Shown here: in pieces, positions 1-43,440 of the stretch
Position numbering within the stretch: position 1 is the stretch's first letter
How the letters are laid out: each line of letters opens with the position of its first letter
From: Thermoprotei archaeon
GTDB taxonomy: Archaea > Thermoproteota > Thermoprotei > Thermofilales > B20-G17
Length of the DNA: 43,440 nt
Direction: 5' to 3'
Assembly: GCA_003650675.1 (NCBI GenBank)
Contig: QMRH01000011.1
Location: 1-43,440, forward strand
Translations under genes and position numbers: made by a program
Notes under the pieces: generated by a model
Seen by the model: only the letters and a program-made list of their open reading frames with translations
What the model was told of the DNA's origin: nothing
The model's database searches: none

Positions 1-144
1 AATATTTTTATAATTGACTTGTAATAGTGGTAATTTAAGGTCTCGGTGATGCGTTTCCTTTGTTACTTATCGCCCCGCTGGTTTATTAATAAAGTTTAGG
101 GTAGTATTTTTAAATGAAATAACATTTTTCTAATATGATAAACT

Positions 145-1941
145 ATGTTTTCGATAAAATTTTGTTCTAGAAAAACCGTCACATTATTGTTGTTGTTGAC
201 TTTCTTCGTCCTTTTAGCGACATTACCCTACCTACCAGCTGAGCCACAGCGAAGCTGGTGGACCATGTTTATGTCTAATCCCCAAAGAAACGGTGTTGCG
301 CCAGCTGGCCCCACAGTCCCTAAGGTTCTCTGGAACTACACGGATGGAGCCAAACATTGGGGGCAGCCTGTAGTATATAAGGATAGAATTGTCTACGGTG
401 AACGAAACGGATATGTTAGGTGTTTAGATGAGTTTACAGGTGAAGTTTTGTGGGAGTTTGCGGCAAGAGGTGCAATCTACAGCACTCCAGCCGTCTGGGA
501 AAGTGAGGATGGAAAAATATACGTGTTCATAGGAGACTATGGCAACTACTTCCATGCACTGGACTTCTATACTGGAGAGGAAATATGGAGCTTCGAGACA
601 ACTGGCGCAATAATGAGTCCCCCCTTAGTGTATAACGGTAAAGTATACTTTGGGTCAAAGGACCAGTTCGTTTACGCGCTAGACGCCAAGACTGGAGAGG
701 AGATATGGAGGTTTGAAACAGGCGGCCAGGTTCGTGGTCCAGGGACTCTAGGAGACAATTTAATATACTTCGCAAGCTACGACGGAAAAGTATATGCATT
801 GAAGCCTGATAGCGGCGAAAAGGTGTGGGAATTCGCTGTAGGTGGAGCCCCCTTCGGTGTAACATACGATAACGGTGTAGTGTATGTTGTAGGAGATATA
901 TCGACTGGAGGATCTGTAGTCTATGCTCTTAAAGCGGATACAGGAGAAGTCATCTGGCAAACGACAATAGGTAAATCGCTCTACAACCACCCGCTAGTAA
1001 TACCTGAAGGATATGTCATTGTCAAAGAATATAAACCGAACGCGAAGATCATAGCCTTAGATAAAAATACCGGGGATGTTGTATGGACTTTCGAGGGTAA
1101 GGGACCCTTCTACCAGCACGTAGTTTATGCTGACGGTAAATTGTACTTCGGAACTGATTTAGCCATACTTTACTGCATTAATGCATCCACAGGAAAGCAG
1201 ATATGGAACCTTACTGTATTCGGCGCTGATGTACAGGATCTCAGCTTAGCTGACGGCATACTTTTCGTGGGAAGCAACGACTATAAGATGTATGCCATAG
1301 GTACCCTACCACCTGCATTGATTACAATCTCTAAACCCGTTGAAAAGGGATGGACTACAAGCACGTTCACAGTCGAATGGACGGTTGTAGGTGTAGGTTT
1401 AGATCATATCGAAATATACTTAGACAATAAATTGGTTGCCTCAGATATTTCGCCTACAGTAGCATACTACACCTTATCTGACGTGTCTTCCGGTGAACAC
1501 ACCATAACAATAAGAGCTGTGGACAAGCAGGGAGGCATAAGCGAAACATCAAGAACATTTAAGGTAGATGCTAATGTGCCACAAGTATCCTTTAAGTCTC
1601 CTAAACCAGGAGAAACAGTGGCCTCTACTACGATACGTATAGAGTGGACGGCGTCGGACAACGAATCTGGTATAGATAAATTTGAAGTATACTTGGATGG
1701 AAAACTCGTAGATGAAACCACCAATACATTCACCGTTGTGACTGATGTCAAGGAAGGACCCCACACAGTAATTATAAAGGCATTTGATAAAGCCGGTAAC
1801 GTTGCTGAAATTGAAGCAGACTTTAAAGTCGAGATACCGTTCTTCACCAAATATGGCCAGTATATAATAGCACTCATAATAGCCGCCATAATACTTGGCG
1901 CCCTTTATTATATAGCGAAAGGAGGGAAGAAAAAGAGCTAA
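145..1941 (+). CDS. Surface-anchored PQQ-like beta-propeller protein with Ig-like domains
   Basis: The 598-residue product starts with basic residues and a hydrophobic segment (about residues 12-32) that reads as a signal peptide. Residues about 40-400 contain repeated blades of the type 'YALDAKTGEEIWRFETGG', the signature of PQQ-type (BamB-like) beta-propellers. Two Ig-like or Big-type repeats follow (about 405-480 and 490-570), with matching phrases such as 'IEIYLDNKLV' and 'FEVYLDGKLV'. The C terminus is a membrane segment (about 572-592) ending in GGKKKS. The layout is that of an exported protein with a large outer domain and a C-terminal anchor. No PQQ-dependent dehydrogenase residues are evident, so a scaffold or binding role is more likely than an enzyme. 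A TATA-like tract at about 107-118 lies 30 nt before the ATG. The gene appears monocistronic. Confidence 0.85.
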   Translation: MFSIKFCSRKTVTLLLLLTFFVLLATLPYLPAEPQRSWWTMFMSNPQRNGVAPAGPTVPKVLWNYTDGAKHWGQPVVYKDRIVYGERNGYVRCLDEFTGEVLWEFAARGAIYSTPAVWESEDGKIYVFIGDYGNYFHALDFYTGEEIWSFETTGAIMSPPLVYNGKVYFGSKDQFVYALDAKTGEEIWRFETGGQVRGPGTLGDNLIYFASYDGKVYALKPDSGEKVWEFAVGGAPFGVTYDNGVVYVVGDISTGGSVVYALKADTGEVIWQTTIGKSLYNHPLVIPEGYVIVKEYKPNAKIIALDKNTGDVVWTFEGKGPFYQHVVYADGKLYFGTDLAILYCINASTGKQIWNLTVFGADVQDLSLADGILFVGSNDYKMYAIGTLPPALITISKPVEKGWTTSTFTVEWTVVGVGLDHIEIYLDNKLVASDISPTVAYYTLSDVSSGEHTITIRAVDKQGGISETSRTFKVDANVPQVSFKSPKPGETVASTTIRIEWTASDNESGIDKFEVYLDGKLVDETTNTFTVVTDVKEGPHTVIIKAFDKAGNVAEIEADFKVEIPFFTKYGQYIIALIIAAIILGALYYIAKGGKKKS

Positions 1942-1956
1942 AATACATCTAATTAG

Positions 1957-1963
1957 TTTTTTT
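1957..1963 (+). terminator. Probable T-tract terminator of the beta-propeller gene
   Basis: A run of seven T residues follows the stop codon by 15 nt. Archaeal RNA polymerase commonly terminates at such tracts without a hairpin. The next feature downstream is on the opposite strand. Confidence 0.4.
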
Positions 1964-1992
1964 CATTTCCATTTTTAAATGAAAGTAATAGA

Positions 1993-2102
1993 TGCCGGGG
2001 CCGGGATTTGAACCCGGGTAAACCGGATTTCTCCTCTTCTAGCCCTTAATTTGATGGCTGGATTATGAGTCCGGCGCCCTAACCAGGCTAGGCGACCCCG
2101 GC
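1993..2102 (-). tRNA. tRNA-Met(CAT), elongator type, with 35-nt intron
   Basis: On the minus strand the acceptor GCCGGGG pairs with CCCCGGC and is followed by A73. The T arm is CCGGG-TTCAAAT-CCCGG. The anticodon arm is CCGGA-CTCATAA-TCCGG once a 35-nt intron (2029-2063) between positions 37 and 38 is removed. The exon-intron junctions fit a bulge-helix-bulge: 3-nt bulges TAA and AAA cut after their second base, plus an AGCC/GGCT hairpin inside the intron. The CAT anticodon alone could also be initiator or Ile2. The G-C-C-G-G-G-G acceptor and the CGGACTCATAATCCG-type anticodon arm favour elongator methionine. CCA is not encoded. The mature length is 75 nt. Confidence 0.93.
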
Positions 2103-2124
2103 TCCATCCTTATAACAGTAAGAG

Positions 2125-2137
2125 GGAAAATTTATCC
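2125..2137 (-). promoter_or_regulatory. TATA box for tRNA-Met
   Basis: The minus-strand sequence GGATAAATTTTC is centred about 28 nt upstream of the tRNA 5' end at 2102, the usual archaeal TATA position. Confidence 0.5.
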
Positions 2138-2172
2138 TTTATCTTTAAGTCTTTAGATGTAGGGATGGTACA

Positions 2173-2940
2173 ATGTGTATAATAAGGGAAGGCGATGTGG
2201 TGCTAATCTATTTTGATAAACGACGAAAATATATCGCTAAGGCGGAGAGAGACCAGGTCTTACATACGGATATGGGTATAATAAAACTAGGTGATTTAAT
2301 AGGAAAAAGGTATGGAGACCTACTGTTAACCCACCTAAATGTGGAATATAAAGTTATTAGACCCACCTTAACGCAAACAGTTTACCTAGGATTTAAAAGA
2401 GGTACGCAAGTACTTTATCCCAAAGATATCGGTTACATGGTTATTACTTCGGGGGTGTCACCAGGCTTCACGGTTGTAGAAGGCGGGGTTGGCTCGGGCG
2501 TCTTGACCGCCTTTCTTGCCAACCTAGTGAAACCAACCGGCAAGGTGTATGCATATGAAATAAATTCCAAGTATCTTAATATAGCTAGGAAAAACCTGGA
2601 AAAAACTGGCCTACTAAAGTACGTAGAATTCAGAGAAAGGGATATTACAAAAGGTATAATCGAGGAAGATGTGGACGCCGTTTTTTTAGACATACCTAAC
2701 CCCTGGCTGGTGGTCGACCATGCCCGTAGAAAATTACGTAGCGGAGGAATATTCATCGCCTTCATTCCCACAGTGAACCAGCTTGAGAAAACTGTGGATA
2801 AGCTTAGAAAAGAGAAATTCACTGAAATAGAGGCCGTTGAACTCATCAGAAGACGTTATAAAGTTTTTCCAGGGGAAACCCGGCCTGAAAGCCTCATGAT
2901 AGGGCATACAGGTTTTTTGGTTACAGCGCAAAAACTATAG
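2173..2940 (+). CDS. trmI: tRNA (adenine-N1)-methyltransferase TrmI (m1A57/58)
   Basis: This is a 255-residue Rossmann-fold SAM methyltransferase of the TrmI/Gcd14 type. The N-terminal beta domain (1-70) leads into the family region 'VIRPTLTQTVYLGFKRGTQVLYPKD'-like around 60-85. The SAM-binding motif I is VEGGVGSG at about 102-109, followed by an acidic ribose-binding 'YAYE'. 'VFLDIPNPW' carries the conserved catalytic-loop aspartate. Archaeal TrmI makes m1A57 and m1A58 in the tRNA T loop, which stabilises tRNA at high temperature. The length is normal for the family. The gene is divergent from the intron-bearing tRNA-Met and stands alone. Confidence 0.92.
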   Translation: MCIIREGDVVLIYFDKRRKYIAKAERDQVLHTDMGIIKLGDLIGKRYGDLLLTHLNVEYKVIRPTLTQTVYLGFKRGTQVLYPKDIGYMVITSGVSPGFTVVEGGVGSGVLTAFLANLVKPTGKVYAYEINSKYLNIARKNLEKTGLLKYVEFRERDITKGIIEEDVDAVFLDIPNPWLVVDHARRKLRSGGIFIAFIPTVNQLEKTVDKLRKEKFTEIEAVELIRRRYKVFPGETRPESLMIGHTGFLVTAQKL

Positions 2941-2945
2941 TATAG

Positions 2946-3998
2946 TTATGTTTCTGAAATTTTTATACGTACATGAGTCGGGGTTTCTTCTACGATCTTG
3001 TAAACCAAGTTGGGCTTACTAGCAAGATATTTGATGGTCTCTGCATGTACCTTTGCAGTTCCCCCGTACACCCTTTTAAATAAGGCTACTGGCGCCTCCT
3101 CGACGAAATTCTCCAGTAAAACATAAAGTAATAATCCATTATCCTCAACCATCTCACATGTTTCAGCCACGTTAATCCCTCTTCTAAAGTAAAGCAACGC
3201 TGTTTGGTACGTTCCCTTGTAAAGCGTCGTACAGAGATGGATGTTCAAAGGCAACTTATTTTTCACAATGCTTCTAAGAACTCTTAAACCTGTTTCATAA
3301 CTTCCTTTTACAGCCGCGCTTGATCCATCTCTGAGTTTAAATCCTCTTTCAAGCAGTGAAAGAGCATTGCTTTCACTAAATTCTAGTTCATTCAGGTTGA
3401 CGAATTCTACTTCACATTCATAGGCTAAGAAATTCAGCATCGAGAGGAGAAAATCTTCTTTTCGCGGTATAATTGGTACTTCAATCCCCACAGAAATACA
3501 GTCTCCTGCTCTTCGGGATAGAGTTGTAATAAAACTCCATTCCTTTCTACTTTTAAGGTGGATGCGTAATTCATCTAACCCAGCTTCAACGAGCTTCTTA
3601 TACTTTTTTGATACCAGATCTACAGCCCCTGTATACAGGTGTATGTGAAAATCTTTACCAAAGTGTTCCTTTAAAAGCATTATAATGTTTATCGTTTCAT
3701 CAAACCTATAAAGCGGTTCACCTCCCGTTATTCCGGCTCCTTCAGCGTCCATTAACTCTGCTTCCTCCAGTATATCTCCAAGCCTCTTAACTTGCCTTTC
3801 GTTAGCGAAAATTATGTTTCTTCCTCTCTTCTCTAGGCTTATTGGACAATAAAAGCAGTTATAGTGGCATACACCTGTAGCAAAGATAACTAGTTTCCGT
3901 CCCCGCATACAAAGTAAACAACCTTTCGCCAGTTCACCATATATTAGATTCCCGAAAGGGGTTTCCTTTATTCCAGGAATCTGAACATCGTTATGCAA
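2946..3998 (-). CDS. Radical SAM protein of unknown substrate
   Basis: The 350-residue protein carries the canonical CX3CX2C motif (C44, C48, C51, 'CHYNCFYC'), which binds the 4Fe-4S cluster used to cleave SAM. A 'GITGGEPL' SAM-binding motif lies near residue 95. Two more cysteines just upstream (C27 and C30, 'CLLC') suggest an extra metal site. The N-terminal phrase 'GCLLCMRGRKLVIFATGVC' recurs in uncharacterised archaeal radical SAM proteins distantly like pyruvate-formate-lyase activases. The ATG lies 31 bp inside the end of the upstream acetyltransferase gene, so the two are probably co-transcribed and translationally coupled. No substrate can be deduced. Confidence 0.8.
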   Translation of the reverse strand: MHNDVQIPGIKETPFGNLIYGELAKGCLLCMRGRKLVIFATGVCHYNCFYCPISLEKRGRNIIFANERQVKRLGDILEEAELMDAEGAGITGGEPLYRFDETINIIMLLKEHFGKDFHIHLYTGAVDLVSKKYKKLVEAGLDELRIHLKSRKEWSFITTLSRRAGDCISVGIEVPIIPRKEDFLLSMLNFLAYECEVEFVNLNELEFSESNALSLLERGFKLRDGSSAAVKGSYETGLRVLRSIVKNKLPLNIHLCTTLYKGTYQTALLYFRRGINVAETCEMVEDNGLLLYVLLENFVEEAPVALFKRVYGGTAKVHAETIKYLASKPNLVYKIVEETPTHVRIKISET

Positions 3999-4438
3999 GG
4001 TTCTCCATCACCATAATAACCGTGTATAATATAGCTTTCCATGAAACCGTGCTTAAGGTAGAGCCTTCTAGCAGGAATATTTGAAAGCCTAACCTCCAGC
4101 CGAACAGTGGAAAGAGACTTCTTCTTAAACTTTTTGATCAACTCCTCAATAAGCTTTGACGCTACGCCCTTTCTTCTAAAGTTTTGTTGAACAGCTAGAG
4201 ATACTATGTGTCCCACGTTTTCCCTGCGTACCATACCAATAATATAACCGATAACTTTTCTATCGTGTAAAGTTTTCGCCACCAGAAAGAGATCAGGGGC
4301 TAAAAACAGGAAGACAGTCAATATGTTTAAGGGATAGGGGTCTTTGAAGGATTCCCTTTCTATTTTGTATATTTCCTTTAAATCCTCTCTTCTAGCCTCT
4401 GTGATGAAGAAAAGGGGTCTGTGTGAGGCATTCAGCAT
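3968..4438 (-). CDS. rimI: GNAT N-acetyltransferase, RimI/Ard1-like
   Basis: The 156 residues form a single GNAT fold. The acetyl-CoA pyrophosphate-binding motif A is seen as 'VSLAVQQNFRRKGVASKLIEEL' (about 90-110), and the ending 'NIPARRLYLKHGFMES' is typical of RimI/Ard1 N-alpha-acetyltransferases. These acetylate protein N termini. In archaea one enzyme often serves several termini classes. The gene leads a two-gene minus-strand unit with the radical SAM gene, which it overlaps. The family is clear, but the exact substrate is not. Confidence 0.85.
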   Translation of the reverse strand: MLNASHRPLFFITEARREDLKEIYKIERESFKDPYPLNILTVFLFLAPDLFLVAKTLHDRKVIGYIIGMVRRENVGHIVSLAVQQNFRRKGVASKLIEELIKKFKKKSLSTVRLEVRLSNIPARRLYLKHGFMESYIIHGYYGDGEPCITMFRFLE

Positions 4439-4557
4439 CGATCACTAACCTCCCTTCAGCCAACCTCTATGTTTAGTACACTTAAACTAGAAAATAAATT
4501 TATGTAAGGAAGAATTAGAATTAATTCAGTTACCAAAAAGTCGAAGAGGGGGACTTT

Positions 4558-4818
4558 ATGGCGGAAAAAGAGATGCGTATAAGTCAGGCAATTACGATTC
4601 TACAGAAAGTGGCGGAAGACACCGGAATACCGAGAAATATACGTAGAGCCGCGTCCCAAGCGATCGAAATGCTCAAGAAAAAGACGCTAACACCCGGTCT
4701 CAGAGCTGCAAACGCGATAAGCATTTTGGAGGAGATATCACAGGACCCAAACATGCCTCTCTTTGCAAGGACCTCGATATGGCAGGCAGTAACCTTGCTA
4801 GAACAAGTTAAAGACTAG
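4558..4818 (+). CDS. UPF0147 family small protein
   Basis: The 86-residue, nearly all-helical protein matches the archaeal UPF0147 family. Two internally similar helical halves can be seen: 'ISQAITILQKVAEDTGIPRNIRRAA' and 'AANAISILEEISQDPNMPLFARTS'. The function is unknown. A strong ribosome-binding site (GAGGGGGA) precedes the ATG. The FAU-1 gene follows after 7 nt, so the pair probably forms an operon, which hints at an RNA-related role without proving it. Confidence 0.88.
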   Translation: MAEKEMRISQAITILQKVAEDTGIPRNIRRAASQAIEMLKKKTLTPGLRAANAISILEEISQDPNMPLFARTSIWQAVTLLEQVKD

Positions 4819-4825
4819 CAGGAAG

Positions 4826-6316
4826 ATGAACGGCAAAAATGTTTGGATAAGAATCAGAGGCATCTATGCTACTGCTCTTACAAATTTATTTTTGAAAGCT
4901 GGCTTCAAAATAACGCAACCAACACCGCCGATAATATCCCGTTTTAACCTGCAGGAAGTCAGTATAAATCCTCCTAATGCAACAATAAAGGACGGTGACG
5001 ATCGAAAGAGGTTAATAATAATAGGTGATCCTGAAGTCGTAGACGAGATACTGCAATTAATGAAAAAAATATTTTTTGAAAATATCATTATAAAAAAGTA
5101 TAAGCCTGAACTTTACGCCTCCTTTCTAGGAATTGTAAAAGAAGTCTTGGAGACCGGCTCCTTGATAAATATAGGTGTATGTGACGGTTTTTTACCTGGA
5201 GTATTTAACTATAAGAAAGGAGAAACCATTCTGGTTCATGTTAAAAAACCTTCTTTCAATAACCAAGTGGTTTTAGGCTATGGATTTGTCGTAAACGGAA
5301 AATATCTACGGTTAATGGAGCAGGGTAGAATAAGCATAAGTAAACACATTCGTAATCCCCAGCGGGTGAAGGATCTTCTTAACCTATCACGCCTACTTCT
5401 AGGAAACAGTAAATGGGGAATCAGATGGCGTAGTAGTGCTAAATTAGCGAGCCTAAACGATCTCGTGGAAGAGTATGAGAAACTTAGGGAAAAAGCCGCT
5501 AATCTAAAAGAAAAAGCAGGTAAACTTCAAGCTAAAGCCCCACTTCAGCTCACTAAAGGCGAAAAACTTGTAGAACTAATACTTCCATTACAAACAAAAA
5601 CTATATTAGACGATTATAGAAACGAGGTCCTTCCAACAGCAATAGGGCATCACTATATAAAGTCGATCAACACTGACGTGGAACAGGCGCTTGAGGTATG
5701 TGAATTTCTGATAGCAAATAACCTTGATAGAACGAAAATCAGTAACGAGCTATCAAAGTACATTTTAAACAAACTTTTGTTCGTAAAGAAACCCATCAAG
5801 GTGATCCATGAAACCACAGAAGGATCCAGAATAATTATACACGGAGTTCTCGAGAAACAGGACGGAGAAACTCTTTACATTAAGCGGTCATTTAAGCCTG
5901 GAGGAAAATACGATGGATTGAACCTGCCTAAGGAAGAAGGAGACTATGGAATAACTATAATTAAAATAGGATCCCCCTTAACTTGCCACCTTTATTACGG
6001 AAAAAATAATGATCTAAAAGGAGTATATGTAAACTTAAATACCCCTGTAGAGCTAGCGGATAAAAACACAATATGGTATATTGACTTGAAAGTAGATGTA
6101 GTTGCGAATCTAAAGGAAAAAACTGTTAAAATACTAGACAGAGACCAGCTAGAAAATCTATTTAAAAATGGAGTCATATCAAGAAAGCATCTAGAATTAA
6201 CGTTAAAAACCGCGGAAAATGTTAGCCGATTCCTTGAGAGCCTCGCCGAAATATCAGTTTCCCAAATAATTCAATTAATAAATCAGACCCCGTGCTTCAC
6301 TAATATTACCCGGTAA
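4826..6316 (+). CDS. FAU-1 family RNase E/G-like RNA-binding protein
   Basis: The 496-residue product matches archaeal FAU-1, a protein described in Pyrococcus as binding AU-rich RNA and proposed as an RNase E/G-like ribonuclease. The N terminus 'IRIRGIYATALTNLFLKAGFKITQPTPPI' is characteristic. An S1-like region follows (about 90-180). A charged coiled-coil linker (about 215-240) leads to the second half, which ends in a DUF402-type domain (about 310-460) found in nucleotide and RNA phosphate enzymes. The expected role is RNA processing, possibly of rRNA. The gene sits 7 nt behind UPF0147 and is followed by tRNA-Leu on the same strand. Confidence 0.82.
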   Translation: MNGKNVWIRIRGIYATALTNLFLKAGFKITQPTPPIISRFNLQEVSINPPNATIKDGDDRKRLIIIGDPEVVDEILQLMKKIFFENIIIKKYKPELYASFLGIVKEVLETGSLINIGVCDGFLPGVFNYKKGETILVHVKKPSFNNQVVLGYGFVVNGKYLRLMEQGRISISKHIRNPQRVKDLLNLSRLLLGNSKWGIRWRSSAKLASLNDLVEEYEKLREKAANLKEKAGKLQAKAPLQLTKGEKLVELILPLQTKTILDDYRNEVLPTAIGHHYIKSINTDVEQALEVCEFLIANNLDRTKISNELSKYILNKLLFVKKPIKVIHETTEGSRIIIHGVLEKQDGETLYIKRSFKPGGKYDGLNLPKEEGDYGITIIKIGSPLTCHLYYGKNNDLKGVYVNLNTPVELADKNTIWYIDLKVDVVANLKEKTVKILDRDQLENLFKNGVISRKHLELTLKTAENVSRFLESLAEISVSQIIQLINQTPCFTNITR

Positions 6317-6319
6317 AAC

Positions 6320-6327
6320 TTTATTTA
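6320..6327 (+). promoter_or_regulatory. TATA box for tRNA-Leu
   Basis: TTTATTTA is centred about 28 nt upstream of the tRNA 5' end. It begins directly after the stop codon of the FAU-1 gene. Confidence 0.5.
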
Positions 6328-6351
6328 TTGCCATGAATGATATACATGGAC

Positions 6352-6454
6352 GCGGGGGTGCCCGAGCCAGGTCAAAGGGGCGGGACTCAGGATCCCTCTG
6401 GGAGGAGAACTCCCGTGGCGTAGGCCTGCGCGGGTTCGAATCCCGCCCCCCGCA
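6352..6454 (+). tRNA. tRNA-Leu(CAG) with 18-nt intron
   Basis: The acceptor GCGGGGG pairs with CCCCCGC and is followed by A73. The T arm is GCGGG-TTCGAAT-CCCGC, and a long variable arm marks it as type II. The anticodon loop is CTCAGGC after removal of an 18-nt intron (6392-6409) between positions 37 and 38. The junctions form a bulge-helix-bulge: stem CGGGA/TCCCG, 3-nt bulges GGA and AAC cut after the second base, a short CTC/GAG central helix and a TCCC/GGGA intron stem. The mature tRNA is 85 nt and decodes CUG. CCA is not encoded. Confidence 0.95.
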
Positions 6455-6610
6455 TTAAAACTATTTCCAATGACACATTGGACTTTTATAGTGTTCTTTT
6501 AATTAGCTTTCAGGTGGCTGGCCGAAATAGAAAGCAAATGCATTTGTTTCATGTTCGGATAAAATCAAAACAATTTTAACAGCAAGCAGACATAGAATCT
6601 CAGTGGCGTA

Positions 6611-7483
6611 TTGAAAACATCAAAGATACATACATTAGCGCTAAGTGAGGCATTATTGGTCACCTTTTTATGGTCGACATCATACGTATTTATTAAGATA
6701 GGTCTTAAGGAGATAAATCCGCTAGTGTTTGCGGCATACAGATACACTATAGCGTCTGCTGTTTTAATGTTACCCGTATTTTATCGTTATAGGAGACATT
6801 CGTTAAACCTTAGTTTACGGCAGGTATTATTGTTCTTTCTAATAGGTTTTTACAGGCTATTTTACAGCTCAAGGACCGGCAACCATTACAGTTCTTAGTT
6901 TATTCTATTTACAAGCCATTACTGTGACATTTATTCTTAACCTAACATCCATTTTCGTACTAGTTTTAAGCATCATTTTCCTAAAAGAAACCCCCTAGCA
7001 TCCAATTTATAGGAATAGCTCTTACGTTATGTGGGGGGTACTGATATTTTTCATGACCCTGCGCTGGTTTTTAGAGAAAACACCGACATAGTTGTGACCC
7101 TTATCTCAGGCGTTGGATGGGCAACATATATGATCATTCGAGACACTATCTCAGAGAAGCAAAGAAGAAGTCCTCGTATTAACTACTGTTCTATGGCTTT
7201 AGGAGCATTAATGCTTCTTGGAGCAACCGTTCTAACCAACAATATCACGTCTATTACATTCGATGATGGGCTATAATTTTATGGCTTAATTTAGTGAACA
7301 CTGTATTAGCTTTTGTTTTATGGAACCATGTATTAAAGATCTTCAAGACATATGAGCAAACAATATTACAGAACACGATGTTAATTCAGATAACATTACT
7401 AATTTATTTTTCTAAATGAAACACTTATTCTATATAAGATACTGGGGATAATAATGGTTCTTGCAGGAGTATTAATAGTATAG
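6611..7483 (+). pseudogene. Decayed DMT/EamA-type permease
   Basis: From a TTG at 6611 the frame reads as an EamA/DMT transporter ('LLVTFLWSTSYVFIKIGLKEINPLVFAAYRY'). It breaks near 6848 inside a run of T, continues in another frame ('TITVLSLFYLQAITVTFILNLTS'), stops at about 6999 after a C run, resumes as 'SIQFIGIALTLCGG', and shifts again in a G run near 7030. The second half follows in pieces ('ISGVGWATYMIIRDTI', 'LQNTMLIQITLL'). The last piece is 'KILGIIMVLAGVLIV' before the stop at 7483. The full order of a ten-helix transporter is still readable, but at least five disruptions, several in homopolymers, leave no intact frame. Sequencing error is unlikely because in-frame stops also occur outside homopolymers. 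Confidence 0.85.
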
Positions 7484-7723
7484 TTATGGTCTAGCATTAG
7501 AGCCGAACAATAAGAATATGTTAGTGTTCTAATCTCCGCAAGTTCTAATAATAAGTGCCTCTAAACCTGTTCATGTCGTGTTCCTACGTAATGAAAAGGA
7601 GATCTATGATCTGTAAACATTCATCTTCTCTCCACGGCATTTGTTTCCTAGAATTTACGTATTATTATAACATTAAGGCTCGGGACAACATAAATAGCCT
7701 GCTTTCGAAATGCATTATATAAT

Positions 7724-8305
7724 TTACATGTTTCTCCATAACTGCATTTTGCGTAAGATATCTGAAGTTTCCCTTTTTAAGTAATTTATTACTGTTCCAT
7801 GCTGCCTGCCCTCTATTATCATTCTTAAAGCTGTTTTAGCTATTCTGAGCTGGTCGAAATCCCCTATTATAGCGACATATCTCCCATAGACAGATACATA
7901 AGCTCCAGTAAACTCTTCTAGAAGTCTCCAGAATTTGCCTTTTTCACCTATTATTCTACCTTTTATTCTAACCATATCTTCCCTTCTCTTCGTGTATTCA
8001 CGTAAGTCGATTACATCGAGGAACTGGTCGTCTTCAAGTAGCCTTAGAGCACGCTCAGGATTAAAGCCGTAATTTATTGCCTCGATAATCCTCTTTGCTT
8101 TATAAACATCATTTAGAGTAGCGCCTTCATCGGGTTTTATGACTGCCTCAAGGTTTTCATTATCGACCTCTATTTTAGTTTTAGTCTCTTTTTCTATCCT
8201 CTTTTTCACCCGTCCATTTCCACCTATTAAAACACCTATCCTATCATCGTTTAGCGGAACAGTCAGCGACCCCGAAACCTTTCCGTTTCTCTCTACAAGG
8301 TTCAC
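7724..8305 (-). CDS. KH-domain protein, Dim2/Pno1-like ribosome assembly factor
   Basis: Two KH domains are visible in 193 residues. The first has the loop 'IGGNGRVKKRIE' (about 27-38). The second has 'IIGEKGKFWRLLEEFTGAYV' (about 116-135). This is the archaeal homologue of Dim2/Pno1 (Krr1-like), which binds the 3' region of pre-16S rRNA during small-subunit maturation. The C-terminal 'GRQHGTVINYL' is typical of the family. The gene is divergent from RIO1 with a 65-nt gap. In many archaea aIF1A, RIO1 and this gene run in one direction, but here RIO1 is reversed between the other two. Confidence 0.9.
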   Translation of the reverse strand: MNLVERNGKVSGSLTVPLNDDRIGVLIGGNGRVKKRIEKETKTKIEVDNENLEAVIKPDEGATLNDVYKAKRIIEAINYGFNPERALRLLEDDQFLDVIDLREYTKRREDMVRIKGRIIGEKGKFWRLLEEFTGAYVSVYGRYVAIIGDFDQLRIAKTALRMIIEGRQHGTVINYLKRETSDILRKMQLWRNM

Positions 8306-8370
8306 TTCTACACCACCCTTTACTTAATATATAGTGGTCACTAATTAACTTAAAAGTAGGGGCGTTCAAG

Positions 8371-9159
8371 TTGTCGTTCAATTTCAATGAAAAATACGAA
8401 GAAAAAATAATGAAGAAGATCGCTAGAACAACTAAAAGAATCAAGGGAGAAGAGGATTTCGAGATCGTAGAAGAGGTTTTCGATCGAGAGACGTTAATGA
8501 CTTTATATAGATTAATTAACGCCGGTTTTATCGAAAAATTCTTCGGTGCCGTTGCCACAGGTAAGGAGGCTAAAGTATACTGGGCTCAAGATCCGAAGGG
8601 AGAAGACATAGCAGTAAAAATATTTCTTAAGGAGACATCCGACTTTAAAAAGAGCATTATAAGGTACATTGACGGCGACCCGCGATTCCGAAGAACACGG
8701 AAAGACATCAGGTATCTTATTAAACTATGGTGTGGCAAGGAGTTTAAGAACCTTAAAGAAGTATATAGTGTTGGAGTAAAAGTCCCTAAACCAATCACAT
8801 TTCTCAATAATGTCTTGGTGATGGAATTTGTAGGAGAAAATGGGGTTCCAGCACCCCTCATGAAGGAAAAACCGCCAGAGAACCCAGAGAAAGCTTATAA
8901 CATTATTATGAAATATATAGAGAGAGCTGTAGTTAACGCCAAAATAGTTCACGCCGATCTATCAGAATACAATATTTTGAATCACAATGAGGAACTTTAT
9001 ATAATCGACTGGGGGTCGGCGGTACATATATCTCATCCCATGGCCTTTGAATTCCTAAAAAGAGATATTAAAAACATAAATTTCTTCTTCAGGCGTTTAG
9101 GTGTTAAAGTAGTTTCAGTAGAAGAAGCATTCAGACATCTTGTGAAGATGATTAAATAA
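8371..9159 (+). CDS. rio1: RIO1-type serine kinase/ATPase
   Basis: The 262-residue protein has the RIO1 kinase signatures: nucleotide loop 'ATGKEAKVY' (62-70), ATP-anchoring lysine in 'AVKIF' (K83), catalytic 'HADLSEYN' (184-191, D186) and metal-binding 'IDWGSAV' (D203). HADLSEYN marks RIO1, since RIO2 has HGD-type sequence. The Trp and Gly after D203 differ from the more usual 'IDVxQAV'. RIO1 acts in late small-subunit maturation, consistent with the neighbouring Dim2-like and aIF1A genes. Translation starts at TTG 8371. The 3' end overlaps the convergent aIF1A gene by 8 nt. Confidence 0.93.
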   Translation: MSFNFNEKYEEKIMKKIARTTKRIKGEEDFEIVEEVFDRETLMTLYRLINAGFIEKFFGAVATGKEAKVYWAQDPKGEDIAVKIFLKETSDFKKSIIRYIDGDPRFRRTRKDIRYLIKLWCGKEFKNLKEVYSVGVKVPKPITFLNNVLVMEFVGENGVPAPLMKEKPPENPEKAYNIIMKYIERAVVNAKIVHADLSEYNILNHNEELYIIDWGSAVHISHPMAFEFLKRDIKNINFFFRRLGVKVVSVEEAFRHLVKMIK

Positions 9160-9493
9160 AACCTTCTTCTCCCTCCTCAAGCCATTTTAAAAGCCCCCGT
9201 TTTTCAAGCTCCCGAATCTCATCTCTCTCATAACGGTAGAGTATATCGCCTCTCTCCTTCGGTTGGAAATCCCATATACCTACTAGAACTATGTCACCGA
9301 GCCTTAGCCAAACTCTTTTCTTCATTTTGCCAGGTATTCGACACAACCGTGTGTTACCATCGGAACACTTTACTCTAACTCTATCGTATCCAAGCATTTG
9401 AATAACAACGCCGAGGACTTGATCTTCTCCACTGGGTAACGGGGTTTCCCTCTTTTTCTCATCCACGTCTCTACGTTTCCTACGTTTTGGCAA
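9152..9493 (-). CDS. eif1A: Translation initiation factor aIF1A
   Basis: The product has the basic N-terminal tail (PKRRKRRD), an OB fold with 'DGNTRLCRIPGKMKKRVWLRLGDIVLVGIWDF', and an acidic/helical C terminus, as in aIF1A/IF1. It occupies the ribosomal A site during start selection. I chose the TTG at 9491-9493 because family members start M-P-K-rich. The ATG at 9509-9511 adds six unconserved residues (MLWGEN). The gene converges on rio1 with an 8-nt overlap. Confidence 0.92.
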   Translation of the reverse strand: MPKRRKRRDVDEKKRETPLPSGEDQVLGVVIQMLGYDRVRVKCSDGNTRLCRIPGKMKKRVWLRLGDIVLVGIWDFQPKERGDILYRYERDEIRELEKRGLLKWLEEGEEGFI

Positions 9494-9558
9494 GTTCTCG
9501 CCCCACAGCAAAACAATTGAGTTATAGTTACATTCTAGAAGGGTGTCTATATATCTTT

Positions 9559-9864
9559 CTAACCATGTTTACGTCGTTCTTTAATCATTTTTTCGGCTAT
9601 ATTGAAGCCATGTTCCAGAGCCTCATCCAGAAGATCTTTTAATTCTTTATCGTTTAATTTGAACGGATTTATAGAGATATCGGCTTCTAATACAACAATC
9701 GGATAATAATCTCCTTCAAGCTCAACTTTAAGAGATAGGGAATCTATATTTTCCTCACCTAGCTTCCTATCCAAAAACAAATAGATTTCCTCTGCTATCC
9801 TCTCGATAATTTCTTCTTTGTCGTTTCTCGATAAAGGTTGCAGTTTTCTCCCTTTTACCATCAT
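9559..9864 (-). CDS. DUF3194-like small archaeal protein
   Basis: The 101-residue acidic protein has a helical N terminus ('DKEEIIERIAEEIYLFLDRKL'), a central beta region ('LSLKVELEGDYYPIVVLEADISINPF') and a C-terminal helix. This pattern and its position directly downstream of prefoldin beta fit the archaeal DUF3194 family. The function is unknown. The 10-nt gap to the prefoldin gene makes co-transcription likely. Confidence 0.65.
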   Translation of the reverse strand: MMVKGRKLQPLSRNDKEEIIERIAEEIYLFLDRKLGEENIDSLSLKVELEGDYYPIVVLEADISINPFKLNDKELKDLLDEALEHGFNIAEKMIKERRKHG

Positions 9865-9874
9865 ATCCTTGACT

Positions 9875-10267
9875 TTAACCAGCCTCGGTTACTGTTCGTC
9901 CAGACGACCTAAGTTCTTGTTCAAGTTGCTTACGTAGGCTTTCCACCTGTTTCTTAAGTAAAGCTTCATGTTTCTCAAGGGTCTTTAATCTAACCTCAAG
10001 CACCTCCTTCTTGTCCTCAAGTTCCTTTTTAACCTCTTCTATTGATGCGGATATAAGTATAGGACCAATTATCTTGTACACCTTCGCCTCATTTGCACCT
10101 TTCCCCAAAACTTTGTCCACTTCCTTGAGCGCCGCGTCGACTTCCCTCAATTGGAGTTCAATTTGCTGTCTTCTTAAAACTATTGTTTGCAGTTCACCCT
10201 GCAATTGTTGAAAACGGTTGATCCTCTCTCTTAAACCTCTAGATAATACATCTGCCAAGACGCTCAC
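9875..10267 (-). CDS. pfdB: Prefoldin beta subunit
   Basis: The 130 residues make two long coiled-coil helices (about 5-60 and 85-120) joined by a beta hairpin 'AKVYKIIGPILISAS', which is the beta-prefoldin core. Prefoldin is a jellyfish-shaped hexamer of two alpha and four beta subunits that holds unfolded proteins for the thermosome. The tail 'SSGRTVTEAG' is short and unstructured. It is the first gene of a minus-strand pair with the DUF3194-like gene and is divergent from L10e. Confidence 0.93.
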   Translation of the reverse strand: MSVLADVLSRGLRERINRFQQLQGELQTIVLRRQQIELQLREVDAALKEVDKVLGKGANEAKVYKIIGPILISASIEEVKKELEDKKEVLEVRLKTLEKHEALLKKQVESLRKQLEQELRSSGRTVTEAG

Positions 10268-10382
10268 CCGATGTCAACTACTTAATGTTAGACGCTTTCC
10301 CAGATATAAATTATTTATGGATCAGCTTTAAAGATAAGGAAAATTTAAAAAGCAAGGTACAGGTATAAGCTGGGGATTGAGG

Positions 10383-10892
10383 ATGCCTTTAAGACCAGGA
10401 AGGTGTTATCGTCATTTTGGTACACCACCGTATACACGCTTGGAGTACATAAAGAGTAATCCTCCAATACTAATACCGAAATTTGACCTGGGTAATCCTA
10501 AAGGCAACTTTGAAGTCGAAATTAAGCTAGTGGCGAAAGAAAGCGGACAAATAAGGGCAAACGCCTTGGAAGCTGCACGTAGACTCGTAAATAAGTATCT
10601 ATCCTCGAAACTTGGAGAAAACAACTATCACCTTAGAATAGTGAAGTATCCGCATCATATCCTTAGAGAAAATAAGATGATGGCCATGGCTGGAGCCGAC
10701 AGGTTACAGGATGGAATGCGCCTTTCGTTCGGCACACCTATAGGTAGAGCTGCTAGAGTAAGAACAGGGGAAACAATAATACTCGTACGTACCACGAAAA
10801 ATGGAGTCATGGTAGCTAAACATGCTCTAAAGGTTGCTGCAAGCAAAATTTCAGTACCGTCAAGGGTTATAATTGAAGAGAAGAAACAGTAA
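10383..10892 (+). CDS. rpl10e: Large-subunit ribosomal protein L10e (uL16)
   Basis: The product matches archaeal/eukaryal L10e (bacterial L16, uL16) throughout, with 'MPLRPGRCYRHFGTPPYTR' at the start, 'YPHHILRENKMMAMAGADRLQDGMR' in the middle and an RxGE(T)I loop. It lies near the peptidyl transferase centre and 5S rRNA. The start is set at ATG 10383, which gives the family's MPLRP N terminus. An in-frame TTG 6 nt upstream lies within the purine-rich leader GGGGATTGAGG and is probably part of the ribosome-binding region. A TATA-like TTTAAAAA lies at about 10343-10350. Confidence 0.95.
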   Translation: MPLRPGRCYRHFGTPPYTRLEYIKSNPPILIPKFDLGNPKGNFEVEIKLVAKESGQIRANALEAARRLVNKYLSSKLGENNYHLRIVKYPHHILRENKMMAMAGADRLQDGMRLSFGTPIGRAARVRTGETIILVRTTKNGVMVAKHALKVAASKISVPSRVIIEEKKQ

Positions 10893-10903
10893 AGTGTGTA
10901 GTT

Positions 10904-11620
10904 ATGCACAGTAAGGTTCATGCATCTCGGATAGAGGCCTGTATAGAGGTCTGGAGTTCTATATTAAAGGAGAATTTAAAGACCCGAGAGAGCATCAGGA
11001 AAAGGCTAAAAGAGACGTACGCGAGAAACTCCATCGAGCCATTTAGAGGAAGATCTAGAATTAATCTTTTCGATAAAGAATTGATAACACTTTACCTTGT
11101 AGGAAAATATGGTCTAGGACTAGATGAAAGTGAAATCCCACTAAAGGCTTTTAAAAAAGAGATAAAGCTTGAAAAAGTCGTGGAGGACATAGTTAATGGA
11201 GCCTCGGCAAAAGACTCACTAAAGAAACATTTTAACAAAATAAATGAAAACATTATCTTTCGGGTGCTTCGCCTAGTACTTACAAAAATACTGTTAGGAT
11301 GGGAGGAGGAAGATCTTCTAGTAAAAATCTTTAAATCGTTTGAAAAAGACTTCCCGAAATACGAGAAAAACTTTAAATCATTTGTACGTTTCTACGTTGC
11401 TCTGCGGATAGCTGAGAAAATAGTAAAGAAAGAGATAAGAAATAGGCTTGAAAAGGAAGCTTTAAAACACTCTCTATGCTTGAAGTTTGGAATGCCGAAA
11501 AATGCCCCCTCCGACGACTTCATAAGAGATCTAGCGATAAACGTATTTAATGGAGAAGAACACGAGGTAAACTCAGTTCTCGCTTTCCCTGAAAGCGAAA
11601 ATATAGAATTGAAGGTATAG
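10904..11620 (+). CDS. DUF2192-like archaeal protein
   Basis: The 238-residue helical, lysine-rich protein has an N terminus of the form 'RIEACIEVWSSILKENLKTRESIRKRL' followed by 'DKELITLYLVGKYGLGL'. I associate this with the crenarchaeal DUF2192 family, from memory of the pattern only. No catalytic motif or membrane segment is seen. It starts 11 nt after L10e and is probably co-transcribed with it. It ends 3 nt before the convergent THUMP methyltransferase. Confidence 0.6.
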   Translation: MHSKVHASRIEACIEVWSSILKENLKTRESIRKRLKETYARNSIEPFRGRSRINLFDKELITLYLVGKYGLGLDESEIPLKAFKKEIKLEKVVEDIVNGASAKDSLKKHFNKINENIIFRVLRLVLTKILLGWEEEDLLVKIFKSFEKDFPKYEKNFKSFVRFYVALRIAEKIVKKEIRNRLEKEALKHSLCLKFGMPKNAPSDDFIRDLAINVFNGEEHEVNSVLAFPESENIELKV

Positions 11621-11623
11621 CTC

Positions 11624-12721
11624 TTATCCAACCTCCAGTAATATTATCTCGCGATAGAGGCCGCCGTGAAAAAACTTTATTTTCCTCGTAATTTTAAAAC
11701 CCGTTCCTTTAACCGCCTTAATCAAGGCCCTTATTCGCGGGGTTACCACAGCTACCTTACCGTTTCTTTTCAGAACTTTTCTACAGGATATTAGGAGCTT
11801 TTCATAGAGTACTAAAATATTGGTTTTAATTCTAATGCCGTAGGGAGGATTCACCAATACTAAATCAAAGTAATTTCTCGGGAAAATCTCCTCGAGCCTC
11901 GTCCCGTCTCCGTGTATAATTTTTATTTTATCTTTTAAACCTGCTTTCTCGACATTAAGCAAGGCTCCTGACACATGATTTTTATCCCTCTCAACGCCAT
12001 AATACTCGGCATTAGGATTTAGGTAGGCGGCCTCTATTAATAGGGTTCCTGATCCACACATCGGATCCAACACCCTACGGGCTTTATCTACCCCAGCAAA
12101 CATGGCCATAAGGTAGGCTACTACGCCTTTAAGTGCAGCTGGATGATGATATCTTCTATACTCTCTATCCCCTAGCGAAACACCGTATGTAAGATCCAGC
12201 GAAAAAACAAGGTACCTTTCCGTATATTGTACCATAAAACATAGATCAGGATTGTCTAGCGAAACTTTTGGTTTAAACCCCAACGTCTTTTGAACTAACA
12301 TGACTATCGTATCTCCAACTGAAGCTGCTATATCCCTGGAAGTGAACCCACATTCAACCTCCTTTTTAACCACTACGGAGAAAGTCATATATCGGCTACT
12401 GAACAACCTTTCGATCGAACCGGCAACCTCTTCTCCACACAATAGATTATTAATCTCTTCAAGCGTGTGCTCGGAGACAGGGTGGTAAAAGAGAACCTCA
12501 TATACATGTTCAAATGATCTACCTTCGTGAAAAAGTTTAGAGAGGACCTCTATTCTTTTGCTAAAGGGTACTTCGATTAAGAGATATCCTCGAACATCGA
12601 ACGGTGTAGGCACAGCTCGTCTCACTTGAAATTCTCCCAACAATTTTTTGACATCATTTGCTGTTATTTCCTCAAGTCCAGGTATAGTAGATAACATTAT
12701 TACGGCGGTATCGTTTTGCAT
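11624..12721 (-). CDS. THUMP-domain tRNA (guanine-N2)-methyltransferase, Trm14/TrmN-like
   Basis: Residues 1-170 form the N-terminal ferredoxin-like plus THUMP RNA-binding module. Residues about 195-360 are a class I SAM methyltransferase. Motif I is 'DPMCGSGTLLIEAA' (from D219) and the catalytic motif IV is NPPYG (291-295), typical of N2-guanine and other exocyclic-N methyltransferases. The length and THUMP fusion fit archaeal Trm14/TrmN (m2G6) or the related Trm-G10 enzyme (m2G10/m2,2G10). The absence of a Trm11-like long N-terminal region slightly favours the Trm14/TrmN type. It is last in a three-gene minus-strand set with the two unknowns upstream. Confidence 0.82.
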   Translation of the reverse strand: MQNDTAVIMLSTIPGLEEITANDVKKLLGEFQVRRAVPTPFDVRGYLLIEVPFSKRIEVLSKLFHEGRSFEHVYEVLFYHPVSEHTLEEINNLLCGEEVAGSIERLFSSRYMTFSVVVKKEVECGFTSRDIAASVGDTIVMLVQKTLGFKPKVSLDNPDLCFMVQYTERYLVFSLDLTYGVSLGDREYRRYHHPAALKGVVAYLMAMFAGVDKARRVLDPMCGSGTLLIEAAYLNPNAEYYGVERDKNHVSGALLNVEKAGLKDKIKIIHGDGTRLEEIFPRNYFDLVLVNPPYGIRIKTNILVLYEKLLISCRKVLKRNGKVAVVTPRIRALIKAVKGTGFKITRKIKFFHGGLYREIILLEVG

Positions 12722-12724
12722 AGA

Positions 12725-13117
12725 TTACACCTTTGTAGAGAGTAAGATAACTTTGAAAAACATCTTTCTTGCAATTTCTTCGGCAACTTCGACATTCATC
12801 TGTCCTGTATTGTATACCTGAAAGTACAACGTTAATGCTTTTATTAGATTCTCAACCGATATGTTAAACATCCTACTACATCGAACAAATAAGATATCCT
12901 TCGCGATAAAACAGAAATCACCAATAGATTTTCCCTTAATTAGATGTCTTCTGGCAAGCCTAGCTGGATGATCAGATGCGAATATTATTTTCAGTGCCGA
13001 TGGCTGCTCAAAACCCATTCCAGTAAGCCAGGTGACTACAGTCTCTACTATCCTAATACACGCTTTTTCATCGAAACTGCATTCACCCCGATCGTGGATC
13101 TCCACTGCTATTTGCAC
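12725..13117 (-). CDS. Hypothetical protein (130 aa)
   Basis: I do not recognise this protein. It is mixed alpha/beta with three or four scattered cysteines (C13, C20, and C69 and C79 near the centre) and a 'SDHPARLARRHLIKGKS' segment that could contact nucleic acid or nucleotide. There is no signal peptide or membrane helix. It lies 3 nt upstream of the THUMP methyltransferase and 26 nt downstream of another unknown, so the three genes are probably one transcript. That suggests, without proof, a link to RNA metabolism. Confidence 0.6.
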   Translation of the reverse strand: MQIAVEIHDRGECSFDEKACIRIVETVVTWLTGMGFEQPSALKIIFASDHPARLARRHLIKGKSIGDFCFIAKDILFVRCSRMFNISVENLIKALTLYFQVYNTGQMNVEVAEEIARKMFFKVILLSTKV

Positions 13118-13143
13118 TAATAAGACTCCCAGGTAGTATTTTA

Positions 13144-13647
13144 TTAACGCCTGTTTTTAACAATATTTATGATCAATGAACATAGAGCTGTTTCCGGCAT
13201 GACAGTTATATCCCCGTTTTTAATGACCTGCCATAGGGGGCTGTCCCTGGTTACAATGTACTTTACTCCATGACTGCTTCTAGAATAATATTCTATAAGT
13301 TTTTCCTGCCTTAGTTCCTCAAGAATGCTTTTTACAACAGTTAAGAGTACTGGTTGAGGAGGGAAGCCAGCCATTAAAACTATTTTTTTCCCAGTAAAAG
13401 TTACACATGTACCCCGGCTTCTTTTAATGAGATCTATAAGTATACTTATGACCGTGATGCGTAACTTCTCGTAATCACTATAGGGAGTCTCATATACTCG
13501 TGAGGTAATCATTATCCCGCCACTGTAACCATATATGTTATAATTTAATTCATGTAGCACTTGGTTAGACTCAGCTACATCTCGGAAATACGGGGGAAAT
13601 ATATTAGATAATATAATCAACTTTCCCGAAGCATCGCATTCATCCAT
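13144..13647 (-). CDS. Hypothetical protein with winged-helix-like C-terminal part (167 aa)
   Basis: The function is unknown. The C-terminal half ('VVKSILEELRQEKLIEYYSRSSHGVKYIVTRDS') has the helix-helix-wing rhythm of a winged-helix domain. The N-terminal half is alpha/beta ('KLIILSNIFPPYF', 'GTCVTFTGKKIVLMAGFPP'). It heads the minus-strand set that ends with the THUMP methyltransferase and is divergent from PINA with a 56-nt gap containing an AT-rich promoter. Confidence 0.6.
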   Translation of the reverse strand: MDECDASGKLIILSNIFPPYFRDVAESNQVLHELNYNIYGYSGGIMITSRVYETPYSDYEKLRITVISILIDLIKRSRGTCVTFTGKKIVLMAGFPPQPVLLTVVKSILEELRQEKLIEYYSRSSHGVKYIVTRDSPLWQVIKNGDITVMPETALCSLIINIVKNRR

Positions 13648-13703
13648 AAAATTTAAAAAGAAATATTAATACCCAAAGACTATTCGGAAAACAGGATCTA
13701 GAG

Positions 13704-15296
13704 ATGGCTGTAATAGAGCTGAGAGAAACATATTTACCGGACTCATCCACCATAACTAGGGGGCTCCTCAGAACTAAAATAGAGGAGGGTGAACTACAGG
13801 GGAGAATAGTTATCCATCAACTCCTAGTGAAAATGTTTGAAAAACTGTTTAGAGAATTTAACAATCCAATGGGATTTGTCGGTTTAAAGGAACTCACCAT
13901 TATAAGGCAACTTATATCGTCCCAGGAACGGGATGATTTAAGCTTAGAATATACCAAAGAACTGCCTCAAGGATACCGTTTTATCGAACCAAGATCCCTA
14001 AGTGAAGTTGACGATATAATACGTGAATTAGCCTCAGAGTGGAATGCGACTCTTGTTACCTGCGATGAAGTCCAGGAAATGGCTGCTAAAGCTATGGGAG
14101 TCAGGGTTTTACTCCTAAAAGAGAAGAAACGGGAGCTGTTGTTCGAAAAATTTTTTGAAGAGACAACGATGTCTGTCCACCTAAAGGAGGGGGTTGTACC
14201 CTACGCTAAGGTCGGTACACCAGGTAGATGGGAGCTTAGATCGATAGGCGACACTCCTCTATCTAGGGAGCAATTAGAGCAGATTGAAAGGGAAATCCTT
14301 GAGGTAGCTAGGCAGGAGAAGGTAGGGTTCATAGAGATAGAGAGGCCTGGCTCGACAATAGTTCAGCTTAAACATTATAGGATCATAATTGCGAGACCCC
14401 CGTTTTCTGACGGCCTTGAAATAACTATCGTTCGCCCTCTGATAAAGCTTAGCCTTGAAGATTACAATTTACCTAGAAAACTTGTAGAGAGGCTAGAAAG
14501 ACAGGCTGAAGGTATACTTATAGCAGGCGCTCCGGGCATGGGTAAGACTACCTTTGCACAAGCCCTTGCCGAATACTATAACAGAAAGGGGAAAATAGTT
14601 AAAACAGTTGAATCACCCCGTGACATGCAACTTCCAGAGGAGGTAACACAATATTCGAAAAACTATTCAACATCAGAAGAAATACATGATGTACTACTAC
14701 TTAGCCGTCCAGACTATACAGTTTTTGACGAAATGAGGGATACCCGTGACTTTGAAATATACTCGGATTTAAGGCTTGCAGGAGTAGGCATGATAGGTGT
14801 AGTTCACGCGACAACTCCCATCGATGCGATACAAAGGTTTATTGGAAGAGTAGAGTTAGGTATGATACCTTCAATAATAGATACAGTAATATTCATACAT
14901 AAAGGTAGGGTGGAGAAGGTCTATGAGCTCGAAACCGTGGTCAAGATTCCTCATGGATTAAGGGAAGCCGAGCTGGCTAGACCCGTAGTCCTCATAAAAG
15001 ATTTCCTCACCTCTCAGCCGGAATACGAAATATATGTATTTGGCGAACGAACATTCGTTGTGCCTGTAAAGAGAACTCCTAGCGCCCGTGAAATACGGGC
15101 ACGGACCCTTATCGATAGAACAATGAGCAAGTATATTCCCCAAGGAGAATACGAGATCCAGGCGGGACGAAATGGCGAAATAATGGTTTTAATTGAACCA
15201 GAATATTTAAATTCACTATCAACCAAAATATTCAAGAGACTTAAACGAATTGCAAAAAAGCTGGGTATGGATGTAGAGATAAAACCCCGCTCATGA
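13704..15296 (+). CDS. pina: PINA: PIN-domain/VirB11-type ATPase with KH domain
   Basis: Three modules can be read in 530 residues. An N-terminal PIN domain (1-150) begins 'YLPDSSTITRGLL' and has a later acidic patch 'ATLVTCDEVQEMAAKAMGV'. A secretion/pilus-type ATPase follows (about 195-430) with Walker A from G275 ('GAPGMGKT') and a Walker B-like 'PDYTVFDEMRD'. A C-terminal KH-like domain covers about 445-530. This is the layout of PINA, described in Sulfolobus as a hexameric ATPase that works with Hjc and promotes Holliday-junction branch migration. It begins a plus-strand run with a KaiC-like ATPase and SRP54. Confidence 0.9.
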   Translation: MAVIELRETYLPDSSTITRGLLRTKIEEGELQGRIVIHQLLVKMFEKLFREFNNPMGFVGLKELTIIRQLISSQERDDLSLEYTKELPQGYRFIEPRSLSEVDDIIRELASEWNATLVTCDEVQEMAAKAMGVRVLLLKEKKRELLFEKFFEETTMSVHLKEGVVPYAKVGTPGRWELRSIGDTPLSREQLEQIEREILEVARQEKVGFIEIERPGSTIVQLKHYRIIIARPPFSDGLEITIVRPLIKLSLEDYNLPRKLVERLERQAEGILIAGAPGMGKTTFAQALAEYYNRKGKIVKTVESPRDMQLPEEVTQYSKNYSTSEEIHDVLLLSRPDYTVFDEMRDTRDFEIYSDLRLAGVGMIGVVHATTPIDAIQRFIGRVELGMIPSIIDTVIFIHKGRVEKVYELETVVKIPHGLREAELARPVVLIKDFLTSQPEYEIYVFGERTFVVPVKRTPSAREIRARTLIDRTMSKYIPQGEYEIQAGRNGEIMVLIEPEYLNSLSTKIFKRLKRIAKKLGMDVEIKPRS

Positions 15297-15310
15297 GATG
15301 GTGCAACTAA

Positions 15311-16300
15311 ATGCATGAGGGTACAATTTCATGTAAAAATTGTAAATTCTTTGTATTCGATGTACCCTATCCTGGTATAGGTTCATGTAGTAAATTCAGG
15401 AAGATAGTTTATTCACCTATGAATCCCCCATGTAGAGGAACAGGCTTTTCCCCGCGAAGAGAATCCGCGAACAATCCAGGTTTAATGCAAACGGTTACCA
15501 GTTTACAAAGACAAGAAGAATTTATTACAACTACTGTTTCCCGCCTCGATTTAACTCCCACAGGGATACCTGTATTAGACGACCAGATACTTAAGGGAGG
15601 TCTCCTTCGCGGAAAAACATACCTAGTTGCCGGTGAAACCGGTTGTGGGAAAACCATTTTTTCACTACAATTTCTGATAAATGGTGTTATAAAATTCAAT
15701 GAGAACGGAATATACCTTGCAATAGACGAACCGGCTTCACATATATTGAGGGGCTTAAGGTTATTTGGATGGGATGTAAAAGAACTTGTAGAAAGAAGAA
15801 AACTTTTGTTTTTGGATATGCGAACCCACTTCAGTAGACTCTACCTTAAGGATAAGGAAAGACGTATCCACCCTAAATTCCTTATTGATATGATAATAAA
15901 TTACGTGAAGAAAGTTAATGCCAAAAGGCTTGTAATAGATCCAATAGCACCATTAATGTACGGAGGAAGCGAAGAAGATGTTCTTTATGCAAGAGAATTT
16001 TTAAGAGAGATGGTTTTTGAGCTCGAGAGAACTGGTGATGTAACAACAATTATGACCAGTGAGATTCCAACAGGTAGCAATAAATTAAGCCGGTTTGGTG
16101 TAGAGGAATTTCTGGCGTCAGGTATAATAGTCTTAGCATTAGAGGAGGTTAAAGGTAGGATTTACCGTGTTATGTACGTTAGGAAAGCACGTTGGGCTCC
16201 AATACATCCAGCAAAGTATGTTTTCGAGATAATTTCAGGCAGAGGAATAGTCATAAGAGGCCCTCTCTCCTCAATACTTGCCGTTAAAAAGGAAGGATAA
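15311..16300 (+). CDS. KaiC/RadA-like ATPase with N-terminal cysteine cluster
   Basis: The 329-residue protein has a RecA-fold core with Walker A 'GETGCGKT' (108-115) and a Walker B strand 'RLVIDPIAPL', as in single-domain KaiC-like proteins. The N terminus has four cysteines (C8, C11, C26, C41) that could bind zinc or an Fe-S cluster; this is less usual for the family. It starts 14 nt after PINA (ribosome-binding site GGTG) and precedes SRP54 by 33 nt, so it is probably co-transcribed. KaiC-like archaeal ATPases have been tied to signalling, motility and DNA repair, but the specific role here is unknown. Confidence 0.82.
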   Translation: MHEGTISCKNCKFFVFDVPYPGIGSCSKFRKIVYSPMNPPCRGTGFSPRRESANNPGLMQTVTSLQRQEEFITTTVSRLDLTPTGIPVLDDQILKGGLLRGKTYLVAGETGCGKTIFSLQFLINGVIKFNENGIYLAIDEPASHILRGLRLFGWDVKELVERRKLLFLDMRTHFSRLYLKDKERRIHPKFLIDMIINYVKKVNAKRLVIDPIAPLMYGGSEEDVLYAREFLREMVFELERTGDVTTIMTSEIPTGSNKLSRFGVEEFLASGIIVLALEEVKGRIYRVMYVRKARWAPIHPAKYVFEIISGRGIVIRGPLSSILAVKKEG

Positions 16301-16333
16301 ATGAATACCATTATTTAGAGAGGAAGATTCAAC

Positions 16334-17671
16334 ATGTCGCTTTTAAAATTCGGAGAACGCCTGTCCAATGCAATCTCTCGGATAAGTAGGGCCGCATTTG
16401 TAGATAGGAAAATAGTCAAGGAAACAATAAAAGAGATCCAGCGTGCACTACTTTTAGCCGATGTAAACGTTGATCTAGTTTTACAGTTATCGAGAAACAT
16501 TGAGGAAAGAACATTCAAGGAGGACGTGCCCCCGGGATTTACCAGACGTGATATAGCACTTAAAGTGGTATACGAGGAACTAACAAATCTTCTCGGAGGA
16601 GATAAAAAACCATCCTTGGAGATAACGAAAAAACCTTATATTATAATGTTAGTTGGCATCCAAGGTTCAGGGAAAACAACTAGCGCTGCAAAGTTATCTT
16701 ACTTCTATAAGGAAAAGATGGGACTAAAACCTGCAATAATATGCGCCGATAATTTCAGACCTGGGGCACTAGCACAGTTAATGCAGTTGGCAACGCCTCT
16801 AAACGTCCCAGTCTACGGCGACCCCAAAAAAACACCTATAGAAATAGCGGAAAATGGTATAAAAAAATTCATCGCCGAAAAATACGATATCATAATAATC
16901 GACACCGCCGGTAGACATAAAGAAGAAAAAGCTCTCCTAGAGGAAATGCGTCGCATAGCGGATGCAATAAAACCCGACGAGGTAATGCTTGTAATAGACG
17001 CTACTATAGGTAAACAAGCCGGTATACAGGCTAAACACTTTCACGAAGCGACTCCACTGGGCTCCATCTTTTTAACGAAACTCGACGGAGCCGCAAAGGG
17101 TGGGGGAGCCCTTGCCGCTATAGTTTCGACCGGGGCGTCAATAAAGTTCATTGGAACGGGTGAGAAAATAGAGGATATCGAAGTATTTGACCCGCCTTCT
17201 TTTGTTAACCGTCTACTAGGTATGGGCGATCTACGCACCTTAGTGGAGAAGCTCAGAAAAGTGGAACTTATGGATAAAAGACGGCTAGAGAGGATTATGA
17301 GTGGAAAATTAACTTTACTCGACTTCAAGGATCAACTCAAAAGTTTACGACATATGGGCTCGTTAAGCAAGATATTTGAACTTCTACCGGGTGGCCTAGC
17401 ATATAAGATGGGTGATAAGGAGCTAAAGCTGTCAGAAGAAAAGCTTAAGAAGTGGCTAGCAGCTTTAGACTCGATGACCCAGGAGGAGCTTTTGAAACCA
17501 AGCATTATTAATAGATCTCGTATTCAAAGAATAGCTAGAGGAGCTGGAGTATCTTCAAAGGATGTACGTGACCTCTTGAAGGCGTATGAAATGGCTCGAA
17601 AACAGCTTAAACTCATGTCAAGGCGGAATTTTAGGAGATTGCGATCCATTTTAGGGAAATGGTCTAGCTAA
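16334..17671 (+). CDS. srp54: Signal recognition particle GTPase SRP54
   Basis: The 445-residue protein has the N domain (1-95), the G domain with 'GIQGSGKT' (108-115), 'DTAGR', 'TKLDG', and the methionine-rich M domain from about 310 ('IMSGKLTLLDFKDQLKSLRHMGSLSKIFELLPGG'). The SRP RNA-binding helix 'SRIQRIARGAGVSSKDVRDLL' lies near the C terminus. It binds signal peptides and SRP RNA and delivers ribosomes to FtsY. Its stop codon lies in the same frame as, and 21 nt before, the inferred AUA start of trmY. Confidence 0.97.
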   Translation: MSLLKFGERLSNAISRISRAAFVDRKIVKETIKEIQRALLLADVNVDLVLQLSRNIEERTFKEDVPPGFTRRDIALKVVYEELTNLLGGDKKPSLEITKKPYIIMLVGIQGSGKTTSAAKLSYFYKEKMGLKPAIICADNFRPGALAQLMQLATPLNVPVYGDPKKTPIEIAENGIKKFIAEKYDIIIIDTAGRHKEEKALLEEMRRIADAIKPDEVMLVIDATIGKQAGIQAKHFHEATPLGSIFLTKLDGAAKGGGALAAIVSTGASIKFIGTGEKIEDIEVFDPPSFVNRLLGMGDLRTLVEKLRKVELMDKRRLERIMSGKLTLLDFKDQLKSLRHMGSLSKIFELLPGGLAYKMGDKELKLSEEKLKKWLAALDSMTQEELLKPSIINRSRIQRIARGAGVSSKDVRDLLKAYEMARKQLKLMSRRNFRRLRSILGKWSS

Positions 17672-17692
17672 AACTGAAGCTGGGGATCGACA

Positions 17693-18247
17693 ATACGTAC
17701 ATTCATCGTATTAATTCCTTGCTTAACTTCCCTCCAGTCTTCCATACCTCTATTTTCACGTGTAATTGTCTACACCTTTCTAATTTCCCACAATATAAGA
17801 AGAGACACTAATCTAACACTATATCTGATGAAGGAACATACGATTATCGTTTTCCATGGAAGTAAGCTTAAGAGAATATATCCCGATGAAAGATCCCTTA
17901 GTGGGGTATACAGAAAAATCATTAGATTCATTAAAAATAGAAAATCCGGTTCACCTCATACGGGAATTTATGTAAGCGAGAGAAGTTTAGAAGATCTTAT
18001 TAAAAGCTTACACGGCTCCAAGTACTATATACATAACAAGGGGATTGACCCCTTGAACATGGAAGTTCATCCACTAGGGGTAAATATTTTTCTTTCATAC
18101 GGTGAAACAAAAAACATGGAACCCCCGACATTATGTAAGAAGAAAAAGCTGAAAGCCTTAAAAATTCCCGTCAAAGTATTCAATCTGGATCAACAGATAG
18201 CCATAATACAGTCCATCATTGACAGGAGGTTACACAAGTGGATATAA
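17693..18247 (+). CDS. trmY: tRNA (pseudouridine54-N1)-methyltransferase TrmY, probable AUA start
   Basis: The 139 residues from ATG 17828 ('VFHGSKLKRIYPDERS', 'PHTGIYVSERSLEDLI', 'DQQIAIIQSIIDRRL') match the C-terminal two-thirds of TrmY (SPOUT fold). The same frame stays open upstream for 45 codons and encodes the missing N-terminal part, including 'FLISHNIRRDTNLTLYL', equivalent to the conserved '(F)LSH.IRRD' of TrmY. There is no in-frame ATG, GTG or TTG there. The family N terminus M-R-x-F-I-V aligns with codons ATA CGT ACA TTC ATC GTA at 17693, preceded by GGGGATC at a suitable distance. The start is therefore probably AUA. The full protein is 184 aa, slightly short in the N-terminal loop. 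It overlaps pus10 by 10 nt and uses the product of Pus10 (psi54) to make m1psi54. Confidence 0.88.
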   Translation: MRTFIVLIPCLTSLQSSIPLFSRVIVYTFLISHNIRRDTNLTLYLMKEHTIIVFHGSKLKRIYPDERSLSGVYRKIIRFIKNRKSGSPHTGIYVSERSLEDLIKSLHGSKYYIHNKGIDPLNMEVHPLGVNIFLSYGETKNMEPPTLCKKKKLKALKIPVKVFNLDQQIAIIQSIIDRRLHKWI

Positions 18248-19560
18248 TTAGAAAGACGGAGGAGATTATATCCCGCTACCCTCTATGTAACACGTGTCTA
18301 GGCCGTTTATTTTCTTCCCTAGGCTACGGTCTTGAAAACTCTCAACGCGGATTTGCCTTAAAGACAATGCTGTTAATGAAGGCATATAACTCGCTTGAAG
18401 AAGAAAATAACATAAATTTAGTAAAAAAGCTTGCAAGAAGTGGTTTTAAGCCAGCAATGAAACTTTTAGAAGAGAAATTTAACACAAGTATGGATGAAAA
18501 CGAAGTTGAGAAGTGTTTTATTTGCAAGGGATTGCTGGAAGAAGAGTCTTTGTTTAAGAAAATATCTCAACGGATATTAACATCACTGAGGGAGATCGAG
18601 TCTAAGACGTTTCTTATAGGTGTAAGAGTAGACGAGTCTATGGTTGCACGTGAAATGCAGGTGATCTCAGACTTCGGTGTCGAAACCTCTGAAACCTTGA
18701 AGCGCGAAATAAACCGTAAAATAGGTAAAATTATCGAAGCATCTTCTCGCTTAAAGGTGGATTACAAGGACCCAGAAGTAACCGTCATAGTGGATTTTCC
18801 AACTGGTAATCTAGAAGTAAACATAAAACCACTGTTTGTTTATGGACGATATCGAAAGCTTGTCCGCGGGTTGCCGCAAAGTGCCGGTAAAGACCATGTA
18901 CGGTGGGATGCTCCGCCTAAACCGAGTATTGAAGAGTACATTGGAAGACCTTTATTGAAGGTGACTAGAGGTGAAGAGGTTCGTCTACATGGTGCTGGAC
19001 GCGAGGATGTTGATGTACTGACTTTGGGTTCTGGAAGGCCTTTTGTAGCGGAGGTACTTAGACCGCGTATAAGATGTATTGATTTGAATGAACTGGCAAG
19101 ACGTATCAGGGAATATAGTGAAGGCAAGGTTGAAGTGGAGGATTTAAGGATTGTGGCAAGAAGTATGGTTGAGAAAATAAAGGTTCTCTCAGAGAAAGCT
19201 GTAAAACTTTACCGTGCAATTGTTACGTTTGAAGGGGATGTGGATGAAAAAGACTTAAAAAGCATTGAATCCTCCTTTAAGAATATTCTTATAAAGCAAC
19301 AGACTCCCTTACGGGTATTAAAGCGTCGCGCAGACAAAGTACGTTCAAAAATAGTATATTATGTTAAAACCAAAAAAATATCATCGAATACTGTCGAGTT
19401 TCTAATAAAATGTCAGGGAGGTCTATACGTAAAAGAGCTTATAACAGGCGATGCTGGAAGAACGCGACCCTCATTTTCCGAAATTCTAGGAACCCAACCC
19501 CGAAAAATAGTTCTTGATATACTTTATATAGAAGAGACAACGCGGGGGCTGGAACGTTAG
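18238..19560 (+). CDS. pus10: tRNA pseudouridine(54/55) synthase Pus10
   Basis: The 440-residue protein begins with the Pus10 zinc-binding/THUMP-containing region ('PLCNTCLGRLFSSLGYG', with a second pair of Cys at 'KCFICKG'). It ends with a pseudouridine synthase domain holding the family motif 'REDVDVLTLGSGRPFVAEV' around residue 260, whose aspartate is catalytic. Archaeal Pus10 makes psi54 and psi55 in the tRNA T loop. The GTG start is preceded by a strong AGGAGG and lies inside the end of trmY, so the two enzymes that act in sequence on U54 are translationally coupled. Confidence 0.94.
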   Translation: MDIIRKTEEIISRYPLCNTCLGRLFSSLGYGLENSQRGFALKTMLLMKAYNSLEEENNINLVKKLARSGFKPAMKLLEEKFNTSMDENEVEKCFICKGLLEEESLFKKISQRILTSLREIESKTFLIGVRVDESMVAREMQVISDFGVETSETLKREINRKIGKIIEASSRLKVDYKDPEVTVIVDFPTGNLEVNIKPLFVYGRYRKLVRGLPQSAGKDHVRWDAPPKPSIEEYIGRPLLKVTRGEEVRLHGAGREDVDVLTLGSGRPFVAEVLRPRIRCIDLNELARRIREYSEGKVEVEDLRIVARSMVEKIKVLSEKAVKLYRAIVTFEGDVDEKDLKSIESSFKNILIKQQTPLRVLKRRADKVRSKIVYYVKTKKISSNTVEFLIKCQGGLYVKELITGDAGRTRPSFSEILGTQPRKIVLDILYIEETTRGLER

Positions 19561-19564
19561 ACTG

Positions 19565-19790
19565 TGGCTTTGTATCTTTTTGTATTATTTTGTTCTGGGT
19601 GTTATGTTTATAGTGTGTTGTGTTAATGTTTTTATGGGTATGTGGGTGATGGAAGCCCCATGCCGTCGGCCTCGACAGCCACCCACAACCACACAACCCT
19701 AACAAAAGGGTTATAGGCGAGACGGAACCCGTGAAACCACACCACAATGAAACAAAATACATAGAATGATACAGATAGAGGAAACGGTAT
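19565..19790. other. Quasi-palindromic, strand-skewed intergenic element with GC-rich apex
   Basis: Between convergent pus10 and rpl21e the plus strand runs T/G-rich (about 19565-19650), then GC-rich (19644-19735), then A/C-rich to about 19790. The outer arms are imperfect inverted repeats: left TGTATCTTTTTGTATT resembles the reverse complement of right AATACATAGAATGATACA. Inside lie TGGGTG (19643-19648) pairing with CACCCA (19680-19685), GTCG/CGAC (19665-19668 and 19673-19676), and AACCCT (19695-19700) pairing with AGGGTT (19707-19712). The same GGGTT can instead pair with AACCC at 19726-19730. It could be a structured RNA, a 3' element or a scar of rearrangement. No known RNA family was recognised. 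Confidence 0.5.
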
Positions 19791-19816
19791 TTAGAGCACT
19801 CAAATAAGTGTGTGGT

Positions 19817-20128
19817 CTATTTCTCCTTTCTACAGCCTTTATAAGGAAATATATGCTCTTTTGTCGTTATGATTTTCTTAATTTTGCCCCCCATTTTCAC
19901 CGCGATAATGTATGCTCTTCCTCTAACACCGATTATTTCACCCACTTTGCCCTGGTATCTTCTGTGGGGGGCTGTCTTAATATTGCTCGGCGAAATATCT
20001 ATGTGTACCAGATCCCCAATCTTGTATTCATATAGGATTCTGCTTAAACCCAACATTCCCCGTTCTCTAGGTTTCTTTCTAAGTAATTTACGGGTTTTAA
20101 ATCGATAGCCGTGGGTTCTCTTAACCAT
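19817..20128 (-). CDS. rpl21e: Large-subunit ribosomal protein L21e (eL21)
   Basis: The 103-residue basic protein begins 'MVKRTHGYRFKTRKLLRKKPRERG' and contains 'YEYKIGDLVHIDISPS' and 'PHRRYQGKVGEIIGVRGRAYII', the L21e SH3-like core. It is an archaeal/eukaryal-specific large-subunit protein. In many archaea it is read in the same direction between pus10 and the Rpo4 gene. Here it keeps that position but is reversed, convergent with pus10 and divergent from Rpo4. Confidence 0.97.
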   Translation of the reverse strand: MVKRTHGYRFKTRKLLRKKPRERGMLGLSRILYEYKIGDLVHIDISPSNIKTAPHRRYQGKVGEIIGVRGRAYIIAVKMGGKIKKIITTKEHIFPYKGCRKEK

Positions 20129-20228
20129 TCCTTAACACCATATCCTCCCTCAAGCTCTTTTATTTAATGGTTTCGTTACGGTACTAAGTTTTTATAGTTG
20201 TTGTGTTGATGATGAATAGGTGTTGCTC

Positions 20229-20573
20229 TTGATAAAGGTACTTAGAAAGAAAATGCTTACTCTCCCCGAAGTAGAGAAACTATTAAGAGAAAAAGCAAAA
20301 AATACAGAGCTGTCAAGTACAGAACAACTTACTTTAGATTACGTTTCCAAAGTGAGTAAAATTAAGGCAGAAGGCGCGGTAAAGCTTTTTGAAAAACTAC
20401 TGGAGTTTGGCGTAAAAGAGGAAACCGCTGTCCAAATCATAAATATTCTTCCAGATAACGAGGAGGAACTTAGAATAATTTTGATCCCGGAAGGAAAATT
20501 CTATTCCCATGAAGAGCTTAGATCAATGCTTGAACTCATAGAAAAAATTAGGAAAGAATACGGCAAAAAATAG
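20229..20573 (+). CDS. rpo4: RNA polymerase subunit Rpo4 (RpoF, Rpb4-like)
   Basis: The helical product matches archaeal Rpo4: 'LTLPEVEKLLREKA', 'STEQLTLDYVSKVSKIKAEGAVKLFEKLLEFG', 'ETAVQIINILPDNEEELRIIL' and an HRDC-like end 'SHEELRSMLELIEKIRKEYGK'. With Rpo7 it forms the polymerase stalk. I set the start at TTG 20229 because AGGTG lies six nt before it. The in-frame GTG at 20220 overlaps that ribosome-binding site and would add three residues. The next gene (DUF655) lies 70 nt downstream. Confidence 0.92.
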   Translation: MIKVLRKKMLTLPEVEKLLREKAKNTELSSTEQLTLDYVSKVSKIKAEGAVKLFEKLLEFGVKEETAVQIINILPDNEEELRIILIPEGKFYSHEELRSMLELIEKIRKEYGKK

Positions 20574-20643
20574 TATATATTTAATAGTTCCTCCGATAAT
20601 TTATAAGGTTGAGACTGATACATAGTGTTTTTAAGGGTGATGA

Positions 20644-21237
20644 ATGGTTATGAAACCGTCCCAAAAAAGATACCTGTATTACGAGGAATATGCCTATATT
20701 TTAGATTATCTTCCCCATGGGTATTATACAGCTGATAGGGTTTTTGTTCGAGGCCCGGTAGCTCAAGCAGTAGGTGAACAGTATTTTATGTTATTGGAGC
20801 TAATCCCCCTCGAGGGGATACCTTTACAGCCCCTTGAGAGAATATACGTCGGGAGAAAAGAAATAAACCTGAAAATAGAGCGAGTGTCCAGAAGAATAAG
20901 ATATGACGACCTGACGTTAAGGGCGAGGGATACACTTGAAAAGGCTATTGAAACCATTATAGAGAAACGCGAGAAATATTTTGTGGATTTCTTCAATAAG
21001 GCTCAGCCTTTGACTCCGAAAATGCATAGCCTAGAACTCTTGCGGGGTATAGGAAAAAAGACCTTATGGAAGATCCTAGAGGAGAGAAGAAAAAAGCCTT
21101 TCGAAACCTTTAAAGAAATTCAAGAGCGTGTAAAAATCCCCGATCCAAAAAGACTTATCCTTAATAGGATCATAGATGAGATAATCAATGAAAGGGAAAA
21201 ATACCATGTTTTCACACTACCCTATTACCGTAGATGA
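20644..21237 (+). CDS. DUF655 helix-hairpin-helix protein
   Basis: The 197-residue protein matches archaeal DUF655. It has an N-terminal OB-like region ('DYLPHGYYTADRVFVRGPVAQAVGEQYFMLLELIP') and a helix-hairpin-helix segment 'LELLRGIGKKTLWKILEERRKKPFETFKEI' (about 128-157) suited to nucleic-acid binding. The gene is usually found between Rpo4 and KsgA; KsgA is not here. GGGTGAT at 20635-20641 is spaced better for the ATG at 20650 than for the one at 20644, so the true protein may be two residues shorter. Its precise function is unknown. Confidence 0.9.
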   Translation: MVMKPSQKRYLYYEEYAYILDYLPHGYYTADRVFVRGPVAQAVGEQYFMLLELIPLEGIPLQPLERIYVGRKEINLKIERVSRRIRYDDLTLRARDTLEKAIETIIEKREKYFVDFFNKAQPLTPKMHSLELLRGIGKKTLWKILEERRKKPFETFKEIQERVKIPDPKRLILNRIIDEIINEREKYHVFTLPYYRR

Positions 21238-21292
21238 CCTTTGGCAGGAAAATCAGTTTAAATCTCTTTTATGTTTATATAAAAGTATGGTA

Positions 21293-21329
21293 ACCTTTTC
21301 AAAGGTATAAAAGATGATATGTATATCAT
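21293..21329. repeat. Two short palindromes between convergent genes
   Basis: ACCTTT-TC-AAAGGT (21293-21306) and ATGATAT-GT-ATATCAT (21314-21329) are two perfect dyads, each with a 2-nt spacer and 7 nt apart, between the ends of DUF655 and aIF5A. They lie downstream of both genes, so an operator role is less natural than a 3'-end or DNA-binding function. There is no T tract. Confidence 0.35.
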
Positions 21330-21367
21330 ATTAAAATTAATGTTTTACCGTAACATATCAGGGTTTT

Positions 21368-21766
21368 CTAACCTCTAACTCTCATTATTTTTCTTCTTCC
21401 CATGACCTCCCATACTTCTACTTCTATCCCTGGACTCAATTTTTCTTTTATCTCCTCTTCTTCAGGGACTGGTACTTCGTAGACCTCATAGTTCGTTAAA
21501 TCCATCAATTGAACGGTATTTCCGAAAATCGATATAACTTGGGCCAGCTTCTTCAATACTTCTGGAACATCAACTCTAGAATCGGTAGGGACAACAATGC
21601 TCCTTTTCACATTGTCGAAAAGTCCTATAGCCGTAATTCTAGCCTTAGCTGAGCCGTGTTTGCCGGGCTTAGATTTCTCTACCTCGACTATTTTACAAGG
21701 CTCTCCATCTATAACAATGAATGAACCTGTTTTCACAGATCCAGCCTCTACAGGCTTCGTCGACAT
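21368..21766 (-). CDS. eif5A: Translation factor aIF5A
   Basis: The 132-residue protein has the N-terminal SH3-like domain with the hypusine loop 'SKPGKHGSAK'; K36 is the residue expected to be modified to deoxyhypusine/hypusine. An OB-fold C-terminal domain ends 'EVWEVMGRRKIMRVRG'. It relieves ribosome stalling at proline-rich and other slow peptide bonds. GGTGA lies just before the ATG and a TATA-like AAGTTTAATATAG at about 21800-21812. It is divergent from the GH18 gene. Confidence 0.96.
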   Translation of the reverse strand: MSTKPVEAGSVKTGSFIVIDGEPCKIVEVEKSKPGKHGSAKARITAIGLFDNVKRSIVVPTDSRVDVPEVLKKLAQVISIFGNTVQLMDLTNYEVYEVPVPEEEEIKEKLSPGIEVEVWEVMGRRKIMRVRG

Positions 21767-21885
21767 GTTTTCACCATTACTAGAACAACATGTGGCTATC
21801 TATATTAAACTTTTTGTAGCCTCTGACTGTTCGTTGATTAAGCCATCGGAAAAGGATTATTAATTTCATTGAATCTATTGGAAAC

Positions 21886-22965
21886 ATGCAAGGAGTTAAT
21901 AGGTTTTTCCTGACAACACGTTCAAAGATATTATTGACTCTAAGTTTCGTTATAGCAGTTACTATAATTACAGTTATGCTACTTCACTTATACTGGAAGA
22001 GCAGGCCTAAAGCAGATTTAAGCGAAATCGAGAAAGCCAATAACATGACGGAGCCTATTAAAATAAAGGTTTTTGGATGGGTTGTGCATTCCTCTTCCAC
22101 TAGTGTAAATAATTTCTACAAATACCATGACAAGTTCGTATGGGTATCCCCAACCTGGTATTATGTGGATGGTAACGGGGGGTTAATAGACCGAGGGGTG
22201 AAATCCGATTTCATAAAGAATTGTAGAGAATGGGGTATAAAACTCATTCCGCTTGTAGCCAATTATGAATTCAGCCGGGAAATTATACATAGAATTCTAA
22301 CCATACCAGAGGTACGTGAAAAGGCTATTGAAAATATAGTCAAGGAGGTCTTGGAAAAGGAGTATGACGGCATAAACATAGACTTTGAAAATATACCTTC
22401 AGAGGATAGGGATCATTTAACCGAATTCATGAGGTTACTTTACGAGAAAATGCATGCTCACGGAAAATTAGTGACACAGGCTGTAGGAGCAGGTTACGTC
22501 TATGACCACGAGAACCTAGCTAAATATAACGATCTAATAATCATCATGGCATATGGATACCATTGGTCCGGTAGTGCCCCCGGGCCTATAGCACCCCTCT
22601 ACTGGCTTAACGATTTAATAGATAACCTCCTTCGCAAAGTTCCTAAAGAAAAATTGGTTTTAGGTGTACCTTTATACGGTTTTGACTGGCCCCCGCAGGG
22701 AAGGGCCTCAGCAGTAACCTATGAAGACGCTATATGGATTGCCAACCATTACGGCGTAAAGGTGACATTCGATTGGAAAAGCGGGGAAGCTACATTCAAG
22801 TATAAGGCTGTTGACGGCGTCCATGAAGTATGGTTCCAGATAGCGAAAAGCATCGAACTTAGGATAAAATTGGCTAAGGAAAAGGGTTTAGATAAAATAG
22901 CCGTGTGGCGTGTAGGCCAAGAAGACCCAAAAACTTGGTCAGTAATAATACGGCCAGAAGGTTAA
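21886..22965 (+). CDS. GH18-family glycoside hydrolase, membrane anchored
   Basis: An N-terminal membrane segment (about 15-36) anchors a TIM-barrel domain facing outside. The GH18 catalytic signature DxxDxDxE appears as 'DGINIDFE' (161-168), with E168 as the proton donor. 'IIIMAYGYHW' and 'LVLGVPLYGFDW' are further GH18 strands, and the end 'IAVWRVGQED' carries the substrate-binding tryptophan. The overall pattern resembles spore-cortex/YaaH-type GH18 enzymes rather than long chitinases. The likely substrate is an N-acetylhexosamine glycan, perhaps on surface glycoproteins. A TATA-like ATTATTAATTT at about 21855-21866 implies a nearly leaderless transcript. Its stop overlaps the end of the convergent M14 gene. 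Confidence 0.88.
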   Translation: MQGVNRFFLTTRSKILLTLSFVIAVTIITVMLLHLYWKSRPKADLSEIEKANNMTEPIKIKVFGWVVHSSSTSVNNFYKYHDKFVWVSPTWYYVDGNGGLIDRGVKSDFIKNCREWGIKLIPLVANYEFSREIIHRILTIPEVREKAIENIVKEVLEKEYDGINIDFENIPSEDRDHLTEFMRLLYEKMHAHGKLVTQAVGAGYVYDHENLAKYNDLIIIMAYGYHWSGSAPGPIAPLYWLNDLIDNLLRKVPKEKLVLGVPLYGFDWPPQGRASAVTYEDAIWIANHYGVKVTFDWKSGEATFKYKAVDGVHEVWFQIAKSIELRIKLAKEKGLDKIAVWRVGQEDPKTWSVIIRPEG

Positions 22966-24551
22966 TCACTTGACATTCTTCTAGATCTCTTACGTTGACA
23001 CCCCCCACTAAAGTAGAGGGCTTTCTGGCGTCGTTTTCTGTAATATAGGAGAAATATTATCCCAATTGCTACTGCTTCGAGAAGAAATATTATTAGGTAC
23101 AAGTTATCCAACAGGTAGTTCTGTCCAGATGAATCTTTTCCTGTCACAAGAAAGTATATAACCTTATAGAAACGCTCACCAAGTTCACTTACTTTTTTCT
23201 CGCTGGTGGGGTTGTAACGTTCAAACCATGTAGGCGTGTCCTTAAGCCATAACTCTACTATCATAGATAGAGCCTTAGGTTTTACATAGTAGGTATAGAA
23301 ATATGCTAGGCCCGTCGAAGTTCCCTGTGAAACGCTAAAGCCCATTATTCTCGCCACCTTTAAACCCAATTCCTCGACAGATTTATCCTTCTCAACACCT
23401 AATTTAGGAGGGATAATTACAGCTATATCGCCGCTATGGAGATCAATATGTATAGTTACATTATTTCTATTAATAAAGTCTTGAAGCCCCCTAGTTTCGG
23501 GTTCAGATGCTGGGTTTGGACCCATATAATTATTTGAAAGAATATTAGTGGATGCTCCGGATTCTCCCCACCTTGCGTTAAAGTTACGATTTAAATCCAC
23601 AAATCTCGCGTTCTTCCTTACATAGGGTCGTTGAGCCATCTCCGGTGGTGCCAGCTTACACGCCTCCAATCCATCGGGGTTTAAAGGAAATATAAAGACA
23701 AGCTTCTCGCCTTTATCCCGCAACCCCTTGAAAATTACCGTGTTATTTACAAGTTTTTTAAGTACGTGTAAGATAACTCGGCTACCTATAAGTTCGGGAC
23801 CGTGAATATTGGCTGTTACAAGAATAACTTGAGTTGCATTAGGAGGCCCGTATTCTGCAGCCCATATATTTCTTCCAAGCACGGATCTACCTATGGAATA
23901 GACTTTGAAAACACCGCTTTCATTATAGTTTTTAAGAATAACAGTTATGTTAAACCAATCTATGTATATGCCTTTGTATTTAAGGTAAATCCACTCTAAA
24001 TTTGTATCTTTAATTTTTATATAATGGTATGTGCCGTTTATACAAATGTCTCCTTCAAGCAGTAGTCCAGCAACCCAGTCATATATTCTTTTAAATCCGT
24101 TTTTCACAAGAATAACAGTTTTTATATCGTATTTTCTAAAGAAGATTTTACCGTACCCTACAACTTTCCATGCACCATCATCGTAAAAAACTATGTCCCC
24201 TTCCGAAAGATAGCGTTTAGTGAAGAAAGGAAATATTTGCCAGGGTGCGTTCCCCCTGATAAGTTCTCCGGACAATAGATTGTACTCAGCCGAGTACATT
24301 TTTCCGGAAATGATTATATTAACCTTAATTTTCGGTTCAGTGCTGTAACCTGAAGGTTCAAGCGCCTCGACCAAGATTTTAAGTCCGTCACCTTCATAAA
24401 GTACCATTGTTCTAGGTCTGAAATCAGCTAATGGCTCTGTACTGACGGGAATAAAAAGGAGTGTTGACGAAATGATTAGAAAAAGGCAAAACAAACCATA
24501 TGAAAGATGCTTCTTTTTTATGTGGAAATACCATCTCCAGCCAGCTGTCAT
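22962..24551 (-). CDS. Membrane-anchored M14 zinc carboxypeptidase
   Basis: The 529-residue protein has an N-terminal signal or membrane segment (about 17-36). A beta-rich region (about 45-215) precedes the catalytic domain, and a C-terminal membrane helix (about 480-503) is followed by a basic tail. The M14 zinc ligands are seen as H250-x-x-E253 ('NIHGPE') and H372 ('IDLHSG'). The substrate arginine lies in 'DLNRNF' (R322) and the general base in 'SMIVELW' (E433). It should trim C-terminal residues from peptides outside the cell. It lies tail-to-tail with the GH18 gene, overlapping by 4 nt. Confidence 0.88.
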   Translation of the reverse strand: MTAGWRWYFHIKKKHLSYGLFCLFLIISSTLLFIPVSTEPLADFRPRTMVLYEGDGLKILVEALEPSGYSTEPKIKVNIIISGKMYSAEYNLLSGELIRGNAPWQIFPFFTKRYLSEGDIVFYDDGAWKVVGYGKIFFRKYDIKTVILVKNGFKRIYDWVAGLLLEGDICINGTYHYIKIKDTNLEWIYLKYKGIYIDWFNITVILKNYNESGVFKVYSIGRSVLGRNIWAAEYGPPNATQVILVTANIHGPELIGSRVILHVLKKLVNNTVIFKGLRDKGEKLVFIFPLNPDGLEACKLAPPEMAQRPYVRKNARFVDLNRNFNARWGESGASTNILSNNYMGPNPASEPETRGLQDFINRNNVTIHIDLHSGDIAVIIPPKLGVEKDKSVEELGLKVARIMGFSVSQGTSTGLAYFYTYYVKPKALSMIVELWLKDTPTWFERYNPTSEKKVSELGERFYKVIYFLVTGKDSSGQNYLLDNLYLIIFLLEAVAIGIIFLLYYRKRRQKALYFSGGCQRKRSRRMSSD

Positions 24552-24616
24552 ATTAGAGTAATGATTCTACTTTTATATATAGTTTAAAGCCGAATGAATG
24601 TGTTAAACAGAAATAC

Positions 24617-25087
24617 CTACAGGTTAAAAATCATTTCACAGTAGGGATCTCCCCGAGCCCTACATTTCACTTCAGCTGACTCCTTAATCTTAAGACCAGT
24701 AAGCCCTTCTATCAACCCCTCAAGGAAACCCCTAGTAAAATAGCAGGCTGGTTCATTTGAAGGGGTCATGTAATCGGATTCAAAACCTTCATATATTCTG
24801 ACTTTAATTTCTTTTTTAAATATATTTACACCTAAAACCTCAGCTTCAGCAAACCCCTGTTCCCGGAGGATGCGGGAAACCTCCTTCTTAAATGCGTTAC
24901 TCCTGTAATGTAACTCCTCTCTTTTTTCGGAATTTACCCGTCTTCCTTCGTGGAGCCCCAGCTGGAATCCGAGATGGAAATATAATGCCCTTACCCCAGA
25001 CCCTCCCCGGACAACCAGTTTCCTGAAAGCCACTCCAAGACTTTCCGCTCGGAGTCTGATTTCACCAGTTCTTATACATTCACTCAT
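24617..25087 (-). CDS. V4R-domain protein, putative small-molecule-binding regulator
   Basis: The 156 residues match the V4R (4-vinyl reductase) domain: 'RALYFHLGFQLGLHEG' near the start, 'CYFTRGFLEGLIEGLTG' and the closing cysteine motif 'CRARGDPYCEMIF'. V4R domains bind small hydrophobic ligands or metals and often serve as sensors. There is no DNA-binding domain in the protein itself. The promoter on the minus strand has GCAAAATTTATA, nearly the same element as in front of the divergent small secreted protein gene, which suggests joint control. Confidence 0.82.
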   Translation of the reverse strand: MSECIRTGEIRLRAESLGVAFRKLVVRGGSGVRALYFHLGFQLGLHEGRRVNSEKREELHYRSNAFKKEVSRILREQGFAEAEVLGVNIFKKEIKVRIYEGFESDYMTPSNEPACYFTRGFLEGLIEGLTGLKIKESAEVKCRARGDPYCEMIFNL

Positions 25088-25129
25088 TGCAAAGTATTCC
25101 TCACAATATATGGTTACTTACTTTCTTAT

Positions 25130-25247
25130 AAATTTTGCTATTTGTATGCAAAAATTTCCAATAAATACTCCTTTATTTGAAAATTTTTGCATGCATTCCC
25201 CTGTAACCCATTCAAATATGCAATTATAATGCAAAAATTTATATATT
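25130..25247. promoter_or_regulatory. Divergent promoter region with repeated TGCAAAAATTT element
   Basis: Three exact copies of TGCAAAAATTT occur: 25147-25157 (plus), 25181-25191 (minus) and 25230-25240 (plus). A near copy, GCAAAATTT on the minus strand, is at 25130-25138. The plus copy at 25230 runs directly into ATATATT (TATA box of the gene at 25276). The minus near copy runs into TATAAG (TATA box of the V4R gene). Copies therefore sit over the BRE/TATA of both divergent promoters, with an inverted pair (25147 and 25181) between them. This is the layout of an operator or shared activator site. Confidence 0.65.
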
Positions 25248-25275
25248 ACCTATCACCTATTTTAAACGATGAACC

Positions 25276-25548
25276 ATGTATAGGAAGAAAATAATCCCAA
25301 TAGTATTAATATTACTCCTGACAGCTACGATAGCGGTATCCATTATAGCAGCAAAACCCAAGCCTCCTAAAACCTTTAAATCTAAAGTCACTATAGTTAT
25401 AACAGATTCCCCGCCTGAAGACGCAATAATCGTAGGTCCCGTTTTCGAAGATGGGTTCTGGATCGTAATTCATACACCTAAATTTACAATAGCTATAGAT
25501 CCTAGAAGAAGTGGGGGACCCGCTTTACCTGCCTATGACGAAGGCTAA
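25276..25548 (+). CDS. Small exported or membrane-anchored protein (90 aa)
   Basis: An N-terminal basic stretch and hydrophobic helix (about 5-26) are followed by a short, proline-rich, beta-strand outer part ('KVTIVITDSPPEDAIIVGPVFEDGFWIVIHTPKFTIAID'). No lipobox cysteine is present. I recognise no family. The gene has its own TATA box about 30 nt upstream and is followed after 36 nt by a tandem-HTH regulator, so the two may share a transcript. Confidence 0.6.
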   Translation: MYRKKIIPIVLILLLTATIAVSIIAAKPKPPKTFKSKVTIVITDSPPEDAIIVGPVFEDGFWIVIHTPKFTIAIDPRRSGGPALPAYDEG

Positions 25549-25584
25549 AAACAATAAACGCCAAAAACGTAAAACGTGATATCA

Positions 25585-26673
25585 ATGCCCTTGGTAAGGG
25601 GGAATATCTTTGTCCTACTACAAGCTCTAGTAGAAGATCCTGTAGCTAGCTTTAATAAGCTAGCTAAGAAGATAGGAATATCCCCTTCTACCGCCCGAGA
25701 ACTTTACAAGAGACTTTTAAGGGAAAAATACATTTCCCTCGTATTTGCCATTGTAAATTACCCTGCATTGGAAAGGGAGATCGTTGCCGCGCTTATAACG
25801 TCTCCACCTCAAAAATGGCCTTTACTTGAATCATCACTAGACGAATTCTTCTACATAAGGTCTCGTGCGAGATGCATAGGTTCAGTAAGCGGTATCCATG
25901 CATTCTTCGCTATCCCTTCGGGTAGCTTACCCTATCTTAGAGAATTTCTTGAATCACTACGAGACCTTGGACTAATGGAGTCATATAAGCTTATAACACC
26001 AGCATCACGATGGTTCTACTCTGAACCCGATTTTACAATCTTCGATCCACTTACATTTACATGGAAAGCTGATTGGAAATCTTGGAAAGAGATGTTAACA
26101 AGCCTCCAGCCGGAGCATATAGGTGCGCCATCACCTTCTATACTTTCGGAACTAACGTTATCTGATCTAAAGATAATAGATATTTTAAGCATTGACGCGC
26201 GTGTAAAGAAATCGGAGGTCGCAAAATTTGCAGGGTTAAAATCCTACGAACTTTCTAGACGGCTGAAATTCCTGCATGAGAAAAAGGTTATATTAAAGTA
26301 CCGTGTATCGCTGGGTTCACGTTTTCTCGCCAATCTAGTTAACATTGCTATAAATGCTGAGTGCAGTAGTAAGTTTACACGTCTTATAGCCGCAGCCGTT
26401 AAAAAACTACCCTATCAGTCGACATTTATACCGACAAAGGAGGGTTTCCTCCTCTACATACTTATGCCTTCGAAGGATTTCATAGACCTTTCTGCGGTAC
26501 TGCAGGAGTATTGCAATCGCCTAGAGGTCACATGGCTAGACTATAAACACAGCAAACTCTGGAACATAGCATTTGAATCGTATAAGGAAGGAAAATGGGA
26601 TTCATCGTACGAATTTATGGTAGAAAAGCCTCTAGAAGCTATCAGAAGAAATATATCCACGATAAAAATTTGA
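25585..26673 (+). CDS. Tandem-HTH (Lrp/AsnC-like) transcription regulator
   Basis: Two winged-helix segments are visible. One is near the N terminus ('VEDPVASFNKLAKKIGISPSTARELYKRLLREKYI') and the second lies about residues 195-235 ('TLSDLKIIDILSIDARVKKSEVAKFAGLKSYELSRRLKFLHEKKVI'). Each is followed by an alpha/beta part reminiscent of effector domains. The plan is shared with the protein encoded at 29731-30786. I start it at ATG 25585; the GTG nine nt upstream is within GTGATATC, a likely ribosome-binding site. A neighbouring small secreted protein gene upstream is a plausible target. Confidence 0.72.
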   Translation: MPLVRGNIFVLLQALVEDPVASFNKLAKKIGISPSTARELYKRLLREKYISLVFAIVNYPALEREIVAALITSPPQKWPLLESSLDEFFYIRSRARCIGSVSGIHAFFAIPSGSLPYLREFLESLRDLGLMESYKLITPASRWFYSEPDFTIFDPLTFTWKADWKSWKEMLTSLQPEHIGAPSPSILSELTLSDLKIIDILSIDARVKKSEVAKFAGLKSYELSRRLKFLHEKKVILKYRVSLGSRFLANLVNIAINAECSSKFTRLIAAAVKKLPYQSTFIPTKEGFLLYILMPSKDFIDLSAVLQEYCNRLEVTWLDYKHSKLWNIAFESYKEGKWDSSYEFMVEKPLEAIRRNISTIKI

Positions 26674-26685
26674 TGTACCTTAAAT

Positions 26686-27261
26686 TTATCTTCTGTGTTT
26701 TAAAGAATGAATTTTTTTGTATTCCCCATGTTTCTTGTAAAAGGAATATAGATTGATTACTGAGAGAAATATGAAGCCTTCTATGATGCCTGGAAATATC
26801 AAACTAAAAACATAGTCTAGTCCAGTAATAAGCAGTATCGAGAAAAATAGTAGACTAAAGCCTGCTGCCAGCAAATATATGAAGATTTTCTCCTCCGTTT
26901 CCTTCATTTCCTTGATTAAGAGAACGGGTTTTTCCACCCCTTTGATCTCATTTAGAAGCCTTTCGACCCCCTTTTCCAACCCTTTAGTCTTTGACTCTAT
27001 AAACGTCCAAAGCTCCTCTACCGATGCCCTTCCCTCCTCAACCTTCCTAATCATATTTTGGAGCTCGCTGAAGGGTTCTTGAAAACATTCATTATAGAAT
27101 TTCCCTAATGCTAAAAGTAACCTTATTTTCCTGATCCTCGACTCCTTTTCGGCACTCTTTTCATATAATTCAAGTTCCCTAACACTTCTCAGATGAAACA
27201 AGTAAGCTATAACCACCAGTATAATATCCATTATTAGCAGTAAAATTCCTAGCTCGAACAT
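26686..27261 (-). CDS. Hypothetical membrane protein with cytoplasmic coiled coil
   Basis: The 191-residue protein has an N-terminal membrane helix (about 4-22), a charged helical region (about 28-125) likely to be a coiled coil, then two membrane helices (about 127-147 and 150-172) and a basic tail. I recognise no family. It is convergent with the tandem-HTH regulator (12-nt gap) and divergent from EF-2. Confidence 0.6.
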   Translation of the reverse strand: MFELGILLLIMDIILVVIAYLFHLRSVRELELYEKSAEKESRIRKIRLLLALGKFYNECFQEPFSELQNMIRKVEEGRASVEELWTFIESKTKGLEKGVERLLNEIKGVEKPVLLIKEMKETEEKIFIYLLAAGFSLLFFSILLITGLDYVFSLIFPGIIEGFIFLSVINLYSFYKKHGEYKKIHSLKHRR

Positions 27262-27403
27262 TTATACACATCCTTTATTATATTAAAAAAGAAAGAACGT
27301 TATTTTAATATTACATTTTAGGCAAGGGACTGTTTATCTCTAACATGTAGATTTCAACCGTACCTAGTTATAACAGCTTTATATTGGGAGTCGCATAGCT
27401 AAA

Positions 27404-27413
27404 AGATTTATAT
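27404..27413 (+). promoter_or_regulatory. TATA box of the EF-2 gene
   Basis: AGATTTATAT lies about 40-50 nt before the ATG. A purine-rich ribosome-binding site (GGTGGAAAGG) just before the start indicates a short leader. Confidence 0.45.
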
Positions 27414-27453
27414 TGTGGTGTAATATTTCGCATAAGCGTTCTGGTGGAAAGGC

Positions 27454-29652
27454 ATGGTGAGATTCAAGCAGGTTGCAGATATAGCTAAAATAATGAGAAA
27501 TAGGGGTCAGGTCAGGAATATAGGTACACTAGCACACGTAGACCATGGAAAAACCACCCTAAGCGACAACTTACTAATGGGGGCTGGGCTACTTAGCCCC
27601 AAAACCGCTGGCAAAGCTCTAGCACTAGATTATGTTGAAATAGAACAAATGAGGCAAATGACCGTTAAAGCCGCTAATATAAGCCTCTACCACGAATTAA
27701 ACGGCAAACCATACGTCATTAACTTGGTGGATACCCCTGGACACGTGGACTTCACTGGCCACGTAACACGTTCACTGAGGATAATGGATGGAGCAATAGT
27801 CGTAGTAGATGCAGTTGAAGGAGTAATGACCCAAACGGAAACCGTTGTCAGACAGGGATTAGAGGAAAGAGTGAGACCGCTACTTTACATAAACAAGGTA
27901 GACAGGTTGATTAAAGAACTCCGATTGGAGCCTAGAGAAGTTCAGGAACGCTTCATGCAGATAATAAAAGACTTCAATAATTTAATCGAGTTGTACGGTG
28001 AACCGGGATTCAAGGAGAAATGGAAGATAAATCCTCTCAAAGGCCAGGTAGCCTTTGGAAGCGCTCTACATAAATGGGGATTGACGTTCACCCGTATGAT
28101 TAAGGAAGGAATAAAATTCAGTTACATAGTGGACGCCTACCAGAAAGGCTACCATGAAGAATTGGCAAAAGAATTCCCTCTACATGCCACCATCCTAGAT
28201 ATGGTCATTGAACATGTACCAAGCCCTCTTGAAGCACAAAAATACAGGATCCCTAAAATCTGGCATGGCGATTTGGAGAGTGAAATAGGAAGATCGATGC
28301 TTGAATGTGATCCCGACGGCCCCCTAGTGATAGCAGTAAGTAAAGTCATTGCGGATCCTCATGCTGGGCTGGTAGCTACGGGCCGTGTTTTCAGCGGAAC
28401 AGTGAAAGCTGGCGATGAAGTCTATTTACTTAACGCAAAATCCAGTAGACGCGTACTTCAGGTTGGGCTCTATATGGGACCTTACAGGGAAGCCACGGAA
28501 TTCGTGAGTGCTGGTAACATAGTAGCTTTATTGGGTTTAGAAGATGCTAGAGCAGGAGAAACGGTAGTTGAGACTAAGTATAAGGATGTAATGAAACCTT
28601 TCGAAAGAATGAGGTATATAAGCGAACCAGTGGTAACCATAGCCATTGAACCTACTAGGAGTAGTGATCTACCTAAACTTGTCGAGACACTGCGTAAAAT
28701 GGCTGTAGAAGATCCAACACTAAAGGTGCATATAAATCAAGAGACTGGAGAGTACTTGATAAGCGGTATGGGTACCTTACATCTAGAGATAGCTTTATGG
28801 GATTTAAACCAGAGAAGCGGAATCGAAGTCGTTACCTCGCCGCCCATAGTGAGATACAGGGAAACAGTTAAAGTGGATGGCCCTACGATAGAAGGAAAAT
28901 CACCGAACAAACATAATAAATTGTATATAAGTGTCGAGCCCCTGGATAAAGACACCTTAGACCTTCTGAGTAAAGGCATTGTATATGATGGCCAGGATTG
29001 GCGTGAAAGAGCTAAGATACTCAGGGAGCAAGCTGGATGGGATTCGGATGAAGCTAGAAACATCTGGGCGATCGACGATAACTTGAACATAATAGTTGAT
29101 AGAACCAAGGGTATACAACATTTAAGAGAAATCAGGGAAACAATTATTTCCGGCTTTAAGTGGAGCATGGAAGCCGGACCTCTCGCTCAGGAACCCGTAA
29201 GAGGAGTGAAAGTAGTCCTACACGACGCCATAGTTCACGAAGATCCCGCGCATCGAGGCCCAGCACAGATCATGCCTGCAACAAAAAACGCTATATTCGC
29301 ATCCTTCCTTTCAGCTAAACCTACACTACTTGAACCGGTATTAAAGATAGACATAAAGGTTCCAGCAGAACAGCTAAGCGGCGCCCTAAATGTTGTGACT
29401 AGGAGGAGAGGGAGGATAATAGACATGAAGCAAAGTGGCATGCTAATGCATGTAGTCGGAGAGATACCTGTTTCAGAGACCTTTGATCTTTCAGATGAAA
29501 TGAGAAGTGCCACGCAGGGTAAAGCCTTTTGGAGCACACAGTTCAGTAAATGGGCTCCAGTACCTGAATCAATGTTGGAAAACCTGATACTGGAGATAAG
29601 AAAAAGAAAAGGGCTTTCTCTCAGAGTCCCAAAGCCTCAAGATTTTGTTTAA
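27454..29652 (+). CDS. fusA: Elongation factor EF-2
   Basis: The 732-residue GTPase has the G1 motif 'AHVDHGKTT' (27-35), 'DTPGHVDF' and 'NKVDR', followed by domains II to V. In domain IV the tip sequence 'HEDPAHRGPAQIMPA' places the diphthamide acceptor histidine at H600, so diphthamide synthesis genes are expected elsewhere. This differs from lineages with degenerate tips such as Korarchaeum. It catalyses ribosomal translocation. The gene appears to be transcribed alone. It is flanked by two uncharacterised units containing related tandem-HTH regulators. Confidence 0.98.
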   Translation: MVRFKQVADIAKIMRNRGQVRNIGTLAHVDHGKTTLSDNLLMGAGLLSPKTAGKALALDYVEIEQMRQMTVKAANISLYHELNGKPYVINLVDTPGHVDFTGHVTRSLRIMDGAIVVVDAVEGVMTQTETVVRQGLEERVRPLLYINKVDRLIKELRLEPREVQERFMQIIKDFNNLIELYGEPGFKEKWKINPLKGQVAFGSALHKWGLTFTRMIKEGIKFSYIVDAYQKGYHEELAKEFPLHATILDMVIEHVPSPLEAQKYRIPKIWHGDLESEIGRSMLECDPDGPLVIAVSKVIADPHAGLVATGRVFSGTVKAGDEVYLLNAKSSRRVLQVGLYMGPYREATEFVSAGNIVALLGLEDARAGETVVETKYKDVMKPFERMRYISEPVVTIAIEPTRSSDLPKLVETLRKMAVEDPTLKVHINQETGEYLISGMGTLHLEIALWDLNQRSGIEVVTSPPIVRYRETVKVDGPTIEGKSPNKHNKLYISVEPLDKDTLDLLSKGIVYDGQDWRERAKILREQAGWDSDEARNIWAIDDNLNIIVDRTKGIQHLREIRETIISGFKWSMEAGPLAQEPVRGVKVVLHDAIVHEDPAHRGPAQIMPATKNAIFASFLSAKPTLLEPVLKIDIKVPAEQLSGALNVVTRRRGRIIDMKQSGMLMHVVGEIPVSETFDLSDEMRSATQGKAFWSTQFSKWAPVPESMLENLILEIRKRKGLSLRVPKPQDFV

Positions 29653-29730
29653 CTCTTCCTCCTCTAATTTGATCTTCTACCACTCTGCAAAACTATATAG
29701 GATTTAAAAATAACTTTAAAGGATAACACG

Positions 29731-30786
29731 ATGAGGTTGGAAGAGCAGACCCCCTTCATATTACATGAGCTCTGTTTGGGAGAATTAAAAATAAAGAAAC
29801 TAGCGGAGAAAATGAAGGTTCCCCATTCAACCCTTTACAACAGAATAAAGCCATTAAAGGAGGAAAATATCTTAAAATTTTGCCCCAAATATGACGTCCT
29901 TGGATTGACTCCAACCGTTATCCTAATTGCAGAAAAACAGGCTCGTCCACAATTACCGTACACTGTAGTTCAGACGTTGGTGGAGGGTGCTACAAAAGAA
30001 TATACTCTTCTTTTTTGCGTCTTCCCATACAGGTATCTTGAAAAATACATTACTTTTATAAGAGGTGAAAATGATCTAGTAGAAATCTCACCTGCTTTAA
30101 ACCCGATTTACTGGTTTCCATCCCCCCACATAGTGTATGTGAAACAAAGACGGCTATACGTTAATTGGCCCCGAGTCCAGAAAAACATTTCCAGGAAAAA
30201 GCATGTAAGCGAAATCCCCGAAATCGGCATGAAAATCGCTGATAAATCTAATGAAGTTAAGGGAACAATAGATGAAATAGATGTGTTAATTATAAAGGAG
30301 TTGGAGAAAAACAGTTTAATCAATATAAGGAAAATCTCTGAAAAAATTGGTCTAAAGTTTAGTATAGCCTTTTATCATTACAATAGACATGTTAAACTGG
30401 TACGTTACAGATACAGGTTAAAATTCATGCCACCTGACCCTTCAATTAAATTATATTTGCTTAGAGCGCAAAGTCTAAGAAGCCTTCTATATAGTTTAAG
30501 ATTAATGTCCCTTTTACCCTTCTTTCTTTACGCCTATCCTTTAGCTAACGAACCCAAAGCATATATCGCGTTTTCTGCGCCGGTGAAAGATGAATTAGAG
30601 TTTTTCAAACTGCTTAGAAAATTGACAAGAAAACAGCTTCTAATGGATTGCCGTTTCATAGGTTATGTAAGGAAGATTACAAGCTTTACAATACCCTTTC
30701 TTGCTCTAATGAATAAACGATGGGTATACACCCTAGACATGAAAATAGGATTGGGAGAGAAGAACGAGGAAATAACATTAATGTAA
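29731..30786 (+). CDS. Second tandem-HTH (Lrp/AsnC-like) regulator
   Basis: Winged-helix segments occur at about 8-48 ('LGELKIKKLAEKMKVPHSTLYNRIKPLKEENIL') and about 185-225 ('EIDVLIIKELEKNSLINIRKISEKIGLKFSIAFYHY'), each followed by an alpha/beta stretch. The order and spacing match the protein at 25585-26673, with low sequence identity, so they look like distant paralogues. A TATA-like ACTATATAGG precedes the gene by about 35 nt. The effector and targets are unknown. Confidence 0.68.
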   Translation: MRLEEQTPFILHELCLGELKIKKLAEKMKVPHSTLYNRIKPLKEENILKFCPKYDVLGLTPTVILIAEKQARPQLPYTVVQTLVEGATKEYTLLFCVFPYRYLEKYITFIRGENDLVEISPALNPIYWFPSPHIVYVKQRRLYVNWPRVQKNISRKKHVSEIPEIGMKIADKSNEVKGTIDEIDVLIIKELEKNSLINIRKISEKIGLKFSIAFYHYNRHVKLVRYRYRLKFMPPDPSIKLYLLRAQSLRSLLYSLRLMSLLPFFLYAYPLANEPKAYIAFSAPVKDELEFFKLLRKLTRKQLLMDCRFIGYVRKITSFTIPFLALMNKRWVYTLDMKIGLGEKNEEITLM

Positions 30787-30890
30787 ACAAAAAACAGTTA
30801 CATGCCGGTTACACGGCTAGCCTTCGTTTAGACAGAAACAAACATATCTCCATGTTAGGAACTTTCATAAATACCATTAAAGTAAAATAT

Positions 30891-31328
30891 ATGGGTATAT
30901 TCTTGCAGGGAGATGAAGAAAAACTCCTAGCCAGACTCACGGAAACAGAACGAAAAGCTGTAAAAGAATATCTTAATGGACTTAAACCAAAGGAGATAGC
31001 CTCTAAGCTTGGAATATCCGTGAGAACAGTCTATAAGGCTTTATGGAAATATAGGAAAATCAGCGGCGAAAAAGTAGTTCGAGCAAAGAGGAAGAGAATT
31101 GTAGAACCATCCCCCACAGTGAATAGACTGTTCTCCGATCTTATTCGGGTACTTTCAGAGCTAAACGCAACGTTAATTGAGCTCAACAGAAACATAGGTA
31201 GGCTCGCAAATCTCCTAGAGACAAGAGATATAACTAAATCAACAGTTAAACGTATTGACGCACAGTTACCTTCCTTTCTTCAGGAAAATCCTTGGATAGA
31301 AGTCCTCAGGATGAGAGGAAGGGAATAA
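30891..31328 (+). CDS. HTH DNA-binding protein with C-terminal helical domain
   Basis: From ATG 30891 the 145-residue product begins with a sigma-70 region 4/LuxR-like helix-turn-helix ('LTETERKAVKEYLNGLKPKEIASKLGISVRTVYKALWKYRK'). It then has a basic linker and an amphipathic helix with regular leucine spacing ('VNRLFSDLIRVLSELNATLIELNRNIGRLANLL') that probably oligomerises. The frame is open further upstream (to 30720), but that part overlaps the preceding gene and is low-complexity, so the shorter start is preferred. The targets are unknown. Confidence 0.7.
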   Translation: MGIFLQGDEEKLLARLTETERKAVKEYLNGLKPKEIASKLGISVRTVYKALWKYRKISGEKVVRAKRKRIVEPSPTVNRLFSDLIRVLSELNATLIELNRNIGRLANLLETRDITKSTVKRIDAQLPSFLQENPWIEVLRMRGRE

Positions 31329-31353
31329 AACTTTTGGTAAACCTCGCATTATG

Positions 31354-32181
31354 TCAACAGTATTTAATAATTTCGCTAAATAAATCTTCAACCTTGGTCA
31401 CCTGTGTTCTAATCCTCGGAAGATACCTCTTTAACTTAATTGCACATTCAGTCACTTGTGGGGGTAGAAGTCTAGCTGTTTTAAGAACCTTCATGTCATT
31501 AAAAATGTCTTCAGGTGTACCTTCTGCGATTATACGTCCTCGAGCCATGACAATGATTTTTTCGAAATTCTCTACCGCGAATTCCACATCATGGGTAACC
31601 ACTATAACCGTCTTATTCTGTAGGGATAACAATTTCAGTAGTTGGGCTATCTTTTGCTTCTGGAAGTAATCCTGTCCTGTAGTCGGCTCATCAAAAATTA
31701 TTATTTCCGGGTTATAGCTCAACACGGATGCAATAGCTACTCTTTTTCTCTCACCTCCGCTGAGAAGAAAGGGTGAGGTCTTACGATATCTAGTTAAATC
31801 CATTACATTTAACGCCCATTCAGTCCTTTTTCTCACCACCTCCTCAGGGAAACCAAAGTTTCTTAAAGCAAATGCTATTTCATCCTCTACACTTTCCGCG
31901 AAAAGCTGGTGATCTGGATTCTGAAAAACTATCCCCACATGCCTGGCAAGAGTAGATACGGGTGTTCTACGTGTATCGTAGCCCAGTATTCTAACTTCTC
32001 CTTTAACCGGCTTGAGTAAACCGTTAAAATGTTTTATTAGAGTGGTCTTACCTGCACCGTTTTCGCCCATGATTGCAACTTTTTCACCCTTCTTGATTGT
32101 TAAATTTATGTTCGAGAGAACCATGTTTATGCCATCATATGTAAAGTAAACTTCTTTTAGGTAGACTGCGTTTTCCGGCAT
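31354..32181 (-). CDS. Energy-coupling factor (ECF) transporter ATPase, CbiO/EcfA type
   Basis: This is a 275-residue ABC ATPase with Walker A 'GENGAGKTT', Q-loop 'VFQNPDHQLFAESVEDEIAFAL' (typical of EcfA), signature 'LLSGGERKR', Walker B 'IIIFDEPTTGQD' and switch histidine 'VVTHDVEF'. EcfA proteins drive vitamin or metal-ion uptake with an EcfT and a substrate-binding S component. It overlaps the upstream EcfA gene by 25 nt, so the two are coupled. No EcfT or S gene is in the window. Confidence 0.9.
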   Translation of the reverse strand: MPENAVYLKEVYFTYDGINMVLSNINLTIKKGEKVAIMGENGAGKTTLIKHFNGLLKPVKGEVRILGYDTRRTPVSTLARHVGIVFQNPDHQLFAESVEDEIAFALRNFGFPEEVVRKRTEWALNVMDLTRYRKTSPFLLSGGERKRVAIASVLSYNPEIIIFDEPTTGQDYFQKQKIAQLLKLLSLQNKTVIVVTHDVEFAVENFEKIIVMARGRIIAEGTPEDIFNDMKVLKTARLLPPQVTECAIKLKRYLPRIRTQVTKVEDLFSEIIKYC

Positions 32182-33014
32182 CTTTTTGCCACCTCCACGG
32201 CCAGTTCGTCTGGTGTTAAAGGTATTTTATCGAGCTTTATACCCTGACGCTTGAGTTTTCTGTAAAGGACAATAACTTTTGGTATACCAACCCCTATTGT
32301 AAACACATCTGTTCTTGAAAGTGCATCCCTCGGCTCTCCATCAGCAATGATTCTACCCTTGTTCATTACTATTATTCGATCCACTAGCGGGGCTATTACC
32401 TCCAGCCTATGCTCGACCACTAGTATGGTTATGTTTAATTTTTTCCTTAGCTCGATCAGTAGATCAAATACTTCCAATGCGCTCACTGGATCGAGGTTAG
32501 CGGTGGGCTCGTCCATTACGAGAATCCTAGGTCTCATTGCTATTATAGATGCTATGGCAACTTTTTGTTGCTGTCCGCCTGAAAGCTCGAAGGGAGCCCG
32601 TTTTCGAAGATCTTCTATTCCGAGAAGCCTAAGAGCCTCATTTAACCTTTCCTTTATCTCATTTTGTGGTAGATTAAGGTTCTCTAGCCCGAAAATTATC
32701 TCTCTCTCCACGGTGGATGCAAAAAGCTGGTTTTCGGGGTTCTGAAAAACCATTCCCACGTATCTAGCCAATTCGTATGTTGGTGTATCTTTAACCTCTT
32801 TACCCAATATTTTGACAGACCCCTTGTATACGCCTTCATAGAAGTGGGGTATAAGTCCGTTGAGTGCACGACAAAACGTGCTTTTACCGCAGCCGGAGGG
32901 GCCGGTAATCAATATCATTTCCCCTTCCCGTATATCCAAGGAAATGTCCTTCAACGCCCAGAAAGAAGTTCCTTCATACTGGAAGCTGAAGTCCCTGAAC
33001 CGAGCTACAATCAT
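32157..33014 (-). CDS. Energy-coupling factor (ECF) transporter ATPase, first of pair
   Basis: The 285-residue ABC ATPase has Walker A 'GPSGCGKST', the EcfA-type Q-loop 'VFQNPENQLFASTVEREIIFGL', signature 'LSGGQQQK', Walker B 'ILVMDEPTANLDP' and 'VVEHRLE'. With the second ATPase it should form a heterodimer. It is first in the minus-strand pair and divergent from the Nog1-like GTPase. The ligand cannot be assigned because no S component is nearby. Confidence 0.9.
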   Translation of the reverse strand: MIVARFRDFSFQYEGTSFWALKDISLDIREGEMILITGPSGCGKSTFCRALNGLIPHFYEGVYKGSVKILGKEVKDTPTYELARYVGMVFQNPENQLFASTVEREIIFGLENLNLPQNEIKERLNEALRLLGIEDLRKRAPFELSGGQQQKVAIASIIAMRPRILVMDEPTANLDPVSALEVFDLLIELRKKLNITILVVEHRLEVIAPLVDRIIVMNKGRIIADGEPRDALSRTDVFTIGVGIPKVIVLYRKLKRQGIKLDKIPLTPDELAVEVAKRCRKTQST

Positions 33015-33153
33015 TGAAAGCCCCCTAAAGGTGCTTACAGTAGTATTCCATGGTCAATATAATCCACTGATTAAAAGCTTTACGTTGTTTAATGCTTCCT
33101 TCAGCCTTAGCCTTGGAATAAAATCCTTTATTTGGTAGTTCATTGGAGTCATA

Positions 33154-34188
33154 ATGGGTAGTGTTGTGGAAGAACAGCCTTTCAAAGGGATGTCGGTGGC
33201 ACCTAAACTAGATGAATTAGTGACCGCCGCCTTTAAGCGGGCTGCAAAAAGTAGTGTAAAAAAGCATGGGAAAGGTGTTAAGGATCTTCGGAAAATCTAT
33301 GAAAAGAAGATAAGAATAATAAGAGACTATACTGTAAAACGTCTACAAGATATATGCTTCACCACACCTAAAATAACTGAGCTTCATCCATTTTATCGAG
33401 AATGGGTTAAACTGATAGTTGACGTAGACGAGCTAAGACGGGAACTAGGTCACCTATATACGGTTTCAAAACTGGTAAACAAGATAGCTGGACAGGAACT
33501 GAGACGACTTAGATCGACTAGTAGACCCTCAGAGGCAAGAAGAGTATACAAGTCCTTTGTAGGACGTTTTTTCTCGCTAATGAAAACCATTGAAGAAACA
33601 CTATTAAACGTTAGAGAAAAACAGTTGAAACTAGTAAAAATCCAAAGTATAAATCCACTTAAACCAACAGTAGTGATAGCTGGTCCCCCGAATGTCGGTA
33701 AATCATCTCTTGTAAGAGCCCTGTCGAAGGCTAAACCCGAGGTAAGGGAATATCCCTTCACTACAAAGGAGTTGACAATAGGTCACATAAAGCTCAACAA
33801 TCACATTGTACAGGTGATCGACACCCCTGGATTGCTAGACCGACCGCTCGAGGAGAGAAATCCCATAGAACTTAAGGCAATTTTAGCATTAAAACACTTA
33901 GCATCCATTATAGTGTTTGTCCTAGACCCCACTGAGACCTGCGGGTTCCCGCTCGAATATCAACTACATGTGTTAGATGATGTTCTTAAAAACTTCAAAA
34001 ACATACCAATAATAGTGGCTTTGAATAAAAACGATATAGTAGATAAAAACCAGTTAAAGAAATTCTTAGAACACCTTTCTAAGAGAAGTATAGTGGATGC
34101 CGCTAAGATATCTGCTCTAAAAAGGGAGGGAATAGACGTTCTCATGGACAAAATAATGAAAAATCTTCACTTAGGCGCTATCTCTTGA
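33154..34188 (+). CDS. Nog1-type GTPase, ribosome assembly
   Basis: The 344-residue protein has an N-terminal helical bundle (1-165) typical of Nog1, then a GTPase domain with G1 'GPPNVGKSS' (from G177), G2 region 'YPFTTKEL', G3 'DTPGLLD' and G4 'NKND'. Nog1 helps large-subunit maturation in eukaryotes, and the archaeal forms are shorter, as here. Its end overlaps the convergent endonuclease IV gene by 22 nt. Confidence 0.9.
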   Translation: MGSVVEEQPFKGMSVAPKLDELVTAAFKRAAKSSVKKHGKGVKDLRKIYEKKIRIIRDYTVKRLQDICFTTPKITELHPFYREWVKLIVDVDELRRELGHLYTVSKLVNKIAGQELRRLRSTSRPSEARRVYKSFVGRFFSLMKTIEETLLNVREKQLKLVKIQSINPLKPTVVIAGPPNVGKSSLVRALSKAKPEVREYPFTTKELTIGHIKLNNHIVQVIDTPGLLDRPLEERNPIELKAILALKHLASIIVFVLDPTETCGFPLEYQLHVLDDVLKNFKNIPIIVALNKNDIVDKNQLKKFLEHLSKRSIVDAAKISALKREGIDVLMDKIMKNLHLGAIS

Positions 34189-35036
34189 AGAGATTTCTTC
34201 ATTTTTAGGGCATCCTCCTCAAGTAGGGGAGATTCACTGATAATGACAGCACTGTAACCTGTTTCTACGAGAACCTTGGCAAGCGGTGTAAAGTCAGGTC
34301 CATAGCCACTGCCTATAGGGTGATGGCGTACCTCGCCTCCCTCGCCGAACTCTATTTCACTAAAATGTATGTGAACTGGGTTAACGGCTTCTCGTCCAAG
34401 CTCCTTTTCAATGTACTCCAAGATATCTAAGTAATCGTTAACGTTTAACGGTCTCTCACCCCTACTTCTAGCGTAAATATGCGCGAAGTCGATTGTGGGG
34501 ATGCAATATTTTACGCCTATACTCCTAGATATTTCAACCACCTCCTCCAGACTCCCCACCTGCTTTACTTTCCCCGTAGTCTCAGGACTTAAAACCGTCC
34601 TTATACCCTTGGAGACGAGCTTCTCCACTAAGATCCCCAACCTTTCTATAACGTTTCTTAAGGCTACATTCGGCTCCAAGTCCCTGTAATATCCTGGATG
34701 GAAAACCACACGGTAAGCCCCCATCCAGTCTGCGGCTTCAGCGGCTCTGAAAAGTCTTTCTAAACTACCTTTATATGTCTCCTCCTTAGAAGCCGCTAAA
34801 TTAAGTGCATAAGGAGCATGCAATGAAAGCAATATACCGTATTCCCTAGCCAAGTTACCGAAATTAACTGCTTTTTCTTCACTTATATTAACCCGTCTAA
34901 CAGCCTCATACTCCATCGCATTTAAACCAAGCTGCTTAAGATATGGAGGTATATCCTCCAGCTTTTTACTCTTCAAACTTAAAGGTCTACCTGCAGGACC
35001 AAACCTGACCCTGTCCAGGGATACTCCACCCGCCAT
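34167..35036 (-). CDS. nfo: Endonuclease IV-type AP endonuclease
   Basis: The TIM-barrel protein carries the metal-ligand motifs of the Nfo family: 'LLSLHAPY', 'VVFHPGYY', 'LSPETTGK', 'TIDFAHIYAR' and 'HIHFSEIEF'. It cleaves DNA 5' of abasic sites in base excision repair. The start is set at ATG 35036 (MAGGVSLDRVRFG). The GTG nine nt upstream lies in AGTGATATC, which reads as the ribosome-binding site. The family includes related xylose-isomerase-like barrels, so the exact substrate range is not proven. Confidence 0.87.
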   Translation of the reverse strand: MAGGVSLDRVRFGPAGRPLSLKSKKLEDIPPYLKQLGLNAMEYEAVRRVNISEEKAVNFGNLAREYGILLSLHAPYALNLAASKEETYKGSLERLFRAAEAADWMGAYRVVFHPGYYRDLEPNVALRNVIERLGILVEKLVSKGIRTVLSPETTGKVKQVGSLEEVVEISRSIGVKYCIPTIDFAHIYARSRGERPLNVNDYLDILEYIEKELGREAVNPVHIHFSEIEFGEGGEVRHHPIGSGYGPDFTPLAKVLVETGYSAVIISESPLLEEDALKMKKSLQEIAPK

Positions 35037-35045
35037 AGATATCAC

Positions 35046-35590
35046 TATATTATGTCCACTTCAACAGTTAACCTTTTCGAACCAAAACAGATCATGAACG
35101 ATAATATACCATGATACAACAAACCTTCCATAGACTTTAATAATATCTTCCAATAAGATTACTCGAATGATGAATACTCAGCGAACCGAATAATGAGGAG
35201 AAGAGAGTCAACTGAAAATATAAAATGATCTTTAGAGAGTATGAGATCATTTTAAGAGGTTTGTTATCTCATAGATCTTCATGGAGTATACACCTAGATT
35301 TTCCCTCCTTATATTTTGGTCTAGAAAGTGTCCTTAGATTCTAGACAATATAATGAAAAAATGAAAAACTATGTTGAGGAATTGCTTGAAAAATTTGCAG
35401 AATATAGTTGATGGCTTAGAAATATTAGATGTATTTTAAGGGATTTTTAGGCGACGCTTTTTCTTAAGTCGCTTAAACTTATCCATTATTTCTGGGAGAT
35501 ATAAGATCCACCCTTATACGTGTCCAATATTGATCGTAATGGGTTAGATGGAAACATACAAAAATGTTTCTTGTATGTGTGAATTGAGGA
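35046..35590. other. 545-bp intergenic region without a supported gene
   Basis: The region between nfo and elp3 is AT-rich and has no credible reading frame. It holds a perfect 10-bp inverted repeat, AAAATGATCT (35222-35231) and AGATCATTTT (35244-35253), with a 12-nt loop. A shorter dyad, GCGAC/GTCGC, is at about 35451-35472. A fragment near 35350-35412 reads like a helical peptide ('YVEELLEKFAEY') and may be a gene remnant. Confidence 0.5.
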
Positions 35591-37060
35591 ATGGATGTGG
35601 ATAGAGAATCCGTGTTTTATACCGGGGTTCGAAGGGTGAAGAAGCCTGTAAGAGCTGTTTCAGGGGTTTTAGTAGTAGCTGTGATGACGCATCCGTATCC
35701 GTGTCCGCATGGTAGGTGCGTTTATTGTCCTGGGGGTGTACGTGAAGGTACACCTCAAAGTTATGTTGAAAAGTCTCCTGCAGTGTTGAGGGCAAAGCAA
35801 CACGGGTTTCATCCTTATCTTCAAACCCATGCACGTCTCTCACAGTACGTTGCCATGGGGCATAATCCCTCCAAGGTCGAGGTCATAGTCATGGGAGGAA
35901 CTTTCCCGGCGATGCCGTTAGACTATCAGGAATGGTTTATAGCAAACGTGTTAGAAGCGTTAAACCGTTTTCCTAAAAGCAGTATACCAGCTAAGTGGAT
36001 CTACCTTGAAGATGCCATGCGGAGAAACGAGAAAGCGAAGGTGAGGTGTGTTGGTTTAACCATCGAAACTAGACCGGATTGGTCTAAGGAAAAGCAAATA
36101 GACCGTTTTCTCCATTTAGGTGCAACCCGAATAGAACTTGGAGTTCAGACAATATACGATGATGTTCTAAGGAAGATTAAGAGAGGGCACATGGTTAGGG
36201 ACACAATAGTGGCAACACAGCTACTTAAAGATGCAGCATACAAGGTCGCCTACCACATCATGCCCGGGCTACCTGGATCAGATTTAGATAGAGATCTTGA
36301 AATGATGAGAACTCTCTTTGATGACAGCAAGTTTAGACCCGACATGCTGAAAATTTATCCCACAATTGTGGTGCCTGGAACAGAGCTTTACGAGTGGTGG
36401 AAGAAAGGGAAATACAGGTCTTATACGGACGAGGAGATAGTAGAGTTTTTGATTAAAGCTTTGCGAATAATACCCAAGTATGTCAGGATCATGCGTATCC
36501 AGAGGGACATCCCCTTACAGTATGTCGCAGCTGGAGTAAAGATCGGAAACCTAAGGGAAGTAGTCTACAGAGAGGCGTTGAAGAGGGGTATAAAACCGGT
36601 TGAAATAAGGTTTAGAGAAGTAGGTCACTATATTCTAAGAACAGGGAAAACACCGGCCCCGGAGAACATTAAGTTGACGAAACTTTTGTATGAGGCCAGC
36701 GGAGGATGGGAGGTATTCCTCTCCTTCGAGGATTTGAAGAACGATGTTCTTGTGGGTTTCCTGAGGCTAAGAATCCCGTCATCGGAAGCGCATAGACGTG
36801 AAATAGACTCTAGAACCGCCCTCGTACGCGAGCTACATGTATATGGATTTCAGACCCCTGTGGGCGTAAAATACGATACTTCGTGGCAACACAGGGGGTA
36901 TGGACGCCGACTGTTAAAAGCCGCTGAGGATATCGCCTTAAACGAGTTTGATTGTAAACGGATTCTAGTGATCTCGGGGGTAGGTGTGAGGGACTACTAT
37001 AGGAAGCACGGTTACAGAAAGGTTAAAGGAAGCTTCTACATGGGGAAGAAACTAAACTAA
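35591..37060 (+). CDS. elp3: Elp3-type tRNA uridine(34) acetyltransferase (short N terminus)
   Basis: The 489-residue protein joins a radical SAM domain with C38, C43 and C46 ('CPHGRCVYC') to a C-terminal GNAT acetyltransferase domain (about 375-489, with 'QHRGYGRRLLKAAE'). It should build the carboxymethyl-type modification at U34 of tRNA using acetyl-CoA and SAM. Archaeal Elp3 proteins of about 530-540 residues carry an extra N-terminal tRNA-binding region. Here only its last few residues remain ('VKKPVRAVSGV'), and an in-frame TGA lies two codons before the ATG. The gene converges on aIF2 beta with a 9-nt overlap. Confidence 0.93.
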   Translation: MDVDRESVFYTGVRRVKKPVRAVSGVLVVAVMTHPYPCPHGRCVYCPGGVREGTPQSYVEKSPAVLRAKQHGFHPYLQTHARLSQYVAMGHNPSKVEVIVMGGTFPAMPLDYQEWFIANVLEALNRFPKSSIPAKWIYLEDAMRRNEKAKVRCVGLTIETRPDWSKEKQIDRFLHLGATRIELGVQTIYDDVLRKIKRGHMVRDTIVATQLLKDAAYKVAYHIMPGLPGSDLDRDLEMMRTLFDDSKFRPDMLKIYPTIVVPGTELYEWWKKGKYRSYTDEEIVEFLIKALRIIPKYVRIMRIQRDIPLQYVAAGVKIGNLREVVYREALKRGIKPVEIRFREVGHYILRTGKTPAPENIKLTKLLYEASGGWEVFLSFEDLKNDVLVGFLRLRIPSSEAHRREIDSRTALVRELHVYGFQTPVGVKYDTSWQHRGYGRRLLKAAEDIALNEFDCKRILVISGVGVRDYYRKHGYRKVKGSFYMGKKLN

Positions 37061-37483
37061 AGGTGGCACCGAGGAGACTGCTCCGCACGCCCCACATTTG
37101 AGGAAATATACCCTCTTATCCTTGATGAGGAAGGTGTCTGGGTTATTACATACTGGGCAGAACACATATATTTTGATGTAACGCTGAAGCAGGGAATTTA
37201 GTCTCCTGTAATTAAACTCACCCTGAATAACCGCCATATTTCCTTCCAGGGAGCCGGGTGCCGCAAGCTCCTTTAAAAGAAATCTAAGAAGATGCCGCGG
37301 ATCCCTATTCAAGGTATCTGATACCTGTTTAAAGTTTTGTATGAAGGTTCTTTTACCACTAATCATAACCTCGAATACAGGAATCTTAAAACGCTCCCCC
37401 CTACTAGTAGGCCTTTTTGGAAGTTTTGTTAACGCCCTGTCCAACAGCTTCTCATATGAATAAAATTTTATAGACAAAACCAA
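37052..37483 (-). CDS. eif2B: Translation initiation factor aIF2 beta
   Basis: The 143-residue protein has the helical N-terminal segment that contacts aIF2 gamma, an alpha/beta core ('RPTSRGERFKIPVFEVMISGKRTFIQNF', 'RDPRHLLRFLLKELA') and a C-terminal zinc ribbon C109, C112, C130, C133. It is the beta subunit of the heterotrimeric factor that brings Met-tRNAi to the ribosome. The alpha subunit is also in this window (about 42 kb). It is convergent with elp3 and divergent from tfs. Confidence 0.95.
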   Translation of the reverse strand: MVLSIKFYSYEKLLDRALTKLPKRPTSRGERFKIPVFEVMISGKRTFIQNFKQVSDTLNRDPRHLLRFLLKELAAPGSLEGNMAVIQGEFNYRRLNSLLQRYIKIYVFCPVCNNPDTFLIKDKRVYFLKCGACGAVSSVPPLV

Positions 37484-37579
37484 CCCCTGTTTAAAACTAC
37501 TTCTTCCTAAAAAAGGTTTTCTATTTCCATAGCGAAAAAACTAATATTGCACCGACCAGACGTGTAAAAGAGGATGCAT

Positions 37580-37921
37580 ATGGAGTATTGTCCACAATGC
37601 AACTCTCTCCTACTACCGCAACGTCGCGGTAAACAAGTTATTTTAAAGTGTAAAAAATGCGGATTCGAGAAAACATTACATGGTAAAAACACTTTGAAAG
37701 ATAGATATATACTTAAGAAGAAGATCGAACATAAGCCGGAGGAGAAGATAATCGTATTAGAAAAAGAATTTAAAGTCGGCGTAAAGGTTCCGGCGAAATG
37801 TCCCAAATGCGGCCATAACGAAGCATACTACTACGAGCAACAAACACGTAGCGCAGATGAGCCTACAACTAGATTCTTTATGTGTGTTAAATGCGGCTAT
37901 AAATGGAGAGAATACGATTAA
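37580..37921 (+). CDS. tfs: Transcript cleavage factor TFS
   Basis: Two zinc ribbons are present: an Rpb9-like N-terminal ribbon (C4, C7, C24, C27) and a TFIIS-like C-terminal ribbon (C74, C77, C102, C105). The catalytic hairpin 'QTRSADEPTTRFF' has the D93-E94 pair that stimulates cleavage of backtracked RNA, so this is an active TFS rather than an inhibitory paralogue. I start at ATG 37580, six nt after AGAGG; the ATG at 37574 abuts that ribosome-binding site. The gene is followed by PCNA and primase genes. Confidence 0.93.
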   Translation: MEYCPQCNSLLLPQRRGKQVILKCKKCGFEKTLHGKNTLKDRYILKKKIEHKPEEKIIVLEKEFKVGVKVPAKCPKCGHNEAYYYEQQTRSADEPTTRFFMCVKCGYKWREYD

Positions 37922-38001
37922 AATAGGCATCGTCAACACTATCGAATTCTAAAAGGATTGATTTATATTTATGATGGACGAATGGAAAATGGTGGAAATT
38001 G

Positions 38002-38748
38002 ATGGGCGTAAGGTTTATATTTGGTGACGCCCGTGAATGGAAATATATCATACAAAGTCTAGCTACATTAATAGATGAAGCGAATTTCGTTTTTACCGCG
38101 GAGGGTCTAAAATTAAGGGCACTCGACCCTTCTAGAATAGCGATGATAGATTTAGAGTTGCCTTCAATTATTTTCGAGGAATACGAGTGCGACGAAGAAA
38201 CACTTGTAGGAGTGGATTTAGAAGAGCTGAATAAAATACTTAGGCGTGGAAGAGCCGATGAAAGAATAGGATTCGAAGTGACTGAAGGACGTCTGAAAGT
38301 AAAGATTATAGGGAAGGCTTCTAGAACCTTTAGTTTACCTTTAATAGATATAGTTGGCGAAGAACTGGGGCCCCTAAAAGTAACCTTCAATGTAAAGGCA
38401 AAACTGCTAAGTGACACGTTAAACGACGCCATAAAGGATGCTGAGCAAATAAGTGATGCTGTTAAGTTTAATGCCAACGAGGACGTATTTTCTCTTAACG
38501 CATCGAGCGATAAAGGAGAAGTAGAAGTAGTTTTCGATAAAGAGTCAGGTGCCCTAATAGAATACGAGGTAACAGAACCATCTACAGCTATTTATAGTAC
38601 GGGTTATCTCTCCGACATGTTGAAAAAAGCGTCTGCGCTCTCGGATATAGCAATAGTTGAGTTTTCATCCAATAAACCTTTATCTCTGAGCTTCGAGATA
38701 GCTGGAGGAGGCAGATTAACATACTACTTGGCCCCAAGAACAGAATAA
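38002..38748 (+). CDS. pcn: DNA polymerase sliding clamp PCNA
   Basis: The product has the two-domain clamp fold with 'DAREWKYIIQSLATLIDEANFVFTAEGLKLRALDPSRIAMIDLELPS' at the start and the interdomain stretch 'ELGPLKVTFNVKAKLL'. The C terminus 'AGGGRLTYYLAPRTE' is the PIP-box docking end. It forms a ring that tethers polymerase, Fen1 and ligase. Start ATG 38002 follows GGTGG at a good distance; the TTG three nt earlier is less likely. Only one PCNA gene lies in the window, so whether the ring is a homotrimer or heterotrimer cannot be told. Confidence 0.96.
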   Translation: MGVRFIFGDAREWKYIIQSLATLIDEANFVFTAEGLKLRALDPSRIAMIDLELPSIIFEEYECDEETLVGVDLEELNKILRRGRADERIGFEVTEGRLKVKIIGKASRTFSLPLIDIVGEELGPLKVTFNVKAKLLSDTLNDAIKDAEQISDAVKFNANEDVFSLNASSDKGEVEVVFDKESGALIEYEVTEPSTAIYSTGYLSDMLKKASALSDIAIVEFSSNKPLSLSFEIAGGGRLTYYLAPRTE

Positions 38749-38753
38749 AGTAA

Positions 38754-39824
38754 ATGAGCCACATGAAAAAGAAAACCTACAAACATGAGTTTATTTTTAC
38801 TCTAGCTGATTTAGTTAAATACCCCTTCACGCGTGATGCAATAGTTTTTGTAAGGAAGCTTGGTTTCGAAGTCAACGACCTTAAAACAGCCTTTGGTCAG
38901 GCTGTTTCAAATAGATCTATGGAAAGGATTATAGCCTCGTTAAAGAAAGAAAACGAATACATCCCCAGCGATAACCTCGAACTGGAGATACTCTCTTTTC
39001 CAGTTTCCCTCATAATGCTTAAACTTATAGACGACGACATGTTAACAAGAAAATACGCCGTCTTTGAATCCAAGAGGATTGGAGAACTTCTGCTCGAAGA
39101 GGAACCTGCTAAAGTACTTTATATTGCAAAGAAAACGTTCAACTGGGATATAAAGATAGTAACTGGTGGATCCCATAGGTATCCATGGGCTATACATTTT
39201 ACTGACTATATTTCAAATGTTCCTGAATATTCTCCAAAATGGAAGCTTGTTAACAGGCTGATAATCAAAGGATATGTGCTGGTGACAAGAGAGGAGGTGA
39301 TTCGTCTAATAGAAGAAAGGGTGAAAAAACTCATTGTAGAAAGAGTAAAAAACATGGAGATTGCCCCTGATCTTTCCTCGATCCTTGGAAGTCAGTTAAA
39401 GAGGATTCTAGAAGCCTGGTTGCCACAAAAGACCAAGGCATTGATCTCCGTTAAAGGCCTCGCTGTAAAGGAAAGCGACTACCCTCCCTGCATGCGGATC
39501 TTAATGGAGAAGGCCAAAAAAGGTGAAAACCTCTCCCATGCAGAGAGATTTGCGCTAGCAACCTTTCTCCTAAGCCTAGGAAAAAGTGTAGACGAGGTTG
39601 TAAACGTATTTTCCACAATGCCTGATTTCAATGAATCGCGAACACGGTATCAAGTGGAGCACTTGGCGGGTTTACGGGGTTCACGTAAGAAATATTCACC
39701 CTTTAACTGTGAAAACATGAGGACATATGGTTTATGCTATGCCGATGAAGTATGTAAAGGTATAAAACATCCCTTACAGTATTTCTTTAAGAGGGCTAAG
39801 AGAAGGGATGTAAATGTCGCGTGA
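38754..39824 (+). CDS. priL: DNA primase large subunit PriL
   Basis: The 356-residue protein has the helical N-terminal domain and the Fe-S C-terminal domain with four cysteines (C246, C319, C328, C334) in the expected spacing ('PPCMRIL', 'FNCENMRTYGLC', 'DEVC'). PriL with PriS makes RNA/DNA primers. The gene starts 5 nt after PCNA and overlaps priS by 11 nt. Confidence 0.94.
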   Translation: MSHMKKKTYKHEFIFTLADLVKYPFTRDAIVFVRKLGFEVNDLKTAFGQAVSNRSMERIIASLKKENEYIPSDNLELEILSFPVSLIMLKLIDDDMLTRKYAVFESKRIGELLLEEEPAKVLYIAKKTFNWDIKIVTGGSHRYPWAIHFTDYISNVPEYSPKWKLVNRLIIKGYVLVTREEVIRLIEERVKKLIVERVKNMEIAPDLSSILGSQLKRILEAWLPQKTKALISVKGLAVKESDYPPCMRILMEKAKKGENLSHAERFALATFLLSLGKSVDEVVNVFSTMPDFNESRTRYQVEHLAGLRGSRKKYSPFNCENMRTYGLCYADEVCKGIKHPLQYFFKRAKRRDVNVA

Positions 39825-41034
39825 AGAGAGATTCCTAGCATCCATGTTTAGGAGATATTACCAGAGACATGTTAACGCCATTGATCCTCCAGCCGAATTA
39901 AACCAACGTGAATTCGCCTTCATACATTTTGGTAGAGAAGGGATGACTAGACATTTGGGCTTTACATCAGATTCAAAACTTAAGGAATACCTTAAATCCA
40001 CCGCCCCAAAACATGCCTACTATTCCTCCGCCTATTATAGGTATCCGGATGTAGAAAACATGGATGAAAAAGGATGGCTTGGCGCTGACCTTGTATTTGA
40101 TATAGATGCCGATCACATACCAACAAAGTGTAAGGAGGTGCATGACCATTGGATATGCTCAAACTGTGGATATGTAGGTAAAGGACATGCGCCTACACGT
40201 TGCCCGCAATGCAACAACGAGAAAATAAGGACGTTTACATGGGTATGTGAAAAATGTATCGACGCCGCTAAAACAGAGGTTGAGAAGCTCGTAGACCTAC
40301 TTGTCGACGACCTAGGGTTCGAAGAAAAAGATATCACATTAGTGTTTTCAGGTCACAGGGGGTTCCACCTTCACATAAAATCAGAGAAGGTAAGAAAACT
40401 AGACCAGAACGCTAGACGCGAAATTGTAGACTATATACGGGGCCGTGGGATAGAATTCACCTACCATATTAGGGAGGGAGAGGAGACCGGCTGGAAACGG
40501 CGTATATTCCAATATCTTGTAGAACTATTCCTACTTGAAGAAGAGCAATTAAGTAGCATTTTAAGTAGCATGGGACTGAGAAGAAGAGTGGTAGATAAAA
40601 TTATAAGTAGGAAACAAAATATACTTGACATACTTTTAAAAAATCCTAGCTTATTCACCCCTGAAAATATAATAAGTATTATAGGAGAAAAATACTTACA
40701 CACCATAATAGAGTTCTTGCTGAAGGAAAATGAAATCAATATTGATGAAAGAGTAACAATAGATACGAAACGGTTAATTAGGCTTCCTGGAACCCTTCAT
40801 GGAAAAACCGGTTTTCAAGTCAAGAAAGTGCCCATCTCATATTTATGGGACTTTAACCCAATACATGATGCAAGAGTGTTCCCTGAAGATTCAATAGCCG
40901 TTAAGATAGTAAGCCATGTGCCAGAGAAGATATATGGCTATGAGATACAGGTAAACTCCTCTCAAAATACTGTCAGAGTACCATTATTTCTGGCCGTATA
41001 TTTAATTAGTAACGGGGGGGCTAGGCTTGCCTGA
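39814..41034 (+). CDS. priS: DNA primase catalytic subunit PriS
   Basis: The 406-residue protein carries the catalytic aspartates in 'DIDADH' (D96, D98), the zinc knuckle 'CSNCGY...CPQC', the 'SGHRGFHLHI' strand and the third acidic motif region 'IDTKRLIRLPGTLHGKTG'. It polymerises primers with PriL. Its end overlaps the Gins51 gene by 8 nt, indicating one operon tfs-pcn-priL-priS-gins. Confidence 0.95.
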   Translation: MSREERFLASMFRRYYQRHVNAIDPPAELNQREFAFIHFGREGMTRHLGFTSDSKLKEYLKSTAPKHAYYSSAYYRYPDVENMDEKGWLGADLVFDIDADHIPTKCKEVHDHWICSNCGYVGKGHAPTRCPQCNNEKIRTFTWVCEKCIDAAKTEVEKLVDLLVDDLGFEEKDITLVFSGHRGFHLHIKSEKVRKLDQNARREIVDYIRGRGIEFTYHIREGEETGWKRRIFQYLVELFLLEEEQLSSILSSMGLRRRVVDKIISRKQNILDILLKNPSLFTPENIISIIGEKYLHTIIEFLLKENEINIDERVTIDTKRLIRLPGTLHGKTGFQVKKVPISYLWDFNPIHDARVFPEDSIAVKIVSHVPEKIYGYEIQVNSSQNTVRVPLFLAVYLISNGGARLA

Positions 41035-41575
41035 AAACTTTATTGAAGTTAGAAGAACGATTATAGAACATTTTTTAAAGGAGCTAGAAACCCAAACCCT
41101 ACTTACACTGGAAAAGAATTTTTATGAAAAAATGTTCGAGGAGATTCGTGCTCTAAAAGAAGCAGCTCTGAAATCCAGCAACAAGGACTTAAGGAAGAAA
41201 GTGCTTCAAGAAAGCTCCGACCTCGAAGAGATTCTAAGGAGATTGTTTTTGTGTAGAATTGTTAAAGCTATTAAGAGACTTTCAGAGGAGGGGGAAGTAG
41301 AATACGGTAAACTTCTAGACATCGAAAAAGATGCTCTATATTGTATAATAGGTAAGTACGAAAAAATCCAAAGAAGGGTGGAAAACGAGTTAACGAAGAG
41401 AAAGACCCCTAAACAAAGATACCGTTTAGTATGCTTCGTAAAAAATTATCCTAAGATACTTGCTTCGGATGGTAGAAGTTACGGCCCCTTCAGAGAAAAC
41501 GATGTAGTTCTACTACCTGTAGCCGATGCTCTTTATCTTAAACGAAAAGGTGTTGTAAAGTTCATCGGGTTTTAA
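41027..41575 (+). CDS. GINS complex subunit Gins51 (Sld5/Psf1-like)
   Basis: The 182-residue protein has an all-helical A domain followed by a small C-terminal B domain ('YGPFRENDVVLLPVADALYLKRKGVVKFIGF'). That A-B order marks the Sld5/Psf1 type (Gins51, also called Gins15). GINS bridges MCM helicase, Cdc45/RecJ-like protein and primase. The gene uses a TTG start and follows priS with an 8-nt overlap. It ends tail-to-tail with nop10 with a 4-nt overlap. Confidence 0.87.
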   Translation: MPENFIEVRRTIIEHFLKELETQTLLTLEKNFYEKMFEEIRALKEAALKSSNKDLRKKVLQESSDLEEILRRLFLCRIVKAIKRLSEEGEVEYGKLLDIEKDALYCIIGKYEKIQRRVENELTKRKTPKQRYRLVCFVKNYPKILASDGRSYGPFRENDVVLLPVADALYLKRKGVVKFIGF

Positions 41576-41754
41576 GGATCTCTGGGAAGACGACAAACCC
41601 CCAGCTTCTTCTTATACACCCTTCTATAGGCACCATGCTTGTCTTGAGGAGAAAAGCGTGGTGGAGCGGGATTTATTGTAGGCGACCCACAGGCTGGGCA
41701 ACTCTCCTGTAACGTGTATCTACCACACTTCTTACATTTTCGAATCCTAGTCAT
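41572..41754 (-). CDS. nop10: H/ACA RNP protein Nop10
   Basis: The 60-residue protein has the short zinc ribbon 'CKKCGRYTLQESCPACG' and the linker 'PAPPRFSPQDKHGAYRR' that binds Cbf5. It is a core protein of H/ACA guide particles that make pseudouridine in rRNA. It follows the aIF2 alpha gene by 7 nt in the usual archaeal order. Confidence 0.95.
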   Translation of the reverse strand: MTRIRKCKKCGRYTLQESCPACGSPTINPAPPRFSPQDKHGAYRRVYKKKLGVCRLPRDP

Positions 41755-41761
41755 TGAAACG

Positions 41762-42568
41762 TCAGCTCTTTGACCTAAGTTTTTCGAAGGATACCTTACA
41801 TCCTTTCTTAGTAGCCTCCTCTGTTACCTTGTTAACTATGGTTTGTAGTGCATGTAATGCAATCTTGGGATCATTAGCCACTAGATCTATCCTATAACGT
41901 GGAGCCCCTACAGTATATATCTTTATATTTTTTATTGGATAATTACGTGCCATTTCAAAAGCCTTTGTTAGAACCTCTTTTATGGTTAAAACCCCTTTCT
42001 TATCGTAACTTTGTAACGTGAAAACACCACTTAACTTTATCTCTGGAAGCTCTATATGCTCTTTAGCTAACTTATAGAGTACTTTAGCCCATTCCTCCGG
42101 TACCCCGGCATCTAAAAATACATTGATACCTCTTCTAACGGCCTCCTCAAACGCTGCATATATTTCTTTGTAATGATCTTCGAGTTTCCAGCCAGCTTCC
42201 CTATAGGCGTCATAAAGGGTTTTGTTAAGTTTTGCTGCCGCAAGCTCCAATAGTTTCTCTGCATGAAGAGCCCTTTTCCATTCGCGCATTTTTTCCCTGC
42301 GCTCGTCGTCGGCTACCCGTCGCAGAGAAACATCTACATGCCCTCTCCTTCTATCCACACGTATAACCTTAAAGACCGCTTTCTGACCCTCCTTTAAAAC
42401 GTCACGCACATTCCTAAACCATGACCTAGCGACTTCGTTCAGCGGACAGTATGCTTCTATACCGTTATATTCGTCGAGTTTTATGAACGCCCCATGATCG
42501 TATATCCTACTTACAGTACCTACCACTAATTCATAATAACCCGGTAACCTCCTCCTTTTTATCGGCAA
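41762..42568 (-). CDS. eif2A: Translation initiation factor aIF2 alpha
   Basis: The 268-residue protein has an N-terminal S1 domain ('VGTVSRIYDHGAFIKLDEYNGIEAYCPLNEV', 'VIRVDRRRGHVDVSLRRV'), a helical middle domain and a C-terminal alpha/beta domain that contacts the gamma subunit. The start is a TTG preceded by GAGGTGG. It lies 25 nt after rps27e, the order L44e, S27e, aIF2 alpha, Nop10 being common in archaea. Confidence 0.96.
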   Translation of the reverse strand: MPIKRRRLPGYYELVVGTVSRIYDHGAFIKLDEYNGIEAYCPLNEVARSWFRNVRDVLKEGQKAVFKVIRVDRRRGHVDVSLRRVADDERREKMREWKRALHAEKLLELAAAKLNKTLYDAYREAGWKLEDHYKEIYAAFEEAVRRGINVFLDAGVPEEWAKVLYKLAKEHIELPEIKLSGVFTLQSYDKKGVLTIKEVLTKAFEMARNYPIKNIKIYTVGAPRYRIDLVANDPKIALHALQTIVNKVTEEATKKGCKVSFEKLRSKS

Positions 42569-42593
42569 GTTTCCACCTCTTCTAGTTAAGTAA

Positions 42594-42791
42594 TCACTCG
42601 TATTCCTTCACAAGTATAGCCTTTATCTTAGCCTTCCCTCCAGTAGGTTCAGCTAACACTGCTCCACACACTATACAACGGGTTACAATTTTAGCGTAGT
42701 TAAATATCACTTGTTCATTACCACAGTCGGGACAACGCACCTTTATGAACTTGCTTTTAGGCTGGGGAACCAGTATCTTAAATTTCCTAAT
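42594..42791 (-). CDS. rps27e: Small-subunit ribosomal protein S27e, probable AUU start
   Basis: A 65-residue frame encodes all of S27e: '[29 protein letters not shown]...[24 protein letters not shown]' with zinc ligands C20, C23, C39 and C42. Between the L44e stop (same frame) and the conserved body there is no ATG, GTG or TTG. The codons are AGG GTC ATT AGG AAA. GAGGTGA, a seven-base match to the 16S anti-Shine-Dalgarno, lies six nt before ATT 42791-42789. The start is therefore inferred to be AUU. The length and position between L44e and aIF2 alpha are exactly as expected. Confidence 0.92.
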
Positions 42792-42797
42792 GACCCT

Positions 42798-43082
42798 TCA
42801 CCTCGCCTCTCCAAGAGTTAATTTACGTACCCTAATTCCCTTTCTATGTCGTATATATCCGCAGGTACGGCATTTAAGCTTCAATACCTGTTTTTTAGTT
42901 ATTTTTGCTGTACGTTTCTGCTCGGGTTTTCTCTTTGAGCCGTAACCCTTCTTCTTGGCTTCGTAACGTCGCTCGCCTTCTGCTAGACTCCTACGTTTTC
43001 CCGCCTTATATATGGTGACAGTATGTACTGTATGTTTACGACATCGTGGACAGTATGTTCTTATCCTCTTTGGAACCTCCAT
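42798..43082 (-). CDS. rpl44e: Large-subunit ribosomal protein L44e (eL42)
   Basis: The 94-residue basic protein begins 'MEVPKRIRTYCPRCRKHT' and ends 'LKCRTCGYIRHRKGIRVRKLTLGEAR', with zinc cysteines C11, C14 and a second pair near the C terminus. It contacts the tRNA E site. The ATG at 43082 gives the family N terminus; a TTG further upstream (43097) lies within the GAGG-containing leader. A TATA-like AAGTTTATCTTAT at about 43122-43134 on the minus strand is the likely promoter of the L44e, S27e, aIF2 alpha, Nop10 operon. Confidence 0.95.
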   Translation of the reverse strand: MEVPKRIRTYCPRCRKHTVHTVTIYKAGKRRSLAEGERRYEAKKKGYGSKRKPEQKRTAKITKKQVLKLKCRTCGYIRHRKGIRVRKLTLGEAR

Positions 43083-43121
43083 CCTCCCTAACCTCAATTC
43101 CCCATTAAGATGAATAAGACA

Positions 43122-43134
43122 TAAGATAAACTTT
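43122..43134 (-). promoter_or_regulatory. TATA box of the rpl44e operon
   Basis: AAGTTTATCTTAT on the minus strand lies about 40-50 nt before the ATG, leaving a short leader with the ribosome-binding site. Confidence 0.45.
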
Positions 43135-43229
43135 ACTGTAGCAGATCCCTATAAGAGCTCCTTAGTAGTGGTTGCCTGTGCATGGTTGCCAAAGTGACGA
43201 GAATATCCGAAATACTATGCATGGGTTCA

Positions 43230-43352
43230 TTCCATCTTTTAGGCACCCTTTGACCTACCTACGGGGGCGCCTACACACTTATTCGGCACCCCCTCGGCGA
43301 ATCTAGGGTTTGCCTCGTCCCCCGGCCTACGGCTCATCAGCTCATCGGCTTA
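43230..43352 (-). ncRNA. Candidate structured RNA, family not recognised
   Basis: This is a GC-rich island in AT-rich DNA with no plausible reading frame. On the minus strand, TTTATATC within 43377-43391 would place a transcript start near 43352. The RNA could form a 9-bp hairpin pairing 43285-43293 with 43263-43271, or an alternative 8-bp helix pairing 43265-43272 with 43241-43248. In each helix the one non-Watson-Crick pair is G-U only when the minus strand is the RNA (A-C on the plus strand), which supports the strand. CGG-TAAG-CCG and a direct repeat GATGAGC (twice, about 43328-43344) lie near the 5' end. The 3' end is unclear. It does not match RNase P, SRP or 5S RNA motifs that I know. 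Confidence 0.45.
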
Positions 43353-43440
43353 CCGAAATACATGTACCTAGATATCCAGATATAAATTTCATGGCGAAAA
43401 ACTATAGGTAAAATACTTGCAAATCACCATAATCACGAAA

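Follow-up and report, generated by a model that had tools for sequence, protein, structure and literature searches.

The question raised by this locus is where translation of a trmY-type methyltransferase gene from an uncultured, heat-loving archaeon begins when its reading frame offers no ordinary start codon for the first part of the protein. In the window (the whole 43,440-nt stretch of DNA analysed here), the frame stays open from position 17678, directly behind the TGA of 17675-17677, until the TAA stop (18245-18247), and contains no in-frame ATG, GTG or TTG between 17678 and the ATG at 17828. Start codons other than AUG, GUG and UUG are generally regarded as great rarities among prokaryotes, and gene callers propose none. 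A sequence-only reading had pointed to 45 stop-free codons without a canonical start upstream of this ATG and to an ATA followed by CGT ACA TTC ATC GTA, with GGGGATC ahead of it; both descriptions are borne out by the sequence, the ATA lying at 17693-17695. The reading that we favour, with a probability of roughly 0.86, is that translation would begin at this AUA with an ordinary initiator Met-tRNA, within a lineage-wide tolerance of near-cognate starts. The features of the locus are the following.

16334 to 17671, forward strand: srp54, encoding the signal recognition particle GTPase (PF00448, E=3.9e-69; PF02978; PF02881)
17682 to 17688, forward strand: Shine-Dalgarno-like GGGGATC, separated from the ATA by GACA
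17693 to 17695, forward strand: ATA, the putative start codon of the trmY-type gene, aligned with the start codons of its relatives
17693 to 18247, forward strand: SRP54-linked trmY-type gene (DUF358 SPOUT methyltransferase paralogue), 184 aa, recognised by PF04013, 2qmm/3aia, AlphaFold and Foldseek
17828 to 17830, forward strand: first in-frame ATG, codon 46 of the full protein and the default gene-caller start
18238 to 19560, forward strand: pus10, encoding a tRNA pseudouridine synthase, with a GTG start (PF21238, E=6.9e-65)

The protein called by default from 17828 has 139 aa and lacks 45 of the 184 residues (24%), in agreement with the earlier estimate that about a quarter of the protein would be missing. 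That these 45 residues are the TrmY N-terminus, as had been claimed, is confirmed by homology: taken alone, they matched a profile of 14 relatives of the trmY-type gene (window sequence excluded) with 38.2 bits (E=6.7e-11), aligned over profile columns 1 to 44, while the top score among 1000 shuffled 45-residue peptides was 6.2 bits. The remaining forward frames of the 17693-17827 region gave no match to this profile, and a frameshift origin of the N-terminus was rejected since no homologous N-terminus lies in the other frames. A readthrough fusion with srp54 was likewise discarded; the two genes share a frame, but a TAA and a TGA intervene. Relative to G002, the nearest relative compared (42% identical), the 45-codon piece differs at 27, 13 and 31 sites on codon positions 1, 2 and 3, respectively, which we read as a protein-coding signature. 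Its codon adaptation is poor (0.3rd percentile among the coding segments of this genome), and this poor codon usage explains why a coding-potential scan by itself missed the extension.

Relatives were present in 48 of the 61 genomes searched. The named loci, reached through Pus10, place the window in or near Thermofilales, and the alignment of start codons among homologues that the sequence-only reading had called for places those of the same order exactly at the column of the ATA. The codon found there is GTG in G002 and L002, TTG in G001 and L004, ATG in G021 and L003, CTG in L020/L021 and ATA in L045/L050. No homologue begins at the position matching ATG 17828, and of the 45 codons only the ATA at 17693 agrees with the homology and at the same time lies at a suitable distance from the Shine-Dalgarno site. 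No canonical start is compatible with the conserved N-terminus, and the codon at the homologous start column is a near-cognate with a normally spaced, if imperfect, ribosome-binding site. In the leader GGGGATCGACA, GGGGA, in place of GGTGA, sits 6 nt ahead of the ATA, the distance at which the spacing between GGTGA and canonical starts peaks in this genome. The duplex of the leader with 16S rRNA has a predicted energy of -8.4 kcal/mol (shuffle p=0.02), calculated with the conserved archaeal tail, the genome's own 16S 3' end being missing from the assembly.

The neighbouring genes are arranged differently in the window and in its relatives. Here, 21 nt separate the TAA stop of srp54 from the ATA, and the first 10 nt of pus10 lie within the 3' end of the trmY-type gene. 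In most relatives, the trmY-type start lies at -4 to +2 nt from the srp54 stop, with overlaps that read ATGA, GTGA or TTGA, CTGA in the genomes with a CTG start and ATAA in L050. Termination-reinitiation works efficiently at archaeal overlaps, but in Haloferax a spacing of about 20 nt leaves almost none of it (PMC10666635). The close srp54-trmY junction on which such coupling depends, an overlap or a gap of a few nt, is found in most relatives and is absent from the window; with a gap of 21 nt, at which Haloferax shows next to no reinitiation, coupling fails to account for initiation in this genome.

The protein encoded from the ATA matches PF04013 with 53.9 bits (cut-off 25.5; E=2.5e-14 to 3.9e-14), a score that drops to 36.9 bits without the extension, and its relatives of known structure are 2qmm and 3aia. 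An AlphaFold model of the 184-aa protein (pLDDT 89.7, pTM 0.88) has as its best Foldseek match the DUF358/TrmY protein 3aia of M. jannaschii (E=2.6e-12, TM 0.78/0.72), and the product is accordingly predicted to have the TrmY/DUF358 SPOUT fold of the 3aia/3ai9 type. In the model, a strand (residues 2-8), helices 11-16, 18-29 and 35-38, and nearly all of a strand at 39-45 precede codon 46, and the invariant residues R2, S32, H33 and R36 are all encoded upstream of ATG 17828. As judged from this model, translation from 17828 would yield a disrupted fold and cannot give the enzyme.

The identification of the gene as trmY stood in part: its family and fold are those of DUF358/TrmY, but it is not the closest TrmY homologue of the genome. 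A second DUF358 gene, located downstream of a ribosomal-protein gene, scores better on PF04013.

L158 19150-19749 (contig C23), forward strand: second DUF358 gene, the closer TrmY homologue (PF04013, E=2.1e-27, versus 3.9e-14 for the window gene)

Because the gene on C23 matches the family better, we take the window gene to be a divergent, SRP54-linked trmY-type paralogue and not the only trmY of this genome. Both kinds of DUF358 gene are found throughout the order. The C23 gene also has a probable ATA start, since its leader reads AGGTG GACTTTT ATA and 74 codons pass before a canonical start, although the aligned start is about two codons off. In the relative G002, the frame of the second TrmY (G002:C35:8287-8865) crosses one in-frame TAG.

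Near-cognate codons in good Shine-Dalgarno context recur elsewhere in this genome. Requiring a strictly spaced GGTGA or AGGTG and at least 8 codons ahead of any canonical start of the called gene, we found 12 non-canonical codons in 1.23 Mb, 7 of which were ATA, ATT, ATC or CTG (null expectation 10%, P=5e-5; P=1e-4 when ACG is added). The enrichment, clear here, was less pronounced in G013, a finished Thermofilum-type genome (P=0.2 for ATN plus CTG, 0.002 with ACG), and the control G041 yielded too few cases for the test to have more than little power. A six-frame homology comparison, filtered by coding strand against antisense ORFs, was also made. The genes concerned are listed below with their putative starts; those of S27e, Hel308, the dehydrogenase-like gene and RpoD are supported by homology.

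42594 to 42791, reverse strand: ribosomal protein S27e, ATT start at 42791-42789 (NF001629, E=7.8e-27)
42798 to 42802, reverse strand: GGTGA Shine-Dalgarno site (in GAGGTGA), 6 nt ahead of the S27e ATT, its TGA being the stop of the upstream ORF
L120 4021-6684, reverse strand: Hel308 helicase, GGTGA GTAACC ATA (6 nt), matched from model position 2
L118 9354-10223, forward strand: RNA polymerase subunit D (RpoD), GGTGA GGAGCA CTG (6 nt), matched from model position 2
L145 12697-13134, reverse strand: dehydrogenase-like gene, GAGGTGGCTCTGGA ATT AAG CTC GGA ATA ATA GGA, matched from model position 1
L151 7961-9910, reverse strand, and L146 3245-4708, forward strand: genes for two secreted-type proteins, beginning at CTG and ATC behind good Shine-Dalgarno sites

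The S27e gene lies in the window itself; its leader reads GAGGTGA AGGGTC ATT, with a strong Shine-Dalgarno site, the ATT aligns with the ATG of the relative G001, and no canonical codon occurs until a GTG 17 codons into the frame. A gene caller would miss the gene or start it 17 codons late. By a rough estimate, about 8-9 near-cognate starts occur in some 1260 called genes, the window gene included, and nearly all starts in this genome are ATG, GTG or TTG. Weak candidates were left out of this count, namely an ABC permease (L121) with an ATG 12 codons on, a HEPN protein (L124), a glycosidase-like gene (L124) with an uncertain start, and the ACG cases in G013. Among the relatives, ATT starts were seen in the genes for leucyl-tRNA synthetase and an ABC permease in G013 (L222 and L206, both on the minus strand) and for HypE in G001 (L191, minus strand).

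Several other features of this genome were observed in passing. The Hel308 gene in L120 carries the intein splicing regions TIGR01445 and TIGR01443. Two Rfam tRNA matches of more than 100 nt in the window, at 1993-2102 (minus strand) and 6352-6454 (plus strand), went unreported by ARAGORN and are probably intron-containing tRNA genes. Apparent frameshifts were seen in rpl11 near homopolymers (L150, reverse complement, 3470-3600) and in an exosome/RNase PH-like gene (L158 10563-11342); both are probably assembly errors.

The pattern of near-cognate starts also extends beyond the window gene and its genome. Most trmY-type relatives begin with ATG, GTG or TTG, and ATA, ATC and CTG recur among them. 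In Candidatus Methanomethylicia SKYB69 (L050), the gene reads AAC ATA AGA GTT TTC ATA, with a TAA two codons upstream of the start and the first canonical codon 11 codons past the ATA; in Candidatus Culexarchaeum nevadense (L045), it reads ATA AGG GTT TTC ATA GTG, the GTG being only 5 codons downstream. In Candidatus Culexmicrobium (L039), the start is probably an ATC, with a GGAGG 7 nt ahead of it and a TTG 5 codons later. Two Thermofilum-type genomes (G012 and G015, loci L020/L021) have a CTG start, the next canonical codon being 61 codons on. Under one uniform rule applied to the same loci, N-termini without a canonical start numbered 5 of 28 for the trmY-type gene, 0 of 56 for SRP54 and 1 of 80 for Pus10, an excess whose significance (Fisher p=0.0006, or 0.013 without the window and with the CTG sisters counted as one) was calculated after the trmY case was known. 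In Methanomethylicia SKYB69, the Pus10 gene (L050, about 3494-3593, plus strand) has some 30 codons without a canonical start and an ATC or ATT after GGAGGTG; near-cognate starts thus occur in the trmY and pus10 genes of this genome alike.

Two explanations would dispense with initiation at AUA altogether. Translation might start at ATG 17828, which is, after all, the first canonical start and follows a piece of poor codon usage, and would then produce a 139-aa fragment, probably inactive or re-purposed. This alternative, raised in the earlier reading, is hardly credible: the fragment would have neither the first core strand nor the helices that follow it, would miss the four invariant residues and would keep next to nothing of the second strand, and it is this loss of core elements that makes the 17828 start implausible for an enzyme, while conservation at the protein level is strong upstream of 17828 and homologues starting there are lacking. 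The other explanation is that the ATA is a base error in a metagenome assembly or a fresh point mutation of an ATG that lowers or abolishes expression. ATA and ATG differ by a single substitution, the assembly is in 149 contigs with 6.45% contamination, and it does hold a few frameshifts, such as those in rpl11 and the exosome-like gene. However, the closest relatives carry GTG and TTG, two changes away from ATA, and the remainder of the gene is intact. At least 8 genes would need errors in their starts, and the error rate of about 0.2% per base that this implies would create roughly 120 nonsense codons in 1261 genes, whereas a comparison of 514 reference genes turned up a single gene split here, and inspection added one more frameshift, the one in rpl11. 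Random base error is therefore a poor explanation of the ATA start, and because two further archaeal classes have ATA in this column too and Shine-Dalgarno-backed ATT, ATA, ATC and CTG codons begin other genes of this genome, a point change from ATG, also offered in the earlier reading, has become highly unlikely.

Other explanations keep initiation at AUA and differ in its cause. The occurrence of several different near-cognates in one genome could reflect a lineage-specific initiator tRNA or an altered initiation factor that reads AUN and CUG as ordinary starts. We find this most improbable: almost every start is an ATG, GTG or TTG, the part of the genome scanned holds ordinary Met(CAT) tRNAs only, and the aIF1 gene is present with its SUI1 domain. 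A special UAU initiator tRNA was rejected on the same scan, in which none was seen. It is also conceivable that the near-cognate start is a regulatory device, in which looser start selection would give more methyltransferase and this would in turn tighten initiation, for example via modification of the initiator tRNA. Near-cognate starts recur in the trmY-type gene across lineages and are rare in its neighbours, the C23 paralogue has a probable ATA start as well, and TrmY acts on the T-loop of tRNAs (reviewed in PMC7912444). Nevertheless, most relatives use ATG, GTG or TTG, the starts of S27e, Hel308 and RpoD in the same genome point to a general tolerance, and the idea depends on a presumed substrate of the window paralogue, so that we consider a regulatory device decidedly unlikely.

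From the frame, the N-terminus, the start column and its recurrence, which were observed directly, we infer initiation at the AUA, the tRNA used, a low level of expression and the reason for it. The 30S subunit would be placed by the Shine-Dalgarno-like GGGGAUC, and an ordinary initiator Met-tRNA would pair with AUA despite a third-base mismatch, the full-length methyltransferase being made at a low rate. Since srp54 ends 21 nt upstream, initiation in the window would occur chiefly de novo, with the GGGGATC site as its guide, and would be inefficient. The Thermofilales lineage may tolerate AUA, AUU, AUC and CUG as near-cognate starts, with the trmY-type gene especially prone to them: where the start overlaps the srp54 stop, as in the relatives, termination-reinitiation may be undemanding of the start codon, which has probably relaxed as a result, and selection may then tolerate, or even favour, making little of a modification enzyme. 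Lowered expression through a weak start codon, suggested in the earlier reading, is plausible. In E. coli, AUU supports 0.3% of the expression obtained with AUG (as cited in PMC10666635), and in Sulfolobus aIF1 discriminates against non-canonical starts (PMC6237735).

The interest of these observations is that a single genome of one lineage holds several near-cognate starts, which affect two RNA methyltransferases, a ribosomal protein, a DNA helicase and a subunit of RNA polymerase, and that in one gene such starts occur repeatedly across classes. If confirmed, they would mean that conserved proteins are absent or truncated in annotated archaeal proteomes, and they would provide natural cases for studying the stringency of archaeal start selection by aIF1 and aIF2. 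In bacteria, the infC gene encoding IF3 has an AUU start, is autoregulated by IF3, and keeps this start in several lineages. The trmY-type gene may resemble infC, as a gene of the translation apparatus in which near-cognate starts (ATA, ATC, CTG) recur, although most of its relatives have ATG, GTG or TTG; it differs in that infC is known to be autoregulated, whereas any regulation of the window gene would be hypothetical. By analogy, the near-cognate start (AUA, AUC or CUG) of the SRP54-linked trmY could act as a sensor of start stringency and so be the archaeal equivalent of infC. The lineages in question would be those in which at least a few tenths of a percent of genes start with AUN or CUG and gene callers overlook or shorten them. 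We regard this speculation as unlikely.

With TrmY/DUF358 itself (COG1901), the tRNA pseudouridine-54 N1-methyltransferase, the window gene shares the Pfam family, the fold and an adjoining pus10, but it is a divergent paralogue with a shorter N-terminal region, and a closer homologue exists on C23. The reinitiation described at 4-nt overlaps (PMC10666635) has its likeness in the srp54/trmY overlaps of the relatives, those with CTG and ATA included, while the window genes, 21 nt apart, fall outside the reported working range. No paper on AUA starts in archaea was found in the literature searched, with most subscription journals lying outside it. In a reconstruction from 36 genome triplets, with about 69,000 starts, only very few had switched to CUG or AUU, a frequency of the order of 1e-4 (PMC5622118). 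The case that comes closest in kind is the ATC start inferred for ribosomal protein L12ae of Staphylothermus marinus (PMC2678158), which is likewise a conserved crenarchaeal gene whose near-cognate start was deduced by alignment where no valid start exists; it is a single case in another gene, with ATC instead of ATA and no recurrence across lineages reported.

What the first reader, a model, noticed from the sequence alone, without database searches (positions are those of the whole stretch)
42594..42800. rps27e appears to start at AUU and would be missed by standard gene calling
Seen: a complete S27e with all four zinc cysteines lies between rpl44e and aIF2 alpha, but its N-terminal region has no ATG, GTG or TTG. 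GAGGTGA stands six nt before ATT, where the family's N terminus begins. An essential ribosomal protein with an AUU start is notable. In bacteria AUU in infC serves autoregulation; whether a ribosomal protein here uses the same trick is inference. Together with trmY this makes two isoleucine-codon starts in 43 kb, so the lineage may tolerate such starts more than usual.
Basis: partly seen in the sequence, partly recalled or inferred. Interest (0 to 1): 0.72.

Follow-up and report, generated by a model that had tools for sequence, protein, structure and literature searches.

The report
Ribosomal gene with AUU start
In an uncultured archaeon, the only copy of the gene for ribosomal protein S27e has an AUU where relatives have AUG, GUG or UUG, and the same gene starts at CUG in about half the genomes of a distant methanogen family, so archaea seem to start even core genes at unusual codons that common gene-finding software does not accept.

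Summary
rps27e (minus strand, 42797-42594) has no ATG, GTG or TTG before its conserved core. The first canonical codon is GTG at codon 20 of the open frame. ATT (42791-42789) sits 6 nt after GAGGTGA, whose TGA is the rpl44e stop. Thirteen other archaeal loci have the same TGA-6 nt-start layout with ATG, GTG or TTG there. Outside one methanogen family, 182 of 183 distinct rps27e loci have a canonical start; this is the only exception. It is the only copy found in this genome.

Two results go beyond the finding. (1) In 771 kb of this genome, trmY, hel308 and ipk also have ATA where relatives start. All three were found without looking at Shine-Dalgarno sites, and all carry at least a 4-nt Shine-Dalgarno match at the same 6-nt distance, against 15% of canonical starts. 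(2) In Methanotrichaceae, rps27e has CTG (24 genomes) or ACG (1), with no canonical codon nearby, in 25 of 48 genomes.

An indel artefact is unlikely: 1 frameshift in 323 conserved genes. The initiator tRNA and aIF1 look ordinary. Autoregulation like infC has no support. Related genomes also show near-cognate starts, so this lineage is not shown to be special. There is no protein or read evidence.

The parts
42594..42791 (-). rps27e coding sequence from the proposed AUU start to the TGA stop (65 aa)
   Evidence: NCBIfam NF001629 92.6 bits, PF01667; 67-aa open frame; single copy in genome
42789..42791 (-). ATT codon, proposed start
   Evidence: Aligned with ATG/TTG/GTG starts of relatives; 6 nt after GAGGTGA
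42798..42804 (-). Shine-Dalgarno GAGGTGA; its last three bases TGA (42800-42798) are the rpl44e stop codon
   Evidence: 7-nt match to GGAGGTGATC at distance 6; 13 other archaeal loci have a TGA 6 nt before a canonical rps27e start
42792..42794 (-). GTC, rejected alternative start (3 nt from GAGGTGA)
   Evidence: Only 1 of 32 canonical starts with a 5-nt or longer SD in this genome is spaced 3 nt
42738..42740 (-). First canonical in-frame codon (GTG); would give a 48-aa protein lacking the conserved N terminus
42798..43082 (-). rpl44e (50S ribosomal protein L44e), upstream gene in the same reading frame
   Evidence: NF004425 111 bits
41762..42568 (-). aIF2 alpha, downstream gene (TTG start)
   Evidence: NF003062 323.6 bits
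17693..18247 (+). trmY with ATA at the position where relatives have TTG/GTG/ATG (second case in the window)
   Evidence: PF04013 53.9 bits; relatives' starts mostly at 0 or -1

Best explanation
rps27e is a normal, essential gene whose translation starts with Met-tRNAi at the near-cognate codon AUU (42791-42789). The weak codon is tolerated because the 30S subunit is held in place by a 7-nt Shine-Dalgarno (GAGGUGA) at the usual 6-nt distance. The rpl44e stop lies inside that Shine-Dalgarno, so a ribosome finishing L44e can re-initiate on the spot. It is one of a low-frequency class of near-cognate starts (AUU, AUA, CUG, probably ACG) in archaea that rely on well-placed Shine-Dalgarno sites; rps27e is a repeat case because it follows rpl44e so closely. 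Shown by sequence: no canonical start, the position, the spacing, single copy, parallel cases. Inferred: initiation with Met at AUU, compensation by the Shine-Dalgarno, re-initiation.
For:: ATT is the only plausible start codon; 13 other loci (Thermoproteota, Bathyarchaeota, Asgard, Methanocorpusculum) have TGA + 6 nt + ATG/GTG/TTG; the window has ATT at that site; 182 of 183 other-family loci canonical; trmY, hel308 and ipk have ATA where relatives start (most relatives have ATG exactly at the hel308 site); rps27e, trmY, hel308 and ipk all have a 4-nt or longer SD at distance 6, against 15.5% of 129 canonical starts and 2.1% of random positions. Leaving out rps27e, where the distance was first seen, it is 3 of 3. 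Methanotrichaceae rps27e has CTG (24) or ACG (1) and no canonical codon nearby in 25 of 48 genomes, 2 nt after the rpl44e stop; the same column is TTG, ATG or GTG in others; one frameshift in 323 conserved proteins. PMC10666635 describes termination-reinitiation at short gene distances in Haloferax and cites ATT as the seventh best start codon in E. coli (about 0.3% of ATG).
Against: No proteomics, ribosome profiling or reads. The base comes from one MAG contig, about 650 nt from its end, and no same-species genome was found. A 0.3% codon seems poor for a stoichiometric ribosomal protein. Upstream-stop coupling is not general: the hel308 and trmY starts lie 19 and 21 nt after a stop, and none was found for ipk or rpoD. 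The numbers are small.
Confidence: 0.82

Rival explanations
1. Sequencing or assembly error, or a recent damaging mutation. Either ATG was misread as ATT, or one extra G in GGG hides a normal GTG start overlapping the rpl44e stop (GTGA), giving [10 protein letters not shown].
For: Single MAG, near a contig end. Removing one G would put the GTG of GAGGTGA in frame. In G002 hel308 the GTG of the same SD motif is in frame.
Against: Only 1 frameshift-like break in 323 conserved proteins. Several genes would need independent errors beside their starts. A GTG 10 nt upstream follows automatically from GGTGA at distance 6, and relatives with the same rps27e layout start at the later codon. Methanotrichaceae show near-cognate rps27e starts in 25 genomes.
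Confidence: 0.1
2. The near-cognate start is a regulatory device: S27e output is set by start-codon stringency, as in infC (AUU) or sigR (GTC, IF3).
For: CTG looks ancestral and has persisted across Methanotrichaceae although one C-to-T change gives TTG. Precedent: GTC start of sigR repressed by IF3 (PMC5472188).
Against: In this lineage the start is ATT in one genome and ATG/GTG/TTG in all other Thermoproteota read. No unusual fold at the start. aIF1 ordinary. CTG changes to TTG/ATG/GTG within Methanotrichaceae (about 9 changes).
Confidence: 0.12
3. Start at GTC (42794-42792), as in sigR of Streptomyces.
For: Relatives of the MVKK type start one codon upstream of the ATT column; GTC starts exist (PMC5472188).
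Against: Spacing of 3 nt from GAGGTGA, seen in 1 of 32 canonical starts with an SD. Relatives with TGA + 6 nt put the start at the ATT site.
Confidence: 0.04
4. S27e is made as an extension of L44e by UGA readthrough, since both are in the same frame.
For: rpl44e TGA is directly followed in frame by the S27e codons.
Against: L44e and S27e belong to different ribosomal subunits; a fusion is implausible. In Methanotrichaceae the two genes are in different frames. A full SD lies at the junction.
Confidence: 0.01

Closest known systems
E. coli infC (IF3) AUU start
   Same: AUU used as the start of a core translation gene (established knowledge, also named in the finding).
   Different: infC encodes the factor that discriminates against AUU and so autoregulates. 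S27e has no such role, and archaea use aIF1/aIF1A/aIF2, not IF3.
Streptomyces sigR GTC start (PMC5472188)
   Same: Conserved near-cognate start in a tightly packed operon; the weak codon sets protein ratio.
   Different: Bacterial, experimentally shown, IF3-dependent. Here only sequence evidence, other codons, archaeal.
CTG-started small ORFs in Methanosarcina mazei (PMC11456600)
   Same: Ribo-seq evidence that an archaeon starts some frames at CTG (5% of 314 unannotated small ORFs).
   Different: Those are unannotated small ORFs; here a universal archaeal ribosomal protein and several conserved enzymes.
Termination-reinitiation of close gene pairs in Haloferax volcanii and E. coli (PMC10666635)
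   Same: Downstream start within a few nt of the upstream stop, with a Shine-Dalgarno at the junction.
   Different: In the passages read, near-cognate starts appear only as a possible cause of rare -5 nt overlaps.

Membership tests
Ribosomal protein S27e (NF001629 / PF01667) | Full-length profile match above curated cut-off | tested here: met
   92.6 bits vs 70 (residues 5-63 to profile 2-60 of 62); PF01667 78.8 vs 24.5
Ribosomal protein S27e (NF001629 / PF01667) | Four zinc-ligand cysteines CxxC...CxxC | tested here: met
   CPDC and CIVC in the translation
Near-cognate (not ATG/GTG/TTG) translation start | No ATG/GTG/TTG between upstream stop and conserved N terminus | tested here: met
   First canonical codon is codon 20; sole exception among 183 distinct loci
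Near-cognate (not ATG/GTG/TTG) translation start | Near-cognate codon at the homologous start position with a Shine-Dalgarno at usual spacing | tested here: met
   GAGGTGA-6 nt-ATT; 13 loci with the same stop-to-start distance and canonical codon
Near-cognate (not ATG/GTG/TTG) translation start | Initiation with Met shown by N-terminal peptide or profiling | not testable with these tools
   No proteome or Ribo-seq data for this organism
infC-type autoregulation by start-codon discrimination | Gene product itself controls start-codon fidelity | tested here: not met
   Product is S27e, a structural ribosomal protein, not known as a fidelity factor
infC-type autoregulation by start-codon discrimination | Near-cognate codon conserved across the lineage | tested here: not met
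   All other Thermoproteota rps27e loci read are canonical; CTG is widespread only in Methanotrichaceae
Termination-reinitiation pair | Downstream start overlapping or within a few nt of the upstream stop | tested here: met
   rpl44e TGA lies 6 nt before ATT; 2 nt before CTG in Methanotrichaceae
Termination-reinitiation pair | Downstream translation depends on translation of the upstream gene | not testable with these tools
   Needs a two-gene reporter

The most novel reading that the evidence does not exclude
Near-cognate initiation (AUU, AUA, CUG, ACG) is a regular minor mode of translation initiation in archaea, used by roughly 1% of conserved genes behind well-placed Shine-Dalgarno sites. 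rps27e downstream of rpl44e is a hot spot where a weak start has been kept for long evolutionary times, possibly to set S27e output relative to L44e.
Probability: 0.4. Interest if true: 0.75.

Novelty: new variant of a known kind. Interest (0 to 1): 0.6.

Why it matters
[quoted passage not shown] Here a universal archaeal ribosomal protein gene gives a clean test: a near-cognate start in one Thermoproteota lineage, and an apparently long-lived CUG start in Methanotrichaceae. Gene callers restricted to ATG/GTG/TTG will truncate or drop such genes, which distorts marker-gene completeness estimates and N-terminal annotation.

Tried and rejected
A first pairwise survey was swamped by antisense frames; it was filtered by overlap and then repeated with coding potential. 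Most flagged genes then turned out to have a canonical start a few codons in; these were discarded. Indel artefact: tested by frameshift counting, unlikely. UGA-readthrough fusion and GTC start: rejected by layout and spacing. Special initiator tRNA: the CAU tRNA with three G-C pairs in the anticodon stem is ordinary. aIF1 divergence: none seen against the relatives aligned. RNA structure at the start: none beyond chance. Upstream-gene coupling as a general rule for all near-cognate starts: not supported. rpoD is ambiguous: CTG fits the SD, but the family's Met1 aligns next to an ATA seven codons later. HEPN and ATPase candidates with CTG are weak. Papers naming S27e together with start codons in archaea: none in the library.

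Full report
What is there. On the minus strand rpl44e ends with TGA (42800-42798) and the S27e frame follows at once: TGA AGG GTC ATT AGG AAA TTT AAG ATA CTG. No ATG, GTG or TTG occurs before GTG at 42740, codon 20 of the frame. The protein is a full S27e with four cysteines (NF001629 92.6 bits, cut-off 70). The genome (2.07 Mb, 149 contigs; the window is all of contig 11) has one copy only.

Where it should start. Relatives place the start within a codon or two of the ATT column. The same-family genome G001 has ATG at the ATT column; G006, G038 and G153 have TTG there. The layout settles it. In 13 other loci a TGA stop lies exactly 6 nt before the rps27e start, which is ATG, GTG or TTG; the window has TGA + 6 nt + ATT. 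GAGGTGA gives a 7-nt match to the archaeal Shine-Dalgarno consensus at that distance, and 6 is the commonest distance among canonical starts of this genome (10 of 32 with an SD of 5 nt or more). GTC would be 3 nt away (1 of 32).

How rare it is. Among 183 distinct rps27e loci outside Methanotrichaceae, 125 have ATG, 31 GTG and 26 TTG before the conserved Ser; the window is the only one with none.

Other genes of the same genome. In 771 kb (37% of the genome), coding-potential and homology scans gave further conserved genes with no canonical start. trmY (ATA), hel308 (ATA) and ipk (ATA) were checked against up to 30 loci each. For hel308, most relatives have ATG exactly at the ATA position; for trmY and ipk the relatives' starts fall within a few codons of it, most often 0 or -1 for trmY. 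rpoD (CTG, or an ATA seven codons on), a secreted protein (CTG after a perfect GGAGGTGA, with a signal-peptide-like N terminus) and two weaker CTG candidates are likely further cases. The four homology-placed sites all have at least a 4-nt SD match with the same 6-nt distance; canonical starts have that in 15.5% and random positions in 2.1%. The distance was first noticed in rps27e; leaving it out, three of three remain. For rpoD and the secreted protein the SD helped choose the site, so they are not counted.

Is it an artefact? A GTG 10 nt upstream of the GGTG-bearing starts invites the idea of a one-base insertion, and in G002 hel308 that GTG is in frame. But it follows automatically from GGTGA at distance 6. 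Only one frameshift-like break was found among 323 conserved proteins in the sampled contigs, so several independent indels right at starts are very unlikely. A base error at ATT cannot be excluded without reads.

A second lineage. Three Methanothrix loci in the first scan also lacked a canonical start. Reading 48 Methanotrichaceae genomes shows the codon 2 nt after the rpl44e stop, behind GGTGGAGGG, as CTG in 32, TTG in 10, ATG in 2, GTG in 1 and ACG in 1 (2 unplaced). In 25 genomes (24 CTG, 1 ACG) no ATG/GTG/TTG lies within eight codons upstream. The near-constant NTG at this column marks it as the start. On a tree of the region CTG is spread over both main branches with about nine changes in all, so it looks old. 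These are many separate assemblies, so error is not a plausible cause there. Which cultured strains carry CTG could not be established; two genomes with one large contig (G219, G247) have an ATG available.

Is this lineage unusual? Related genomes also show near-cognate starts: G008 hel308 ATT, G012 and G015 trmY CTG, a G005 ribbon-helix-helix gene CTG. By the pairwise test 2-3 of 248 G000 genes and about 1 of 320 G005 genes qualify after manual reading, which is no clear difference. The initiator tRNA and aIF1 look ordinary. So the data support a low-level habit shared by several archaea rather than a special lineage.

Mechanism. Most likely the 30S subunit is fixed by the Shine-Dalgarno, and, for rps27e, delivered by termination on rpl44e, so that Met-tRNAi can pair with AUU or CUG. 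Termination-reinitiation at short distances is established in Haloferax (PMC10666635). The same paper cites ATT as about 0.3% as efficient as ATG in E. coli, so a natural context must help. Coupling is not general for the other genes. Autoregulation as in infC is not supported. A role in setting S27e output, as for sigR GTC (PMC5472188), stays open mainly because CTG persists in Methanotrichaceae.

Standing of the claim. Sequence, position and parallels are shown; initiation at AUU, the compensating role of the SD and re-initiation are inferred. Published reconstructions from annotated genes find AUG-to-AUU switches in 1 of 61,358 (PMC5622118), but such counts rest on annotation, which may not allow AUU. 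Archaeal precedent found is limited to CTG-started small ORFs in M. mazei (PMC11456600). The library searched is open-access only, so earlier reports may exist.

Noticed in passing
L333-L362, L383-L400 (Methanotrichaceae rps27e): rps27e starts at CTG (or ACG) in about half of 48 genomes, 2 nt after the rpl44e stop; other genomes have TTG, ATG or GTG in the same column.
   Followed up: yes
G000 contig C7, 4018-6684 minus (P0001, L131): hel308 with ATA at the start position and an intein between residues 380 and 526 (TIGR01445, TIGR01443, PF14890).
   Followed up: partly
L244 (G008 hel308); L231, L232 (G012, G015 trmY): Other genomes of the same order with ATT (hel308) or CTG (trmY) at the homologous start position and no canonical codon there.
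   Followed up: partly
G005 contig C1, 688396 minus and 1013614 minus: Ribbon-helix-helix gene with GGTGA-6 nt-CTG, and a TtuA-like gene with GGTGG-6 nt-ACG and no canonical start near the conserved N terminus.
   Followed up: no
window 1993-2102 minus and 6352-6454 plus: Two tRNA genes found by Rfam but missed by ARAGORN; their length (103-110 nt) suggests introns.
   Followed up: no
window 43150-43380 minus: GC-rich stretch upstream of rpl44e with long pairing arms; no Rfam match above threshold and folding only slightly better than shuffles (z = -0.89). Could be an undescribed RNA or a leader.
   Followed up: partly
G000 contig C12, about 29910 minus: Secreted or membrane protein with a perfect GGAGGTGA (TGA is the upstream stop) 6 nt before CTG, followed by a signal-peptide-like sequence.
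   Followed up: partly
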